Translations under genes and position numbers: made by a program
Source of the DNA: Acidobacteriota bacterium
GTDB lineage: Bacteria > Acidobacteriota > Terriglobia > Acidiferrales > UBA7541
DNA: 64,000 nt
Direction of reading: 5' to 3'
Assembly: GCA_003224085.1 (NCBI GenBank)
Contig: QHYK01000054.1
Span: 1-64,000 of the forward strand
In this document: positions 1 through 64,000 of the stretch, piece after piece
Layout: every line of letters starts with the position of its first letter
Position numbering within the stretch: position 1 is the first letter of the stretch
The notes under the pieces: generated by a model
Databases searched by the model: none
What the model was told of the DNA's origin: nothing
The model's input: the letters and a program-made list of their open reading frames with translations, nothing else

Positions 1-183
1 GAAATGGTCCGCATACGCGACCGCGGCAATTGCTCCCAAAACCAAGACCAGTGGCAGCCACGCCGGTCCACCTAGTGCTACGTCTTTTCGCAGCAGATGC
101 CGCAATGAAACTCTCTCGCCAAGAGCGCTCAACCCGGCGCGCATAGCGTCTTGCTGCAAAGCCGCATTCGTTAAGCCAGTCAT
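1..183 (-). CDS. Start of a hypothetical membrane protein (partial)
   Basis: The first 61 codons of a minus-strand gene run off the left edge of the window. The ATG at 183 overlaps the stop of the upstream multicopper oxidase in an ATGA arrangement, which points to translational coupling. The visible protein begins MTGLTNAALQQDAMRAGL and reaches a hydrophobic stretch (PAWLPLVLVLGAIAAVAYA) that looks like a first transmembrane helix. I do not recognise the family. Its role can only be guessed from being the last visible gene of the DUF3300/DUF2950/oxidase operon. Confidence 0.5.
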   Translation of the reverse strand, partial: MTGLTNAALQQDAMRAGLSALGERVSLRHLLRKDVALGGPAWLPLVLVLGAIAAVAYADHF

Positions 184-1685
184 TCAAATAGAATTTTCGC
201 CATCATCCCTTTGTCTTCGTGGTTGAGAAGGTGGCAGTGAAACACGGACATGCCCCTGATCACCGGGTCAGTGAAGTCCATAATCACGTCGACGGAACCG
301 CCGTACGGAACATTCACGGTATCTAGCCACATTGGTTCGGCTTTTAGTCGGTCGTTTTCGGCGTACGCCAAGAAGTGGACTTGATGGATGTGCATGGGAT
401 GCAGTTCCCCTGTTGGATTGACAATCCTCCAATGCTGAAGCGTCCCTATTTTTGCGCGCACCATGGGAGCGGCATCCGGCGTGAATTTCTCTCCGTTGAT
501 GTAAAAGCCTTTCTTGTCTTCCGTGAATGTCAAGATGAATCTCGGCGGCACCTTCTCTTCCGCAGCTGGGTCCAAAGCCTTGAGATCAGGTTTGCGCGAG
601 CTCTCCAAAACTTTTGGCATGGACCTTGCTCGTCGCGGAACGATGTCAGCTACTACCATTGCCGGATTTGGATCGCCGTCTGGCCCGGTGTCTACGCAGC
701 GCGAAATCAGGCGCCGTGGCATGCCTGCCGCCGGACCGGTGACAATGGCTTCCAGCCTGCCTGCTGGTGGCAATAAGATGTGGTTGGCACTCCGTGTTCG
801 ATGATTCGGATCGTGCAGGGCGATGGGCATCCCGTCCATGGCAACGACTTCAAACGTTTGACCCTCAAGTTGAAGGTCGAGATAGCGATCCGCGGAAGCA
901 TTCACGAGACGCCAAAACTGGCGCTCACCAGGAGCGATTTCAATTTGAGGCCGCACTGATCCGTTTAGCGTGAAGACCTCTTCTGGAGGTTCTGGCTCCG
1001 CACCACAAACATCCGAACTGAGGTGAACGCGATTCTTCAAATCGGTAGACTGAGGATCGTTGACAAGGGAACGGCCACGCACAACCAGGACGCGCTCCGG
1101 CAGGCCGGCTAAAGGCGGAAAAAAAGATTCCATTCCTTCGATCACGATCGCTCCGGACATGCCGTCAAGTACTTGCCGGTGGCTCTCTCCATGAGGGTGC
1201 GTGTGGTACCAATACAAACCTGGCGGGTGGTCTTTCGGAATCTGCGCGGTATAGCGGAGCATTTGTCCAGGCATGGCCATCATGTCCAGGACGTCGTCCT
1301 GGGGAGCGTCGGGAGAAACCGTTAGTCCGTGAAAATGTAAATTCGTCATGTCCATGCACGGAGTGATCGCGCAGCTCTCTTTCGCCTTGGCCGGGAGATC
1401 GTTGACGTAATTGATCTTCAGTTGGTCGCCCGGGAACAGCCGCAGCGTTGGAGCGTTTGGTTGACCATGGAAGTAAAAGGAGTTCTTTCCGTCACTTGCA
1501 ATGGCAGCGCGCAAGGTTAAGGAAAGTGTATGGTGTTTCGCGCGAAGTTCCGGCGGATTCGAAAGCAGGCCTGGCGGTTTCCCCTTTAAAACAAGCGAAC
1601 AAAAAACCGCCGCCACAACAGCGATAGCGGCAGCGGCGATTCGCGGAACGAATGCAAAGCGTAACACTGGCAGCTTCCAGACCAT
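180..1685 (-). CDS. Exported multicopper oxidase
   Basis: This 501-residue protein has the copper-ligand motifs of three-domain multicopper oxidases (CueO, CotA and bilirubin-oxidase type). An N-terminal hydrophobic segment (about residues 10-33) acts as signal or anchor. HFHG and HTHPHGES lie in domain 1, and HPMHIHQVHF and HCHLLNHEDKGMM near the C-terminus; together they form the type 1 site and the trinuclear cluster. Members oxidise metals (Cu+, Mn2+) or phenolics with O2 outside the cytoplasm. The ATG is three bases after the DUF2950 stop, so the genes are probably co-transcribed. I see no methionine-rich CueO insert, so copper detoxification is not established; the substrate is unknown. 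Confidence 0.9.
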   Translation of the reverse strand: MVWKLPVLRFAFVPRIAAAAIAVVAAVFCSLVLKGKPPGLLSNPPELRAKHHTLSLTLRAAIASDGKNSFYFHGQPNAPTLRLFPGDQLKINYVNDLPAKAKESCAITPCMDMTNLHFHGLTVSPDAPQDDVLDMMAMPGQMLRYTAQIPKDHPPGLYWYHTHPHGESHRQVLDGMSGAIVIEGMESFFPPLAGLPERVLVVRGRSLVNDPQSTDLKNRVHLSSDVCGAEPEPPEEVFTLNGSVRPQIEIAPGERQFWRLVNASADRYLDLQLEGQTFEVVAMDGMPIALHDPNHRTRSANHILLPPAGRLEAIVTGPAAGMPRRLISRCVDTGPDGDPNPAMVVADIVPRRARSMPKVLESSRKPDLKALDPAAEEKVPPRFILTFTEDKKGFYINGEKFTPDAAPMVRAKIGTLQHWRIVNPTGELHPMHIHQVHFLAYAENDRLKAEPMWLDTVNVPYGGSVDVIMDFTDPVIRGMSVFHCHLLNHEDKGMMAKILFE

Positions 1686-1688
1686 CGC

Positions 1689-2648
1689 TCATTCGGCCTT
1701 GTGCCAGGTAGAATCCGGGTCATACACAGTCATGGCTTGCACAAGCTTTGTTGTGTCGGGACCAAGGTCCTTTTCGTAAATGGTTCCGGACGCGTCGACT
1801 ATGAAAGTCATCACACCCGAGGAGCGGTACTCGACAGGGTAAGCGACGAAGGCGAATCCTGCGGTCATCCGGCCATCGACGATATAGTCCTTGGCGCCGC
1901 CCGGTGCATGTCGCCCTTGGCGGGTGAGGATCCGGAACATATACCCGTTAAACGGAACATGCTCGCCAACTTGGTCCGTTGGGAGATTTTGGCGCGCATA
2001 AGCGATGAGAGGGTCGATCGGGCTATCGAACTCATCGCTAGCTCCGTGCCAGTACAGACCATTGTGGCGGCCTTCATCGCTGACCAGCTTCTGAGCGAAT
2101 TGCTTCGATAGGTCACCCGGCGCGTGCGCAAAATATTGCTTTTGCGCATCGACCAATGCGCGGCACGCATCCATGGCGGCAAGTTCATTTCCGCCTATGC
2201 GCCGGAACAGGATCTCGTCTTTGCCCGCGGCTGTGTCGAAATACCATGAACCATCTTTGTTGACTAGGGGAATCGGAAAGGGCCAGTTCTCGGCCCCGAT
2301 TACCAGGGTTACGGTCCCATTCGCTTCTGTGACGAACCGATGCATCTCCTGGTATTTGACGACGAAGCCGCTTCGAGCATCCAGGTCTTCCTGTGGGTCG
2401 CCGGACGAGACGATATCCTTTCCGGTTGGTCCGAGGATCTTCAAGGAAGCTTGTTCGTCCTGCGACTGCATGGCGTCAAAGAGCGCGCGACTGGCATCTT
2501 CGGTAGAGGCAAAGGACCGCTGTCCAGCCTCTTGCGCAAACAGCGGTGCAAACGAGCATGCCAACAAAAGTGGCACCAAAACGGCCGCCGTAAATCCAGC
2601 GAACCTCTTGTTCTTGCCGTAAAAAGAATTTGCCATTCTGTGAAGCAT
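1689..2648 (-). CDS. DUF2950 family exported protein
   Basis: The protein (about 319 aa) matches the DUF2950 family: a signal peptide ending near LFAQ, an N-terminal part with the FASTEDASRALFDAMQ pattern, and a C-terminal part with PFNGYMFRILTRQG and AYPVEYRSSGVMTFIV. I chose the ATG at 2648 because GGAG lies nine bases upstream; an ATG at 2663 is also in frame but has poor spacing. DUF2950 genes regularly follow DUF3300 genes, as here. The molecular function is unknown; the context suggests a secreted envelope protein working with its DUF3300 partner. Confidence 0.85.
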   Translation of the reverse strand: MLHRMANSFYGKNKRFAGFTAAVLVPLLLACSFAPLFAQEAGQRSFASTEDASRALFDAMQSQDEQASLKILGPTGKDIVSSGDPQEDLDARSGFVVKYQEMHRFVTEANGTVTLVIGAENWPFPIPLVNKDGSWYFDTAAGKDEILFRRIGGNELAAMDACRALVDAQKQYFAHAPGDLSKQFAQKLVSDEGRHNGLYWHGASDEFDSPIDPLIAYARQNLPTDQVGEHVPFNGYMFRILTRQGRHAPGGAKDYIVDGRMTAGFAFVAYPVEYRSSGVMTFIVDASGTIYEKDLGPDTTKLVQAMTVYDPDSTWHKAE

Positions 2649-2698
2649 AATGTTTTTCTCCATTCCTAGATTCTTAATAAGTTCCTTGATCCGATCAC

Positions 2699-3745
2699 CT
2701 AGTGGCGTCCGCCACCGCCGTGCCCTCCGTGGAAGCCTCCACCACCAAAGCTCGACCGCCCGCGAGAGGAAAAGCCTCGGACGTTTCCACCGTGATTAAA
2801 CCCACTGAGTGCGCCGGAGCGTGTTCCCGCGTGAAAGTGAGGGGCCGAGGACCCGTGGAATCCGCCACCATGATCGACGCCACCATGCGCGACGTTACCG
2901 TGGCCGAAATCACCGTGGCCGTGGCTGAAGTCACCATGATGGAACCCTTCGTGACCGAAGTCTCGGCTGTGCGAGACGAAGTCGTGATGGTCGAAGAATG
3001 GCCGACGCCCATGCCAGTCGTATCCCCAGTGATGCCAGCCCCACCCATACCCTCCGAAAAATCCGACCCCGAAGCCGATTCCAAACCCAATCCCCGCTCC
3101 GGCCAGGAAGATCCCCGGCACGGGATACCAGCCTGGATACGCGATGATCGGCTCGCCATAGATAAGCCAGGGATCGTAGGCAGGCACGTACACGACCTCA
3201 GGGTTGGCAGGTTCAATGATGACCGTGTTGCCTTGCGTGGTTATCTTCTCCTGTTCGTTGCTATTCAGATGGCCAGCCTTCTGGGCCTCGCGGCGCAACG
3301 TCTGGACCGCATTGGTCACATCGTCCGGTTGGTTGACATACGCCTCGCCAAGGGACGAGGTCCAAGACAGGTTCTTATCCATGTTCTCAAGAACCGACGG
3401 GAATTGGGCCATGGCCTTTACGCTGGGATCCCAGTCTTGTTTGTCGAGTTCTTTTGCCAATTCTTCACCTTTGAGGTTCGAATGACTTTGCATCCAGCGG
3501 TCCGCCTGGACAATCTCGGTTGGATAGGTGGAAGCGGCGAGAATCTGCGCAACGAGGGCGTCCGGATACAAGGCGATCGGCGCGACAAGTTGCTGCAGCT
3601 CTTGAGGGGTCTGCTGTACGGACGAAGCTGGCGGCTGCCCGCTGGATTGGCCGGTAGGACCAAAAGCCTCGGCTTGCGCCGTAAATTGCACAAGCAAACA
3701 GCAGACCAGCATGACCAAAATCCGTTTTGATAAGTTCACTTTCAT
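2699..3745 (-). CDS. DUF3300 family exported protein with Gly/His-rich tail
   Basis: A signal peptide (MKVNLSKRILVMLVCCLLVQ, cleaved near TAQAEA) precedes the DUF3300 core, recognisable from LVAPIALYPDALVAQILAAS and the VYVPAYDPWLIYG stretch. The last third is glycine- and histidine-rich, with many HG, HHG and GGG repeats (HHDFVSH, HGDFGHGN, GGGGRH), which could bind metal ions or act as a flexible surface tail. The start at 3745 has GGAG seven bases upstream; an ATG at 3751 is also possible. It sits 50 bp before its usual partner, DUF2950. The function is not known experimentally, so metal binding is an inference from composition only. Confidence 0.85.
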   Translation of the reverse strand: MKVNLSKRILVMLVCCLLVQFTAQAEAFGPTGQSSGQPPASSVQQTPQELQQLVAPIALYPDALVAQILAASTYPTEIVQADRWMQSHSNLKGEELAKELDKQDWDPSVKAMAQFPSVLENMDKNLSWTSSLGEAYVNQPDDVTNAVQTLRREAQKAGHLNSNEQEKITTQGNTVIIEPANPEVVYVPAYDPWLIYGEPIIAYPGWYPVPGIFLAGAGIGFGIGFGVGFFGGYGWGWHHWGYDWHGRRPFFDHHDFVSHSRDFGHEGFHHGDFSHGHGDFGHGNVAHGGVDHGGGFHGSSAPHFHAGTRSGALSGFNHGGNVRGFSSRGRSSFGGGGFHGGHGGGGRH

Positions 3746-3830
3746 TTTCATTCTCCAGTACAACTTAAGACCATTTCGTTGGCGGCCAGGTTCGAAATTT
3801 TTGGGCCCTGGTCAAGCACGCTGAGGAACG

Positions 3831-4343
3831 TCACTGGCCGCGCAGCGTGCCCGGCTCGATGTCATTGCGGCGCGCCAAATCTTCCAGTGCCTCGAGCTCC
3901 GTTTGTGTTGCGTTTACGCGCTGCTGAAGGATCTCAATGCCGGCTTCAGGAGTGATGCCTAGGTTGCCTTCCTCGAGATTTATGCCCCCCGTCATGGTCT
4001 TCAGGTTCCTTGCATCGGCGATCGCTTGGCGGTATCCGCCGAGCTGAGCATTTCTGCGTTCGAGTTGATCACGCAGTCTCGCCGCCTGCCGGGCATACCA
4101 CTCCGGGTCCCGGGTTTTCACGTAAGTTCGAGATGGAGATTGCGACTTTGGCCTATCTTCGTCTGTTCGGCCCACGACGCAGATCACGCCGGGCCCATGC
4201 AGTCTTTCAAGGTCTTCGTTGGTCCAAGCGTCCCTGTTCTGGATATGCGTTCCTGCGTGCGGCCTATTGGCCGCACGCAAAGGAATGGCCAAGCTACCCA
4301 GGGTGAGGGAGACAGCGAGTGAAAAGGTCAGATAGCGATTCAT
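3831..4343 (-). CDS. Hypothetical exported coiled-coil protein
   Basis: This 170-residue protein has a signal peptide (MNRYLTFSLAVSLTLGSLAI, cleaved after LRAA) and a charged C-terminal half likely to be helical or coiled coil (WYARQAARLRDQLERRN and LQQRVNATQTELEALEDLA). The ATG follows a GAGGGCGAG sequence and starts ten bases after the DUF4136 stop, so the two are probably co-transcribed. I recognise no named family and assign no function beyond a small exported helical protein. Confidence 0.7.
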   Translation of the reverse strand: MNRYLTFSLAVSLTLGSLAIPLRAANRPHAGTHIQNRDAWTNEDLERLHGPGVICVVGRTDEDRPKSQSPSRTYVKTRDPEWYARQAARLRDQLERRNAQLGGYRQAIADARNLKTMTGGINLEEGNLGITPEAGIEILQQRVNATQTELEALEDLARRNDIEPGTLRGQ

Positions 4344-4353
4344 CTCGCCCTCG

Positions 4354-4893
4354 TTAGTTGGACTTCGGCGGCGCGGGAGGAAAATGCTGGAACATTTTGT
4401 TCACGGCTTTGTCGAGATTCTTGGTGTTCTTGTCCGCCTTGTCGGAGAGCGTATCGCTCGACGAGCTTCGCCAGATCAACTTCTCTGTCTTTGCATCGAA
4501 GAGATCGACGACTAAGGTACCGACTTTGTAGGTTTCAACGGTTGTGGTGGCATCCCCAAATCCGCCGAATCCCCAACGGCGACCCCCTCCGAACCCGTTA
4601 TAAAACGTGTCCAGAGTTTGCTGATTCCGAGTGGTCTCAATGGCAAAGACCTCGACGTCGCCTCCCGAAGGAACTTCCGTCCAGCCTTTTGCCGTCAGAG
4701 CGCTGTTCACGGCGCTCTTGATGCGATCGACCACGAGCGGGTCCTTGGTCTGGACTTTTTGCCAAGAGTAGGTCTTGTATTGGCCGAAGTTGGCATTGTG
4801 GTCGTAGTCGGTTTTAACGTGTTGAGCGAATGAGAGAGTCGCCAAAGCCAGCGTTAATCCGATGGATGCTGCGATTCTTGATAGAAGCTTCAT
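4354..4893 (-). CDS. DUF4136 family exported protein
   Basis: The sequence HVKTDYDHNANFGQYKTYSW after a signal peptide (MKLLSRIAASIGLTLALATL, ending SFAQ) is the typical beginning of DUF4136 proteins. The later VGTLVVDLFDAKTEKLIWR and the end of the domain also fit. The start at 4893 is supported by AAAGGAGGAGCT directly upstream; a longer in-frame extension to 4986 lacks such a site. The mature protein has no cysteine at the cleavage site, so it appears soluble and periplasmic rather than a lipoprotein. It is probably the first gene of the operon running down to the multicopper oxidase. Confidence 0.8.
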   Translation of the reverse strand: MKLLSRIAASIGLTLALATLSFAQHVKTDYDHNANFGQYKTYSWQKVQTKDPLVVDRIKSAVNSALTAKGWTEVPSGGDVEVFAIETTRNQQTLDTFYNGFGGGRRWGFGGFGDATTTVETYKVGTLVVDLFDAKTEKLIWRSSSSDTLSDKADKNTKNLDKAVNKMFQHFPPAPPKSN

Positions 4894-5316
4894 AGCTCCT
4901 CCTTTTTTGAAATCCCGAAACAGAGCGCTTACCGGAGGGAACCGCGCACGTTCGATTAGACAGCGGCTATTCCTGCGAGCCGCCAACTTCGCGATTTCTC
5001 CTCGTTTCCGTCGTCACGAAAAACTTCAATGCGTGTACCGACACAACTAGAGAGGCAACAGGATTGCCAACGCGTTGATGGCGTAAACGACTGAAAGGAA
5101 AGACCGAGATAGGCAGCACCACAGTTTGCGATGCCAGCGGGCTGAACACTCGTCCGCATGCCGACAGGCTGAGCGAGGCCGTTTGTTTGATTACCATTGA
5201 ATAGCCTAACGAGGATCATGCTCTCGCTGGGAGCCGCAAGAAACAGCTTTGAGAGGGACAGCTTTTGGGGAGGATCTTTTCTGGCGCGGCGCGTAAACCG
5301 ATGGTCAAAGGGGGGC
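4894..5316. other. Intergenic region without recognised gene
   Basis: About 420 bases separate the DUF4136 start from the next gene's stop. Open frames on both strands here have no ribosome-binding site or recognisable protein character. The promoter of the DUF4136-to-oxidase operon should lie in its left part, but I found no confident -35/-10 pair. Confidence 0.5.
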
Positions 5317-6153
5317 TTATCGCTTTTCGAAACCTGTTCCTGGACTCTCAGGCTCGTTTTGGTCCCGGAACGGAAGCCGGAATTTCCGCGCAATCTCGGG
5401 CCAGAATTCTCGGAGCACGTTGAAACCGATGTCTCCCCCAACATTATAGGCCACCCGCGTCGCCGCCGGTCCCACCCCGCGTCTGTTGTCCGGGTGGTAG
5501 GTATTGCTCAGCACCACTGCGCTCGTCGTGCCCAGCCATTCCGTAAAATTGAACATCTGGGTGCCATCTTCCCGGTGAGCGACGACCGAATGTTCCAGGG
5601 CGTGAAGGAAACGCTTTCTCTTGCTCCCGTGTGCCAAACGGTAGTACCGCGGGTCCTGAGAAAAAATTGTTGGATAGAGAAAATCTTTGAAAAATTGAGA
5701 GGAGGCCTCGCCTGCCAGGCCGGCGCCAAGTCGCTTCCCATATCCCTCCATGCCCTGCCCGTAACTGGGATCGTTGTTTTCTGCCTGGCTAATCCCGGCA
5801 TCGTAGGCGATCCCCAGCACGGTCACTGGGTCGAACGTCTCACGCACAGAAAGCAGGAACTTGTCGTGAAGGCTCAGCACGCACAACACCGCTCCCGGCT
5901 TATAGTGGGGCGCGTGTGCTGACTTGCGTTCGAGCCGCCGCCCGAATGCACCTACAAGCTTCTGGAAGGGTCCATGGTAGTCCTCCCAGCTGACCATCGG
6001 CGCAGGCTGCACGCACGCCAGCGGCGTGCTCGGCTCGGTCTCTCGCACAGGAGGTGTGAGAGCAGGGCGGGAGTCCTGTGCCCAGACCGCCCCTCCCCAG
6101 GCGGCCGCGACAAGAGCTGCCACTGTCGTGGCTCGTATGCTTCGAATCCACAT
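5317..6153 (-). CDS. Hypothetical exported protein
   Basis: A 278-residue protein with a signal peptide (MWIRSIRATTVAALVAAAWG, cleaved near VWAQ). The mature part has a central segment with SQDPRYYRLAHGSKRKRFL and NFTEWLGTTSAVVLSNTYHP, and a C-terminal GGDIGFNVLREFWPEIARKF stretch with amphipathic character. The overall look is of a small envelope protein seen in acidobacterial genomes, but I cannot name a domain. The start has a GAGG-type site upstream. It stands alone between the envelope operon and the sigma-54 activator. Confidence 0.65.
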   Translation of the reverse strand: MWIRSIRATTVAALVAAAWGGAVWAQDSRPALTPPVRETEPSTPLACVQPAPMVSWEDYHGPFQKLVGAFGRRLERKSAHAPHYKPGAVLCVLSLHDKFLLSVRETFDPVTVLGIAYDAGISQAENNDPSYGQGMEGYGKRLGAGLAGEASSQFFKDFLYPTIFSQDPRYYRLAHGSKRKRFLHALEHSVVAHREDGTQMFNFTEWLGTTSAVVLSNTYHPDNRRGVGPAATRVAYNVGGDIGFNVLREFWPEIARKFRLPFRDQNEPESPGTGFEKR

Positions 6154-6353
6154 CCGCTTTCAACCTCTGCCGTCGTGCGGCTAAAACTGCACGTATGTTG
6201 CCGCGCTCAGTCAACCGTGTCGTAATTCGTTTTCAATAAGACCCATGGACGAAATATTCAGTTCGACCCGGAGATGCGCGATGATCCGGCTGGTAATGGA
6301 TACCTGGACAGTGTCAACCGATTGGAGGGTTGGGCGGGCGAATTTCGAATCTG

Positions 6354-7358
6354 CTACGAGGGGAGGAGATCTCGCCTGGTACGTGAGATGCCAAGCTTTT
6401 GCATCCGAAAGTAAAGCGTGGACCTCTTCATTCCCAAACGCGCGGCCGCCCCGTTGGGGCCGGCGACAACCCAGCCGGTCTGCTCTAGAGTCTTGCGAAT
6501 GTGGTCTCTCTCCGCGTCCTCCAGAGTAACTGCTCCAAGGAATTCCGCTTCGGCGGCACTCTTCAAGGTCGCGAGAGGTGCGTTCAGGATGCTACCCGAA
6601 GTGAGGATAACGCTCCGCTCGATGAAATTCTGAAGCTCGCGAATATTGCCTGGCCACTGATACGAGACGAGGGTAGACATCGTTTCCGGAGGAATCTGTT
6701 CGATTTCCTTACCCATCCGGCGGGTATAGATCTCGACAAAATGTCCTACCAGCGCCGGAATGTCTTCACGGCGCTGCCGCAATGCTGGCAGTGGGATCGG
6801 GAACACATTCAGACGGTAGTAGAGGTCACTGCGAAATTCGTTGCGCTTCACCATTTCTGCCAGATTCCGGTTGGTCGCAGCGACGAGCCGAACGTCTACC
6901 TGGTGAGTCCGAGTGCTGCCCAAGCGTTCGAACTCCTGTTCCTGTAGGACACGCAACAGTTTGGGTTGCAGGCCTGGCGGAATATCGCCCACTTCGTCCA
7001 GGAAAAGCGTGCCTTTGTCGGCCTGCTCGAAACGGCCAATCTTCTGCGCTATGGCTCCGGTGAACGCACCTCGCTCGTGGCCAAAAAGCTCGCTTTCTAG
7101 CAGATCGAAGGGAATAGCAGCGCAATTCAATTTAATGAATGGGCGCCCGCACCGCACGCTCAGATTGTGAATTGCGCGCGCGATCAACTCCTTGCCGGTG
7201 CCTGTTTCTCCCTGCACAAGAACGGTGGAATCCGTGGGCGCGACGCGTTCGACCTGTTCAAGCACCGATTCCAGAGCAGAACTGTTGCCTATGATCTGCT
7301 CGAATCTGCGCGTCCTACGGTCCTGATCGATGGACCCGAATGTTGCGACCGCCCCCAC
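6354..7358 (-). CDS. Sigma-54-dependent activator (AAA+ and Fis-type HTH, no receiver)
   Basis: The protein (334 aa) is almost only an AAA+ sigma-54 interaction domain plus a DNA-binding domain. Visible motifs are Walker A GETGTGKE, the sigma-54 contact loop ERGAFTGA, Walker [11 protein letters not shown], and a C-terminal Fis-like helix-turn-helix ([20 protein letters not shown]). It hydrolyses ATP to open promoters bound by sigma-54 RNA polymerase. A GTG start is chosen at 7358 because AAGGAGG lies six bases upstream. There is no N-terminal receiver or GAF domain; a free-standing receiver is encoded 40 bp upstream, so the pair may act as a split NtrC-type regulator. That pairing is an inference. 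Confidence 0.92.
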
Positions 7359-7398
7359 GAAGAACCTCCTTGGGCACCATACGCTTCTATAAGCAGGC

Positions 7399-7776
7399 TT
7401 AGCTTTCCAGAGCGGCCCGAACGCTCTCGAGCAGCACTTCGTCGTTGAACGGTTTAGCCATAAACTCTACTGCGCCCGCTCGCAACGCCTGCATCCGCAT
7501 TTTTTCGTCGCCATGCGCTGTGATAAAGATGATCGGAATCCTACAGGCTTCTGCGTTCAGCTGTGCCTGTAGTTCGAGACCGGACATTCCCGGCATACGG
7601 ATATCGGCGATTAAGCATCCAGCCTGGCGGTGTTGGCCCGATTTCAGGAATTCCTCCGCCGACGCAAACGCTTGAGCAGGTAAGCCAACCGCTTTCAACA
7701 GGCCCTGTAGGGCGCTGCGCATCAAATCATCATCATCGACAATCGCAACCATTTTGGTCTTCTCCAGAGCGGCCAT
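7399..7776 (-). CDS. Single-domain response regulator
   Basis: At 125 residues this is a receiver domain and nothing else. It has the acidic pair (VDDDDL), the phospho-acceptor aspartate in LIADIRMPGMSG, the conserved threonine in IIFITAHGD and the lysine in FMAKPFND. Such proteins act as phosphate carriers or bind a partner. It lies between the FixJ-type regulator and the AAA+ activator that lacks a receiver. It could be the switch for the activator or a phosphate sink for the two kinases upstream. Both are inferences. Confidence 0.92.
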   Translation of the reverse strand: MAALEKTKMVAIVDDDDLMRSALQGLLKAVGLPAQAFASAEEFLKSGQHRQAGCLIADIRMPGMSGLELQAQLNAEACRIPIIFITAHGDEKMRMQALRAGAVEFMAKPFNDEVLLESVRAALES

Positions 7777-7949
7777 AGCTGGAATCTAGCAACTTTGCCA
7801 AAGCGGCACAATTATACTTTCGTATGACAGCCCGGATATCCCCCTGGTCAGAGCGACGGGGACAATCGTTCAAGGCTTGAGAATACGGCGGTTAATACGG
7901 GATGGCTGTAGACTCGCAAGGTGTGCTGCGTGACGGTTGCGCGTTGGCA

Positions 7950-8585
7950 TTAGGCTTGCTTTTTGCCCGGTGGAAGCCCCAGCTTCGACGCCATTCTAAC
8001 CAATTCTGCCAGCGAATCAGCCTGCATCTTCCGCATCACGTGGCCGCGATGGATTTTCACTGTGATTTCGCTGGTCCCGAGGTCAAAGGCGATTTGCTTG
8101 TTGAGCATCCCCGAGACTACCAGGCCCATAACTTCACGTTCGCGCGCCGTTAACGCCTCGTAGCGTTTTCGCAACTCGGCAAGATTACCCTGCTGTTGCC
8201 GCGTCACACGGTCGCGATCCAAAGCCTGGCGGATGGCATCCAGCAGGTCCTGATCCTGGAAGGGCTTGGTCAGGAACTCCACGGCACCGGATTTCATAGC
8301 CTTCACCGTCATCGGAATATCTCCATGACCGGTGATGAAGATGATGGGAATTTGGATACCTGCGTCACCCAGCTGACGCTGAAAATCCAGACCGTTGACG
8401 CCAGGAAGGCTCACGTCCAGAACAAGACAGCTTGGCCCGTCCGGGGGCTTGGTGCGCAGGAATTCTTCCGCGGTCCCAAAGGATGCGCACCGCAACCTCG
8501 CCGATTTCAGCAGTCCTTGGATGGACGCACGAACACCGGCGTCGTCATCAACGACGAACACCGTGGGAGAATCTGCGGCTGTCAT
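7950..8585 (-). CDS. FixJ/NarL-type response regulator
   Basis: A receiver domain (VVDDDAG, acceptor Asp in [24 protein letters not shown]) is joined by a helical linker to a LuxR-type helix-turn-helix ([20 protein letters not shown], then [15 protein letters not shown]). The architecture and length (211 aa) are those of FixJ and TodT regulators, which are phosphorylated by PAS-containing kinases. Its ATG overlaps the stop of the MHYT-PAS kinase in an ATGA, so the two are translated together and are very probably a cognate pair. Confidence 0.93.
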
Positions 8586-11500
8586 TCAGGCGCCTCGGGC
8601 TTGGTGGGCAGAGTGAAACAAAAACTTGCCCCGCGCGGGGAGTTGTCGCCAGCCCACAAGCGGCCACCATGTGATTCGATGATAGAGCGGCTGATGCGAA
8701 GTCCCATGCCGGTCCCGTGCGGCTTGGTAGTAAAGAAGGCATTGAAGATCTGTTCCCTCTGTAATAGGGGCAGCCCCACCCCGCTGTCCGTGACGGACAC
8801 CAAAACTTCCTCGCTCTGCAATCGCTGCGACCTGATGGCGAGTTCGTGCGTCCCATCCGTGTCCTTCATCGCTTCGATGCCATTGATCATGAGGTTCATC
8901 AGCACCTGCTGTAATTGCACGCGGTCGGCCATGACCTGGGGAAGATCTGCCAGAAGGCTGGTCTCGACCGCTATGGTGTATCGCCAAGTCTCGCCGCGCA
9001 GAAGAACTATCATCTCTCGAATAATCTCGTTTACGTCCACGAGCTCCCGTTGCGGGGTACCTTTCTTGAAGAGCTGGCGGATCCGACTGATAATTTCCGC
9101 CGCGCGCGTCCCGTCTTTCATGATTCTCATGGCAGCTTCGCGCGCCTCTTCCACATTGGGATGATCGCGCGTAAGCCAGCGCAGACAGGTGTTGGCGTTG
9201 GTAACGGCCGCGGCAATCGGCTGGTTCACTTCGTGCGCCAGCGAGGCAGTCAGCTCTCCCATGGTGGTCACCCTGCTGACGTGCGCGAGATCCGCCTGCG
9301 CCTGACGCAGTCTCTCCCGCTCTTCATCCGCGCGCTTGCGTTCGGTGACATCCATCGACGTACCGACATATTCAACTAGATCGCCGGATATGTTGCGAAC
9401 GGGATGGCCCGTTGAGCGAATGTGCTTCATCGCTCCCTCGGGAAGAACGATTCGGAAAACCAAGTCAAAGTCGGAGCCTTCACTCGGCCTTTCAAGAAAA
9501 GCTTCTCTGCGCACCCTATCTCGATCCTCTAGATGAACGCGCTGGTAAAACGCCTCGTCTGAGGGTATACCCCCTTGCGGATCGAAGCCAAACAAGCGGT
9601 AATTTTCCTGCGACCAATAGACACTTCGTCTGCTGGCCACGCTCCACGCCCAACTGCCCGTGCGCGTCAACCTCTCCGCTTCAGCCAAGTAACTCTCGCT
9701 CCGCCGCAAGGCCTCTTCGGCCTGGTTGCGCTCAATGGCGATACTCGCAAGATGGACGATTTGCCTTATGACACTATGGTCCAGCGGGGTAGGGCTGCGC
9801 GGTTGGCGATAGTAGATCGCAAAGGTCCCCAACATCTTGCCTGCTGAGGAGAGTATCGGCGTGGACCAGCACGCTCGAAGCCCGTGCGCCAGGGCCACAC
9901 TGCGGTAGTCGGCCCACAGCGGATCCGCGGCGATGTCGGAGACGATCACTGGCTCTGCTCGGTAAGCGGCCGTTCCACACGAACCCGCGCACGGGCCGAT
10001 GACCACGCCATCAACCGCCTCATTGTAGGAGCTTGGCAAGCTGGGCGCCGCTCCATGCCGAAGGCATTTGGCGTTCGGGTCCAACAAAAGGATCGAAGAC
10101 TGAGAACCACTCGCCAGTTCTTCGACGAGCCGGCATATAGCATCGAGGATGAGCGCGCGAGAATCACCCCTGGCTATCATCTCGAGAACCCGGTTCTCGG
10201 CGGCTAGCAATACCTCGGCCCGCTTTCGCTCGGTGATGTCGGTCGAACTACCCACGAATTCCACCAAATCCCCGGATGCGTTCAAAACCGGATGACCGAC
10301 GGAGCGGATGTATTTGACGGTGCTGTCGGGAAGTAGGATTCGGAATTCCACTTCGTAATCCGACTTTTCGGCGATTGCTCGATCGATTGTTCCTTGCCAC
10401 TCAGCTCGGTCCTCCGGATGAATGCGCTCCAGCCGTTCTATCCAAGCCGGCGGTCCCTTTTCTGGATCGAAATCATACAGGCGATACCATTCCTCGGACA
10501 GATGCGAGGCGCCTCTTCCCGCTACCTGCCAGGCCCAACTCCCCGTATGCGTGAACCTCTGTGCTTCCGCCAGATAACTCTCGCTCCGCCGCAACGCCTC
10601 TTCCGCCCGCTTGCTCTCGGTGATGTCCATCACCGCTCCAACAAACTCGAGTTCACCTGATTCATCTCTTTCAGCGTGAGCCACAACGTGGACATGTTTG
10701 ACGGAACCATCCGGCATCAGCAAGCGATGCTCAAAATCAAAATCCCTCCCATCCTGCGCCGCCTGCTCGATGGTCTGTTGCACGAGACCTGCGTCATCCG
10801 GATGAACCCGTTGGAGTACCAGTTCCACGGTTGGTTTCGTCGATTGGTCGTATTGAAAGATTCGAAAGGTTTCCCCTGACCAGATGATCTCGCCGGTGGA
10901 CGGCTTCCAGCCGAAGCTACCTGTATGACTGAGCCTTTGCGCTTCCGCCAAGTAGGCCTCGCTCTGCTGGAGCTTCTCTTCCTGCACCTCCAAGGTCTGG
11001 GCAGCGAATCGCCTATCAGCCAAGGACGTCAGCAGAGCGAGCCCGAGGACGAGAAAGGTGACGGCGACAATTCCGCCGGTGCCGACCGTGGAGATGCTCA
11101 CGGCATGAAACAGGTCCACCGGGATGCGGGAGGAGGTGAAGCTGGCGGCGGCCATGCCGGTGTAATGCATAACGGGGATCGCTGCACCCATCACGGCGGC
11201 TCCGGCTAGCTTTTCCCAGCCCATCCCCGTTTTCTCATCTCGGAAGTGAAAGGTAATCCACAGCGCGGCGAGAGAAATCAGAACCGCGAACACGACGGAC
11301 AGGACGACAAGAAAGGGATCAAACTGGCATATGGCAGCTAAACGCATAGCAGCCATGCCGATGTAATGCATGCTTGCAATACCGGCGCCCATTAGGACGC
11401 TACCGGCGAGCGCCCGGGACCAACCCATTTTCTGCCGGCTCACCACGCCCAAGGCAACGAGCGAAGCGAGAATAGCCGCAAACAGCGACAGCAGAACGGT

Positions 11501-11743
11501 CGGCCAATGGTAGGCCACGGGAATCGGTAGGATGAACGCCAACATCCCGATGTAGTGCATGGACCAAATGCCAGTCCCCATCGCACCGGCACCGCCCAGC
11601 AGCCAAACCGCGCGAGTCCAACCGCCTGCGGCAGTTACGCGACCTGCAAGATCCAGAGCAGCGTACGACGCAAACATGGCGATCAACACCGAAAGCGCCA
11701 CGAGCGCGTAGTTGTACGAGCCAATCAAGTTCACAGCAGGCAT
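8582..11743 (-). CDS. MHYT-PAS-GAF hybrid-input sensor histidine kinase
   Basis: This large kinase (about 1053 aa) starts with an integral membrane MHYT domain (three MHY(I/T)GM motifs spaced through seven predicted helices), thought in this family to sense O2, CO or NO via copper. Next come two PAS domains, a GAF domain, a third PAS domain, a HisKA helix with [13 protein letters not shown] (phospho-acceptor His) and an HATPase with GVGLP and GTGMGL. The three PAS units start with nearly the same ESYLAEAxRLxxTGSWxW text, which suggests internal duplication. The ATG at 11743 follows GGATGGAGTCAC; an in-frame TTG lies slightly upstream. It overlaps the FixJ-type regulator by four bases. Confidence 0.93.
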
Positions 11744-11811
11744 GTGACTCCATCCGGTTGCCAACGAGGAACAGTCGCGCCGCGCTTCAACTAAGAATTA
11801 ACCGTTCGGGC

Positions 11812-12999
11812 TCATTCCATTGCCTCGATTTTCGTGGGTAAAACAAAATGAAAACTTGCGCCGCGCGGAGAGTTATCTGCAGCCCACAAGCGGCCGCCAT
11901 GCGATTCAACGATGGAGCGGCTGATGCGAAGCCCCATGCCTGTGCCGTGAGGTTTGGTTGTAAAAAACGCGTTGAAGACCTGCTCCGCCTGCTGCGGGGG
12001 AAGCCCTACGCCGGTATCGCTGACGGAAACCAAAACTTGCTCTTTTTCCGTTCTCTGGGACTTGACGGCCAACTCGCGCGCCCCGTCCACTTCCTTCATC
12101 GCATCGATGCTGTTCACGATGAGGTTCATCAGCACCTGTTGCAATTGCACACGATCTCCCATGATCCGGGGAAGATCTACGGTTAGCTCCATCCGGACTG
12201 TTATGTTGTATCGTGTTGCCTCGCTGCGCAAGAGGACGATCATCTCTCGAATGGCTTCGTTTACGTCCACCAACTCCCGTTGCGGAGTACCCTTCTTGAA
12301 GAGCAGGCGGACCCGACTGATGATGCCCGCCGCACGGGTTGCATCTTCGACAATTCTCGATGCAGCCTCGCGCGCCTCTTCCAGATCAGGCGGATCGCGC
12401 GTAAGCCAGCGCAGGCAGGTATTGGCGTTGGTGACGGCAGCGGCGATTGGCTGATTGACCTCGTGTGCCAGGGAAGCGGTCAGCTCTCCCATGGTCGTCA
12501 CCCGGCTGACCCGTGCCAGTTCCGCTTGCGCCTCCCGCTGCGCTTCTTCCGCATGCTTGCGCTCAAGACTTTCTGCTTGCAACGCCTCGTTGGTGCTCTG
12601 CAGTTCTTGAACTGTTCTTCTTAGGTCATCGCGCGCGCGCCTGAGCGATTCTATGGCGCTCCTTTCCGCAGCGCTCAGCGACCCTACAAACAGGGCTGAC
12701 ACCGTGAAGATGACAAGGCGGGGTATTTCGTCGGGCTTTGGACCCAAAGAATGAATCGGAGGTAGGAAATAATAGTTGAAAGCGAGAGCGGAAAGTGTCG
12801 TCGCGAGCAATCCCGGTCCGATTCCGCTGAACCACGAACTCAATAGGACTGCGCAAAGAAAGAGTGACACGGGAGCATCTTGCAAGTGAATCGCCGGCAA
12901 CCGTGAAATGACCAGGGCCGCAGCGACCGAAAGAACAGCAATTCCATAGCCCCAAATTGCCGGCGGCTTGGGCCACAGAAGAGGATTGAACCTGGGCAT
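11812..12999 (-). CDS. DUF4118 membrane sensor histidine kinase
   Basis: The N-terminal 100 residues form a DUF4118 (KdpD-like) four-helix membrane module (FLCAVLLSSWFSGIGPGLLA, then FNYYFLPPIHS). A short coiled coil leads to HisKA ([13 protein letters not shown]) and HATPase ([18 protein letters not shown]). From about residue 165 onward it is close to identical to the kinase core of the MHYT-PAS protein next door, so one arose by duplication of the other with a swapped input. I chose the ATG at 12999 (GGAG seven bases upstream); an ATG at 13038 is also in frame but has a weaker site. It likely feeds the same regulators. Confidence 0.9.
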   Translation of the reverse strand: MPRFNPLLWPKPPAIWGYGIAVLSVAAALVISRLPAIHLQDAPVSLFLCAVLLSSWFSGIGPGLLATTLSALAFNYYFLPPIHSLGPKPDEIPRLVIFTVSALFVGSLSAAERSAIESLRRARDDLRRTVQELQSTNEALQAESLERKHAEEAQREAQAELARVSRVTTMGELTASLAHEVNQPIAAAVTNANTCLRWLTRDPPDLEEAREAASRIVEDATRAAGIISRVRLLFKKGTPQRELVDVNEAIREMIVLLRSEATRYNITVRMELTVDLPRIMGDRVQLQQVLMNLIVNSIDAMKEVDGARELAVKSQRTEKEQVLVSVSDTGVGLPPQQAEQVFNAFFTTKPHGTGMGLRISRSIVESHGGRLWAADNSPRGASFHFVLPTKIEAME

Positions 13000-13263
13000 G
13001 CTTCTGCTCCAGCAAAACAGGGTGTTACTCTGCGCCATCAAAATCTTAACATCAGAAACTGTCCTGCCCGGGCAAGCTCAGTCATGTAGCGCATGTCCGC
13101 CTTCTTCAAGGCAGAGGCGGCGCACTTGACTCATCCAGTCCCATAGACGGAGTGCCAACAGTCTGACAGGTTTGCGTGGGGCTGACGTGACAAAGATCCT
13201 CATGAATCGGCGTATCTCGCGCATGGTCAGCAACTTTCATCTGTTTTCGTCACACACACTGTC

Positions 13264-13279
13264 TGGCACGAGGATTGCC
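13264..13279 (+). promoter_or_regulatory. Sigma-54 (-24/-12) promoter
   Basis: The sequence TGGCACGAGGATTGCC matches the sigma-54 consensus TGGCAC-N5-TTGC exactly at the invariant GG and GC, with correct 10-base spacing between them. It points rightward; transcription should start near 13290, about 100 bases before the 33-codon gene and 250 bases before the ECF sigma gene. A sigma-54 activator is encoded 6 kb away in the same regulatory cluster. The upstream 200 bases are free of genes and could hold the activator-binding sites. Confidence 0.75.
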
Positions 13280-13387
13280 TTTTTAGTGGCGGTTGGTATG
13301 TTCCCGGTGATTAGAATTCGCAGCGAGCGAGCGTCAACATTACAGTGACGCCAGACCTGAAAACGGGACGCAGAGAGGAGTGCAACC

Positions 13388-13489
13388 ATGAAAACACGAT
13401 CCATTCTCGACTGGTATCGCATTCTGCGCGCACACCATCAGTGGACGATATTCCAGTCCATTCGATATGCGCTGTGGCTCGCGCGCTAG
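13388..13489 (+). CDS. Small basic tryptophan-rich peptide (33 aa)
   Basis: An ATG preceded by AGAGGAG at good spacing opens a 33-codon frame reading MKTRSILDWYRILRAHHQ and continuing WTIFQSIRYALWLAR before TAG. The peptide is basic, has three Trp in a helical pattern, and looks like an amphipathic membrane-surface helix. It lies between the sigma-54 promoter and the ECF sigma factor, 47 bases before the latter. It may be a real small protein or a leader controlling translation of the sigma gene. I do not recognise a named family. Confidence 0.5.
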   Translation: MKTRSILDWYRILRAHHQWTIFQSIRYALWLAR

Positions 13490-13536
13490 ATCGTTTCTCT
13501 TACTTTTTTCCGCAGTGGCGGTGGAGGATCGGATTC

Positions 13537-14169
13537 ATGAAGACTTCCTATACATCCAGTATCAAAGACTCCGACAGCGCGTGGGTAGCAGCCGCAAAGC
13601 GCGGAGACACGCAAGCCTTCGAGGAATTGGTAATTCGCCACAGGCAGAGAGTTCTCTCCGTCGCGCTACGCATTACGAATAACCGGGAGGATGCCGAAGA
13701 CGTGGCACAGGAAAGTTTTCACAAGGCCTTCCTTCATCTCGGCGCCTTTCAAGAAAAGGCGCGGTTTTCTACTTGGTTGACACGCATCGCCATGAATGAA
13801 GCGTTTATGTTGCTGCGCCGGCGGCGGGGAGTTTTCGAAATCTTGCCCGAGAGGCCTGACAAGGCGGAGTCCTGGTCGGAGGCGTTCGTTGACCAGAGTT
13901 CCAATCCCGAAGAGTCTTATTGGCGGCGGGAGCGAACTCAACTCTTAACCGAGGCGATCAATCGCTTAGGTCCAAACGTTCGAACGACGATCCTGCTCCG
14001 CGACATCGAAGAAAGATCTTCCCGAGAAACCGCTAGGATTCTACGCACCTCAATTGCCGCCGTGAAAGCGCGTGTTTTTCAAGGACGGCGCAAATTACAT
14101 AGGACCCTGAATCATGCATTCCTGCGCGGGCTCTGCGCAGCCGGTCAATCGCAGGCACAGAACCGTTGA
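13537..14169 (+). CDS. ECF-type RNA polymerase sigma factor
   Basis: The 210-residue product has region 2 (FEELVIRHRQRVLSVALRI, then NREDAEDVAQESFHKAFLHL and FSTWLTRIAMNEAFMLLRRR) and region 4 (INRLGPNVRTTILLRD, RETARILRTSIAAVKARVF). It belongs to the extracytoplasmic-function group of sigma-70. The start at 13537 has GGAGG about 11 bases upstream and begins exactly at the conserved domain; a longer in-frame reading to 13345 would overlap the small peptide gene. No anti-sigma gene follows. The sigma-54 promoter upstream suggests control by transcription rather than by a membrane anti-sigma factor. Confidence 0.92.
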   Translation: MKTSYTSSIKDSDSAWVAAAKRGDTQAFEELVIRHRQRVLSVALRITNNREDAEDVAQESFHKAFLHLGAFQEKARFSTWLTRIAMNEAFMLLRRRRGVFEILPERPDKAESWSEAFVDQSSNPEESYWRRERTQLLTEAINRLGPNVRTTILLRDIEERSSRETARILRTSIAAVKARVFQGRRKLHRTLNHAFLRGLCAAGQSQAQNR

Positions 14170-14261
14170 TGTGTGAATCGATCATTCGCGAAGCGATGGG
14201 TCAGTTACGGTCTTCATCAACGCTACTGTTCTCACCAATAGAAAGCTTTTCTTGACTAGCT

Positions 14262-15215
14262 TCACGGCGCGCGGACTTGCCGCAGCAATCGCATGAAAAT
14301 ATCACGCTTATCAAGCTCCAGCCCAATCCCGGCATACGCCACTTGGATCAGCGGAACATTCTTCCTCTGCGGGTCCCGAAAGAACGGAAACGGACTCAGC
14401 GCGCCCACCGCCCAGAAGAAATCGGCCTGCGCACCTTGCATTTCGTCGGGCAAGTTGAAGTGGTTCACTGTCGCCAGGTCAAGCCGCGTACGGTCCTGCG
14501 CCTCAAACACGTAAAACGTCAGCCCGTTTGCCTCCACTTTTTCCATCGGCGCCAGATAGAAATCCGGATAAATCCCGCCTGCCCGCTCCACACCATTGCT
14601 CGCTTGAAACAAGACCCCCGGGCTCAACTGCCCCGAGTAAAGCCCCTCCAGCGTAGGAGCGTGTCTGCAGTCTCTGCGAATGCTCAAATCCGGCGAAACC
14701 GCAGCCCGATCCGGCGATTCTGCCTGCCTCTTTGCTTTCTTGTAGGCCTCCGAGCCCCCATCCAAACAATCCCGGGGTGGCGAAAAGAAAAAGTAGAACA
14801 GATAATCCGCTAGACCGTTGCCCGCGCCTTCAGCACCATGCATCTGCGCATCCAGTGCCACCTCATCGCCTCCCAGGAACGGATTGGTGGTCGTTGCAAT
14901 CCGCAAGGCCGAATGTATTTTCGGATTTTCCAGGGCCATGAATTCCAAGAACGTCACTTGCGGAGCAAACGGGGCAAGCCTCGGCGAAGGTGGCAGCGGC
15001 ATCTGCTCGAGCTCGATCCAGTCCGGGGAAACATCGATTGACGTTCCACGCAAGAGGGAAAACCGCTTCGACGTCGCTTGCGCTGACCGTGGATTATGTT
15101 CCGCCCCGCGTTCGGGCGATGTCGAACTCTGACGTGACATCTGCGCCGCCACTCCTGGCACCAGGAATCCAAATAGGATCATTCTGACGATTCCGCGCAG
15201 AGTCATAAGCACCAT
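14262..15215 (-). CDS. Hypothetical exported protein
   Basis: About 317 residues. A hydrophobic N-terminus (GIVRMILFGFLVPGVAAQ) looks like a signal peptide. A low-complexity Ser/Arg-rich stretch follows, then a folded domain with LADYLFYFFFSPPRDCLDGG and a C-terminal GLTFYVFEAQDRTRLDLATV segment. I recognise no family. Starts at 15215, 15206 or 15257 are all possible and none has a strong ribosome-binding site. It is on its own, downstream of the decayed aldo/keto reductase copy. Confidence 0.6.
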   Translation of the reverse strand: MVLMTLRGIVRMILFGFLVPGVAAQMSRQSSTSPERGAEHNPRSAQATSKRFSLLRGTSIDVSPDWIELEQMPLPPSPRLAPFAPQVTFLEFMALENPKIHSALRIATTTNPFLGGDEVALDAQMHGAEGAGNGLADYLFYFFFSPPRDCLDGGSEAYKKAKRQAESPDRAAVSPDLSIRRDCRHAPTLEGLYSGQLSPGVLFQASNGVERAGGIYPDFYLAPMEKVEANGLTFYVFEAQDRTRLDLATVNHFNLPDEMQGAQADFFWAVGALSPFPFFRDPQRKNVPLIQVAYAGIGLELDKRDIFMRLLRQVRAP

Positions 15216-15341
15216 CCTGGTCTCATTCGCCCTTGCCCCATTTGATGCGCACGCCATTGGCTGTGCTGCAGCTCTTTTTGTAAGAGTAGGTTAGGTTTTG
15301 GACGCTTTTGTCCAGATCGTGGTTGTGCGTGTAAAACAGCA

Positions 15342-15974
15342 TCACCGTGATGCTTCCAGTGCAGGAACTCTAGAAAGCATCTGGTAGTCCTTGTCAGTCA
15401 GGCGCAGGGAAGCCGCCGCAACATTCTCCTCAAGATGCTCGGTCGAGGAGGTCCCTGGAATGGGCAGCATGATGGGAGATCGCCGCAGGAGCCAGGCCAG
15501 CGCTACCTGTGTCGGACTCGCGCCGTGTGCCTGCGCGATTCGGTTCAGCACCTCGCCGGCTACTTTGCCCGCCCCCAATAGGAACCAGGGAATGAAGGCA
15601 ATCTCATTGCGCTCACAATAATCCACCACGTAGTCCCATTCGCGGTCCGCAAAACTATAGCGGTTGTGCACAGAAACGATAGGGACAATTCTGCGCGCTC
15701 GCTCGATGTGCTCCTGCGTGAGGTTGGACAAGGCAACCAGACGAATCTGGCCTTCGTTTCATATACGTCGATCCGGCTCAGCCGCAGTCTTTGAGGCTTC
15801 CCTCAACCGCCTTGCGAGGTTCCAGCCTCCCTTGGTGGCAATGTTTAAGTCGGCAGGGTAGGGAAACAGCGCTTCGGCAATCAGTTCCTCGCTTACGTAT
15901 GGACCGTAGGAGTCCGCCATATCGATGAAGTTGACATCCAGCTCCACGGCCCGGCGAAGAACCGCTAAGCACAA
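15342..15974 (-). pseudogene. Decayed copy of the aldo/keto reductase at 19900-20781
   Basis: This segment aligns base for base with much of the intact reductase gene 4.5 kb away, but has lost pieces. Near 15750 about 75 bases that encode LRNEGKIRL-type sequence and the RLRLNRID strand are missing. Near 15815 about 50 more are gone, including the codons between RKAVEGSLK and GGWN. The 5' end stops at 15974, so the start codon, glycine-rich N-terminus and upstream region are absent. What is left is in two frames, split around 15731-15759. The C-terminal half is well conserved, so the copy is recent. It cannot encode a complete (beta/alpha)8 barrel. Confidence 0.9.
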
Positions 15975-15998
15975 GCGACGGTGGGCGCTCCTGATCCA

Positions 15999-16409
15999 CT
16001 AAGGTGTCGTGAAGGCATTTATCGGGCTGATCACTCCGTCGCTCGCGCCATGCGCATCGGCCGAGTCAACCTTGTAGTAGTAGGTAGTCTTCGGCGCAAG
16101 GCCGTCCACGCGCACGCGGAACTCCGTATAGGAATGGGTCGGGTTCAGCCGGATGTGCGATTTCGCGGTCTGGCTCAGATCCTTGGGATCCTTGCCATAG
16201 TGTACAACCCCAAAGTGTTCGGGCGAGCCACCAGGGTTGTCGGAGATCCACCGGATAATGGTCAGATTTTCTGTAGCCGATTCGAGCTCTGGTCCCTTGA
16301 AGATGCGGACGTGCGCGGCTTTCTTGGAGGAAGGGACGAACTGAGCCGAGACTGGATTTGCGGGGCCGGCCGTAGCCGCGACCGCCAGCATCAGAAGCAG
16401 TCTATTCAT
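15999..16409 (-). CDS. Exported fibronectin type III-like domain protein
   Basis: A signal peptide (MNRLLLMLAVAATAGPANPV, cleaved after VSAQ) is followed by a single beta-sandwich domain of about 100 residues. It has the features of the purple-acid-phosphatase N-terminal/FN3 fold: a Trp in the B strand (TIIRWISD), then HFGVVHYG, and the hallmark VDGLAPKTTYYYKV with the tyrosine corner, ending in AFTTP. There is no catalytic domain, so it is probably a binding or adhesion module. The ATG at 16409 has GAGG seven bases upstream; a GTG two codons earlier is less likely. Confidence 0.8.
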   Translation of the reverse strand: MNRLLLMLAVAATAGPANPVSAQFVPSSKKAAHVRIFKGPELESATENLTIIRWISDNPGGSPEHFGVVHYGKDPKDLSQTAKSHIRLNPTHSYTEFRVRVDGLAPKTTYYYKVDSADAHGASDGVISPINAFTTP

Positions 16410-16583
16410 ATTCACACCTCAAACGAAAATTACTCAAAGCAAGATGATCAAAAGGGACGAAACCACAGCCGACTAGCATCGGCCATCTCCCGCTCCGGCT
16501 CGTCCGCTCGCTTCCGGGTGTTTGCGAGGCGGACGAGCCAGAGGACGGAGAGAGGTTCAGGTGGGCGTGCCCACCGACATTTA

Positions 16584-18440
16584 TCACGGAATAGGTTTGG
16601 GTCCTGGCAAAGGCGCCACGCCGCAGATAGCCGAGGCGCAGGGCGGCAGAGGCGGAGTGGGGATAAGAAAGCCGTTTCCTTGCCTCGAGGGTGAACAATT
16701 TGGATCTGTGGCGGGGTTGCACGCCATGCACATCCCTGTAAACGTATTGATGTCGGGATACGGTCTTGTGAAACCATCCGTGAGGGTTTGGAGGAAGGCA
16801 ACGATCTGGTTCTCCTCCGTATCTGTCAGGCCGAGCTTACCAATCGTCATGTCAAGGTTGTTGGGAACCTCAGGCATCGGCCAGCAGTCTACTTTTTCGG
16901 TCTTTCCTGCCGGGCAGTTCCCCGAAGTTACCGGGAAGGGGTATACGTCGCGCGTATTATAGAAGTGTACGAGTTGCTTTAGGCTTTTGATGTAGCCGTT
17001 GTGGAAGAACTCCTTCTGGAAGTAAGGCCCGGGAGCCTCAGTGGTAGGACACTGTGGTGGCACCAAGGCGGCATTGCGCGCCGTGGATGTCTGCATTTGG
17101 CCGTCCGAAGTTGGCGCAAATGGTGTCCAATCGTCATTCGGGCTTGGCCAAGAGCCGGGACCGCTTCGCAGGAAAGTTCCTAGTCCCAGATCTCTGAAGC
17201 CGAAACCATAGGGATTCGCGGTAAAGCCGAAGAAATCTGGCTTGTCCTGATAATAGATGGCATCCCTCGGATTCAGTGGCAGGCCGAGATTTGCCGAGCC
17301 GAAGCAGGTGAACAGCGGCCGTGCGTTTGCCGCGGCGCCGGTGTCTTCGCTATTCGGGGCCGTGCCCTCGGGAGGCGGAGGCGTTGGCGCAGTGGATCTG
17401 CCATCCAGATGGCACGAGTTGCAGTTCGCTTTGCCACGGAACAGGTTGTAACCGGCCATCTCATCTGGAGTCAACGTATAATCGTTATGCAGGAAGGCGT
17501 CGAACTTCGACGAGAAAGCGCTGACATCTGGTGAAGCTTCGTACTGGTCAAGGGACTCTCCCCAGTGATCAAAGACATTGTTTGCCTTGGCGCGATCGTC
17601 GGGACTCAGCTGAATGGGCATGGTGTTCGTGCCGAACACGCTCGCTCCGCCTGGAGTCTCACAGATGCCCTCCGTGTTGTGTGGGAATTTGATATCCAAA
17701 GAGCCCGCACCCCAAACCGTCTCGAACAGAGGTCTGTAAGCAGCGGTGGTAAGCCGGAACGCGATGCACGCCGTATCCGGTAACGCGTGTTCTTGTGTGT
17801 CGACCGGAGGGCCCTGCGCCTGATTGGCGTCCGGACTCCCTAGCAAATAGCCTGTCGCGCGCGAATCCCAGAAGTTTCCGCCAAAGAAGGCGGCTTGGGC
17901 TGCGTTGAAATTAAGTACAGGGAAATTTGGTGAATAGGTGTATCTTTGCGCGGTCCGTTTGCCGGCCCGGAACTGAAATGATCCGGGGTACGCGATCATC
18001 GTCAGATTGACGGACGGGATCGATCCGCTAAAGCCGGCATACGGCATGTGGCAGAAACCGCAGGCCCTATTTTTAAAGGGGGAAATATTCTCGTCGAAAT
18101 TCATGAGCTTGCCCAATAGAACGTTTGCTCTCTGTCCGGTGTGCGCCAATATTGGCGGTTGACCAGTGAGAGTCGGAGGTGTCAATGCCTGCCACTGTGC
18201 GAGGGCCTCGTTTTCGATGAAGCGGACTTCACGGCGGACCCTTTCTATCTCTTGAGGCAAATCGGGAGGCAAGATACCGGGCGGATACGGGTTGTAAAAC
18301 GGCGGTGGCGGCACCTCGCGAACACCGTTTCCGTGCCCGTGGTTTTGCGCGGATACGGGCACGGTTTGAGAGGACACGAGCAAAGCGGCGACGACTGTAA
18401 CCAAGACCGCCCATAATGCTGCTAATTTTCTTCGCTTCAT
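16584..18440 (-). CDS. Di-haem cytochrome c peroxidase/MauG-family protein
   Basis: The 618-residue exported protein carries two c-type haem motifs, CGFCH (residues 127-131) and CNSCH (340-344), in the spacing typical of the bacterial di-haem peroxidase/MauG family. A signal peptide ends near VSAQ and is followed by a His/Pro-rich linker. Conserved family features include GxxLFxDxxxS-like text before haem 1 (GKLMNFDENISPF) and FLQTLTDGF near the end. The C-terminus has an unusual Cys/Pro-rich tail (MCMACNPATDPNC, then CASAICG). It could reduce peroxide or oxidise a protein or small molecule in the periplasm. The start at 18440 has AAGGA upstream. Confidence 0.88.
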   Translation of the reverse strand: MKRRKLAALWAVLVTVVAALLVSSQTVPVSAQNHGHGNGVREVPPPPFYNPYPPGILPPDLPQEIERVRREVRFIENEALAQWQALTPPTLTGQPPILAHTGQRANVLLGKLMNFDENISPFKNRACGFCHMPYAGFSGSIPSVNLTMIAYPGSFQFRAGKRTAQRYTYSPNFPVLNFNAAQAAFFGGNFWDSRATGYLLGSPDANQAQGPPVDTQEHALPDTACIAFRLTTAAYRPLFETVWGAGSLDIKFPHNTEGICETPGGASVFGTNTMPIQLSPDDRAKANNVFDHWGESLDQYEASPDVSAFSSKFDAFLHNDYTLTPDEMAGYNLFRGKANCNSCHLDGRSTAPTPPPPEGTAPNSEDTGAAANARPLFTCFGSANLGLPLNPRDAIYYQDKPDFFGFTANPYGFGFRDLGLGTFLRSGPGSWPSPNDDWTPFAPTSDGQMQTSTARNAALVPPQCPTTEAPGPYFQKEFFHNGYIKSLKQLVHFYNTRDVYPFPVTSGNCPAGKTEKVDCWPMPEVPNNLDMTIGKLGLTDTEENQIVAFLQTLTDGFTRPYPDINTFTGMCMACNPATDPNCSPSRQGNGFLIPTPPLPPCASAICGVAPLPGPKPIP

Positions 18441-19190
18441 GAGGCTATCCTTTCGTGATTTATCGTTCGGAAGGGACACAATGAATGACGCGCCAAATGG
18501 ACATACTCCGAACCTCATTGGAGGCGCCATCCGTTGGCTTAAGCATCGTTTCACTGACCAAGAAACGGAGTTAGCGTTCTTGTTTGGGTTGCGGAAGACA
18601 TACTCCAGAATCGTGAGGGACCGACGGATTCAAATGGCCTGCGGAGAATCTGGCAGTCCAAACAGAAGCTCAAACCGACCTGGCAGGCAACCAGCGTAAT
18701 TGTCTGTACAGATCCTGATTTCTGTCGCACTGGATTGGGGTAGCGGGAGGGACTCGCCCGCAACCAATCCGAACAGAGATCAAACCGGCCTCGCAGCGTC
18801 CTACGGGCATTATGCATACAACTGGAGTACTGCAATGATCGAGACACATAACTAAAGTTCTTGAAAATTTCCACATCACCTCGCCTTGCGAATTCCTTGC
18901 CGCAAGCCCATCATCGTCGCGTTATGTGGTAAATACGACGTCCTAGATTTAATTGATTGGTGCAGTTTTTCCTGCCCCTTGCTGCTCGCTCCGAGGACAG
19001 CGAACAGAAGACGAACAAAAAAGGCAATTTGCGCAATGCGCGGATGTTCGCAGAAAGAAGAGGCGGACTCTCTATACAAGGCTAATTTTCCTGGCAAATG
19101 CCCGCAAGAGAAGTATTTTGGCTAAGTTGGCTGATGCCCACGCGCGCAGAGCTCTCCTCGGACATTGCGTGAAGCGGCGTCTGGGGTGAG
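18441..19190. other. Long non-coding stretch with imperfect repeats
   Basis: These 750 bases lie upstream of the peroxidase gene and downstream of the LuxR-type gene. No convincing frame is present on either strand. Three related 18-20 base words built on TCAAACCGGCCTCGCAG occur near 18628, 18668 and 18779, and a long hairpin (listed separately) lies between the last two. The peroxidase promoter should be in the part nearest 18441. Confidence 0.5.
18718..18780. ncRNA. Candidate structured RNA or hairpin element
   Basis: Nested inverted repeats span 63 bases. The outer arms are ATTTCTGT and ACAGAGAT (one mismatch), the middle arms GGATTGG and CCAATCC, and the inner arms GCGGG and CCCGC around a nine-base loop. 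The total is about 20 base pairs with small bulges. There is no U-tract on either side, so it is not a plain terminator. It may be the core of a small RNA, an attenuator or a mobile repeat. The strand is not determined. Confidence 0.35.
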
Positions 19191-19895
19191 TTAGGCATTA
19201 TTGGGAAGCGCGTTTCGAAACGGCGTGGCGGAGGTCTCAAGAACGAGGAGGTTTCTGCGTTTCTCGAGCCCGAGTTTGCTGAGAAGATTCGAGACGTGGT
19301 ACTTTGCCGTGCGTTCTGTAATGTTCAGCTGGCACGCAATCTCCTTGTTTGTGTAGTGCCTAAAAAGAAGCTGGAGCACTTGACCTTCGCGTGCCGTTAG
19401 TGATTGACCTGCCAGGAGCTGCCTATCAAGCAGTGTCTTCATCTGCTTGGCGAATGCCAGCAGCACTTCCGAAGGCACCCAGAGCCTGCCCCGGAGTAAA
19501 GCCATGGCCGCTTTTGGAAGTTGCCTCTTCCACTTATCGTGTAGCGTCACGAAACCCTCGATTCCCCAATGAAATAAGAGCATCATCTCGCTTTTATCGC
19601 TTCTTGGGGGAGGAAGAAGGGCCAGAAATCTGCTACCTGGCGAATTGGTGCGCAATCGGCTGCTCAAAGGGCCCAAAGTCAAATTCAAAGAACAACCATC
19701 CAGCAGAAAAAGCCGCGGACAATTCGACGACATGAGTGCCTCGGCTTCGGTTGCGGCATGTGGCAGGAGGCGTTTGACAAGAAACTCTTGAACAGAGAGA
19801 GCTTTCTCTATGTCGAGGGCACCCAGGTGGTGAGAGCTGACGACCTGAAGGGCGAGTTCCATAATTCGTCGGTCCATTGGTGACGAAAAACACAT
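19191..19895 (-). CDS. LuxR-family transcriptional regulator
   Basis: The C-terminal 65 residues are a LuxR/NarL helix-turn-helix (SLTAREGQVLQLLFRHYTNK, then EIACQLNITERTAKYHVSNL). The N-terminal 160 residues have receiver-like spacing (FLLDGCSLN, FLALLPP, GIEGFVTL) but lack the acidic pocket and the phospho-acceptor aspartate, so it may be a pseudo-receiver acting without phosphorylation. The ATG follows the stop of the aldo/keto reductase by four bases, so the two are probably translated together. This makes it a candidate regulator of the reductase and molybdoenzyme cluster upstream. Confidence 0.8.
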   Translation of the reverse strand: MCFSSPMDRRIMELALQVVSSHHLGALDIEKALSVQEFLVKRLLPHAATEAEALMSSNCPRLFLLDGCSLNLTLGPLSSRLRTNSPGSRFLALLPPPRSDKSEMMLLFHWGIEGFVTLHDKWKRQLPKAAMALLRGRLWVPSEVLLAFAKQMKTLLDRQLLAGQSLTAREGQVLQLLFRHYTNKEIACQLNITERTAKYHVSNLLSKLGLEKRRNLLVLETSATPFRNALPNNA

Positions 19896-19899
19896 GGGC

Positions 19900-20781
19900 T
19901 CAATCGCGCGTTCCCACCAGCTCGGGAATCCGCGAGAGCTCTTCGTATTCTAGATCGGATAGACGCAGGGAAGCCGAGGCGACGTTCTGCTCGAGGTGTT
20001 CGATTGCGGAAGTTCCTGGAATAGGCAACATCACGGGAGATCGCCCGAGGAGCCAAGCCAGCGCTATTTGCGTCGGACTCGCGCCGTGTGCCTGCGCGAT
20101 TCGGTTCAGCACCTCGCCGGCTACTTTGCCTGCCCCCAATGGGAACCAGGGAATGAAGGCAATCTCATTGCGCTCACAATAATCCACCACGTAGTCCCAT
20201 TCGCGGTCCGCAAAACTATAGCGGTTCTGCACAGAAACGATAGGGACAATTCTGCGCGCCCGCTCGATGTGCTCCTGCGTGACGTTGGACAACGCAACCA
20301 GACGAATCTTGCCTTCGTTCCGGAGCCGCGCCAGCGTTTCTACTGACGCTTCAAACGAGACCACGGGGTCTGGAATATGCAGTTGATAGACGTCGATGCG
20401 GTTCAGGCGCAATCTCTTGAGGCTTCCCTCCACCGCCTTGCGAAGGTGCGCGGGAGTGGCATCGTGAGTCCACTGATTCGGGCCGGGACGGTTCCAGCCT
20501 CCCTTGGTGGCGACTACAAGGCCGGCCGAGTAGGGAAACAGCGCTTCGGCAATCAGTTCCTCGCTTACGTATGGACCGTAGGAGTCCGCCGTATCGATGA
20601 AATTGACATCCAACTCCACGGCCCGGCGAAGAACCGCCAACGCTGCTTTCCGATCTTTTGGCGGCCCCCAAATGCCTTCGCCGGTAAGGCGCATCGCGCC
20701 GAAGCCGAGACGGTGCACGGAAATCTCCCCGCCCAGCGAAACGTCTCCAGCCAAACTTGCAGAAAGTTCTTTCTTGTTCAT
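19900..20781 (-). CDS. Aldo/keto reductase
   Basis: A complete 293-residue (beta/alpha)8 NADPH-dependent oxidoreductase. The catalytic tetrad is visible: Asp and Tyr in [15 protein letters not shown], Lys in VVATKGGW, and His in VYQLHIPDP. The NADPH-binding end is LPIPGTSAIEHLEQNVAS. The start at 20781 has GGAGGG upstream. The family reduces small aldehydes and ketones. It lies in a run of same-strand redox genes and ends four bases before the LuxR-type gene. A second, broken copy lies at 15342-15974. Confidence 0.92.
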   Translation of the reverse strand: MNKKELSASLAGDVSLGGEISVHRLGFGAMRLTGEGIWGPPKDRKAALAVLRRAVELDVNFIDTADSYGPYVSEELIAEALFPYSAGLVVATKGGWNRPGPNQWTHDATPAHLRKAVEGSLKRLRLNRIDVYQLHIPDPVVSFEASVETLARLRNEGKIRLVALSNVTQEHIERARRIVPIVSVQNRYSFADREWDYVVDYCERNEIAFIPWFPLGAGKVAGEVLNRIAQAHGASPTQIALAWLLGRSPVMLPIPGTSAIEHLEQNVASASLRLSDLEYEELSRIPELVGTRD

Positions 20782-20917
20782 GATAGCCCTCCAAAATTCT
20801 GCTCTTAACAAAATCCCGACCGGCGCTCGCGATTTCAGCCGTTCAACGGCTAGCACCGAAAATGCGAAAGCTCATAGTTGCTATCTTCCCCCCGCGTCAT
20901 GCGCTCTCATATCGCTT

Positions 20918-22000
20918 CTAGCCAAGCCACTGCGGGTTGGCGTAAGTGCCGTCGAACTGATGACTCGTTTTGTAAAGCTCAAACTGGCCTGCTTCCGCGG
21001 CTTTTGCCGTTCTTGCCAGAAGCGAAGCAACTTGCGAAGAATCCATTGGTTGAAAACTGCGAGCGGCTTGAAGAGCTTGCTTCAAAATCGGGAGCGAATC
21101 GCAGCCCGTGATCACGACACTCGTGGGAAGATTCATGGCATAGTGAAGGCACTCCACGGGGGTCGCTGTTTTGCTCTCAAGAATAATGTGGTCACCCATG
21201 GGCTTCATGCCGAGCACGCCGATGTCGTTCTTGACCAGAACGGGCAAAACTTTCTTTTCGAAACTGTTGAAGTGCGCGTCCATTACGTTGAGGGGCATCT
21301 GAACGGCATCGAACGTGAATCCGTGTCTTGAAGCGGTGGCCAGCATTTTCAAATGGATATCCGGACTCTTGTGGCCCGTGAAGCCGATGAAGCGGACTTT
21401 ACCCGCCTTTTTGGCCTCGAGGAGGGCCTCCATCCCTCCGCCTTCGGCGAAAATACGATCCGGATCGGTGTCGCGGATGACTTCATGGAATTGGAGCAGA
21501 TCGATCCGCTCAGTTTGAAGGCGACGCAAAGACTCGTTGATCTGACTCGCAGCTGCAGCTTTGGTGCGTCCGTCAATCTTGGACATCAGAAATGCTTTTT
21601 GGCGATAACCGTCGCGCAGCGCGTTGCCCATGCGGATTTCACTCTCGCCGCCGTTGTAGTCCCAGCAGTTGTCGAGAAAATTGACGCCTTCATCGAGACC
21701 CGTGCGGATGACGCGAATGCTTTCCTGGGGATCCGCCTGCTTGCCAAGATGATAGCCACCGAGCCCAACGAGCGAGACTTTTTCCTTGCTGCGGCCCAAG
21801 GTTCGGTAAGGAATGCCGTTCCGGGACTCCAATTGCGCGGAGTGCTCCTCAGCGTGTGCAAGGAGAATGGATGCTGCCGCAACCCCGAGGAAATCCCGCC
21901 GGGAAATGCCGTCGTCTGCTACGGCGTGACCTTTCGAAACTGGCGGGAGATTTGGATGACATGGATCCTCTTGGCTTGGCTGATTTTTCTTGTTTCTCAT
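20918..22000 (-). CDS. Exported (Tat) aldo/keto reductase
   Basis: The N-terminus has a twin-arginine signal (SRRDFLGVAAASILLAHA), which is unusual for this family and implies folding with NADP(H) or another cofactor before export. The barrel follows, with GIPYRTLGRSKEKVSLVGLG, the Asp/Tyr pair in NFLDNCWDYNGGESE, Lys in FLMSKIDG and His in LLQFHEV. The C-terminal part resembles the short, predicted-oxidoreductase branch rather than classical reductases. The start at 22000 (MRNKKNQ) has GAGAGG upstream. It lies 78 bp after the cytochrome c gene and may take part in periplasmic sugar or aldehyde conversion. Confidence 0.9.
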   Translation of the reverse strand: MRNKKNQPSQEDPCHPNLPPVSKGHAVADDGISRRDFLGVAAASILLAHAEEHSAQLESRNGIPYRTLGRSKEKVSLVGLGGYHLGKQADPQESIRVIRTGLDEGVNFLDNCWDYNGGESEIRMGNALRDGYRQKAFLMSKIDGRTKAAAASQINESLRRLQTERIDLLQFHEVIRDTDPDRIFAEGGGMEALLEAKKAGKVRFIGFTGHKSPDIHLKMLATASRHGFTFDAVQMPLNVMDAHFNSFEKKVLPVLVKNDIGVLGMKPMGDHIILESKTATPVECLHYAMNLPTSVVITGCDSLPILKQALQAARSFQPMDSSQVASLLARTAKAAEAGQFELYKTSHQFDGTYANPQWLG

Positions 22001-22078
22001 AACCAACCTCTCTTCAATTGCCTTACGCCTTTAGGACGACAATCCATTTGCAGTTAGGACGAGTGTACGCAGTGCGAG

Positions 22079-22450
22079 CTATTTTTTTGAACGCATCGAG
22101 CGAATGTGCGTCACCAAAGCGTGAATCTGGTCCTCGCTGAGCGAAGCCTTGAAAGCAGGCATTCCGCCCTTCCCGTTCGAAATGATCTGAGCCAATTGAG
22201 CGTCCGACAGCTTTTGGACTACCGGCGAACGAAGGTCTGGAACGTTCATGCTCTTTCCCACCTCGGAGCCGCCCCCATCCTGACCGTGGCACACGGCGCA
22301 TTTCGTACGAAACGTTGCGCTGCTGACCGCATTGTCTGGAGCGGGGCCCGCCTCCACAAGCGAGACAGCATAAAGTGTAAGACCAGCAAAAAGCACAAAC
22401 AAAATTAAAGCGCCAAAGATCATATGGTGTGGGGCTTTGTCTTGATTCAT
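22079..22450 (-). CDS. Membrane-anchored mono-haem cytochrome c
   Basis: One transmembrane helix near the N-terminus (MIFGALILFVLFAGLTLYAV) anchors a small c-type domain with the haem motif CAVCH and the likely distal methionine in GKGGMPAFK. At 123 residues it is the size of class I cytochromes such as those serving as electron acceptors for periplasmic dehydrogenases. The start at 22450 follows AAGGAAAAGG. It lies 65 bp after the molybdenum subunit gene, and in related clusters such a cytochrome takes electrons from the iron-sulfur subunit. Confidence 0.9.
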   Translation of the reverse strand: MNQDKAPHHMIFGALILFVLFAGLTLYAVSLVEAGPAPDNAVSSATFRTKCAVCHGQDGGGSEVGKSMNVPDLRSPVVQKLSDAQLAQIISNGKGGMPAFKASLSEDQIHALVTHIRSMRSKK

Positions 22451-22515
22451 AACCTTTTCCTTTGCTTCCAACTTTCCCTTCCAGCTCCGGACACTCCCCA
22501 TCCAAGAGCAGACGG

Positions 22516-24777
22516 TCAACTCAAGCCGAGCTTGGTGATCGGCAGATCTCTCACTCGCTTGCCGGTCGCGGCAAGAATAGCGTTGCAGAACGCCGCAACA
22601 AACGGTGGCACGCCTGGCTCCCCGACACCGGCTGGTGGAGCGTCGCTGTCTACGATGTACACATTCGTCTGATAGGGCGCCTCTCCGATTCGAGCAACCG
22701 GATAATCCTGAAAATTCGATTGGTCGATGACACCCTTCGTCGCTGTAATCTCGCCGCTTCGCACAATGCTTGTGCCGAACACCGCTGCGCCCTCGAACTG
22801 AGCGCGTGTCGCCTCGGGATTCACCACCAAGCCTGCGTCCAGAACTGTATCCACGCGAGGAATCCGCACTTCACCCTGATCATTGACTTCGACTTCGACA
22901 ACCGTCGCCACATAGGTCAAGAAACTGCGGTGCGCCGCAATCCCGATGCCGGTGCCCTTGCCGTGCTTCCGCTTTCCCCATCCGGATTTTTCCGCGACCA
23001 TTTCCGTTACACGGCGCAGTCGCCCGGTTTCCCATGGATAAGCATCCATCGAAGCTCCGTAATTCGGGTACTCCACGCCTTTGAAATCGACGGTGCGCGG
23101 GCTCCCAATCAAATCGAGCAAGTAATCGAGTGGATCGCGCCCGGCCGCATGTGCCAGTTCATCCGTGAAGCATTGAATGGCAAACGCGTGGTAGATATTG
23201 GCCACTGAGCGTAACCAGCCGATGCGCACGTGAGCCTTCGCCGGCCCATTCTCGATGCGAAGATTTGGCAGATCGTAGGGAATGTCCGTCCAGCCCTGTT
23301 GCAGATGGGCAGGGTCGCCATAAACCGTGTTCACGTCAAAAATAGATGGAATCGGAGGAAAGACCGCCCGTTGCAGCCAGGCTGTCGGCTTGCCGTTGGC
23401 GCCCAAAGCGGCCTTCATGTACATGGACGCGACGGCATTGTAATAGTCAAACTTGATATCATCTTCTCGGGTCCAGACCACCTTCACCGGCCGTCCCATT
23501 TTTTTGGACAAGACAGCAGCCTCAGCAACGTAGTCGGGTTTCGACTTGCGGCCAAATCCTCCGCCGAGGAGGGTCACATGGCAAATCACATCTTCTTTCG
23601 CAATCCCTAGCTCTTTCGCAACGGTGTCTTGCACAGCTTGAGGATTCTGCGTCGGAGCCCACAGTGTCGCTTTGCCGTCTTTAAATTCCGCCAGCGCGAC
23701 CATCGGCTCCATCGAAGCGTGCGCCAGAAGGGGGACGTAGTAGTCGGCCTCATATACCTTGCCACCTTTGGCGAACACCGCGTCCGCGTCGCCAATATTG
23801 CGCACCACTTTGCACGGATTGTGCGAGGTCGCTCGCAATTCGTTCTTGTACTCGTCCGAGTTGTAGGTTTCGTTTGGTCCGTTATCCCATGAGATGCTCA
23901 GCTTCTTGCGGCCTTGGAACGCCGCCCATGTGTTATCCGCAATCACCGCGATCCCGCCGAGCGGCTGAAACGCCGGTGCCTGTTGGAATGGATCGATCGG
24001 AACAGTCTGATGCACGCCTGCGACCTTCAAGGCTTCCTTGTCGTCGTACGATTTCACTTTGCCCCCGAGAACGGGCGGGTGCTCCACCGAGGCGTACACC
24101 ATGCCGTCCGCACGAGCATCCATGCCATAGATGGCTTTCCCGGTAACAAGGGCTTCGAGGTCGTAGCTTACTTGCCCTTTGCCTATATACCGCCAGGCGC
24201 TCTTTGATTTGAACTTCAGCTCTTCTCTTTTGGGGACCGGCAATCTCGCCGCAGCGGCCGCGAGTTCACCGTAGCCAGCTCTGCGGTTCGTCGCGCGATG
24301 AACAACAACGTGTAGGTCAGTTCCGCATTCCGTCGCGGGAACACTCCACTGATGGGCCGCAGCTTGAATCAGCATGAATCGCGCCGTTGCTCCCGCTTCA
24401 CGCATCGCGTCGTAGAACGACCGTATCGAGTGCGATCCATCTGTATTCTGGTCACCGTATCGGCTGTCGCCAAGCGCTTGCTCGATCTTCACTCGCTTCC
24501 AATCCGCGTCCAATTCGTCGGCGACCACGAGCGGCAGCGTGGTGCGGCTTGTCGTGCCCATCTCCGAGCGACTGGCCACGATCCACACCTTGCCATCCGG
24601 GTCGATTCCGAGGTAGACGCTGGGATGCAAGATGGCGTGGTCGGCGTTTGTATCGTGCGGAAGTTTGGCGCCCGGCGAAAGCTTGCGGTAATAACGGACA
24701 CCCAGCACAAGCGCGCCTGCAGCGACCATGCCTCTGGTCAGAAATCGCCGTCGGCTGACATTCTCAATCTGGCTCAT
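22516..24777 (-). CDS. Molybdopterin-binding subunit of an IorB-type oxidoreductase
   Basis: The 753-residue protein is the large subunit of the xanthine-oxidase family in its isoquinoline/aldehyde-oxidoreductase branch. It starts with a twin-arginine signal ([19 protein letters not shown]). The molybdenum-cofactor signatures are GGGFGRKS and the C-terminal VGEPGVPPF with the catalytic glutamate. These enzymes hydroxylate N-heterocycles or oxidise aldehydes using water oxygen. The start overlaps the stop of the iron-sulfur subunit (ATGA). No FAD subunit is present, which fits the two-subunit periplasmic type that passes electrons to cytochrome c. Confidence 0.93.
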
Positions 24778-25229
24778 GTCGTTTCCCCCGCCGCTGCTTT
24801 AATCGCCGCGCGAATCCGCTGATACGTTCCGCAGCGGCAGATGTTCCCGGCCATCGCTTCGTCAATCTCCTGATCAGTCGGCTTCTTTTTGCTGTTCAGC
24901 AAAGATGCCGCTTGCATGATCTGTCCCACCTGGCAGTAGCCACACTGCGGCACGTTAATTTCCATCCAGGCCCGCTGAACCGGATGCAATCCGTTCTTAT
25001 CGAGGCCTTCGATCGTCGTGACTTCTTTTCCGGCCGCGTCGCGCATGGCTGTCACGCAGGATCGCATCGCTTGACCATTCACGTGGACGGTGCAGGCGCC
25101 GCAGAGTCCAACGCCGCACCCAAACTTCGATCCGGTCAGTCCCAAAACGTCGCGCAGATACCACAGTAGCGGCATTTCCGGTTCACCACCGAAAGACTGC
25201 TCAACTCTGTTGACTTTAAGTTGAATCAT
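24774..25229 (-). CDS. (2Fe-2S) subunit of an IorA-type oxidoreductase
   Basis: A 151-residue two-cluster iron-sulfur protein. The plant-type cluster is bound by [15 protein letters not shown] with a further Cys in MRSCVTA. The helical C-terminal cluster is bound by CGYCQVGQ and [10 protein letters not shown]. It carries electrons from molybdenum to an external acceptor. It has no signal of its own and should be co-exported with the Tat-bearing large subunit. AGGAGA precedes the ATG. It is the second gene after the hydroxyisobutyrate-dehydrogenase-like gene in this minus-strand series. Confidence 0.95.
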
Positions 25230-25310
25230 TCTCCTGCTCCTGCCCAGGACGCATGCAACAGGAATGAAATCCGGCCGACTACGTCAATGCCTTGCTCAAT
25301 CGACGCCGGA

Positions 25311-26228
25311 TCACGTACGTCCATTGCCATTAGAATCCAAATGCGCAGGTTTCTCCATTTGCAGAATCACCGCTGAAAAATCTTGCTCCGCTCCTTCGTC
25401 CGATTGCCTGGCATTGATCTCAAAAGCAGCGCTCGCGGCGGGCATTCGTGCGCCAACGGCGGCCGCGAGATCGAGAATTAGCCCGAAATCCTTGTTCATG
25501 AGGCGAATCGGAAATTGCGGGCTGTAGTCGCTCTTCATCGCTCTTTGCAGTTTGCCGACGTGCGCCGGCGCGACCACCGCAGTCTGGGACAACACGTCCA
25601 GTAAGCGATTGCGATCAAGACCAGCCTTTTCACCAAGTGCGACAGCTTCGGCAATAGCCTGCATTCCTATTCCGAGCAAAGTGTTCACCACAAGCTTCAT
25701 CGTCGCTCCGGAGCCGCTTGGCCCAAGATAAAAATATTTTTGCGCGATAACACGAAAGATCGACTCGGCAGCGTCGAAGCATTCCTTGTTTCCGCCCCCG
25801 AACAAGGTCAGCAACCCCTTTTCGGCGGCAGGAGTGCTTCCCGAGATAGTCACGTCGAGAACCTCAACTCCATGCTCTGAACCTTGTCGCGAGAGTTGCC
25901 CGGAGGTCCCCGGATACACCGTGCTCAAGTCGATGGCAAGCGAGCCGCGATGCGCATTGGCGAAGACGCCGTCAGGTCCTATATAAATGTCCTGGACAGC
26001 TTCCTCGCTGGGCAGGCACGACAGCACGACGTCGCAACTGGAGGAAAGCTCCGAAACGCTCTGCGCGACCTTGCCGCCATATTGAATGAGTTGCTCTGAC
26101 TTATTGTGGTTTCGGTCGTACGCTGTCAGCTTGAAGCCGGATTCAAGCAACCTCCGCGCAATCGGCAGGCCCATATAGCCGATCCCGGCAAATCCAAGCC
26201 TGCTGTTTTCCTGCGTGATTGGTTTCAT
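25311..26228 (-). CDS. 3-hydroxyisobutyrate dehydrogenase-family oxidoreductase
   Basis: The 305-residue protein has an N-terminal Rossmann fold with GIGYMG, the substrate motif DVTISGSTPAAEKG, and the helical domain with GSGATMKLVVNTLLG, whose Lys and Asn are catalytic in this family. It oxidises beta-hydroxyacids with NAD(P)+; 3-hydroxyisobutyrate, tartronate semialdehyde and glyoxylate-type substrates are all known. AAAGGG lies upstream of the ATG. Placement at the head of a series of aldehyde-handling genes suggests a linked pathway, but the substrate cannot be read from the sequence. Confidence 0.88.
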   Translation of the reverse strand: MKPITQENSRLGFAGIGYMGLPIARRLLESGFKLTAYDRNHNKSEQLIQYGGKVAQSVSELSSSCDVVLSCLPSEEAVQDIYIGPDGVFANAHRGSLAIDLSTVYPGTSGQLSRQGSEHGVEVLDVTISGSTPAAEKGLLTLFGGGNKECFDAAESIFRVIAQKYFYLGPSGSGATMKLVVNTLLGIGMQAIAEAVALGEKAGLDRNRLLDVLSQTAVVAPAHVGKLQRAMKSDYSPQFPIRLMNKDFGLILDLAAAVGARMPAASAAFEINARQSDEGAEQDFSAVILQMEKPAHLDSNGNGRT

Positions 26229-26535
26229 GACGCATCGCCCTTTCGCTGAGCTGCCATTTCGATTTCAAATTCCACACTACTTGAAAGCACGAGTTGTACC
26301 GTTTCGGCTTGGCAACTGCGCATTTATGCAAGATGTTGCCGGCAAGGAGGATACGGAGCTAGGCAAGGAGTAAACCCTGATCTACCGAGAGTTGCCTGTC
26401 GAATCCCTTGGACACTGTCAATCTGTTGGATTCCAGTCGTGCCGGCACCACTTGTTGTCCTTGTTGTGGAATTTCGGGTTCACACGAAGTCCCGGCCATG
26501 ATTGCGCCGAGGATCTTCAAGTGAGGTTGCTGCCA

Positions 26536-27067
26536 ATGCGAAATCGATCTTTCACACTTGCATATGGGGTCATGCTCGGAATGGCCGGTTCCGTGGTCGC
26601 TCAGGACAATAAGGAACAGCAGCCCTGTGCTCGTCAGGAGCTTGGAAGGCGATCCGGCAACGCGAGTATAACGGTGAAGAAAACAGGCGGCCTACTGCGC
26701 CCACGGCAGCGTCGCCAGAGTCATCTTCTCCGGCCTCTTGGTATATCTGGAAGCCGGCCGAACCGTAAGGCTTTTAGCCCGGGACAATCACCAACTCCTG
26801 TTTTGGTATCGCGTCCAGAGTCGCCCGGTCGATATGCAGATGTGCCATCACCAATTCCGGTGGCGTATGGGCCAGCCACTACGAAAACGATATGTCTTGA
26901 TAGAAGCTGCTCTTGAACATCTCCAGGAAGATCAGGTCGGTTTAGCCTTGCTGGCTTGTTGGCCTTCCTACGCCATAGCTCGGGTTACCGGCAGAGCGCT
27001 GGCTGCCGCGGCCAGCGTATATGGATTCCCGGTAACAAAGACGGATGCCACCCTGAATTCCACTTAG
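26536..27067 (+). pseudogene. Broken exported protein, possibly sortase-like
   Basis: A signal-peptide start (MRNRSFTLAYGVMLGMAGSV, then VAQ) begins at 26536 behind GAGG. The frame then becomes Arg/Pro-rich and unlike a folded protein. From about 26690 another frame (+1 shift) reads CAHGSVARVIFSGL, FWYRVQS and ALLACWPSYAIARVTGRAL, ending at 27067. The order His, YRV, then Cys before the end resembles the sortase fold, but key spacing is distorted and the match is weak. I read this as a frameshifted remnant. Its last four bases overlap the end of the convergent ion-channel gene. Confidence 0.35.
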
Positions 27068-27840
27068 CCTTCGACCCCTGCCCTAGATCGCGCCTGTAAC
27101 GTCATTCCAACTAATGTTGCGATCAAGATCGCGGGATAGAGTTGTCCAATGAGTGCTTCTGCCGTCGCCAGGGAGCGCGCAACCCGTTGTATAGGATAGG
27201 CGTCACCATAAGTTACGCTGGTCAGAGTGGCAAAGCTGAAGTAGATCAAAGGGCTCGGTTCACCGGTCGGAATGGCAGCGAGACCGGTCGGCGTTCCCGC
27301 GAAAGATGATTGGAAATGAATAGCGTCCGGGCGCTCCTGCAGGAGCAGCCTGTATCCGAACGCCCACGTCAGACCGATCAGCAAATATGCGGCGACTCCG
27401 CCCATGACACGGTGCACGCTAACCGGGCCTGGACGAAATGTGTGCCTCAGCGTCATGACCACCAGGATGGCGAGCCCGGATATCTTCAGCGCCGTATCGC
27501 AGCCCCAATGGCCAACCGATGGGCTGAATTCGACGATCAAATCCGCTGTGAACTCCAGGACTGTCAGCCCGACGATCAGACGCATGAGGATTCTCTGGCG
27601 AATCGTCGCGATAGCGCCCGAGAAGACCATCAACGCAAAAATCAAGTCCATTCCAATTCGCCATGGCCGCGACAGCCGAAACACAGGAACGAAAATGGTG
27701 ATGAGCACCAGGAAAGCCAGGAAGAAACTCAGTCCCCGGTCCTCAACCCAAAAAGGAAACAGCGACGCATCCGTCTGTTTGCGCACCTTACTCTTCGACC
27801 GACCGCATCGTTGTGCCCTGACTGTAATTAAATCTGACAC
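27064..27840 (-). CDS. Two-TM-pore ion channel protein
   Basis: The protein (about 258 aa) has several membrane helices and ends with the pore helix, filter and last helix of the Ion_trans_2 family: YFSFATLTSVTYGDAYPIQR, then LIGQLYPAILIATLVGMTL. The filter reads SVTYGD, with Thr in place of the usual first Gly of TVGYGD. The start is uncertain. A GTG at 27840 lies just after the stop of the metallothionein gene; the longer in-frame extension to 27978 would run through that gene. The N-terminus is strongly basic. Potassium selectivity is the family rule, not proven here. Confidence 0.8.
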   Translation of the reverse strand: MSDLITVRAQRCGRSKSKVRKQTDASLFPFWVEDRGLSFFLAFLVLITIFVPVFRLSRPWRIGMDLIFALMVFSGAIATIRQRILMRLIVGLTVLEFTADLIVEFSPSVGHWGCDTALKISGLAILVVMTLRHTFRPGPVSVHRVMGGVAAYLLIGLTWAFGYRLLLQERPDAIHFQSSFAGTPTGLAAIPTGEPSPLIYFSFATLTSVTYGDAYPIQRVARSLATAEALIGQLYPAILIATLVGMTLQARSRAGVEG

Positions 27841-27844
27841 GCGG

Positions 27845-28003
27845 CTAGTGCGCTTTTCCTTCGCACGCCGGATGATTGCACCGGCAATCGATATCCGGGA
27901 TTTCTTCCATCGCAGCGCATTGGACGCTGCAATACTCACTGCCCGGCAAAGCCGGGCACGTGCATGATGGATGCGCACACTGGTTTATTTCTGTTGCTGC
28001 CAT
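27845..28003 (-). CDS. Bacterial metallothionein (52 aa)
   Basis: A short gene hidden under other frames encodes a protein with nine cysteines in 52 residues: CAHPSCTCPALPGSEYCSVQ, then C, and CRCNHPAC at the end. The Cys-His pattern (C-x-HP-x-C-x-C, YC-x3-C, C-x-C-x-HP-x2-C) is that of bacterial zinc/cadmium metallothioneins. The ATG follows GGGAGGATTCC, one of the best ribosome-binding sites in the window. The ion-channel gene starts within a few bases of its stop, so the two are likely one transcript. The gene contains a perfect GCCCGGC-TTT-GCCGGGC hairpin at about 27950, inside the coding region. Confidence 0.85.
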   Translation of the reverse strand: MAATEINQCAHPSCTCPALPGSEYCSVQCAAMEEIPDIDCRCNHPACEGKAH

Positions 28004-28018
28004 GGAATCCTCCCTGCG

Positions 28019-28228
28019 TCACTTGCGGTTGTAAACTCTCTGTTTGAAACTCTGCGATTTGTCACTTCCGGTACACAGGCAATAGGCGTGCCAAAAGAAG
28101 GAATTCTTAAGTGACTGACTCAAAAGGCGATCTGATGTCATGCTGCTGTCTAGGACAAACTCTTCCATCAATAAATGCCTGCCTGCTAACACTCTGTCCG
28201 CATGCTGACAGCGAAGCCGTCGGACCAT
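28019..28228 (-). CDS. Doubtful small ORF ahead of the metallothionein gene
   Basis: This 69-codon frame starts with ATG after AGGAGCCGAG and stops 15 bases before the metallothionein start, so position and ribosome-binding site would suit an operon gene. The protein (MVRRLRCQHADRVLAG..., ending SFKQRVYNRK) has no recognisable domain and an ordinary composition. It may be chance, since this is also where the divergent promoters of the metallothionein and transporter genes should be. Listed with low confidence. Confidence 0.2.
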   Translation of the reverse strand: MVRRLRCQHADRVLAGRHLLMEEFVLDSSMTSDRLLSQSLKNSFFWHAYCLCTGSDKSQSFKQRVYNRK

Positions 28229-28378
28229 CTCGGCTCCTGCACGCCGCTTAGTCCTATCTCTCTATTTTTTGCAAGGGTTACAGGCAGTGTTCGCGGGCTG
28301 CTGTTTGGCAGTCGTTATGCCTGCATAGCAGGAGGGAATTGGCAGCAACAAGGTTGCTTAAAAGGGAGGAGGATCGGA

Positions 28379-29689
28379 ATGGATCGAGGTTTCACGAAAA
28401 TTCCAGGGGACGAAAGCCAGTTGGGACACCGCATGACCGCTGATCGTTGGCAAATCGCCGGTGCCGGTGTCGTTCTGCAGGTTGCCTTGGGCGCCGTTTA
28501 CGCCTGGAGCGTGTTCCGCGTCCCACTGTCGAAGCAATTCGGTTGGAGCATTTCGGAAGTCACGCTGACTTTTACAATCTGCATCTTGGTCCTTGGCATC
28601 TCCTCATTTTTCGGCGGGCTTTGGTTGAACCGGAAGGGCCCGAGAATCGTTGCACTCACGGGCGCGTTTCTCTACGGCTCGGGATTGTTTCTCGCGAGTC
28701 TCTCGAATCACGGGCTGTGGTGGCTGTATCTGAGCTATGGCCTCGTCGGCGGAATTGGCCTGGGCTTTTGTTACATCGTTCCGATAGCCGTTCTTGTGAA
28801 ATGGTTTCCTGACCGCCGAGGTCTCATTACCGGTATAGCGGTCGGCGGATTCGGAGCTGGCGCTCTCATCACCGCGCCCGTGGCGACGCGTCTAATTGCG
28901 ACCGTCGGGGTGCTAGAGACGTTTGCCTATCTGGGGATCGCATTTCTCATCGTGACGCTAGGCTGCGGTTTCTTTATGCAAAACCCTCCGCAAGGCTGGA
29001 AGCCCGCTGGCTGGACGCCAACAGTCTCGGAGGCGTTGCATCGCTCGGCGCGAGACTACTCGCTTGGAGAAGCTCTCAAGACTTGGCAATGGTGGGCGCT
29101 CTGGCTGCTTCTCTTTCTCAATACTTCTGCCGGAATTTCAGTGATTTCGCAGGAGTCACCGTTGTTTCAGGAGTTGCTGGGCGTGACCGCGGTCATCGCT
29201 GCAGGCATGGTCGGGATCGCAAGTATTGGAAATGCTTTTGGCCGCGTGTTCTGGGCTTGGGCGTCAGATTCCATCACGCGACGAGGAGCCTTCCTTGCGA
29301 TGTTTCTGGCACAAGTGTTGCTTTTTTTGTTCTTCCCGAGCATTCATTCGGTCTGGCTGCTGACAGTCGTCGCCTTTCTTGTCTTGTTGTGTTACGGCGG
29401 TGGATTCGGCACAATGCCGGCCTTCGCGGCTGACTACTTTGGTTCCAAAAACGTTGGACCTATTTATGGACTCATGTTGACTGCTTGGGGCTTCGCCAGC
29501 GCGTTTGGGCCGTTGCTCATCGCCTATATCAGGCAGGTAGAAGGGAACTACCGCGGCGCGCTGCACGCCATTGCGGGCATAGCGGCTGCCTCCATGGTTC
29601 TTCCCATTATTGTGCGCCCGCCTTCGCAGACTCAGGTCTCTGACCAACTGGCATCCGGCCAAGGAACGGGCGAGCAGCTGCCTAGGTAG
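28379..29689 (+). CDS. OFA-family MFS transporter (oxalate/formate antiporter type)
   Basis: A 12-helix major facilitator protein (436 aa). Family features are the opening GAVYAWSVFRVPLSKQFGWS, the first loop GGLWLNRKGPR and the GGFGAGALITAPVATRLI stretch, all typical of the oxalate:formate antiporter branch. The ATG at 28379 has GGGAGGAGG upstream; the longer frame to 28202 has no such site. The formate dehydrogenase operon starts 38 bases after its stop on the same strand. That makes a formate or oxalate carrier role likely, although OFA members also move other monocarboxylates. Confidence 0.9.
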   Translation: MDRGFTKIPGDESQLGHRMTADRWQIAGAGVVLQVALGAVYAWSVFRVPLSKQFGWSISEVTLTFTICILVLGISSFFGGLWLNRKGPRIVALTGAFLYGSGLFLASLSNHGLWWLYLSYGLVGGIGLGFCYIVPIAVLVKWFPDRRGLITGIAVGGFGAGALITAPVATRLIATVGVLETFAYLGIAFLIVTLGCGFFMQNPPQGWKPAGWTPTVSEALHRSARDYSLGEALKTWQWWALWLLLFLNTSAGISVISQESPLFQELLGVTAVIAAGMVGIASIGNAFGRVFWAWASDSITRRGAFLAMFLAQVLLFLFFPSIHSVWLLTVVAFLVLLCYGGGFGTMPAFAADYFGSKNVGPIYGLMLTAWGFASAFGPLLIAYIRQVEGNYRGALHAIAGIAAASMVLPIIVRPPSQTQVSDQLASGQGTGEQLPR

Positions 29690-29727
29690 GGCACCGGTTT
29701 GCGATTGGAACGATTTGAGGAGAAGTC

Positions 29728-32700
29728 ATGCTCAAGGACACGTTAACTCGTTGGCCGTTCATACGGCAGATCCTGTCGGGCGGTGACGGAACAGGTGTTG
29801 AAGCAATGAGCGCTCGAACGCGCAACCTTCGCCCTCGCCATGAATCCGCAGAGGTCGCGCGCTCCGTCTGTCCGTATTGCGCCGTGGGATGCGGCCAACT
29901 CGTATACCACAAGAACGGGAAATTGATCTCGATTGAAGGAGACCCGGCTTCCTTTATATCCCGCGGGCGGCTTTGCCCTAAAGGTTCCGACAGTTTCGAA
30001 CTGCTCACCCACGCTAACCGGGAGACCCGCGTCAAGTACCGCAGACCGTATTCCACCAAATGGGCAGAACTCGATCTCGAGACAGCCATGGACATGATCG
30101 CCGCGCGAGTCTGGGACACTCGTGAGCGCACGCTTATTGAGGAAAGAAACGGAGAAGTCTTGATGCATACGACCGCCATGGCGCACCTTGGCGGAGCGAC
30201 GCTCGATAATGAAGAAAACTATTTGATCAAAAAGCTTTTCGCGGCCGGGTTGGGAATGGTCTGCATCAGCAATCAGGCCCGCATATGACATAGCTCAACG
30301 GTGCCCGGTCTGGGCACATCCTTTGGTCGAGGGGGAGCGACAACCGCGCCAAGCGACCTCTTGAACTCGGACGCCATTCTGATCATGGGTTCCAACATGG
30401 CGGAAAATCACCCGGTCGGTTTCCAGTGGGTCGTGGAGGCGCGAGAGCGGGGAACACAGGTGATTCACGTTGACCCTCGGTTCAGCCGGACTTCAGCGAT
30501 GGCAAATATCTGGGCGCCTCTGCGCTCCGGTTCAGACATCCTGTTTCTCGGAGGGCTCATTCATTACGTTCTCGAAAACGGGAAAGACTTTCGCGAGTAC
30601 GTGATCCATTACACCAACGCTTCGTTCATTCTTCCTGAAGATTTCAAGGACACCGAGGATTTGGGGGGCGTGTTTTCTGGCTGGGACGCGAAAAACAAGA
30701 AGTACGACGCGAGTAGCTGGCTCTACGAAGGCTGTGCTGAGGGCGGCAAAGCGGTAGCCCGGCACAACGCACCTCACTCCGGCCACTGCAAATATGGTGC
30801 TGGAACCGCAGCAGATCTCATCGATTGCAAACGCGACCTGACGCTTGACCATCCACGATGCGTGTACCAAGTGCTGAAGAGGCATTTCGCGCGGTACACG
30901 CCGGAGCTGGTTGAGCGCTTTTGCGGAGTTTCCCAAGAGCGGTTCCTGAAAATTGCGGACACGTTTTGCTCCGCCTCGGGCCCGGAAAAGACTGGCGCGA
31001 TCTGCTACGCGCTGGGCTGGACCCAGCAGTCCAAGGGACCGCAGATCATTCGAGCCGCCGCGATCCTTCAGCTCTTGCTCGGCAACATGGGACGTCCTGG
31101 CGGAGGCATCCTGGCCCTGCGCGGTCATGCTTCGATTCAAGGTTCAACTGACATTCCAACTCTGTACGACATTCTCCCTGGTTATTTGCCGATGCCGAAC
31201 CTCGGCCTAGATTCACAATCCCTGGCTGACTACGTGGCAAAGCATCGCGACAAGACCGGCTGGTGGTGGAACTTCGACAAGTACATCGTCAGTTTGCTCA
31301 AGGCCTATTACGGCGAAGCCGGCAGCCGGGAAAACGAGTGGGGATTTAATTGGCTTCCACGAGTTATCGGCGACCACTCACATCAGGGCTACTTTCTGGA
31401 GATGCTCGACGGCAAGATCGAGGGTCTGTTTGTTATGGGACAAAACCCGGCGGTGGCCGGCCCCAATTCGCGGGTGGAACGCAAGGCGCTGGCCAAGTTG
31501 AAATGGCTCGTAGTGCGCGACCTGGTCGAACTCGAAACCGCCTCTTTCTGGCAGGACTCTCCGGAAGTCGAGCGCGGGGAACTAAAGCCGGAGGAAATTG
31601 GAACCGAGGTCTTCCTTCTGCCCGCCGCCGGACACGCCGAGAAAGATGGATGCTTCACCAACACGCAGCGCCTTCTGCAGTGGCACCAAAAGGCCGTTGA
31701 CCCCCCAGGAGATGCCCGCAGCGAGACCTGGTTCATGTACCACTTGGGTCGCCGCCTGAAGGAAAAGGCGAAGCAAGATCCGCGGCCACGCAACGCTGGG
31801 CTGAACGCTTTGACTTGGGACTATTCCCTAGAAGGCAAACTGCAAGAGCCCAGCGTGGAAGAAATTCTTCAGGAGATCAACGGCTACACGGTGGCGGACC
31901 GGAGGCTAGTGAGTGGATTCGGCGAATTGAAAGCCGACGGGTCAACGGCCTGCGGCTGCTGGATCTACTCCGGCGTATTCCCACGCCCCGACGAAAACCG
32001 CGCCAACCAGCGTTGTTCCCGGGATCTTTTGGGACATGGCTGGGGTTTTGCCTGGCCCGCTGATCGCCGCATCCTTTATAATCGCGCTTCGGCGCGTCCC
32101 GATGGACGTCCGTGGAGCGAACGAAAGAAATTGGTTTGGTGGGATGAGAACAAGAAGGAGTGGACGGGTCTTGATGTCCCTGACTTCACGAGGACCAAAG
32201 CACCCGATTACCAGCCGCCTAACAATGCGTGCGGTGATGATGCCCTCGCCGGCGATAAACCCTTCATCTTGCATCCCGATGGCACCGGCTGGATCTGGGC
32301 TCCCAAGGGATTAGCAGACGGCCCGCTGCCGACCCACTACGAATCGTTGGAATCTCCGGTCTGCAATCCGCTCTATCCCGGGCAGCAAAGCAATCCGGCA
32401 GCACTGAAGGAGGAGCGGTCTGAAAACCAATACGCCAGTTCCCCTGATGAGCGGTTCCCCTATGTTATGAGCACGTATCGACTGACGGAACATCACACTT
32501 CGGGTGCCATGTCCCGCATGCTCCCGCATCTGGCCGAGCTTCAGCCTGAATTCTTCTGTGAAATATCACCAGAGCTAGCAGCGGAGCGCGGAGTCGAAAA
32601 CGGGGGATGGGTGACCATCATGACTCCGCGTGGGATCGTCGAGGCGCGAGCGCTCGTGACTCCGCGGATGTGGCCGCTACTCATAAACGGAAAGATGGTG

Positions 32701-32901
32701 CACCAGATAGGCGTGCCTTATCACTGGGGCTATCGCGGCCTGGTCAAAGGGGACTCCGCCAACGACCTCGTGGCCATCTCGGAAGAGCCCAACGTCCGCA
32801 TTATGGAGGCCAAGGGAATCCTCTGTAACCTCTCTCCTGGGCGCCGTGCGCAGGGCAAAGCGGCACTCGATGAATTAAATTTCTTCCTTGGGGGATCGTG
32901 A
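29728..32901 (+). CDS. fdnG: Formate dehydrogenase catalytic subunit, selenocysteine-containing
   Basis: One gene of 1058 codons with an in-frame TGA at codon 187 read as selenocysteine. The text on both sides, ISNQARI-U-HSSTVPGLG, then TSFGRGG and MGSNMAENHPVGFQ, matches the active-site region of FdnG/FdoG enzymes (NQARV-U-HGPTVASL in E. coli). A [4Fe-4S] cluster is bound by Cys48, Cys51, Cys55 and Cys83 (CPYCAVGCG, GRLCPKG). The molybdopterin domains and the C-terminal dinucleotide-binding domain are complete. Unlike FdnG, the N-terminus (MLKDTLTRWPFIRQ) lacks a clear twin-arginine signal, so the side of the membrane is open. GAGGAGAAGTC precedes the ATG. It needs SelA/B/C/D, not found in the window. 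Confidence 0.95.
30286..30317 (+). promoter_or_regulatory. Selenocysteine UGA codon and bacterial SECIS hairpin
   Basis: TGA at 30286-30288 is followed after 12 bases by a perfect 6-bp stem, GTGCCC (30301-30306) and GGGCAC (30312-30317), closing the loop GGTCT. The E. coli fdhF SECIS has the same GGUCU apical loop at a similar distance, and SelB recognises it. The hairpin lies in the coding frame with normal codons, and no compensating start or ribosome-binding site occurs after the TGA. Confidence 0.93.
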
Positions 32902-33674
32902 TGCCTATTAGCGCCTTTCTAACAGATCCGTCAGTCTGCATCGGTTGCAAAGCCTGCGAAGTGGCTTGCAAGGAGTGGAACCAGATTCCCGATGACGGTT
33001 TCGAATGGTACGGTCAGTCGTACGACAACACACACGCTTTGGGAGCCTCCACGTGGCGGCACGTGCTCTTTCTCGAGCAGAAGCAGCCAATGGGCTCTCA
33101 GCTGGCCGGTACTGACGAACCATTTCGCTGGCAGTTTCTGTCCGACGTCTGTAAGCACTGCGCAAACGCGGGATGTCTGGAAGCGTGCCCTACCGGCGCA
33201 ATCGTCCGTACGGAGATAGGGTCGGTTTACGTACAGCCGGATGTGTGCAACGGGTGTGGCTACTGCATTGTATCCTGTCCGTTTGGAGTGATCGATCGGC
33301 GGTCCACCGAGGGGCTCGCCTTCAAGTGCACCTTCTGCTATGACCGCCAAGCGGCGGGGCTGATGCCGGCATGCGCGAAGGCGTGTCCCACCCAATCGAT
33401 TCAATTTGGAGAAATCAATGATTTGCGCCAGCGTGCCAAAACGCGGGTCGAGCAATTGCAGCAGCGCGGCTATGAAGACGCGCAGGTCTACGACCCTCAG
33501 CAGACCAGTGTCGGAGGAATCCATGCGTTCTTTGTAATTCTTGGGAAGCCCGAGGAATACAACTTTCCTCCCGCACCGCAAGTTCCGACGATTCATCTCA
33601 AGACGGCGTGGACCTACGCGCTGGCGTCAGCAGCCGCGCTTTTGCTGGTCGTATGCGGAGCTTTCTTTTTGTGA
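32898..33674 (+). CDS. fdnH: Formate dehydrogenase iron-sulfur subunit with C-terminal anchor
   Basis: A 258-residue ferredoxin-like subunit with four [4Fe-4S] sites: CIGCKACEVACKEW, CKHCANAGCLEACP, CNGCGYCIVSCP and CTFCYDRQ...CAKACP. A single C-terminal helix (AWTYALASAAALLLVVCGAF) anchors it, as in FdnH/FdoH. It links the catalytic subunit to the membrane partner. Its ATG overlaps the stop of the catalytic gene (ATGA), so translation is coupled. Confidence 0.95.
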   Translation: MMPISAFLTDPSVCIGCKACEVACKEWNQIPDDGFEWYGQSYDNTHALGASTWRHVLFLEQKQPMGSQLAGTDEPFRWQFLSDVCKHCANAGCLEACPTGAIVRTEIGSVYVQPDVCNGCGYCIVSCPFGVIDRRSTEGLAFKCTFCYDRQAAGLMPACAKACPTQSIQFGEINDLRQRAKTRVEQLQQRGYEDAQVYDPQQTSVGGIHAFFVILGKPEEYNFPPAPQVPTIHLKTAWTYALASAAALLLVVCGAFFL

Positions 33675-33717
33675 ACGGTCCAAGCGCAGATTCTTATCCC
33701 ACTAGGAGATTCTTGCC

Positions 33718-34734
33718 TTGAAAAACATCGATCAGCTCGAAAGAGCCACGGAAGCGAGATTGGACGCCCTTCGCGATGAGGCCGCTCGAAACGGGCAAGT
33801 CCAGACTGCGGGCATCAAGCCTTCTGGATCGCCTCTGCCCCAATCCCGTGCGGAAGAGGGTTATTACGGCAATCCTTTATTGAAGCCGCCCGTCTGGACT
33901 TGGCAGGTGCCGCTGTACTTCTTTGCCGGAGGAGTGGCAGGCGCTGCTGCCAACATTGCTTTTGTGGCGCACGCGCTGGGCAGGGACCCTTCGTTAGTCC
34001 GCATGGCATTGTGGATAGCCCTGTCGGGAGCCGTCGCTTCTGCCCCTTTGCTGATTGCCGACCTGGGGCGTCCCTCGAGATTTCTGAATATGCTTCGTGT
34101 TTTTAAGCTTCGATCCCCGATGTCCGTGGGAGCCTGGACCCTGGCCGTCTTTTCATCGGCTGTTGGTTTGGCTGTCGTCTGCCAGGAAACGGTCCTGCGA
34201 GGCTACACCAACGACGTTCTTCTCGCACTGCGTTGGGTTGCAGAAGCTGCCGGTGCACTAACCGGGCTAGTCTTGCTTAGCTACACCAGCGTGCTGCTGG
34301 CAGTCAGCGCCATTCCCGTGTGGTCTGAAAATCGCCAGCTGTTGCCGCTGCACTTCGTGGCCTCCGCGCTTGGTGCCTCGGCGGGCATCCTGGAATTGCT
34401 GGGCTTTTTGAATCCTGCAACCAACGGAATGGCCTTTGTCGCTGCTGCCGTGGAAACGTGTCTCGCCGTTTCGATCGAGATGCGCGGGCGACCCGTGGAT
34501 GCGCCGGTGCGCGAGGGAAGAGTTGGCTGGTTAATCCGCGCCGCGGGAACTCTCACGGGGCCTCTGCCCCTATTGTTGAGGATATTCTTCGCCCGCACGT
34601 TTGGAGTTCGACGCGTGGCTAGCGTCTGTTTTATCTTAGGGGGCCTGCTCAGCCGGTATGCCTGGATCGCTGCAGGCCGCGTATCCGCGCGTGATTCCAA
34701 AATTCTCTTCGACCTACAGCGCGGCAAAACGTAA
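33718..34734 (+). CDS. NrfD/PsrC-type membrane subunit (quinone-linked)
   Basis: The 338-residue protein has eight or nine hydrophobic helices after a polar N-terminus. Features are GNPLLKPPVWTWQVPLYFFA, GGVAGAA and DLGRPSRFLNMLRVFKLRSP, the last a hallmark of NrfD/PsrC membrane anchors. This family exchanges electrons with the quinone pool without haem, in contrast to the cytochrome b (FdnI) of E. coli formate dehydrogenase. The start is TTG at 33718 with AGGAG upstream. The operon therefore encodes a Sec-FdnG, FdnH and NrfD complex. Confidence 0.92.
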   Translation: MKNIDQLERATEARLDALRDEAARNGQVQTAGIKPSGSPLPQSRAEEGYYGNPLLKPPVWTWQVPLYFFAGGVAGAAANIAFVAHALGRDPSLVRMALWIALSGAVASAPLLIADLGRPSRFLNMLRVFKLRSPMSVGAWTLAVFSSAVGLAVVCQETVLRGYTNDVLLALRWVAEAAGALTGLVLLSYTSVLLAVSAIPVWSENRQLLPLHFVASALGASAGILELLGFLNPATNGMAFVAAAVETCLAVSIEMRGRPVDAPVREGRVGWLIRAAGTLTGPLPLLLRIFFARTFGVRRVASVCFILGGLLSRYAWIAAGRVSARDSKILFDLQRGKT

Positions 34735-34803
34735 ATACCGATCTAAAGGTATTGTCGTCACGCTAGCCTGCCGGACATAGCCAAGAGCCTCACCCGGCTT
34801 GGA

Positions 34804-35064
34804 ATGGACCGATTCGACGGGCTCTTGCCAGTTTTACCGGCAGAACAGTACCTGTCGACGACCTTTCGCCCGCTCCTAGCTGTGCACTCCTCGCATGGTT
34901 TGTACAGTCGAGCCTTACAGCTTGCGAGGGAGCGTTCGCTCTCTTGGTATGACTCCTTGATCGTGGCTTCCGCAATCGAAGAGAGGTGCGGCGTTCTCTA
35001 CAGTGAGGATTTGCAACACGGGCAGCGATTTGGTGGCTTGCGAATCGAGAACCCTTTCCTGTAA
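34804..35064 (+). pseudogene. C-terminal remnant of a PIN-domain toxin
   Basis: Only the last two thirds of a VapC-like PIN domain are left: LSWYDSLIVASAIEERC, then LYSEDLQHGQRFGGLRIENP, which carry the second acidic cluster. The first conserved Asp of the active site should lie about 90 residues earlier, but upstream sequence in the same frame hits a stop at 34744 with nothing PIN-like between. No antitoxin gene is adjacent. The remnant is probably non-functional. Confidence 0.7.
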
Positions 35065-35621
35065 GCCATCAGGAATTCATATGCTTTTCTGAGCCTAATT
35101 TCAAATAAATACTTAAAACGGCCATTTATCCTGAAACTCGCGGCAAGGACAGGAACCGCTGCTGAAACAAAGAGCTTCGTCTCTCGGTAATACTGACGGG
35201 AACCAGCAGGCTTCCGACTGCGTATTCCGACGATGAGCAGTTCACGCATCCGCTACCCAAGACTCAACGATTGCCTCTTACCTTTTTTCTGTACGTGCGT
35301 AGAAGTCCCCACCGCACGGAACCAGCATACCTTCGCGGACCAGTTCATCGATGGCATCGAGCACACTCTGCCGTTCGAAAGCTGGGATCGAGGTCGGCGG
35401 GGACGACGGCACCCGCCAACTTGATGCGCTGGGAATCGAGGGCACGCTGGACATCAATAGGTACCCCAAGGCCAGACAGGCGCCGATCGAAGCGGTTAGT
35501 AAATACCCGCAGCATGACAAGGCCCAGAGCCGCGATGGCGATCCCGGCTGTATGGCTGCGCAAGACGTAGCTAAGGATTGTATGGCTCCTGTTCGGTACT
35601 ACATTCTCGCAACAAGTCGGC
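35065..35621 (-). pseudogene. Decayed sequence with an MFS transporter C-terminal remnant
   Basis: In the minus-strand frame 35345-35563 the text IAIAALGLVMLRVFTNRFD, then LSGLGVPIDVQRALDSQR and KLAGAVVPADLDPS, resembles the last helix and periplasmic end of DHA2-type drug exporters. A second frame (35278-35520) carries FERQSVLDAIDELVREG and ends soon after. Neither has a sensible start. The remaining 200 bases (35065-35277) are AT-richer and empty. This looks like debris from deleted genes. Confidence 0.4.
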
Positions 35622-36566
35622 TCAGGTAGCGGACTGCTCGTACCAGCTCAGGACACGCAGCGCCCGGAGCGTGTTCCACTTGCTGGGCCGACCGTCGCCC
35701 TCTTCGAGCCCAAAGTGGACCTTGCCGGGATGCGTGTTCTCCAGCAGCCAGGTGCCATCGGGCTGCTGCTTGGATCGGAGCAAATCGATGGCTTCGTCCA
35801 TCCGGGAGTCCGGCACATCCCCGACCGAGCGGAAGTATTCTAAGGCACGCAGCACGTCGTAGTGCCAGCGGGTCGGAAACGAGAATTGCAGCCAGGCTGG
35901 GTTGACGACTTCCCCGGTGCTCTTGCGTCGGAACAGTTTTCGTTCGAGGACGTACTCCTCACCCCGGCGCCGAGCCGCGATGGATTCGGCAGAGCCACCC
36001 GTTGCGCGCTCGTGCGCCAACAGTCCTTCCAGGACGTTTATCGTGGTCGCGAACGACGAGCGGACGGAACCTTTCTCCACCTCGCAGTTCCAACCGCCGT
36101 CCTCGAGCTGCTCACCAAGTAGGCGGGCGACCACTCCATCCACATCTTGATCAAAGTAGGTGCCCAATGTGACGGTCCTTCCATTGATGCACGGCTCGAC
36201 CTCGCCGGTGAAGAACGGCTGCCCAGCGTGCTCCCAACGGCAGTGATCTCTGACCAGCGCCACCGCCCTGCGCACTCGGTCAGAGCACGGGTCGACCCCG
36301 AAATCATGCAGCAGCTGGAGTGTTGGCAGCGTAGAGGTCCAGGGCTGGCCCTCCTCCGCGCGCCGCCAGCCCTCCGCCGGGAAGCACGCGCCTCCCGCCC
36401 ACTGGCCGTCTTCACCCTGCAACACCAGCAGTCTGGCACCCCAGCCCTCGGTGGCCACCCGCGTGCGCCCCGCCGCGACGACCTCAGCCGACGCATGGAC
36501 AAGATCGCGCAAGACCTGCCACCGGATGGCAGGGTCCGAATCGAGCAGCCAGTCCAGTACGGTCAT
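35622..36566 (-). CDS. Alpha/alpha-toroid protein (squalene-cyclase/prenyltransferase-like)
   Basis: The 314-residue protein has repeats typical of the terpenoid-cyclase/prenyltransferase toroid fold: EDGQWAGGACFP, EQLEDGGWNCEVE, NVLEGLLAHE, and SKQQPDGTWLLENTHPG. There is no DXDD motif of a squalene-hopene cyclase and no signal peptide, so enzyme activity is not shown. The base composition is clearly more GC-rich than the neighbours, and the gene sits in a zone of remnants and a tRNA scar, so transfer from another phylum is likely. The ATG context is weak. Confidence 0.75.
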   Translation of the reverse strand: MTVLDWLLDSDPAIRWQVLRDLVHASAEVVAAGRTRVATEGWGARLLVLQGEDGQWAGGACFPAEGWRRAEEGQPWTSTLPTLQLLHDFGVDPCSDRVRRAVALVRDHCRWEHAGQPFFTGEVEPCINGRTVTLGTYFDQDVDGVVARLLGEQLEDGGWNCEVEKGSVRSSFATTINVLEGLLAHERATGGSAESIAARRRGEEYVLERKLFRRKSTGEVVNPAWLQFSFPTRWHYDVLRALEYFRSVGDVPDSRMDEAIDLLRSKQQPDGTWLLENTHPGKVHFGLEEGDGRPSKWNTLRALRVLSWYEQSAT

Positions 36567-36837
36567 GCGGCTGAATATAACACCCTTCTTCGATCGACTG
36601 GTGCAAAGCTGAAATCATCCAGGAGCTCCACCGTCATTCGACGATTCGTGTGACGCCCACGCAGGCGGTCACAACCGAAAAGCGCAATGCGCAGGACGCC
36701 GTGGGCGCGCTTTTGCTCCCACAAAAACCATAAGAAACGTAAGCTCTGGCTGCAGGCTCCCTATTGCGTGTACGTTTTTTGTCCCTTTTTGTGCCCACGT
36801 GAAATTGGAGCACTTCTGGTAAGTTCTTGAGAAAGAA

Positions 36838-36882
36838 TGGCGGGGACGACGGGACTCGAACCCGCGGCCTCCGCCGTAACAG
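36838..36882 (-). tRNA. 3' half of a tRNA-Asp gene (integration scar)
   Basis: On the minus strand these 45 bases read from the anticodon loop to CCA of a tRNA-Asp: CTGTTAC (GTC anticodon changed to GTT), CGGCGGAGGCC, the T arm GCGGG-TTCGAGT-CCCGT, CGTCCCC and the Asp discriminator G before CCA. The 5' half is missing and the sequence diverges abruptly at the anticodon stem. Such 3'-half copies mark attachment sites of tRNA-targeting integrases. Just beyond it (about 36890-36950, minus strand) a short frame reads LWVQLGCDKTS before a stop, which resembles an integrase C-terminus. Confidence 0.75.
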
Positions 36883-36957
36883 AATCCTCAGGAAGTCTTA
36901 TCGCACCCTAATTGCACCCAGAGAGATGGGTCGCAAGTAGGACACCCGTATGTTTTC

Positions 36958-38610
36958 TTATTTCCGATCCTTGCTCCGTGCGTAAATGAAATGCCGCACT
37001 TTGTTAGGCATTCTCTCAAACCAATGCAATCGCTGCTCCAACTCACGGTCTGCCTGCGTTAGGCGCGTGTGTTGCCGCAAATGTTCCCCCCACGAGTCCA
37101 CGATAAACGTTTCGAGGTAGCGCGTCGGATGTTCCGTATCGTAATAAACGCCCCACCGCGATGCGCCATCTCGCCGCCTCACACGTGAGAATTTCTCGAG
37201 CACCGCCAGGAACTCGTCTGCGTCCTTTGGCTCAATCTCATATTCCACGGTGACTAGCACCGGTCCTTTGTCCAGCGCCGCTTCGCTCATGGGCATTGGT
37301 TTACGCCAATGGTCCCACGCCGCAAGGTTCGCCGCCTCGTCCGGCAGCCGCGAAATGAAAACCAGCAGCGGAGACGCAGCCGTGCCGATGGCCGCTGCCA
37401 CGAAGGAGAAGTGTGTGCCCCGGTGTCCAGCCACATATCCCCAGAATGCGCTCCCGCCCGCCCATGCACCCATGTAAACCAGCATGAACACTGCCTGCGC
37501 CCGCGCTCGCACCCAATCTGGCGCAACGTTCTGCATCACCGTACTGGTCAATGACATTACCGCGGTCCAGGCCGCGCCGCCGACAGCAATCGCCACGCAC
37601 AATGGCACAATCCACTTGAACGTCGCCGTGGCCCACAAAGTCCCCGCAAAAAGCGTGGTGCCTAACCCTAACATGGCGTCCGCGGAAAGAAAGGATCGTC
37701 CTCGCTGCAGCACTATCGCTCCCAGAATCGCCCCGCCACCGAAAACGGCCAGCAGCACCCCGTAAAATGTCGCGCTTCTGCTGAGCTCGTGCGCCACGGT
37801 TGGAAGCAGTGCCCAAAACGGGCTCGCGAAAAACATGATCACGGCGATTCGTCCGAGGACGGTCAACATTTCGGGCGCGTTTCTCGTGTAGCGAATCGCC
37901 GCGCGTGTCGCACCGCTCAGCGTCTCTCGTGGCACACTTCTCAGCCGTGGTGGCCGCCTCCAACGTGAAATCACCCACAACACGCCCAGAAATGACAACG
38001 CATTCAACGTAAACGCCGTGCCCACGCCTGCGACCGCAATCAGAAATCCTCCCAGCGCCGGTCCAATCGCACGCGCCAAATTGAATTCGATGCCGTTCAG
38101 CGCCATGGCCGGCAGCAGGTCTTCTTGCGGCACAACCTCTGGCAACACAGCCCGCCACGCGGGAGCTTCCAGCGCGTCTCCAATCGAAAGTGCGAGCGTC
38201 AAGAACAGCAGCATCCACGGCGTAATCCAGTGCAGCAGCGTTAGCGCCGCGAGCGCCGCCGCCACGCACAACATCCACACTTCCGTCGTAATGATCAGTT
38301 TGCGGCGGTCAAAGATGTCGCCGAGAGCCCCTGCGGGTAGAGCGAGCAGAAAGAACGGCAATGCCGATGCCGTCTGGGTCAGGGCCACGAGCAGCGGCCC
38401 CGCGCCTTGCGACACGATCAGCCACGCCGCGCCCACGCCTTGCATGAACGTGCCGATGTCGGACACCAGATCGGCAGCCAGTAAATTTCGGAACATGGGC
38501 AAACGCAAGGGCTGCCACGCCCGCCATCGTGTTCCAGTCTCTCTGACCTGCTTTTGAGATGCACCTACAGTCTCTTGCGCCGAGTTATTGTGCTGTTCTC
38601 GATCCGCCAT
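36958..38610 (-). CDS. MFS exporter with C-terminal ABM-like domain (MFS_3 type)
   Basis: A 550-residue protein. The first 420 residues form a 12-helix exporter of the MFS_3/transmembrane secretion effector group (WQPLRLPMFRNLLAADLVSD, then GALGDIFDRRKLI in loop 2-3). The last 120 residues are a soluble domain with VTVEYEIEPKDADEFLAVL and GVYYDTEHPTRYLETFIVDS, similar to antibiotic-biosynthesis-monooxygenase folds often fused to this group. Members export siderophores or drugs; the substrate is not known here. It is the first intact gene after the tRNA-Asp scar. Confidence 0.88.
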   Translation of the reverse strand: MADREQHNNSAQETVGASQKQVRETGTRWRAWQPLRLPMFRNLLAADLVSDIGTFMQGVGAAWLIVSQGAGPLLVALTQTASALPFFLLALPAGALGDIFDRRKLIITTEVWMLCVAAALAALTLLHWITPWMLLFLTLALSIGDALEAPAWRAVLPEVVPQEDLLPAMALNGIEFNLARAIGPALGGFLIAVAGVGTAFTLNALSFLGVLWVISRWRRPPRLRSVPRETLSGATRAAIRYTRNAPEMLTVLGRIAVIMFFASPFWALLPTVAHELSRSATFYGVLLAVFGGGAILGAIVLQRGRSFLSADAMLGLGTTLFAGTLWATATFKWIVPLCVAIAVGGAAWTAVMSLTSTVMQNVAPDWVRARAQAVFMLVYMGAWAGGSAFWGYVAGHRGTHFSFVAAAIGTAASPLLVFISRLPDEAANLAAWDHWRKPMPMSEAALDKGPVLVTVEYEIEPKDADEFLAVLEKFSRVRRRDGASRWGVYYDTEHPTRYLETFIVDSWGEHLRQHTRLTQADRELEQRLHWFERMPNKVRHFIYARSKDRK

Positions 38611-38935
38611 CGCGCAGTGACTCTATCACCATGTCGGAGGAATAACCTCCATCCGTGGCAGCGCGCTGCGGCGCCTGTCAGATATCCTGGATAGTCTCTC
38701 ACTTTAGGCCTAGTCACTTGCCTGCAAGGCACGCACGTCGCAGATGCTCCACTCGTACCACCTTGGCGGCTGTGTCCAGATGACGCTAGTGATTTATCGG
38801 ACGCGCGTTGATGACGAAGCAGAAAGATGGGCAAGCTGTTCTGCGCGCGCTCGATAAATCCTAAGATTTCTCGGTAGCGATGCGCAGGTCACAATCGGGA
38901 TTCCTTCCGGATAGTCGACATCCTCGATTCGAGAA
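38611..38935. other. Intergenic region without recognised gene
   Basis: About 325 bases between the helicase end and the exporter start. I see no coding frame with protein character and no clear terminator. The exporter's promoter should be here. Confidence 0.5.
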
Positions 38936-40157
38936 TCAAGTCATCTGCAATTGCAAAACTTCACCGGGAAGCTGAACGATGCTGGGTTTGCGGCGAGGTT
39001 GTGAAGGCGGGATTTCCTTAAGCATGCGCCCCATGTCCTCGCATGGCAGGCCTTCCGATTGCATTCTCTCCAAGTGAATCCCAAGCCGCCGCTCCAGCTC
39101 CAGCAGCTCCGTTCGTTGCTGCCTTAGGAACAGTGTCGAAGCCGTGCCGCGATTCCCGGCCCGCCCGGTGCGCGACGCGATGGATGAAATTCTCGGCCAC
39201 TTCCGGGAGATCGTAGTTGATGACGTGGGCGATGTTCTCGACGTGAATTCCTCGTGAAGCCAGATCTGTGGCCACCAGAACTCGATAGCGCCCCTTCTGG
39301 AAGCCGCTGAGCGCCGCCGTGCGCTGCGATTGCGATCGGTCACCGTGAATCACCGCTGCCTGAATGCCTTCGCGGTTCAGGTGGTTTGCAATTTTCTCTG
39401 CGCCGCGCTTGGTTCGCGCAAAGACCAGGCACCGTCCTGTCTCGTTGTTCAGCAATCGGCGCAGCGTCTCCGGCTTGCCTTCAGCGGCCGCCTCAAAGGC
39501 CTGCAGCCGCACGTTTTCGGATGGCTTCAACGTGGACCCGAACGTCAGGCGCACGGGATTCTTCGTGTAGTCCTTCGCTAGGCGCGCCGTATCGCCTTCC
39601 ATCGTTGCTGAAAAACACAACGTCTGTCGTTCCTTCGGCAGCGCCGCGACGATCCTGCGAATCGCCGGGCGAAATCCCATGTCCAGCATGCGATCGGCCT
39701 CATCCAACACCAGCATCTTCAAATTGCCAAAGTGAATGAGCCCGCGGTCCAGGAAGTCTTCCAAACGCCCAGGCGTCGCCAATACCACGCGACTGCCCCG
39801 TCGCAGGGCCTCGAGTTGGTGATATTCCGATAAGCCTCCCACAATCAAGGCAGCCACGGGCAACTTCCTGCCGCGCAGGGCGTCGTGCTGCGCCGCCACC
39901 GGCATAGCCAATTCCCGAGTGGGAACGAGAACCAGTGCGGCAACTCCATCCATGCCATCCCGCAGAAGTCTTTCGAGAATGGGAATCAGGAAGGCCAACG
40001 TCTTGCCCGTCCCGGTTTGCGCCGTGGCCAGTACGTCTTTGCCTTGCAGGCCGGGCGGAATCGCCTCGGCTTGCACTGGCGTGGGCTTCACGAAACCAGC
40101 GCACGCGAGTTGTCCCTTCAGGGAAGGATTAATTACGAATTCTGAAAAGTCTTCCAT
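38936..40157 (-). pseudogene. DEAD-box RNA helicase, frameshifted in motif VI
   Basis: From the ATG at 40157 the protein shows all helicase motifs up to V: Q motif (FVKPTPVQAEAIPPG), AQTGTGKT, PTRELA, TPGRLEDF, DEAD, SAT and ATDLASRGIHV. At motif VI the frame reads HRVAHRAGRESRHG instead of HRxGRTGR. The other frame continues SRTGRAGNRGTASTLFLRQQ, then LERRLGIHLERM and a tail to 38936. Restoring one frame by two bases near 39172 gives a normal RhlE-like protein of about 410 residues. If real, the unshifted product loses the arginine finger and ends at 39018. A sequencing or assembly error is a fair alternative. Confidence 0.85.
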
Positions 40158-40509
40158 TTTGCTTTCTTGCTGGCACACCGAGTCATGCACACACATCCAC
40201 ATGCTTTTTTCAGGTGGCACAGCTTCTTTTAATTACGCTAAAAACGTACGGAGGAAACTGAGGGCGGGCATTCTCAGATCAATCACACCAACCAGAGGGG
40301 CCGCACAACACAACCGCGGTAATAAGCGTATAAGCAGCCTACCACACTTTATGTCTTGAAATGAACCAACTTTTTTTACTTTTCTTAGAACCACATATAC
40401 TCGGACTCATAAGTGTGTCATCATAACTCTGGGCGCGTTCGTTGCCTTTTGACACCTCTCATTTCCACGAGGCTCCTAAGTCCAACTTGCGACTGCCTTT
40501 CGGTAAGAA
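40158..40509. other. Divergent promoter region between helicase and the 113-aa gene
   Basis: About 350 bases, partly AT-rich (for example AACTTTTTTTACTTTTCTTA near 40370). Both neighbours are transcribed away from it. RhlE-type helicase genes often have long regulated leaders, but I see no specific cold-box or riboswitch pattern. Confidence 0.5.
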
Positions 40510-40851
40510 ATGGCGGAATCCGTGGAGCAACCCATTGTCCTGCAATATCTCGGGTTTGAGACCAAGGGAGCACTCCGCGAATACGCTTTCAGTCTTCGCG
40601 GACACGGCGGCGAATCGTCCAGCTACTTCGTGACCATCCCCAACGAAGCGTTTTCGGCGCACCGCGCACGCTACCAGGATGCGCCCGCGATTTGCTCCAT
40701 CAGGCTTCACCGCGAATTTGCCACGCAAGCCGGTCATCCTGCCTCTTCCACGTTCTCGGTGACCGACGCGGAGCTTGCTGCCTACAAGGATGCACACACT
40801 CCCAAGGCCAGGCCAGGCCACTCGAAGCCCAGAGAAGACGAAAACTTCTGA
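40510..40851 (+). CDS. Hypothetical small protein upstream of the sigma factor
   Basis: A 113-residue soluble protein (MAESVEQPIVLQYLGFETKG start, with YAFSLRGHGGESSSYFVTIP and an acidic/basic tail). Codon use looks normal and it ends 46 bases before the sigma factor on the same strand, so it may share a transcript. The ribosome-binding site is weak. I know no function. Confidence 0.6.
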   Translation: MAESVEQPIVLQYLGFETKGALREYAFSLRGHGGESSSYFVTIPNEAFSAHRARYQDAPAICSIRLHREFATQAGHPASSTFSVTDAELAAYKDAHTPKARPGHSKPREDENF

Positions 40852-40896
40852 TGTCGCTTGTAAAATCATTTGGTTCCAGCAAGCAGAGGAGCATTC

Positions 40897-42606
40897 TTGG
40901 CGCGGCCCATTGAAGACGAGTTCGGTTATTTCCAGCAACTCCTGGTTATCGGAAAGGAGCGCGGCTATCTCCTCTATGACGAGATCAACGAATGCCTTCC
41001 CCCAGATCTGCTTTCGTCTCAGGAAATCGAAGACCTGTTGGCGCTCTTGGAGCGCCAAGGAATCGAGATACACGAAGACCTGAGCGCGGCAAATGGCGCC
41101 CGCGCGGCAAACGCGGTGGACGCTTCTGAAGCGGGCCACAAAGAGGAATTCGCCGCGGACTCCGGCCTCGACCTGAGCATCGGTGAGGACTCCAAGTCTC
41201 AGGACGCCGTCCGCCTCTATCTCCGCGAGATGGGCTCTGTACCTTTGCTCACGCGCGAGGGTGAAGTGGCTCTCGCTAAACGCATCGAGTGCGGCCACCT
41301 CGTCGTCATGAAGGCCATCACCCGCTCGCCCATCGTCGTCAAGGAACTTATTTCCGTCGCGGCCGCTTTGCGGCAGGGTGACCGCTCCATCAAGGAAGTG
41401 GTGCAATTCCCTGACGAGGAGATCACGGAAGAGAAAATTGCCTCCAAGACGAGACAAACTCTCCGGCAAATGGACTCTATCGCTCGGCTCTACGAGGCAG
41501 CCCTCCGCCAGGCGGAAGAATTTGCATCCACGCCGAAATCGAAAAGGCAAGCCTACATTCGCGCCAAATGGGCGCTGGCTCGCACTCGCGTTCGGATTTC
41601 TCTCGCAGCCCGCGGAATCCCTTTCCATTGGCGCGAACGCAAGCGCCTGCTGGATCACTTTCGCGCGTTCCTGGAGCGCCTGCACACACTGGAGCGCGAC
41701 GTTCGACGCCTTCAGCGCCGCGTCGACCTCGCCCATGGAGAAGTTGCCGCGGAAGCGCGCAAACAGCTTCGTTCCGATCGCGCCGCTCTCAACGAAATTG
41801 CTCTATCTAGTCAGACAAGTTTGGTCGCTCTTAAGCGCGCGCTGACTGTTATTCAGCGCGGCGAAGCCCAAGCCCGGCAGGCCAAGCAGGAACTCACCTC
41901 AGCCAACCTTCGCCTCGTGGTCTCCATTGCCAAGAAATATACTCATTATGGCCTGCAGCTCCTCGATCTCATTCAGGAAGGGAATCTCGGCCTGATGAAA
42001 GGTGCCGACAAGTTCGATTGGCGCCGCGGCTACAAATTTTCCACCTACGCTACCTGGTGGATTCGTCAGGCCATCACTCGCGCGATTGCTGACCAGGCGC
42101 GCACCATCCGCGTTCCCGTTCACATGATCGAGGTCATTAACAAGCTCGCCCGCTGCACGCGGCAGCTCGTTCAGGAACTTGGCCGCGAGCCTACCTCGGA
42201 AGAGTTAGCCATGCGCATGGACGTCACCATCGAGAAAGTCCGCAGCACCCGCAAAATTGCGCAGACTCCCATCTCCTTTGAGACGCCAATCGGCGAAGAG
42301 GAAGAATCCCACCTCGGCGACTTTATTGAAGATAAAGCCGTGGCCTCTCCCTCGGACACCGCCATCCGCCTCAGCCTTCAGAAAAATGTCGCGTCCATGT
42401 TGAAGCATTTGAACCCGCGCGAAGAGCACATCATCCGAATGCGTTTTGGCTTTGAAGATGGCAATCCCCACACCCTTGAAGAAGTCGGCCGCACTTTTGC
42501 CGTTACTCGCGAGCGCATCCGCCAGATTGAAGCCAAGGCTCTGCGCAAACTCCGTCATCCCTCACGTTCCCATCTGGTCCGCGCGTTCTATAAAGATTCT
42601 TGGTGA
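40897..42606 (+). CDS. rpoD: RpoD-type RNA polymerase sigma-70 factor
   Basis: All regions of a primary-type sigma are present: region 1.1-like helices ([20 protein letters not shown]), 1.2 ([20 protein letters not shown]), a long non-conserved insert, 2 ([20 protein letters not shown], then [17 protein letters not shown]), 3 and 4.2 ([20 protein letters not shown]). I place the start at a TTG (40897) because GAGGA lies six bases upstream; no ATG is near. At about 569 residues it is of usual size. [10 protein letters not shown] differs from the common AVDKFEYRRG. With helicase and RRM neighbours it may be a second RpoD-like sigma rather than the housekeeping one. Confidence 0.92.
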
Positions 42607-42663
42607 GGCAGTGTCCATGAACAGACTTTGCCCGCACCGGAAAAGTACAAATGGAGAGATCGT

Positions 42664-43029
42664 ATGAAAAGTCTTTTTGTCGGAAATATGAGTTTTCAAA
42701 CTACGGAAGCCGATTTGACTGCGCTGTTCCGGTCCTTCGGCCAAATCGGGCGCATTCATATTGTCACCGATCGCGAAACCGGCAGGGCTCGCGGGTTCGC
42801 GTTTGTCGAAATGCCAAATGATGCGGAAGCCGCCAACGCCATCGCGGCCCTCGATGGCAAAGAGTTCGGCGGCCGCAATCTCAAGGTTAACGAAGCCCGG
42901 CCGAAAGACGACCGCCCCCGCGGTAATGGCGGCGGACGCACCGGCGGTGGTCATGGCCGCGGCCGCGGAGGGTTCTCCAACGAGGACTATCGCGAATCCG
43001 CGCGGCAGCCGCGCGAACCCCGCTGGTAG
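42664..43029 (+). CDS. RRM-type RNA-binding protein
   Basis: A 121-residue protein with a single RNA recognition motif: RNP2 SLFVGNMSF and RNP1 RGFAFVEM, both intact with their aromatic residues. The C-terminal tail is Gly/Arg-rich (GNGGGRTGGGHGRGRGG), as in bacterial glycine-rich cold-shock RNA-binding proteins. The start at 42664 has GGAGAG upstream. It probably binds RNA at low temperature or under stress. It lies 57 bases after the sigma factor gene. Confidence 0.92.
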   Translation: MKSLFVGNMSFQTTEADLTALFRSFGQIGRIHIVTDRETGRARGFAFVEMPNDAEAANAIAALDGKEFGGRNLKVNEARPKDDRPRGNGGGRTGGGHGRGRGGFSNEDYRESARQPREPRW

Positions 43030-43083
43030 CTCACATTCGTTTTTGTTATTGACCCAGCTTAATCGGACTTGCGAGGAGGCTCT

Positions 43084-43263
43084 GTGACCGTCACGTTCCA
43101 AAAGCGCCAAAAGGAAATGAAACGCCTGGAAAAGCAGCGCGCCAAAGCTGAAAAGCGCGCCCAAAAAAAAGAGGCTAGACGCGCCGCAAAAGAAGCCAAC
43201 GCCGCAACGTCTGACAGCCTCGTCAGCTCCACCGAACCCCAGCCTCAACCGCGGGAAGACTAG
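43084..43263 (+). CDS. Small basic helical protein
   Basis: A GTG at 43084 with GAGGAGG upstream opens a 59-residue protein (VTVTFQKRQKEMKRLEKQ, then RAKAEKRAQKKEARRAAKEA) that should form one long, highly charged helix. The composition suggests nucleic acid or ribosome association. It directly follows the RRM gene and may be in the same operon. An ATG-less longer reading to 43069 is less likely. Confidence 0.65.
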   Translation: MTVTFQKRQKEMKRLEKQRAKAEKRAQKKEARRAAKEANAATSDSLVSSTEPQPQPRED

Positions 43264-43611
43264 GCTAGCTAGAGGCGCAACGACAGATAAAAACTGTCAC
43301 CACGCTAGTCAAGTCCCGGGGGACGCTAGTGTCAGTTAGGGCCTTCGGCCCGCGAAACTTCATGAAAGTCCTGTCAGTAACCGCTTTGTTTTCAGCACCG
43401 AGATCGCGACTTTCGACTCAGGCCCGCAAGCAGGTCAAAACTGGCGCCGTCATAGGGGACGGGGGGACGCAAAATGAACGCCCCAGCTGAAATCCTGAAT
43501 GGAGGCTGGGCGGAATAGCTGCTCATCGTGATTCGCTGGCGATTGAGAGGAGGCGACTCCGGCCGCTATCATAGCGTCTTTGGTTGGTGCCGCCCATTGA
43601 CAGCCCGCAAC
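43264..43611. other. Intergenic region at the edge of the polysaccharide cluster
   Basis: About 350 bases between two converging transcription units. It contains two short ACGCTAGT direct repeats near 43301 and 43324 and a GGGCCTTCGGCCC hairpin near 43339 that could serve as a terminator, though it has no clear T-run. No coding frame is convincing. Confidence 0.45.
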
Positions 43612-45081
43612 TTACCGAATCGCCGGTAGCACGTCGTCTTCGTGCTCGATCTGTGGTACCGGTTTTCTTTCAAGGCTCTGCGTCAGAGACGAAACCCCTG
43701 GTCTTGCTTCCCGACCAGTGTTGGACCACGCCAGCGCCAAGATGATCACAAAGACCAAAGCGTTCGCCGGTATGTACAGATTGAAGTCCGCCAGGCTGTG
43801 CAGCAAGATGGCAACCGTGCTCCCGAGACAGCCGAAAGCGATCACCTTGTCTTCCTCTCTGCCACTTCTCCGGCAGCGTCGAATGGTTAACCCCAATACC
43901 CAGAAAATCGCGCCAAACAGGGCAATGCCCCCCGGTAAGCCGAGCTCGCTGATAATCTCCAGATAATCGCAGTGAGCATGGTCCACCACATTGTTCAGAA
44001 ATGCGGTTTGCACCGAAGGATAAACGACCGCGAAAGTCCCGAAACCGGTTCCAACTATGGGATGCCGGCGAATCAACTGCAATGTGTCCCACCAGATCGA
44101 AACGCGATCGTGTCCGGGGTGATGGTATTGATCGCTGAGCGTATTGAAGCGGCTAATCACGGGATCGCTTCCGATCCAAATGGCGAGCCCAATCATGCCG
44201 CAGAGAAATAGAGCGCCAAGGGAAAGGCGAACTCTGGCCGACATGGACGAGGTACCTGCCATCGCTACCATCGCAATCAGCGAGACGAGAGTCGAAATAA
44301 TGCCCATCCGCGAGCGCGAAGACGCCAGAGCCGCGAAAAGCACGGCAGCCACGAAAACCCACAGCACTAATGAGGGGAACTCTCGGCTCGATAAGATTTT
44401 TCGCGCGCGCCGTATATCCTCTGACCGAGCGATTCGGCGTAGATTCCAAAACTTCTGCAAGGCATAGACGACTGCAAACGGCAAGAGCATTTCCAGCAAT
44501 CCAGCGAAATGATTGCGGTTGATGTACGTGCCCGTGGCATCTTCGAGATAGTATTTCTTCACGTAAAAAAAAATTTGTTGCCAGCCGGTCAGATACTGAA
44601 CCAAGCCATAGAAAGCCTCGAATGTCCCGATTCCCAGCAGGACGAAGACAAGTCGCCTTCTGGCTGTTTGCTCCTCGCACAATGCAAGGACGAGATAGAA
44701 AGCAGTTACATAAGTGACAAGCAAGAGCAAGTGCGACACGGTTTCATAAGGCGAGGCGCTGACGGTGAAATAAGAGTGACCGTGCGGACCTGCCGCTGCG
44801 ATTTCAAGGGCAGACGCCATGGAGAAAGGGATGGGAGCGATTTGCAACAGTACGAGAGCAATCAAAAAGAAAGGAATGATGATTGGATAACGGGTGGAAG
44901 CTGCCGCAGGGCTCCTCCCAGCTATCAGTTGAAAGATTCCCAGAAGAAGAACGATTCCTTGCGTGAGAGCAAAAAATTGCGGGGCCGTTCCCCCAAAAGC
45001 CAGGACGGCCACAGCGACGGCCAGGAGGAGGCCCGCTTCAATGAAGCGGCGCATGGAGTCGCTCGGAACCACGATTCGCAC
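43612..45081 (-). CDS. O-antigen ligase/polymerase family protein
   Basis: A 489-residue membrane protein with about 11 helices and a large periplasmic loop holding HPIVGTGFGTF and VDHAHCDYLEIISELG, the signature of the Wzy_C/O-antigen ligase family. It links or polymerises undecaprenyl-bound oligosaccharides. The GTG start at 45081 follows AGGGGGCCGC; an ATG nine codons later is possible. It lies eight bases after the BY-kinase gene, so it is the probable polymerase partner of the Wza/Wzc-type genes. A second member lies at 54730. Confidence 0.9.
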   Translation of the reverse strand: MRIVVPSDSMRRFIEAGLLLAVAVAVLAFGGTAPQFFALTQGIVLLLGIFQLIAGRSPAAASTRYPIIIPFFLIALVLLQIAPIPFSMASALEIAAAGPHGHSYFTVSASPYETVSHLLLLVTYVTAFYLVLALCEEQTARRRLVFVLLGIGTFEAFYGLVQYLTGWQQIFFYVKKYYLEDATGTYINRNHFAGLLEMLLPFAVVYALQKFWNLRRIARSEDIRRARKILSSREFPSLVLWVFVAAVLFAALASSRSRMGIISTLVSLIAMVAMAGTSSMSARVRLSLGALFLCGMIGLAIWIGSDPVISRFNTLSDQYHHPGHDRVSIWWDTLQLIRRHPIVGTGFGTFAVVYPSVQTAFLNNVVDHAHCDYLEIISELGLPGGIALFGAIFWVLGLTIRRCRRSGREEDKVIAFGCLGSTVAILLHSLADFNLYIPANALVFVIILALAWSNTGREARPGVSSLTQSLERKPVPQIEHEDDVLPAIR

Positions 45082-45089
45082 GCGGCCCC

Positions 45090-47474
45090 CTACTTGGAGA
45101 GCGTGTTCCAGGAATCCGCGGCTTCAGAAATCATCTCCGAGTGCGAATTGCCATTGCCATTCGAACCGTACATTCCCAAACCGTAGTAGCCGTTCGTGTG
45201 GAGAGTTACGTTGTTCAAGACCACTCCAATAAGATTGGCTCCTGCGCTGCGGATGCTGGACTGAGATTGCATCACTTGCTGGCGAGGAGTGGCCCCACTC
45301 TTGACCACCAGCAGCACACCATCAACCAGAGATGCAATTATGCGGCTGTCCGCAAGCGTAAGCAGCGGAGAAGAATCAAGAATCACAAAGCCATACTCGG
45401 ACTTTGCCGATGTGAGGAAGGCCCCCATGCTCTTCGAGGACAGAAGTTCCGCCGGATTCGGAGGAACGGGGCCACACAGAAGAAGATCAAGCCCCGGCGA
45501 TCCGGAGGGACACACGGCGGCATGCCAGTCTTGTTGCCCCGTGAGGCAACTGACGAGGCCAGGGCACTCTCGGATGCAGAACAGTTTCTGCAGTGAAGGG
45601 AAGCGCAAGTCCGCATCCACAAGCAACACACGTTGTCCGAGCTGCGCGAGAGAAATCGCCAAATTGGTGGCGATTGTCGTTTTGCCTTCACCGGATTGCG
45701 TGCTTGTGACGAGCAAAGACCCTGGCGGATGGTCGGCCGTGGAAAGCAATACCGAGGCGCGCAAGCTTCGGAACGCTTCCACCAAAGCTGCTTGAGGCTT
45801 TCCGCCTTGATCGATGCGATGCCAACGTACGCCGGGGTTGCTCGCCGTTCCGTTGTGTCCGTGACGGAGCCCATTTGTCCGACGAAGCAGTTTGCGAACG
45901 CCGTTCCGGTTTCCGCCCAACTGATGCACGGAGGGAATTAGCGCCAGTGCGGAAAGGCCAAACAATCGCTCGACGTCGTCGGCGCCTTTCAGTGTGTCGT
46001 CGAGGCGCTCCTGAAGGAATGCGGCGCTGATTCCAAGCCCAAGTCCGAGTAAGGAAGCGACGGCAAGATTCAGGGGGATTTTGGGTTTTGCCGGTTTGGC
46101 CGGGGCTTCGGCGGAATCCACAATGCGAATGTTGCTGGCCTTCAAACTTGCGGATACGCCGGCCTCTTTCAACCGCTGAAGCAACCCCTCATATAATTGC
46201 TTGTTGGTTTCCACTTCGCGCTTGAGGATGTTGTATTGAACGGCTTTTTCTGCAATCACGTTTACCTGGTTTTGTTGAGTGTCCAGCGCTCCCTTCACCA
46301 ACCCTTCGCGGCGGAGCGCTGCGAAATACTCATTTGTGATTTTGTCTGCTGCCCGCTTGCGCTCGTCTTTGAGTGCGGCTTCAATTTCATCAATCTGGCT
46401 TTGAATTTCCTTCACCCGCGGATATTCGGGATTGAATTTCGTGGATAGCTGGGCAAGCTCGCGCTTGAGCTCGGCCAACCGCTCGCTCAGATCCTGAACC
46501 AGCTTGTTTTCGACCACGCCCGGCAGCGATTCGTAGTCTCCGGCTTGAACGAGCCGGTAAACGGATTCCTTTTCGTAACGTTGCGCCTGCGCCTTGGTCA
46601 GCTCTTGCTGGAGTTGTTGGAGCCGCTCATTGGCAACGTTTTCGCTTACGCCCTTGTCGCTTTCGAGGAAGACCAAGCCGTTATGGCGCGCATAGTCTTG
46701 CAGCTGCTCTTCCGACTTTTCCAGCTTCGCCTTGACGCCAACCAACTGTTGCGACAGCCAATCCGTTGCTTTTTGCGTGGCCATCCATCGCGCTTCCAGG
46801 TTTTCGTCAATGTAGTCTTCCGCGAGTGTGTTTACGATGCTGGCAGAGAGCCTGGCATTGTTCGAATCGAAACTCACGGTTACGAGCCTGCTCCGGCTGA
46901 CCGGCTCGACGGTCAGCCGGTCTTGGAATCGTCCGAGGGCCCGTTGATACACTTCCGGATCACGGGCACGGCCCGCCGGGTCCAGCGCAAGAGTCTGTTT
47001 GTGAGGCGTGAAGAATCTTTCCTGTAACTGCCACCACTTCGGTTTGTTAAATTCCGGGAGAGAATCAAGATGAAGTTGATCGATGACGCGCCGCGCCACG
47101 CTTTCGCTGGCCAGGATGCTGTACTGCGTTTTCAAATAGGAATCGGAGACGGATTCCAGCTCGTAGAGGTCCTTGATCGTGGGAATATCCGGGTTTTCCT
47201 TTTGAATTTCCAGCAGCACTTGCGCTTGGTAAACGGGCTTTTCCTTGAGTGTCACGATGAGTGTTGCCGCAAATACGAGGAAGAACACAATCAAGATCGT
47301 TGAAAAGCGTTTGCGCAGGATGCGGCCATAAGCGCGGAGGTCGAGCGGTTCGTCGGGCTCCAGGATTTCGTAGGAATCCGATAGGTCGAGGACACGATTG
47401 TCCAGTAAGACGGATCCTCCCCGTTCGAATCGCGGCCGTCGCGCGTAGAGCTCGACTTTATTTTGTTCGCTCAT
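45090..47474 (-). CDS. Polysaccharide co-polymerase/BY-type tyrosine autokinase
   Basis: The 794-residue protein has a Wzz domain with two membrane helices (FSTILIVFFLVFAATLIV; LNLAVASLLGLGLGISAAFL), a long coiled coil in the periplasm and a C-terminal kinase. The kinase has Walker A SGEGKTTIATN, Walker A' LLVDADLRFP and Walker B FVILDSSP. The tyrosine tail is short (YYGLGMYG) compared with E. coli Wzc. It regulates chain length and export with the Wza protein, whose gene ends one base before its ATG. Confidence 0.94.
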   Translation of the reverse strand: MSEQNKVELYARRPRFERGGSVLLDNRVLDLSDSYEILEPDEPLDLRAYGRILRKRFSTILIVFFLVFAATLIVTLKEKPVYQAQVLLEIQKENPDIPTIKDLYELESVSDSYLKTQYSILASESVARRVIDQLHLDSLPEFNKPKWWQLQERFFTPHKQTLALDPAGRARDPEVYQRALGRFQDRLTVEPVSRSRLVTVSFDSNNARLSASIVNTLAEDYIDENLEARWMATQKATDWLSQQLVGVKAKLEKSEEQLQDYARHNGLVFLESDKGVSENVANERLQQLQQELTKAQAQRYEKESVYRLVQAGDYESLPGVVENKLVQDLSERLAELKRELAQLSTKFNPEYPRVKEIQSQIDEIEAALKDERKRAADKITNEYFAALRREGLVKGALDTQQNQVNVIAEKAVQYNILKREVETNKQLYEGLLQRLKEAGVSASLKASNIRIVDSAEAPAKPAKPKIPLNLAVASLLGLGLGISAAFLQERLDDTLKGADDVERLFGLSALALIPSVHQLGGNRNGVRKLLRRTNGLRHGHNGTASNPGVRWHRIDQGGKPQAALVEAFRSLRASVLLSTADHPPGSLLVTSTQSGEGKTTIATNLAISLAQLGQRVLLVDADLRFPSLQKLFCIRECPGLVSCLTGQQDWHAAVCPSGSPGLDLLLCGPVPPNPAELLSSKSMGAFLTSAKSEYGFVILDSSPLLTLADSRIIASLVDGVLLVVKSGATPRQQVMQSQSSIRSAGANLIGVVLNNVTLHTNGYYGLGMYGSNGNGNSHSEMISEAADSWNTLSK

Positions 47475-47475
47475 G

Positions 47476-48687
47476 CTACCAGTGAAAAATCAAAAGCCCT
47501 GTCAGCGTCTGCGCCGCCGCCTCCAAACCTCTCGAGAACGTAGTTTTCGAGGCGCTGTTGGGTACGAACACAATGTCTCTGGGCTCCAGCAGGGGATCCT
47601 GCGCTTTCCCGGCGAGGATTTTGCTCAGATCGATGGGAGTTTGCGCCCGCGCTCCGCTCTGTTCGTCCGTGCGGATAATGCGGGCCCCTGCCTTTGCTGC
47701 TGTCCGCGTTAAACCTCCGCTAAGTGCAATCACCTGCAGCACCGACATCTTTTCGTTCGATTTCATCGTAAATCCGCCGGGCCTTTGAACCTCGCCCACA
47801 ACGTACACGATTCCCGCGTGCAGAACTTTGACGATATCGCCGGGATTGACAACCGGATTCTGGCGAACATCGGAGGAGTCGAGAAGCTCTTTCAAGTTCA
47901 CCTCGACAACATTGTCGGCGGGAAACCCATCTCTATTCTCGTCCGGAGCAGCTACGCCGCCACTGTTTTCACTTCGGTTCTCTGTCGCGCCCAACGTCTT
48001 TTCTGCATCGCTGCTAGTAGAGTTTTGCAGGCCCGCGCCACGGAGGATGATGGCGGTTTCACCGGCGTCGTCCGCCAAACCTTCTGCAAGCGATAGAATC
48101 TCGATCAGTGTTTTGCTTCCCCGGACCTGAAACACTCCGGGCCTGCGCACCGCTCCCAGCACGGACACGGGATGGCTCTGCATCTCGCGTACAAATACGC
48201 TGATGTGGGGATCTTTCATGTAAGTGCGGCGGAGAAGCTCCTGGAGAACAAGCTCAACTTCCCGCGGAGTCAACCCAGCGACACGGACGGAATCCAGTAA
48301 CGGCAGAGAAATCTCGCCGGCGGATGAAACGCGAACTTCGCGATTCAGTTCCTGCGCCTCGAAAACACTGATGTCGAGCACATCGTCGAAACCAATGCGA
48401 TAGTCCTGTGGGCTCGCCAGTGGCGTTGCAGAATTTGCTTCCAGAAGCTTCTTGAGCCGTTGGTTCCATTCCTGGCTGGTTTGGAGGTCTGGGGAGGGCT
48501 TAGCGGCCACGTCCACCGTGTTTTGGCGTGCTAATGGCGCTTCCGGCTTAGTCTGCGCGAGACGATTCTCTGCGGCAGCACTGAAACAACTTCCGGAAAG
48601 GCATAATTGGCTGCCCGCAAAGCCCTGCATTGCCCATAAACACAGAAGCAGTCGAACATGAGAGGGCTGCCTCAAGCTTGCAAGCAT
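47476..48687 (-). CDS. Polysaccharide export outer-membrane protein (Wza-like)
   Basis: A 403-residue protein with an N-terminal signal (LLLCLWAMQGFAG), the polysaccharide-export domain (YRIGFDDVLDISVFEAQELN) and SLBB domains (HPVSVLGAVRRPGVFQVRGS; IVYVVGEVQRPGGFTM). It forms the outer-membrane exit channel. The expected lipobox is not obvious, although a Cys occurs at CLSGSCF. The start has AAAGGG upstream. It is followed after one base by the co-polymerase. Confidence 0.93.
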   Translation of the reverse strand: MLASLRQPSHVRLLLCLWAMQGFAGSQLCLSGSCFSAAAENRLAQTKPEAPLARQNTVDVAAKPSPDLQTSQEWNQRLKKLLEANSATPLASPQDYRIGFDDVLDISVFEAQELNREVRVSSAGEISLPLLDSVRVAGLTPREVELVLQELLRRTYMKDPHISVFVREMQSHPVSVLGAVRRPGVFQVRGSKTLIEILSLAEGLADDAGETAIILRGAGLQNSTSSDAEKTLGATENRSENSGGVAAPDENRDGFPADNVVEVNLKELLDSSDVRQNPVVNPGDIVKVLHAGIVYVVGEVQRPGGFTMKSNEKMSVLQVIALSGGLTRTAAKAGARIIRTDEQSGARAQTPIDLSKILAGKAQDPLLEPRDIVFVPNSASKTTFSRGLEAAAQTLTGLLIFHW

Positions 48688-48955
48688 GGCCCTTTCCCTC
48701 TATCGACATTGCCGGGCGTGAGGCAATTCCTGCGCGACGAATTACAGTTGGCGGCACGGATTGCCGAATGTGCGGCTTCCTGGTTTGCTGGAGACGTACT
48801 AACTCGGCCCACTTCTTTCCTCCGAGTGCAACAACTCCACTTAGGCATAAAGACCGGGTCCATACAGGCTAGGATTTGCGAGGTGGAGAGTCGATACAGT
48901 ACAGTCCGCAAACAGAATGCAGGGAAAGACCTGAGGAATCCGGGGCGTTCTTGCG
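48688..48955. other. Intergenic gap inside the polysaccharide operon
   Basis: A 268-base gap between the WecG-type gene and the Wza-type gene, larger than elsewhere in this operon. It could hold an internal promoter. I see no clear motif. Confidence 0.4.
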
Positions 48956-49819
48956 CTAATTTCGGCCAAGGGGGAGACTGCCTGCGGCGCGGCGCTGCTT
49001 GCTGGTCTCTTCGCCCTGGCCGAATTTCTTCAAGCGGAGGCTTTCTAGGAAGAGATAAACCAGGAACTGTGTGCCACAGATCAGATATCTTCGCCATAAA
49101 CGCCGGGGCTCCTGAAGCAACCGGAAAAGCCACTCGAAGCCATGCTCACGCATCCATCGCGGTGCCTGCCTTTTCCTTCCCGACAGCATGTCAAACGCTG
49201 CGCCAACTCCCACCATAACCGGAACATTCAATTGATGCTTGTGTTTGTGCATCCAGCGCACCTGCCTCAGCTCCCCTAAACCTACCCAGAGCACGTCGGT
49301 TGCAGCGCTGGAGATTGCGGATATAACTTCTTCCTCTTGTTCAAGGTTCAGACGCTGCAAAGGCCGCGAATACGTCCCTGCCACGATCGTTCCGGGAAAT
49401 CGATTCTTGAGTGTTTCCGCAAGACGTTCTGGGACATCTGGCCCTCGCTCTGCCCCATAAAAGAAATGCCGATATCCTTGCCCGGCGGTTTTTTCACAGA
49501 ATGCAAGCAGCAGGTCCGGACCGTACACGCGCTGCGGCAAAACATGGCCATGACGGCGACCCAGCCAGACGAGTGGCATCCCGTCTGGCACAACCAAGTC
49601 AGTTTCATTTAGAATTTGTTTGAACTCGCAATCGTGTTGCGCTTCGACGATACCGTTCATGCCGGTCGCAGCGATGGAATGACACTCCGTCTTCTCGCGA
49701 ATCCATTCCTCCATCTGGGAGACCACGTCTGGGATCTGCACAGCGTCCACGTGCACGCCCAGAACTTGAAAGCGAGGGGTGTTTTTAATAACCTGCCGGA
49801 AAGGAATCCGGGCGGCCAT
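48956..49819 (-). CDS. WecG/TagA/CpsF family glycosyltransferase
   Basis: The 287-residue enzyme shows the family landmarks: SIAATGMNGIVEA near the start, VVPDGMPLVWLGR, RVYGPDLLLAFCE and FFYGAERGPDV, and GVGAAFDMLSGRKRQAPRWM near the end. Members transfer ManNAcA, ManNAc or similar sugars to lipid-linked acceptors on the cytoplasmic face; the C-terminal helix (YLICGTQFLVYLFLE) suits membrane association. The ATG is 13 bases after GGAGG. It is the first gene of the minus-strand block that runs down to the polymerase. Confidence 0.92.
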   Translation of the reverse strand: MAARIPFRQVIKNTPRFQVLGVHVDAVQIPDVVSQMEEWIREKTECHSIAATGMNGIVEAQHDCEFKQILNETDLVVPDGMPLVWLGRRHGHVLPQRVYGPDLLLAFCEKTAGQGYRHFFYGAERGPDVPERLAETLKNRFPGTIVAGTYSRPLQRLNLEQEEEVISAISSAATDVLWVGLGELRQVRWMHKHKHQLNVPVMVGVGAAFDMLSGRKRQAPRWMREHGFEWLFRLLQEPRRLWRRYLICGTQFLVYLFLESLRLKKFGQGEETSKQRRAAGSLPLGRN

Positions 49820-49856
49820 GGGTTAAGGTACCCACCTCCCCCCGGTTTTTTTGTAA

Positions 49857-50220
49857 GTGGTGATTCCAAAGGTAGATAAAGTCCTTTGTTTTGATACACT
49901 TTTGAAAGTGTTTGATTCTAAACAAGATGGGGGAGACTGGCGGGTGGGGAAACCGTGGTGCGTGGCGGGTAGCGATAAAAGGCGCCCCCTCCGTTGCATG
50001 AGAGAGTGTGTGAAAGTGATTGATTGCAAATGGGTTGCTTGGTCTCCAATACGACAAAGAGTGCGGAACTGGTTGAAAGCAAAGTGGATGGTGGCAATTG
50101 ACAAATCATGGGACCTGGATGGGGATTTACACGCTCTCGACACGGTGAGGGTGCAAAACGTACGCTCTCCGAAGAGTTCACTCCGAAAATCCATGCCACA
50201 TTATAACATGGTCCGAAATT
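49857..50220. repeat. Intergenic region with degenerate repeats
   Basis: The words GAAAGTGTTTGATTCTAAAC (near 49904) and GAAAGTGATTGATTGCAAAT (near 50012) are 15 of 20 identical and lie about 108 bases apart; a weaker third version (GGTTGAAAGC...CAATTGACAAAT) lies near 50070. The region has an unusual T/G-rich texture and no credible gene, and precedes the methyltransferase. It also holds the divergent promoters of the two blocks. Confidence 0.3.
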
Positions 50221-50298
50221 ATGCAAGGTTATACGCGTGTGTGTTTAGAATGCCAACAAAAGCAGTTGAGAGTTCCCATAAATGCAAATGGAGAAGTG

Positions 50299-51225
50299 AT
50301 GAGACCAGCTTCGGTCACGGAACAAGAAGTAAAGACAGCAGGCTCCGAAAAAAGGAGAGATAAATTCCTCGCTGTCCTTCTGCGCCATATCAAAGCTTGC
50401 CGCATTGATGCTAGTGAAAAGCTACTTGTGATAGGAGGTAGCTGGCAGGACGTTGATCTTCTGATGTGTGCGGGATTCAAAGACATAACTCTCTCGAATT
50501 TTCACCCAGAACTCGAAGGAGATGCACAGCCAAGCCTCCAGGGCAAAGTAAAGCTATTGGCGGTCGACGCTGAACAAGTAGATTTGCCGGATGGTTCGTT
50601 TGATTGCGTCTTCGCTCACGAAGTGTTGCACCACTGTCGGTCCCCGCACAGAGCCCTGTGTGAAATGCTGCGGGTTGCGTCCAAGCACGTCGTCCTGTTA
50701 GAGCCAAATGATTCTCTCTCGATGCGAGTACTGACTTGGGCCGGTTTCTCGTTTCCCTACGAGATCTTCTCGGTGGTTTATCATGGATATGAAGCCGGCG
50801 GGGTTAGAGATTCGTGCATACCGAACTTCATCTATCGTTGGAACGCAAATGAAGTGCGCAAGACAGTTTCTTCCTACCTAGCCGAATACGTGTCTTTAGT
50901 TCATGCGCGCCCTTACTGGGACTTTAATATCGATGAAAGAGAGCTCTCTATGAGAAAGGAAACCAGAATTCACGCGATTACGTCAATTATGGGGGCAAAG
51001 ACTTTCCTTGTTGCTTTGAGAGCCCTGCAAGTTGTTCTTAATAGAATCCCTGTTCTGCGGCGTCAAGGCAACAAATTCTTTTGTTGCATTGAAAAGACGG
51101 AAGAACTACAACCATGGCTAACCGCAGGAGATGGCAAGATCGCATTCAACCCCAGTTTTAAGCGGAGGCCTAGTGAGTGTTTTTATCCTATTGAATCTCA
51201 GTTGGAATCACGAAGAATATCCTAG
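50299..51225 (+). CDS. SAM-dependent methyltransferase
   Basis: A class I methyltransferase of the Methyltransf_11 type. Motif I is partly degenerate (KLLVIGGSWQDVDLL), followed by LSNFHPELEG, LAVDAEQVDLPDGSFDCVFA and the post-motif HEVLHHCRSPHRALCEMLRV. The last 120 residues are a variable domain that probably recognises the substrate. I prefer the ATG at 50299 (GGAG upstream); an ATG at 50221 would add 26 residues with a CLECQQK motif. Inside a polysaccharide cluster it may methylate a sugar or lipid-linked intermediate. Confidence 0.82.
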   Translation: MRPASVTEQEVKTAGSEKRRDKFLAVLLRHIKACRIDASEKLLVIGGSWQDVDLLMCAGFKDITLSNFHPELEGDAQPSLQGKVKLLAVDAEQVDLPDGSFDCVFAHEVLHHCRSPHRALCEMLRVASKHVVLLEPNDSLSMRVLTWAGFSFPYEIFSVVYHGYEAGGVRDSCIPNFIYRWNANEVRKTVSSYLAEYVSLVHARPYWDFNIDERELSMRKETRIHAITSIMGAKTFLVALRALQVVLNRIPVLRRQGNKFFCCIEKTEELQPWLTAGDGKIAFNPSFKRRPSECFYPIESQLESRRIS

Positions 51226-51249
51226 GGTGCCAAGCTAGTTGTCCAAATC

Positions 51250-52380
51250 ATGGCAAAGATCCCTATCGCAACATCGTTTTTCGTCCCAGGATACATACCT
51301 CAGTTTGACGGCCTTAGAGGCATTGCGATTCTTCTGGTTCTCATTGGCCACTCTGGTTTCCTAGAAGCCCTGCCACACGCCGGAATGTTGGAATATACCC
51401 GCTTTGGTGTGGACTTATTCTTTGTATTGTCGGGATTTCTCATCACGGGAATACTCACGGATTCGAAAGGGTCTGGGCATTATTTCCGAAATTTCTACGC
51501 GCGGCGGGCGCTTCGCATTTGGCCCCTCTATTACCTGATCCTCTTTTTTGCATTTGTCGTGGCACCCCTGTTTGTGCCTGGCATGCGACCGACGGTCGCT
51601 AGCATTTGGCCCCCTTTCATCTTCTATGTGCAAAACCTTGCCTATCATGACGTTTATCCTTTTGCCTTAGGGGCAACGTGGTCTCTGGCCGTTGAGGAGC
51701 AGTTCTATCTGACCTGGCCCCTGCCGGTATTTCTACTGAGCAAACGCGTACTCTCCATCGTTTTGGTGTCGCTCGTCGCTATGTCTCTATCCCTCAGGAT
51801 CGCCTTCCATTTTCACGGCGCCGCAACAGGCTATGTCCACACGTTCACGCCTTCGCGTTTGGATGCCATTGCATGTGGTTCTCTGGCGGCGCTTTGGTTG
51901 CGCTCCCCGAGCGGCACATTTGCCCTCTGGCGCGTTCGTGCTTATCAGTTTCTGGGGCTCGGTGTAGCAGGCGTGGTACTGACGCGAGTCTTGATGCATA
52001 GGAACAGCTCGGTCGTAAGTTATACATTCCTGGCCATGGCTTTTACCGGCCTGTTAGGCATATCGCTGACCTCTGATCCAAGATCCTCTCTACTGGGGCG
52101 AAGTCTTTCGGCTGGCTGGCTACGCTACATTGGAAAGATCAGCTACGGAATTTATCTTCTGCACTATCCAATCTTCCATCTGTGGGCCCGATTCTTCGAT
52201 TCCCAGAGTTTCTACCAATACAACCAAGTGGCGCGAAATCTACTGGGCTTCGCGGTCCAGATGCCTTTGGCCATGTTGGCTGCCGCCATTTCGTGGCGGT
52301 TCTTTGAAGGACCAATCCTGCGCCTTAAGGAGCGGTTCCCGTCAGGATCGCAGATGCATTGGCCTGAATCGAAGCGGTGA
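51250..52380 (+). CDS. Acyltransferase 3 (OafA-type) membrane protein
   Basis: A 376-residue, ten-helix acyltransferase. The typical opening is FDGLRGIAILLVLIGHSGFL, with the catalytic His, then RFGVDLFFVLSGFLITG and RFYARRALRIWPLYY-type text (NFYARRALRIWPLYYL). The end, YIGKISYGIYLLHYPIF, is also characteristic. It adds O-acetyl or similar groups to cell-surface glycans. It starts 24 bases after the methyltransferase. Its last 56 bases overlap the convergent gmd gene. Confidence 0.93.
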   Translation: MAKIPIATSFFVPGYIPQFDGLRGIAILLVLIGHSGFLEALPHAGMLEYTRFGVDLFFVLSGFLITGILTDSKGSGHYFRNFYARRALRIWPLYYLILFFAFVVAPLFVPGMRPTVASIWPPFIFYVQNLAYHDVYPFALGATWSLAVEEQFYLTWPLPVFLLSKRVLSIVLVSLVAMSLSLRIAFHFHGAATGYVHTFTPSRLDAIACGSLAALWLRSPSGTFALWRVRAYQFLGLGVAGVVLTRVLMHRNSSVVSYTFLAMAFTGLLGISLTSDPRSSLLGRSLSAGWLRYIGKISYGIYLLHYPIFHLWARFFDSQSFYQYNQVARNLLGFAVQMPLAMLAAAISWRFFEGPILRLKERFPSGSQMHWPESKR

Positions 52381-53398
52381 AAAGCGTAGTCACTGACTTT
52401 TCTGCCAAGACCGCTTCGGACGCTTGGTGCAACTTGGCCTGTTCCGCGATGACCATCATGCGAACTAGTTGACGGAAGTCCACCTTGGGCGTCCACCCCG
52501 TATGTTCTCTGATCTTCGCTATATCCGCCCTCAAGTCAAAAATCTCCTGCCGCCTTTTTAGCTTTTCATCAATCTTTGTGTGCTTTTCACAAAAAGCGCG
52601 GTCGACTCCAGCAACCGTACAAGCTTCCTCCAGAAAGTCTTTTACCGAATGCGAGACCCCTGTGCCGACTACATAGTCTTGCGGCTCGGGCTGTTGCATC
52701 ATCGAATGGATCGCCTCAACGTACTCTCCAGCAAATCCCCAATCCCTCCTCGAGTCGATGTTGCCCAATGACAGGATGTCTTCGCCACCCACCGACCAGC
52801 CGGCTACGGCCATGGCAATTTTTCGCGTGACCATTTCCGTTCCGCGCCGGGGACTCTCATGGTTAAAAAGTATCCCGCCGACAACAAAAAGACCACGATC
52901 GCGATAGAGGGCAGCAAGTCTGTGAGCCGCGAGCTTAGAGATACCATAAGGGGACCTCGGCCGCATCTCTGTCTGATCTGAGCATGCGCCGTTGTGGTTT
53001 CCAAACATCTCCGAGGTCGAGGCTTGATAGACTTTGGTATCCTTTTTCATCTGTTCCACGATCTTTAGTAGGCGGACGAGCCCGCCTGCGTTGACATCCA
53101 ACGTTGCACCCGGCTCATCCCAGGACAGTGGGACGAAAACTTGGGCAGCGAAATTGTAGATCTCGTTAGGCCACGACTTCTGAATCGCGTTTCTCAACGA
53201 CATCTCGTCACGCATATCGCCATAGATGTAACTTACCCTATCGCTCCAGGCATTGTTCATCATCCAATCTATGGCCCAATGATTGGAGTACGGCGGCTTT
53301 CTAACCATTCCATAGACTCGGTAACCCAACTTAAGCAGATATTCCGTCAAATACGACCCATCTTGACCGAGGGCGCCAGTTATCAATGCTGTTTTCAT
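52325..53398 (-). CDS. gmd: GDP-mannose 4,6-dehydratase family protein
   Basis: A 357-residue extended short-chain dehydrogenase. The NADP site is ALITGALGQDGSYLTEYLL, the catalytic Ser/Thr lies in QASTSEMFG, and the Tyr/Lys pair in SPYGISKLAAH. FNHESPRRGTEMVTRKIA is the hallmark of GDP-mannose dehydratases and their close relatives. It makes GDP-4-keto-6-deoxymannose, the precursor of GDP-fucose, rhamnose or perosamine. The partner epimerase/reductase is not in the window. The last 56 bases overlap the end of the acyltransferase gene on the other strand. Confidence 0.92.
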   Translation of the reverse strand: MKTALITGALGQDGSYLTEYLLKLGYRVYGMVRKPPYSNHWAIDWMMNNAWSDRVSYIYGDMRDEMSLRNAIQKSWPNEIYNFAAQVFVPLSWDEPGATLDVNAGGLVRLLKIVEQMKKDTKVYQASTSEMFGNHNGACSDQTEMRPRSPYGISKLAAHRLAALYRDRGLFVVGGILFNHESPRRGTEMVTRKIAMAVAGWSVGGEDILSLGNIDSRRDWGFAGEYVEAIHSMMQQPEPQDYVVGTGVSHSVKDFLEEACTVAGVDRAFCEKHTKIDEKLKRRQEIFDLRADIAKIREHTGWTPKVDFRQLVRMMVIAEQAKLHQASEAVLAEKSVTTLFTASIQANASAILTGTAP

Positions 53399-53404
53399 TG
53401 CGAT

Positions 53405-54733
53405 TCACCTTCCGTTCCAGCAGTCGTGAAATGCGGCTCGAGAACTTCCCTTCGCGGCCGAACGGTTCTGTATAGCTTTCCCATAGATCCTCATCAAAGC
53501 TTGATAGTTAGGTCCGGCGGTGTACTTGCTTTCGTACTCTGCCCGTCCCGCCCGTCCCATCTCTTTGACTTCAGGAAGATGAGTCCATGCATATTCTGCT
53601 TTTGCCGCTAAGTCCTCAGGGTCACCCGCAGTAAAGTGCAATCCGGTCCTTTTGTCATCGAGAACTTCCTCCATAGCGCCCACTCGGGAGCCAATGACGG
53701 GCGTACCGCAGGCAAAGGCTTCCATCACGACCAACCCAAAAGTCTCCGCATACCCTTCCGAAGGCCAGACCAAGAAGCGCGCTCCTTTGAGCACATCGAA
53801 GCATTCGCTTTGAGACAGTCGCGGGAGCACACGAACAGAGGGATTCTCTTCGGCAAAGCGGCGTACGTGGTTCTCCATCGGCCCCTCGCCACGAATCCAC
53901 AACGGAACGTGGCGCAAAGTCCTCCAGGCCTTCAAAAGGGTGGCGACGCCCTTTTCCGGGGAGAGCCGCCCCATGAAGAGGGCGTAGCTTCCCACTCCCT
54001 GTTTCATGCCCGGGTCGTCGCTTAGGAAGTGAGGCTTTAGGAAAATCTTTTCGGAGGGCCACCCTGCAGCTATAAACTTCTGACGGAAGAACTCAGTGGC
54101 GACAATGTAGGCGTCGACCCGCTCTTGCCAGGTCCTCAGAAGGCGGTGAGCCATGAGCATTCCTGCCACCGCTGCGCTCTGAAGACGCGAGTTGCGATAG
54201 CAGGCATGAACTACTCCAGGCCATGGCAGCGTCCTGCCCAGGCAATCCTCGCACACTTGGCCCTCCCTAAGGCAAGTTACGGCAGGACAAATCAAGCGAG
54301 CGTTGTACAGAGACTGAACAACCGGAATGCCTTCCTCCTGGCAGATGTAATAGGCGCCTGGGGAGATCAGGGGAAATGTGTTATGGAAATGCGCGACGTC
54401 CGGCCGCTCGCCGCGCAGTAGGGACCTCAATTCCTTCGTGCTGTCGAAAGACCAAACTGTCTGCAGGCCGACCTTGATCTTGTCAAGAATTCCATTTTGG
54501 GCGAACTCGCTATTATCTCGCGTATATTCCAGTATTTCGTTGCCTTCACGATGCAACAGTTTTTTCTCGCGGGAAAAGACTTCGTCTTCTCCTCCTGGCC
54601 AGAAGTAACGATTGTGAGCCAACAATACCTTGATAACCTTCTTTGGGAAGGCTGGAGGGTCTTCGGCTCCTCGACCATAGCTGCGGCCCAGGAACCGTGT
54701 AGGCTTCCGTGTGTGGGCGGTGAATCCACTCAT
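53405..54733 (-). CDS. Glycosyltransferase family 4
   Basis: A 442-residue GT-B enzyme. The N-terminal domain has NRYFWPGGEDEVFSRE and a Cys pattern (CPAVTCLREGQVCEDCLG). The nucleotide-binding half has ALFMGRLSPEKGVATLL, then VWPSEGYAETFGLVVMEAFA with the conserved E-x7-E. Donor and acceptor are not evident. The ATG overlaps the stop of the upstream polymerase gene by four bases, so translation is coupled. Confidence 0.92.
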   Translation of the reverse strand: MSGFTAHTRKPTRFLGRSYGRGAEDPPAFPKKVIKVLLAHNRYFWPGGEDEVFSREKKLLHREGNEILEYTRDNSEFAQNGILDKIKVGLQTVWSFDSTKELRSLLRGERPDVAHFHNTFPLISPGAYYICQEEGIPVVQSLYNARLICPAVTCLREGQVCEDCLGRTLPWPGVVHACYRNSRLQSAAVAGMLMAHRLLRTWQERVDAYIVATEFFRQKFIAAGWPSEKIFLKPHFLSDDPGMKQGVGSYALFMGRLSPEKGVATLLKAWRTLRHVPLWIRGEGPMENHVRRFAEENPSVRVLPRLSQSECFDVLKGARFLVWPSEGYAETFGLVVMEAFACGTPVIGSRVGAMEEVLDDKRTGLHFTAGDPEDLAAKAEYAWTHLPEVKEMGRAGRAEYESKYTAGPNYQALMRIYGKAIQNRSAAKGSSRAAFHDCWNGR

Positions 54734-56157
54734 GCGAAACCTACTGCTCGGATGTCGTGGGGGGGCGCATCAAGACGAACTCGTCGCGCTTGTGACATTC
54801 GTTTGACGGACCACTCATGCAACAAAGGCAACGCCGCCGCCGAACACCAGAAACTGGTGGCCAGCGGCCCGGAATCAATCGTTTCTCCTGTGAATCCGAA
54901 CAGAAGGCACGCAATAAACAGCACTGCATACGCAAAGGAAAAACGATCTCTACTCATATAAAGAAGTCGCACTGCATACGCAGAGACTGTTACACAAAGG
55001 GCTAAGAACAGTGCGAAGCTGACCAGTCCTCCCCCTGACAGGACCTCAAAAAACATGGAGTGGGCAGTTCCAAGCAATGGATTGTACTCTGGCCCGTAAA
55101 TTCGGGAAGCAGAGTAATATCCCAAACCGAACCAGGGTGACTGGTCCAGTGTTACCGCCGTAAGATGGCGCCACAACCCAGTCCGGTCACTCAAGGTCGA
55201 AATGGTTTCGGGGCTTCGGTACCGACTGACACTTGGAATCCGGTTGAAGGCATAGAGCATAAGCAGAATGGCACACAAACAGTATGCGAATCGGCGCAAA
55301 GGCTTTATGTTCGGACGTTTTAAGACAACAAGGGCAAAGAACACGAATGCGGTTATATAAGCGGTTCGCATGAGGGAAAAAACGAGGAGACTGAGAAACA
55401 AAGCAGAGAACAAAAGTGGAATAGCCTTCCAAATCCGTCGAACGCTGGTCAGCAATAGGATGATGGCCAGTACAGAAACGACGCCAGTCGGGGCGATGAG
55501 GTCGCCAGACACGCGAGCCGGCTCGGGATTGAGCTCCGTGGATGACCAAACCATATCAGGGGCTAGAAATGCGCAAATTGCAATGGCGATGCACAGAAGT
55601 GCATTTCCCCAGAGCATTGCTTTCATAGCCGCGCGTACACCAAATCGCTCCACAAAAATCTGCGTGAAGAGAAGCGACACAAGGGTCTGATAAACCTTGA
55701 AAGCGGTGAGGGCCGGTGCAGCTGAAGCTGAAATGGACACCGCCAAACTGAGAACTAAACCGAGACCAAGGATCTGAGGGAGGGACAAACGCAAGACGGG
55801 AAGCTTCGCTTGAAATCGCTTGCAGATTTGCACCAAAACCCAGAGCCCGGCTAATCCCCAGACAACGAGATGGAAGGCGACCACCCAATCCGTCTCCCCT
55901 CGAAGCGAGGCCTCAAGATCACGAAACCGCAGCCTTGGAGGACCTGACAAGATCAATAGGAAGAGCGCGGCGCCAATGAAGGTCGGGTGTTTGTGAATCA
56001 GAGGAACATTGAGCCAGTCCAAGGTCTGCGAGGTTGTTGCTGATCTTGCTGGAGTAGCAGTATCTGTGCTGGTCGCTTGCGGGGCTTCGACCAACTGGTC
56101 TGGGGTGGCCCGCCAAGAAAAGGCTTTGCGTTTCGGAAGCCGCGGCCGAAGATTCAA
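54730..56157 (-). CDS. Second O-antigen ligase/polymerase-type membrane protein
   Basis: A 475-residue protein with 10 or more helices and a Wzy_C-like segment in the periplasmic loop (LDQSPWFGLGYYSASR, then GTAHSMFFEVLSGGGLVSFA). It is a candidate polymerase or ligase, distinct in sequence from the one at 43612. It is preceded at 22 bases by the sugar transferase and overlaps the GT4 gene, so the three form a tight unit. Confidence 0.85.
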   Translation of the reverse strand: MNLRPRLPKRKAFSWRATPDQLVEAPQATSTDTATPARSATTSQTLDWLNVPLIHKHPTFIGAALFLLILSGPPRLRFRDLEASLRGETDWVVAFHLVVWGLAGLWVLVQICKRFQAKLPVLRLSLPQILGLGLVLSLAVSISASAAPALTAFKVYQTLVSLLFTQIFVERFGVRAAMKAMLWGNALLCIAIAICAFLAPDMVWSSTELNPEPARVSGDLIAPTGVVSVLAIILLLTSVRRIWKAIPLLFSALFLSLLVFSLMRTAYITAFVFFALVVLKRPNIKPLRRFAYCLCAILLMLYAFNRIPSVSRYRSPETISTLSDRTGLWRHLTAVTLDQSPWFGLGYYSASRIYGPEYNPLLGTAHSMFFEVLSGGGLVSFALFLALCVTVSAYAVRLLYMSRDRFSFAYAVLFIACLLFGFTGETIDSGPLATSFWCSAAALPLLHEWSVKRMSQARRVRLDAPPHDIRAVGFA

Positions 56158-56178
56158 AGCATACCTCGCAAAGTTCGT

Positions 56179-57006
56179 TTATTGGCCTTCGCCTGCCAGC
56201 ACCGCAGGCACTGTGCGCACTAAAATTTTGCAATCGAGCGCCAAGCTCCAGCGTTTCATGTATTCCAGATCCAGCTTCATGCACGTTTCGAAGGAAGGAT
56301 CCTGGCGCGCGGTCACTTGCCACAAGCCGGTGATGCCCGGTTTCACTTCGAGGCGCTGCTCATGGCCCGAGCCGTACTGCTTCACGTCTTCGAGCGGGTG
56401 AGGACGCGGGCCTACAAGACTCATGTCGCCCTTGAGCACGTTCCACAATTGAGGCAACTCGTCGAGGCTGTATTTGCGCAGAAACCGGCCGAGCCGTGTG
56501 ACGCGCGGATCGTTCGCAATCTTGAAGAAGGGACCCCGGCGCTGGTTCAGATGGATCAGTTCTTGCCGAAGCCCGTCCGCCCCAGGGACCATGGTTCGAA
56601 ATTTGTAGCAAGGGAAGGGAATCCCGTTTTTGCCTACGCGCCACGACGGGTAAATGACGGGCCCTTGCGACTCCAGTCTGACGGCGATGGCAATGAAGAG
56701 CGTCAGCGGCCAAAACAAAAGAAGAGTCACGGAAGACACGAACAGGTCGAGAAGCCTCTTCGTAAGTCTGCAAAAAGGGATGGCCTCCTGTCGCGGCGCG
56801 CACCTGACACCTGCTCTTGCAGAATCACGAGAGGCAGGTCTTGCTAAAGTGCCCGTGACGGCTTGCAGACAATTTGCGTCCGCCGAAGCAAAGCCCGCGG
56901 GGGAAGAGAGTTCCGTCAATCCGGGCAACAAGGGAAGGAAGGAGGGAACTGCCGCCGACGTCTGCTGCGCGTCGCTTCGATTCGTCAGGTCAAGAGGGCT
57001 TGCCAT
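56179..57006 (-). CDS. Undecaprenyl-phosphate sugar transferase (WbaP/WcaJ C-terminal type)
   Basis: The 275-residue protein is the catalytic domain of polyisoprenyl-phosphate hexose-1-phosphate transferases, with one re-entrant hydrophobic segment (LDLFVSSVTLLLFWPLTLF) and the motifs YKFRTMVPGAD, RLGRFLRKYSLDELPQLWNV and SLVGPRPHPLED. It starts each repeat unit by loading the first sugar phosphate on the lipid carrier. The N-terminal 80 residues are low-complexity, with no four-helix WcaJ domain. Confidence 0.93.
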   Translation of the reverse strand: MASPLDLTNRSDAQQTSAAVPSFLPLLPGLTELSSPAGFASADANCLQAVTGTLARPASRDSARAGVRCAPRQEAIPFCRLTKRLLDLFVSSVTLLLFWPLTLFIAIAVRLESQGPVIYPSWRVGKNGIPFPCYKFRTMVPGADGLRQELIHLNQRRGPFFKIANDPRVTRLGRFLRKYSLDELPQLWNVLKGDMSLVGPRPHPLEDVKQYGSGHEQRLEVKPGITGLWQVTARQDPSFETCMKLDLEYMKRWSLALDCKILVRTVPAVLAGEGQ

Positions 57007-57281
57007 CGTGAGGAGTCAACCCCTGTGAACTTCCACCGCAGAAACCGTCGCACCGGCCATCGACGATTTCACGAATAAGGGGCACACGCCACCTTTCGAA
57101 ATGAACGACCCACATGCAGATTAAAGACGATCGCTTCCTTGGTCGATAAGGTTCAAACTGCATTTAAAATGCGGGAAATACCCTAGAGCCTTTCTTTGGT
57201 CCTGTGTTTCACAATTGGCGTAACCCAGCGTCGGCTCTTCCTCACAGGGAAAGCAAAGTGCAGACCATGCAAGGAGCATTC

Positions 57282-58088
57282 ATGCAACACTCGAATTGGA
57301 AGCCGCCCTTTTTGTGCCTTGCTCATGTGTACGAGCCACTAAGACGCAGAATGCCGCCCGCCATTGCTCTTGGCCTCGCACTGGTGCCTGCGTTGCAAGT
57401 ATTCGTGCTCGCTGGTCCTGCACACGCAGCGACCACAGTGCAGGAGCCGACGCAAAACGGAAAGAGGGTCCCGATCGGTTCGCTTTCTGCAACAGGAGAG
57501 GTGTACGTAAACGAGAAACCGGTGCCCGTTGAATCGACAGTCTTCGCGGGCGATTCTGTTCGCACAGGCCAAAACAGCACAGCCGTATTCACTTTGCCTG
57601 GAAACGGCACGCTGAAGATTGGACCTCAAACGCAGGTCGTGATTTCAAACAATCCCCAATTTACCGCTGAGTTGCAAGCGGGCACCGCGGTCATCGATTC
57701 CATCAGCGGGCCGTCTGGGATCAAACTCCGTGCCGGCAGCGTTGTGGTGGTACCTGCGGTTCGCTCCAGGGTGACTTCCGCGAAAATCGAAGGACAACCG
57801 GGCGGCGCTTTCCTCGTCACCTGCGTGGACGGAGACATCAGCACCATCCCGCTGTCGGGCACTTCTGGTCAGCTTCTGGAGGCAGGGCAGTCCGTCAACA
57901 TTTCGCCGCGTGGCGAGCTGTCCGTGCAAAAGCAATCGGGCGGAACGTCCACCGGACCTGGTTTGCCCGGACCGCTCAAAGGGAAGAGCGGTTGGAGCCT
58001 CCTTGGCTTGGCGGGAGCCGGCGCAGGAGCAGCAGCATTGGCGGTGGGCCACGGAGGCACTAAGCCTGTGAGCCCCTCCGGGCCGTAA
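57282..58088 (+). CDS. FecR-like exported protein
   Basis: The ATG at 57282 has AAGGAG six bases upstream. A long N-terminal region leads to a hydrophobic signal (AIALGLALVPALQVFVLAGP, cleaved near AHA). The mature part is beta-rich with FecR-type text: GEVYVNEKPVPVESTVFAGD, VRTGQNSTAVFTLPGNG, and RLRAGSVVVVPAV-like LRAGSVVVVPAVRSRVTS. The C-terminus is Gly/Ser-rich with a short hydrophobic end (SLLGLAGAGAGAAALAVGHG). Such proteins accompany exopolysaccharide clusters; the function is not known. Confidence 0.75.
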   Translation: MQHSNWKPPFLCLAHVYEPLRRRMPPAIALGLALVPALQVFVLAGPAHAATTVQEPTQNGKRVPIGSLSATGEVYVNEKPVPVESTVFAGDSVRTGQNSTAVFTLPGNGTLKIGPQTQVVISNNPQFTAELQAGTAVIDSISGPSGIKLRAGSVVVVPAVRSRVTSAKIEGQPGGAFLVTCVDGDISTIPLSGTSGQLLEAGQSVNISPRGELSVQKQSGGTSTGPGLPGPLKGKSGWSLLGLAGAGAGAAALAVGHGGTKPVSPSGP

Positions 58089-58099
58089 CAAAGGAAAGC

Positions 58100-60535
58100 T
58101 TAGTTTCTCGAAATCCCATTCGACAACTGGAACAGGACCGTAACGTCTTCCTCGGTTTCCATGGCTTGTCCGCCGAGAATCGTTTGCGAATAGCGCCATT
58201 GGCGGACCGCGTTCATCGCCGAGGACACAAGCGAGGGCGGACCGCTGACCAAAGTGAGGCTCTCGACTGTGCCTCCACGGCCGAAAATGGCGTGCACCTT
58301 CACCGTGCCTTCGATGCCTTGTTGTTTCGCCTGCTCTGGATAAACCGGATCAACGCGCGAGACGAGATGACCCATCTGCAAGCTTTTCCCTTGGCGTGAT
58401 TTCTTGGGATTTTCCACCTTTGGCATTCGAATCGACGGAAAAGCATCGAAACTGACCGTTACGAGCGGCGTTCTCGTCACGACGGCCTCGGGCTGTGTGG
58501 GAGTCGGCAGCGGTTTTTCTTTTTCCACGTTGCTGGCCGGTGCCGCGTCAGGAGGAAGAGGAGGAGGACTCGACGCGGGCGCTGCGGCAATCAAGTTTTT
58601 GTTCTGGATTGCCAAGGCCTCGGCTGTTTGAACCGACTCTGAAGCTTTGCTCTCTGCGACCTGGCTTGCCGCAGGCCTGTTTTCTAACGGTTTGCTTTCC
58701 GGAGGGCGAGGAGGCAGCGGAGAGGGGCTTTGTTGTCGTTGTGGCTTCAGCTCGCGCGTTGCAGCAATCTTTCGCTTCGCGGAGTCCCGGCCGTGCGCTG
58801 CTCGATTTGCGGTCGGGCTGTCCCCCTCGCTCTGGTTACCTAAGGTGTTGTCACTAGGTACGATTTCCTTTGGCCCCAGGTCAGCCCCCGATCCCGTGCT
58901 TGGCGTGGCAGTGTTTGTGATTTCGTGCTGTGAAGGCGCATTCTGGATGGCTTGGATGGGAAGGTCCGCAACCGTATTCGTTTCAGCAACCGCGTTCCTT
59001 TGCTTGGAATCGCTAGAAATAGGAGTATTACGCACAATCTGCGGAATGTTGCCGCTTGCCACGTTCCAGCGGCCTCGATGCAAGAAGATCCATCCCGCCG
59101 CAAGCAATGTAAATAGCGCGGCGGAAGCCAATGCCGTTGGGACTATCCTAGGATGCGGTCTCACGGATGGTTCCGGGCGACGTGGCGGCTTGATCCTGGC
59201 AACTTGTCTTCTTACGGAGGCCCTTGCAAAGACCCCTTTGATTCCAGAAGCGAATAACGCCCCACGGGGGGGATCGGCGGGAATTTTCGGCGGCTCGGCA
59301 AAAGGCGAAGGGAGCTTGCTGGGCCACCCTGCAGCAACCTCTTCCTGTTCCTGGCCAATAAAACTCGGCGCTTCTCGTTCTGAATATGGACTCGTCCGAG
59401 CTTCACTTTCCTGTGGTTGAAAGACCGCGCTCTCTCCCTGAGAAACCCATTCCCTGATTCGGATGCGCGCACCTTCCGGCAGACCAACAAACTCGATTCC
59501 TCCCTCTTTCCCGGAATCACTTATCCACGCCAGGCGTCCCTTTGCATCAATCCAGTCTTCGGAATCCGGGAATCGAACGCGGATCTTATCGAAGTGGTCA
59601 TCTCGCAAAAGCGCGGCTGCTGTAAGGGCCAACCCGCCTTCGCTCAAATTGAAGACGAGGCCCCCATTGTCTTCGTCCAGCACCGCGTAAGTGAACAACA
59701 GCACTTCCCGCCGGGCGCTCGCGCGACGTTCTGAAACCGAGCGAGGAGGGGGTCCTCCCCGGCGCTCTTCGTCCACTGCGCTTGGTGGTGGCTGCTGCTC
59801 CCAGGTTGAAGGAGCTTTTTCCTTCAGCTCGTCGGAAAAAACCGGGCTTTCGAACGCGGAAGCCACAGCCTGAGTTACATCGGCGAAACTTCCGTGTTTC
59901 ACGGACGGAGAAGGCCACCCCGTGGCCTCAATATCGGCTTTGGAAAAATCGCCAGACCGAGATTCGTCTTCTGCTCCTACTCTGGAGCTTGCGACGTCAG
60001 CGAAAGAGAACCTTGGACTATGTGGCTTCGCGGGCTTGGCCAGCGGAAGCGCCATTTTGGGGAGTTCGCGTTGGTCAGACCAAAGTCCGTCTTTCGAAAC
60101 TTGGGAGGAAATCCAACTCCTGATTTGCTGCTGCGCAACCGCGCTCAGGTCAACAAATCTGATTCCTGCTTCTTTTCCTGAAGCATTCCTCCAGACGATC
60201 TGCCCGGCGGCCTCGATTCCTTCCGGATGTCCCGGAAGGTGAATTCGCATTCTGAGCAACTCGTCTTCATACCCGCCGCCATCCAGAGTGACGGCAGATG
60301 TCAAAGCCAGTCCATTCTCGTTAATCCACGTGGCGATTCCACCGTTCGAATTGCCCAGATCAACATAAAGCAAGGAGGGCGCGCGCACTCGCATACCAGC
60401 GCGTCGTTCTGTACCTGCGGTCCTGCCTTCCACACCTTGAAGTTTGTCCTGCATGCCTCGTAGTTGTTGCAGGCGGGCGGTCGCAACAAACCTCACATCG
60501 AGTGAATTATGTTCTGGCTTTTCCCTAGCCTTCAA
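58100..60535 (-). CDS. Double PilZ domain, membrane and TonB C-terminal fusion protein
   Basis: An 811-residue protein with four parts. PilZ 1 (about residues 40-150) has TERRAGMRVRAPSLLYVDLG and the NENGLALT motif. PilZ 2 (about 265-380) has SERRASARREVLLFTYAVLD and NLSEGGLALTA. A single transmembrane helix (IVPTALASAALFTLLAAGWIF) and a Pro/Ser-rich spacer follow, then a TonB_C domain (LVSRVDPVYPEQAKQQGIEG, then VRQWRYSQTILGG). The cytoplasmic RxxxR and D/N-x-S-x-x-G motifs suit c-di-GMP binding, although the first domain has N-E-N-G in place of D-x-S-x-x-G. The start is unsure (TTG 60535, ATG 60454). Confidence 0.9.
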   Translation of the reverse strand: MKAREKPEHNSLDVRFVATARLQQLRGMQDKLQGVEGRTAGTERRAGMRVRAPSLLYVDLGNSNGGIATWINENGLALTSAVTLDGGGYEDELLRMRIHLPGHPEGIEAAGQIVWRNASGKEAGIRFVDLSAVAQQQIRSWISSQVSKDGLWSDQRELPKMALPLAKPAKPHSPRFSFADVASSRVGAEDESRSGDFSKADIEATGWPSPSVKHGSFADVTQAVASAFESPVFSDELKEKAPSTWEQQPPPSAVDEERRGGPPPRSVSERRASARREVLLFTYAVLDEDNGGLVFNLSEGGLALTAAALLRDDHFDKIRVRFPDSEDWIDAKGRLAWISDSGKEGGIEFVGLPEGARIRIREWVSQGESAVFQPQESEARTSPYSEREAPSFIGQEQEEVAAGWPSKLPSPFAEPPKIPADPPRGALFASGIKGVFARASVRRQVARIKPPRRPEPSVRPHPRIVPTALASAALFTLLAAGWIFLHRGRWNVASGNIPQIVRNTPISSDSKQRNAVAETNTVADLPIQAIQNAPSQHEITNTATPSTGSGADLGPKEIVPSDNTLGNQSEGDSPTANRAAHGRDSAKRKIAATRELKPQRQQSPSPLPPRPPESKPLENRPAASQVAESKASESVQTAEALAIQNKNLIAAAPASSPPPLPPDAAPASNVEKEKPLPTPTQPEAVVTRTPLVTVSFDAFPSIRMPKVENPKKSRQGKSLQMGHLVSRVDPVYPEQAKQQGIEGTVKVHAIFGRGGTVESLTLVSGPPSLVSSAMNAVRQWRYSQTILGGQAMETEEDVTVLFQLSNGISRN

Positions 60536-60699
60536 TCAGGGAAACACTGGACCTGCTGGAAATAGCTGCAAAATCAGCAAGAAAACCAACATTTTTGTCC
60601 CCAAACTTATGTTTTGTGGCGATAGCCTACTTGCCGACCCGAATTCTCTAAGTACATTGTCCATCAGTAGCTTGCAGGGGCGGAGATGCAAGGATGGCC

Positions 60700-61962
60700 C
60701 TATTCCTCGGGCGCTAGGCGCAGCTGGGCAATCCATAGCGTACCAGCAATCTTATTGTCGAACTTGCCGCTTGCCGGGCGCGCGATTCGGACAACGAGCA
60801 GGCAGGTACCCGGAGGGGTTTTGAAGGCAATTTGCTGTTCTGCCCAGCCAGACGTTCCCACCAGATTTTCCGTCTCCTTCAACCCTCTTCCGGGATTGTA
60901 CGCGTCAAAGAGCTGGAATCGCGGGCCACTGTCCGTGGTAATCCCTAGTGTTCGCATAAGGCCAGAGAATCGGTATCTGGTATTGGGTTGCACAAGCACG
61001 TACTGAAACAAATGCCCGTAGTCGAGGTTTCGCGTTCCGTCAAACTCGATGCGCACCGACCGCCCCGCAAACTTTGCCGGCGAATCCAAGCTTACGGTCG
61101 CCCCTTCGACCGGCACCACGCGCCAGTCCAACCCTCCGTTCAAAATGGCGGATTCAAAATTCCCGTTCGTTAGCATGTTGGAGGATACGATAAGCTTCCC
61201 GACTTTTTCCGGGAATCGTTCGCCGAGTGCGGACCACGCCCCAGCGAGTGCTTCCGTTTCGCGCTTCTGAATCAGCGCATCGAGATAAGGGAAACACTCA
61301 GGCAACTCGAAGGGCAGCTTTAACGCAAGCAGCCGGCCCCACACCTGCTCCGCAGCAGGCATATCGCCCGCGATCGCTTGATAGTTCAAGTAATCAAGAA
61401 GAATGGATGCCTGAGGAGGCATCATGTCCTTCAGGATCGTCTCTCGGTCTGGTGCCACGCTTTCCGCCAGCGCAAACACGTCTTGCCGTGGCACTCCGCC
61501 TCCGAGCAGCACTTTCCGCAATGTGCTTAGGCCTTCTTCCGTCTCGCCGATGCGAACGTAGAAATTTGCAAGCCTCCAGTTGATCTCGGGCGAATTCGGG
61601 AAGAGGTTTCTCCCGTGTTCCAGAGCGCGCAGGGCATCGTCGCGGTTTCCTGCCCAGTCGTAGGCCGTTCCCAGGTCCGCCCAGTACTGAGCATTCTGAG
61701 GGCTCAAGCTGGTTGCGCGTTCGTATAGCCTCACCTGCTCATTGGGATTTTCGTTGTCCGCGTAGAAGTGCCTCAGTGTGGCCAGTGCATCGTAATATTG
61801 CGCGTTGTACGGATCCCAGCGGATTGCACCTTGCAGGGCTTGCGGCGACTTTGTTTGAAAGTACCACGCGCCCATTCCTTTTCTCGCCACTGCATAAAAG
61901 CAGATCGCCATACCTATTGCGAGGCAAAGGCGAACCGCGAAGTCTTGACGAGATCTGCTCAT
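60700..61962 (-). CDS. TPR protein with C-terminal jelly-roll-like domain
   Basis: After one N-terminal helix (FAVRLCLAIGMAICFYAVA) there are at least four tetratricopeptide repeats (WDPYNAQYYDALATLRHFYA, NAQYWADLGTAYDWAGNRDD, SPEINWRLANFYVRIGETEE). The last 160 residues form a beta-sandwich resembling carbohydrate-binding modules (MLTNGNFESAILNGGLDWRV, then FAGRSVRIEFDGT and GWAEQQIAFKTPPGTCLLVV). This architecture accompanies acidobacterial exopolysaccharide clusters and probably helps assemble or bind the glycan. AGAGGGG precedes the ATG. Confidence 0.82.
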   Translation of the reverse strand: MSRSRQDFAVRLCLAIGMAICFYAVARKGMGAWYFQTKSPQALQGAIRWDPYNAQYYDALATLRHFYADNENPNEQVRLYERATSLSPQNAQYWADLGTAYDWAGNRDDALRALEHGRNLFPNSPEINWRLANFYVRIGETEEGLSTLRKVLLGGGVPRQDVFALAESVAPDRETILKDMMPPQASILLDYLNYQAIAGDMPAAEQVWGRLLALKLPFELPECFPYLDALIQKRETEALAGAWSALGERFPEKVGKLIVSSNMLTNGNFESAILNGGLDWRVVPVEGATVSLDSPAKFAGRSVRIEFDGTRNLDYGHLFQYVLVQPNTRYRFSGLMRTLGITTDSGPRFQLFDAYNPGRGLKETENLVGTSGWAEQQIAFKTPPGTCLLVVRIARPASGKFDNKIAGTLWIAQLRLAPEE

Positions 61963-62205
61963 TGAGACCCCTCTGGGTCACAATGTTGGGGGCCAAAAGG
62001 TGTGCAGCAATAAGGTTTGTTCTCGACCATCTCAGTTGAAAATCCCCTAGATTTGGCTGCAGTGAATACCTGAGATTCCCTTTTACTCTGTGGTGATGCA
62101 CCGGAGATGAGCACTGCGTCGCAGATACTGTTCCACCGTAAAAACATAACGTTGCGCAGGCTTGGATTTGCCTATTGGCTTCGCGGTGCGAATCCGGACT
62201 GAGGA

Positions 62206-62281
62206 TGGTGGGCACTGTCCGATTCGAACGGACGACCTTTCGGGTGTAAACCGAACGCTCTAACCGCTGAGCTAAGCGCCC
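62206..62281 (-). tRNA. tRNA-Val (anticodon TAC)
   Basis: A full cloverleaf on the minus strand. The acceptor stem GGGCGCT pairs with AGTGCCC (one G-U), the D arm is GCTC...GAGC, the anticodon arm TTCGG-TTTACAC-CCGAA has anticodon TAC, the variable loop is AGGTC, and the T arm GTCCG-TTCGAAT-CGGAC. Discriminator A and an encoded CCA complete the 76 bases. Confidence 0.97.
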
Positions 62282-62466
62282 ACGAAATTCATCGTACCGG
62301 AAGCATTACAAGCGGTCAACGCAGCGATGTCTCCTTGATGCGAGAACTCTTTTGAGGCGTGCCATTTCTTCGGAATCCCCCCTCTCGTCCACGTCGTTTT
62401 CTTGCACTTTCCTCACGCAGTCAGTAAACTGATTTGCTTAAATTTACGCCGAGGAAATGCACAGAG

Positions 62467-62748
62467 ATGCTTCTCGTACGGGATTTTGTGGCCCACATGG
62501 CCAATGAAGTGGTGAAGCGCCTGGTAGACGGCGGACAAATCGAAGTTAAGGCGCAAAATGTCGTGACCACGCGGGTCCGCCACCGCATGCTTGAAGAGCT
62601 TACCGTCGAAGACCGGCTGAACGAGGAAGTGCGCCAGATCCTCGTCGAGCGGCAGGACGAGATGCGCAGCACTGGAGTCTCCTACCAGGAGATGTACAAA
62701 AAGGTGAAGCAGCACCTGGCCCGGGACCGGAAGCTGGTCCTGAGGTAA
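62467..62748 (+). CDS. DUF507 family protein (copy 1)
   Basis: A 93-residue helical protein (MLLVRDFVAHMANEVVKRLV, then LEELTVEDRLNEEVRQILVE and YQEMYKKVKQHLARDRKL). It fits DUF507 of Acidobacteriota and Deltaproteobacteria, whose function is unknown. The start at 62467 agrees with the family N-terminus; a TTG at 62434 is also in frame. A second, divergent DUF507 gene follows 330 bases later. Confidence 0.88.
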   Translation: MLLVRDFVAHMANEVVKRLVDGGQIEVKAQNVVTTRVRHRMLEELTVEDRLNEEVRQILVERQDEMRSTGVSYQEMYKKVKQHLARDRKLVLR

Positions 62749-62753
62749 GCCAC

Positions 62754-63041
62754 GAAATTCGAAGCCCGAAATCCGAAATCCGAAACGCGAAATTCGGAAC
62801 TCGGGAGGATCCGTTGCGGTAAACGAGCCAACTCAGTAAGGAGTTTTTTAGTGGGAGGATAGTTTAGAAATTCTCCTGCATTTAGGATCCCCGAATTTCG
62901 ATTTTCGCGTTCCGAACTTCGATTTTCGAGTGTCGGCGGCGAGAGCTTGCCGGGCGCAGAGTCGCCCGGAGGAATTTGGCTACTGAAGCTATTTCCGAAT
63001 TTCGAATTTTGAGTTTCCATTTTCTAATTTCTATTTTCCAT
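62754..63041. repeat. GAAATTCG-type simple repeats in opposite orientations
   Basis: Between the two DUF507 genes, 62754-62806 is built of CGAAATTCG and GAAATCC words on the plus strand. Two stretches (62881-62941 and 62985-63041) hold the same words in reverse complement (CGAATTTCGATTTTCG). About 70 bases separate the inverted halves. The array could form long hairpins. Such repeats are common between genes in some soil bacteria and are probably slippage- or mobile-repeat-derived. Confidence 0.7.
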
Positions 63042-63080
63042 GAGCCTGAGCCGTTTGGCGGGAAAGGGAACTGAAACCGG

Positions 63081-63389
63081 ATGATGCGACTGAGCCGCGA
63101 AAAGATTGTCAGACTCTCGCACCAGATCACCGACGTGTTGGTGTCCAGCGACGAAGTGGAATTCATTGACGACCGAGACACCATTCGCCAGCAAATCGTG
63201 CAGATTCTCACAGCCATGCTCAAGGATGAAGAGAAAATCGAGCTGGAAGTGCGCAAGCGCATCACCTCGCAGAAAAAGGAAATCCTGGAAGGCAGCGAAG
63301 AGTGGGACGTGCTGCACAAAAAGTATTACCAGGACGAACTCCGCCGCCTTGGCATCGCTACCGCCCCCGACGACCGCCACCGCCCCTGA
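63081..63389 (+). CDS. DUF507 family protein (copy 2)
   Basis: A 102-residue protein with MRLSREKIVRLSHQITDVLV at the start and EEWDVLHKKYYQDELRRLGI at the end, both typical of DUF507. It is only distantly similar to copy 1, so this is an old pair kept side by side rather than a recent duplication. Starts at 63081 or 63084 are both possible. Confidence 0.88.
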   Translation: MMRLSREKIVRLSHQITDVLVSSDEVEFIDDRDTIRQQIVQILTAMLKDEEKIELEVRKRITSQKKEILEGSEEWDVLHKKYYQDELRRLGIATAPDDRHRP

Positions 63390-63766
63390 GTAGTTTTGTC
63401 TCGGAGACAGGATCGCCTGCCGCAAAGAGTCTTCCACGCGAGGTATCAACCTGAGATGGAATACAGGTGTTTACCTGCTTGAGTCTCTCCCCGGCGGGTG
63501 CAAAGTAGCCTCAACAAACGCAATGCTGTGGCTAGTAACAGGGGTGAGTTCCTTAGGAAATTCCACATCCTCGGTCACACCCCGGGAGTCCAAGGAGTTC
63601 ACCCCTCCCGCCCCTGTCGGTCCTTACCACCAATTCTCCTGGTTCCGTTGACAAGCGTGTGGGATTCCGGATCCCCGGCGGGGATGATCGCCCAGGCTGC
63701 CGGGTGCAAGACTGGCTTTCTGCTCGGCTAATAATAAGAAACCCTTCTGAGTCCCTGTCTCAGGAT
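63390..63766. other. Intergenic region without recognised gene
   Basis: About 380 bases after copy 2 of DUF507. No frame has protein character and I see no RNA gene or clear regulatory motif. Confidence 0.45.
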
Positions 63767-64000
63767 TCAAGTGGCGCCAAGCAGGCCCGTTAGCAGTTCG
63801 TGCTTGGGGGTCGAAAATGGGTTGGTGACCGTGACCCCCTTCCACGTGAAGCCCTCCTGCAAGTCCTCCGAAAGAAGAAGACGGCATCCTGCTTCCGCGG
63901 CCGCAGAGAGAATCACCGAGTCCCCTATACCGAGCTGATGATCGGTTGCCAGATCCGCTGCGGCGAACATCACTTCTGCGGAAGTCTCGATCAGAGGATA
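63767..64000 (-). CDS. C-terminal part of a PIN-domain protein (cut by the window edge)
   Basis: The frame is open through the right edge, so the start lies beyond the window. The visible 77 codons are the C-terminal part of a PIN nuclease: LGIGDSVILSAAAEAGCRLL, then LSEDLQEGFTWKGVTVTNPF, including the second acidic cluster. Compared with the remnant at 34804 it is different enough to be an independent family member. Whether an antitoxin lies upstream cannot be seen. Confidence 0.8.
   Translation of the reverse strand, partial: YPLIETSAEVMFAAADLATDHQLGIGDSVILSAAAEAGCRLLLSEDLQEGFTWKGVTVTNPFSTPKHELLTGLLGAT

Follow-up and report, generated by a model that had tools for sequence, protein, structure and literature searches.

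When an open reading frame is cut by a single in-frame stop codon, are we looking at two separate genes, at a decayed one, or at one gene that the cell reads through? This question is raised by a locus in the window (the whole stretch of 64,000 nucleotides that was analysed here, from an acidobacterial genome of the class Terriglobia), where the list of open reading frames gives two frames of 186 and 866 aa, which an earlier note had joined across the TGA at 30286 into a gene for a selenocysteine (Sec)-containing formate dehydrogenase (FDH). The two do share one frame (Table 1), in which this TGA, codon 187, is the only internal stop, and no other is met in 1057 codons until the terminal TGA at 32899-32901. 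The read-through protein scores best with the family NF041513 formate_DH_Act (1602.2 bits for a cut-off of 1400, residues 5-1049) and also passes the cut-off of TIGR01553, formate dehydrogenase-N alpha (988.8 over 814.2 bits). Among solved structures, its 13 best matches are all FDH alpha subunits, headed by E. coli FdnG (1kqf_A, E 1.3e-226, in two stretches). Although the best-scoring family is NF041513, the alignment with 1kqf_A confirms that the TGA falls on the active-site Sec of FdnG: QARI-U-H in the window protein stands against QARV-X-H in 1kqf, X being the Sec of the latter, with the conserved His following in both. The U-H and RGH motifs, which a passage of PMC8808070 describes for FDHs, are both present in the window protein.

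Table 1. Positions in the window of the predicted selenoprotein gene, its recoding elements and its neighbours.
Feature	Position	Strand	Basis
MFS transporter, monocarboxylate / oxalate-formate antiporter group	28202..29689	+	NF049980 SfMCT 437.5 bits (cut-off 320); TIGR00890 237.5 bits, under its cut-off of 374.85
fdhA-type gene, predicted Sec-containing formate dehydrogenase catalytic subunit, 1057 residues with Sec187	29728..32901	+	Frame through TGA; NF041513; TIGR01553; FdnG match
TGA predicted to be read as selenocysteine (Sec187)	30286..30288	+	TGA at the same site in 89/110 related loci, window included
Putative SECIS hairpin, stem GTGCCC/GGGCAC, loop GGTCT	30301..30317	+	Fold; SECIS_3 (sub-threshold); pairing and covariation; model R1
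Iron-sulphur (beta) subunit, 258 residues	32898..33674	+	Fer4_11 and other 4Fe-4S domains; adjoins fdhA in relatives
NrfD-type membrane (gamma) subunit, 338 residues	33718..34734	+	NrfD_2 48.8 bits (cut-off 27); NrfD 47.2 bits (cut-off 25.8); in relatives, third in the operon

What do the relatives carry at this codon? It was read in 110 loci, namely 80 loci from named genomes, the best of 206 such relatives, and the best 30 loci of a search in the class (these include the window itself, and one genome or more occurs twice); loci L136-L138, L160 and L161 were left out of the analysis. The codon is TGA in 89 of them, Cys (TGC or TGT) in 20 and TAG in one. All the Cys rows and the TAG row come from the named 80, and Cys in close relatives, which the earlier note had listed as grounds for giving up its reading, is not what the class holds, its 30 best loci (window included) all having TGA. 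The TAG row (L065) belongs to Modestobacter sp. DSM 44400, of the Geodermatophilaceae, a family for which UAG-coded Sec, with FDHs among the genes concerned, goes back to Mukai 2016 as cited in a passage of PMC5330540; FDHs are involved in both cases, and the difference is that the window has TGA and the tRNA-Sec of its genome the anticodon UCA. Internal TAGs in homologues were also considered as a second recoded codon, an idea that was dropped: the TAGs seen lie at the gene end or upstream (ten loci read, three of those reported with TAG).

A tree of 108 of the 110 rows, made by a quick method with the Sec column masked and with SH-aLRT as the only support, left out a row shorter than 800 residues and L106, whose match equals that of L025. 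It groups the window with Acidobacteriota rows, the nearest being L025 (Acidipila sp. Bin5_1), and shows a second clade from this class as the neighbour of 59 of the 65 Actinomycetota rows. One Sec/Cys change suffices for the 108 rows, which is consistent with a single loss of Sec on the branch to the Streptomyces-centred clade that holds the 20 Cys rows. The family NF041513, whose "Act" presumably stands for actinobacteria, shows the same alpha-beta-NrfD gene order in most relatives and has either Sec or Cys at this position. The Acidobacteriota rows, however, sit in clades apart from the actinobacterial ones, and those read keep TGA, whereas the Streptomyces-centred clade has Cys.

The putative SECIS element, a perfect 6-bp stem with a GGTCT loop that had been described 12 bases past the TGA, is found there and is kept in relatives. 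Taken by itself, the fold does not stand out (z -1.08; 29 of 200 shuffles are equally stable), and an Rfam scan at gathering scores does not list SECIS_3 for the window. The hairpin is like SECIS_3 (RF01989) in its position just after the UGA and aligns over the whole model, but differs from it by the perfect stem and by a score of 32.4 bits (E 7.1e-6 in 201 bases) that does not reach the gathering score of 63. It is the comparison across loci, and not the stability of the fold, that decides for a SECIS. When identical 45-base rows are taken once, the 89 TGA rows are reduced to 69 (64 window-type and 5 FdnG-type, the latter with the stem in another register), and 62 of these form all six pairs, while five form three pairs and two form five. 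None of the 20 Cys rows forms six pairs, the best of them forming four, and the TAG row forms six of six, its hairpin being intact: the element is kept with UGA and lost with Cys. FdnG-type rows, with their different register, were left out of a formal count in 33 chosen rows; there, 99.5% of the cells pair, against 25-56% after slides of 1-3 columns. Columns 18 and 30, synonymous third positions of a Val and a Gly codon, covary (G-C, C-G, U-A, U-G, A-U and G-U, with one row unpaired), this being the only one of the six pairs with changes on both sides in the 33 rows, where four pairs are invariant. The covariation score of the 33 rows was reached by 0 of 500 shuffles, a kind of test that related rows inflate. 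Furthermore, a covariance model of the element (R1, own row included), run over the whole genome with E up to 10 and 150 of 3377 candidates scored, returned only the window site (66.5 bits) and an FDH on another contig, C75 (29.6 bits); it did not find the TGA site of selD, and other SECIS types can be missed by it.

Is the genome equipped to make Sec? The assembly (6.80 Mb in 159 contigs, 97% complete) holds matches over the cut-offs for SelA (561.3 bits), SelB (352.9 bits) and SelD (344.5 bits), which were exceeded in one, two and two of 14 control genomes, respectively. The best tRNA-Sec match reaches 66.4 bits for a cut-off of 47; since the Rfam search is unspecific (13 matches in the genome, two of them over the cut-off, which 5 of the 14 controls also exceed), the assignment is taken from ARAGORN, which calls the anticodon tca on that match. 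All four genes that the earlier note had proposed to look for, selA, selB, selC and selD, are accordingly found over cut-off, and the absence of selB and selC that would have told against it is not seen. The selD gene is split over the ends of contigs C18 and C89 (matches L022 and L020), the last 136 bases of C18 being the end of C89; the match on C18 was considered as a second selD, and is most likely part of a single gene cut by the contig ends. It has its own in-frame TGA near the start, which we take to be the Sec17 position, and SelD is probably itself a selenoprotein.

The presence of the pathway genes agrees with the earlier claim that the organism makes Sec; the companion claim, that this ability is patchy among Acidobacteriota, does not hold within this class, where selA is common. 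In a sample of 299 genomes of the class, SelA is over the cut-off in 218, and in 221 at E 1e-60, a threshold passed only by E. coli among the 14 controls. An FDH match at E 1e-50 is found in 105 of the genomes, and 103 of these have SelA, the two without a SelA match being 88% and 79% complete; SelA also occurs in 118 genomes of the sample that have no FDH match at this level. Acidobacteria were already known to have selenoproteins: a part of a 2006 survey may imply them (PMC1794560), and a portion of the deep-Sep article lists three known selenoproteins for Occallatibacter riparius (PMC12013277).

The neighbours of the gene point to the kind of enzyme. Genes for the iron-sulphur and NrfD subunits follow it in 88 of the 102 window-type loci, as judged by tblastn (the greedy choice of open reading frames is unreliable in high-GC loci); eleven of the other 14 have at most 1500 bases downstream, and L040, L071 and L083 have 5000 bases without both genes. 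In the window, both subunits stay under the NCBI equivalog cut-offs, with 203.9 bits against 334.7 for the beta subunit in TIGR01582 (FDH-beta). The product of the MFS gene may be a formate carrier. As a fixed part of the operon, this gene is unsupported, being present in the flanks of the 110 loci, many of them short, only in the window, in L030 (downstream) and in L055 (about 7 kb away). A Tat-like motif, sought with a regular expression of our own, is absent from the N-terminus of the window protein and occurs in 1 of 91 scorable window-type relatives, where it precedes the likely start, but in 8 of 8 FdnG-type ones, 11 of the 110 loci being unscorable. Elsewhere in the window, at 22516-25229 on the - strand, a pair of open reading frames resembles by eye the large subunit and the 2Fe-2S subunit of a molybdenum hydroxylase.

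SelB of E. coli brings Sec-tRNA to the UGA by binding a hairpin. By the same route, SelB of this organism would bind the hairpin downstream of the UGA at 30286 and deliver Sec-tRNA(UCA) to it. The product would be an Mo/W-bis-MGD formate dehydrogenase alpha subunit, in which Sec187, next to the conserved His and the RGH motif, would be a ligand of the metal. Together with the FeS subunit and an NrfD-type anchor, it would form a membrane complex whose active site, given the lack of a Tat motif, would most likely be cytoplasmic, and electrons from formate would pass to the quinone pool, quinone being the presumed acceptor. We infer from this a membrane-bound formate:quinone oxidoreductase that faces the cytoplasm. 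Its activity cannot be taken for granted, because searches of the genome found no FdhD, which FDH activity in E. coli requires.

How do other explanations fare? A TGA that really ends translation, or that results from a sequencing error, would leave a pseudogene or two separate genes and account for the two frames of the list, but the same codon is TGA in loci of two phyla, the rest of the frame is free of stops, the hairpin follows the codon in the way described above and the genome has the Sec pathway, so that we find this explanation barely credible. Slightly less far-fetched, and still very improbable, is a periplasm-facing respiratory FDH-N of the standard kind (FdnGHI). Among solved structures the alpha subunit matches FdnG best, TIGR01553 is passed, and the window enzyme shares with E. 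coli FDH-N (1kqf) the Sec at the aligned site, the 4Fe-4S and molybdopterin domains and the FeS partner; it differs, however, in having no Tat-like motif, an NrfD protein in place of cytochrome b and no adjoining FdhE. Contig C75 (L135), moreover, carries a second TGA-containing FDH, of the FdnG type; the N-terminus of this protein is Tat-like, and with it go FdnH, cytochrome b and an FdhE-like gene (Pfam domains pass their cut-offs; TIGR01562 gives 82.9 bits, under its cut-off of 187.65). By gene content, the FdnGHI-like set of the genome is that on C75 and not the window operon, and because of the missing Tat motif and the NrfD-type membrane subunit the window enzyme is not FDH-N proper. A protein with Sec that acts on another substrate within the molybdopterin oxidoreductase family would fit the missing FdhD (in the genome, in its genus and in 62 of the 105 genomes with an FDH match); it is nonetheless unlikely, if less so than the previous two explanations, given that two FDH families are over cut-off, that the best solved matches are FDH alpha subunits without exception and that the U-H and RGH motifs are kept.

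The preferred reading remains that of one selenoprotein formate dehydrogenase gene, to which we give a probability of about 0.94, because the codon and the conserved hairpin are accompanied by the Sec pathway genes in the same genome; Sec would be inserted at codon 187, and formate would be the substrate. The two fragments of the list are thereby corrected to one intact gene, which, as far as its sequence can tell, is a genuine selenoprotein FDH, ordinary in kind and of a well-known type.

The missing FdhD deserves a closer look. Passages of PMC6239281 and PMC10609526 describe FdhD as giving the FDH metal its sulphido ligand and as needed by all three FDHs of E. coli, and a remark in a review has fdhD absent in some organisms with FDHs. 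TIGR00129 (FdhD) has no match in the window genome, and matches 8 of the 14 controls. Across the class sample, PF02634 (FdhD) matches 101 of the 299 genomes, 28 of them in the family of the window genome, and none of the 24 FDH-bearing genomes of its genus. FdhD (PF02634) is found in 43 of the 105 FDH-bearing genomes and not in the other 62, one of which is a single contig. With an FdhD of the same family as the query, none was found in 36 genomes of the genus, that of the window among them (24 of the 36 have a completeness of 90% or more and a contamination of 5% or less), in a search that had no positive within it; in a mixed control, the same query found 8 of 8 PF02634-positive genomes and 0 of 10 PF02634-negative ones, among them the single-contig G227. 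These absences are to be read with care: many of the genomes are drafts, and the searches would miss an FdhD that has diverged very far. The absence of FdhD as a neighbour means little, because just one of the 110 loci has it in its flanks. No FdhD stand-in was seen beside the FDH operons in 16 stretches, among the 25 largest clusters: the clear conserved genes in them are alpha, beta and NrfD, or FdnG, FdnH, FdnI and FdhE, and the rest overlap these or are unspecific. L140 (G081, of the same family) has FdhD downstream of a frame that resembles by eye an FdhF/YdeP-type oxidoreductase, and not beside a Sec-FDH. Among the literature matches listed, from a coverage that most subscription journals fall outside, there is no paper on the FdhD gap in Acidobacteriota.

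Do Sec-FDHs in this genus and in other genera of the class mature without FdhD? We consider the chances evenly balanced that they do, either with another sulphur carrier supplying the sulphido ligand or with enzymes that work without it. Here is a lead that can be tested, and the part worth following: a genus that has Sec-FDHs but in which FdhD goes undetected. It turns the remark of the review into a defined test case, that of genomes in which two Sec-FDHs occur and FdhD is not detected. More broadly, FDHs with a Sec codon, accompanied by selA in the same genome, occur widely in the class, and the TGA, Cys and TAG codons found at the site of one hairpin provide a clean, natural control of SECIS function.
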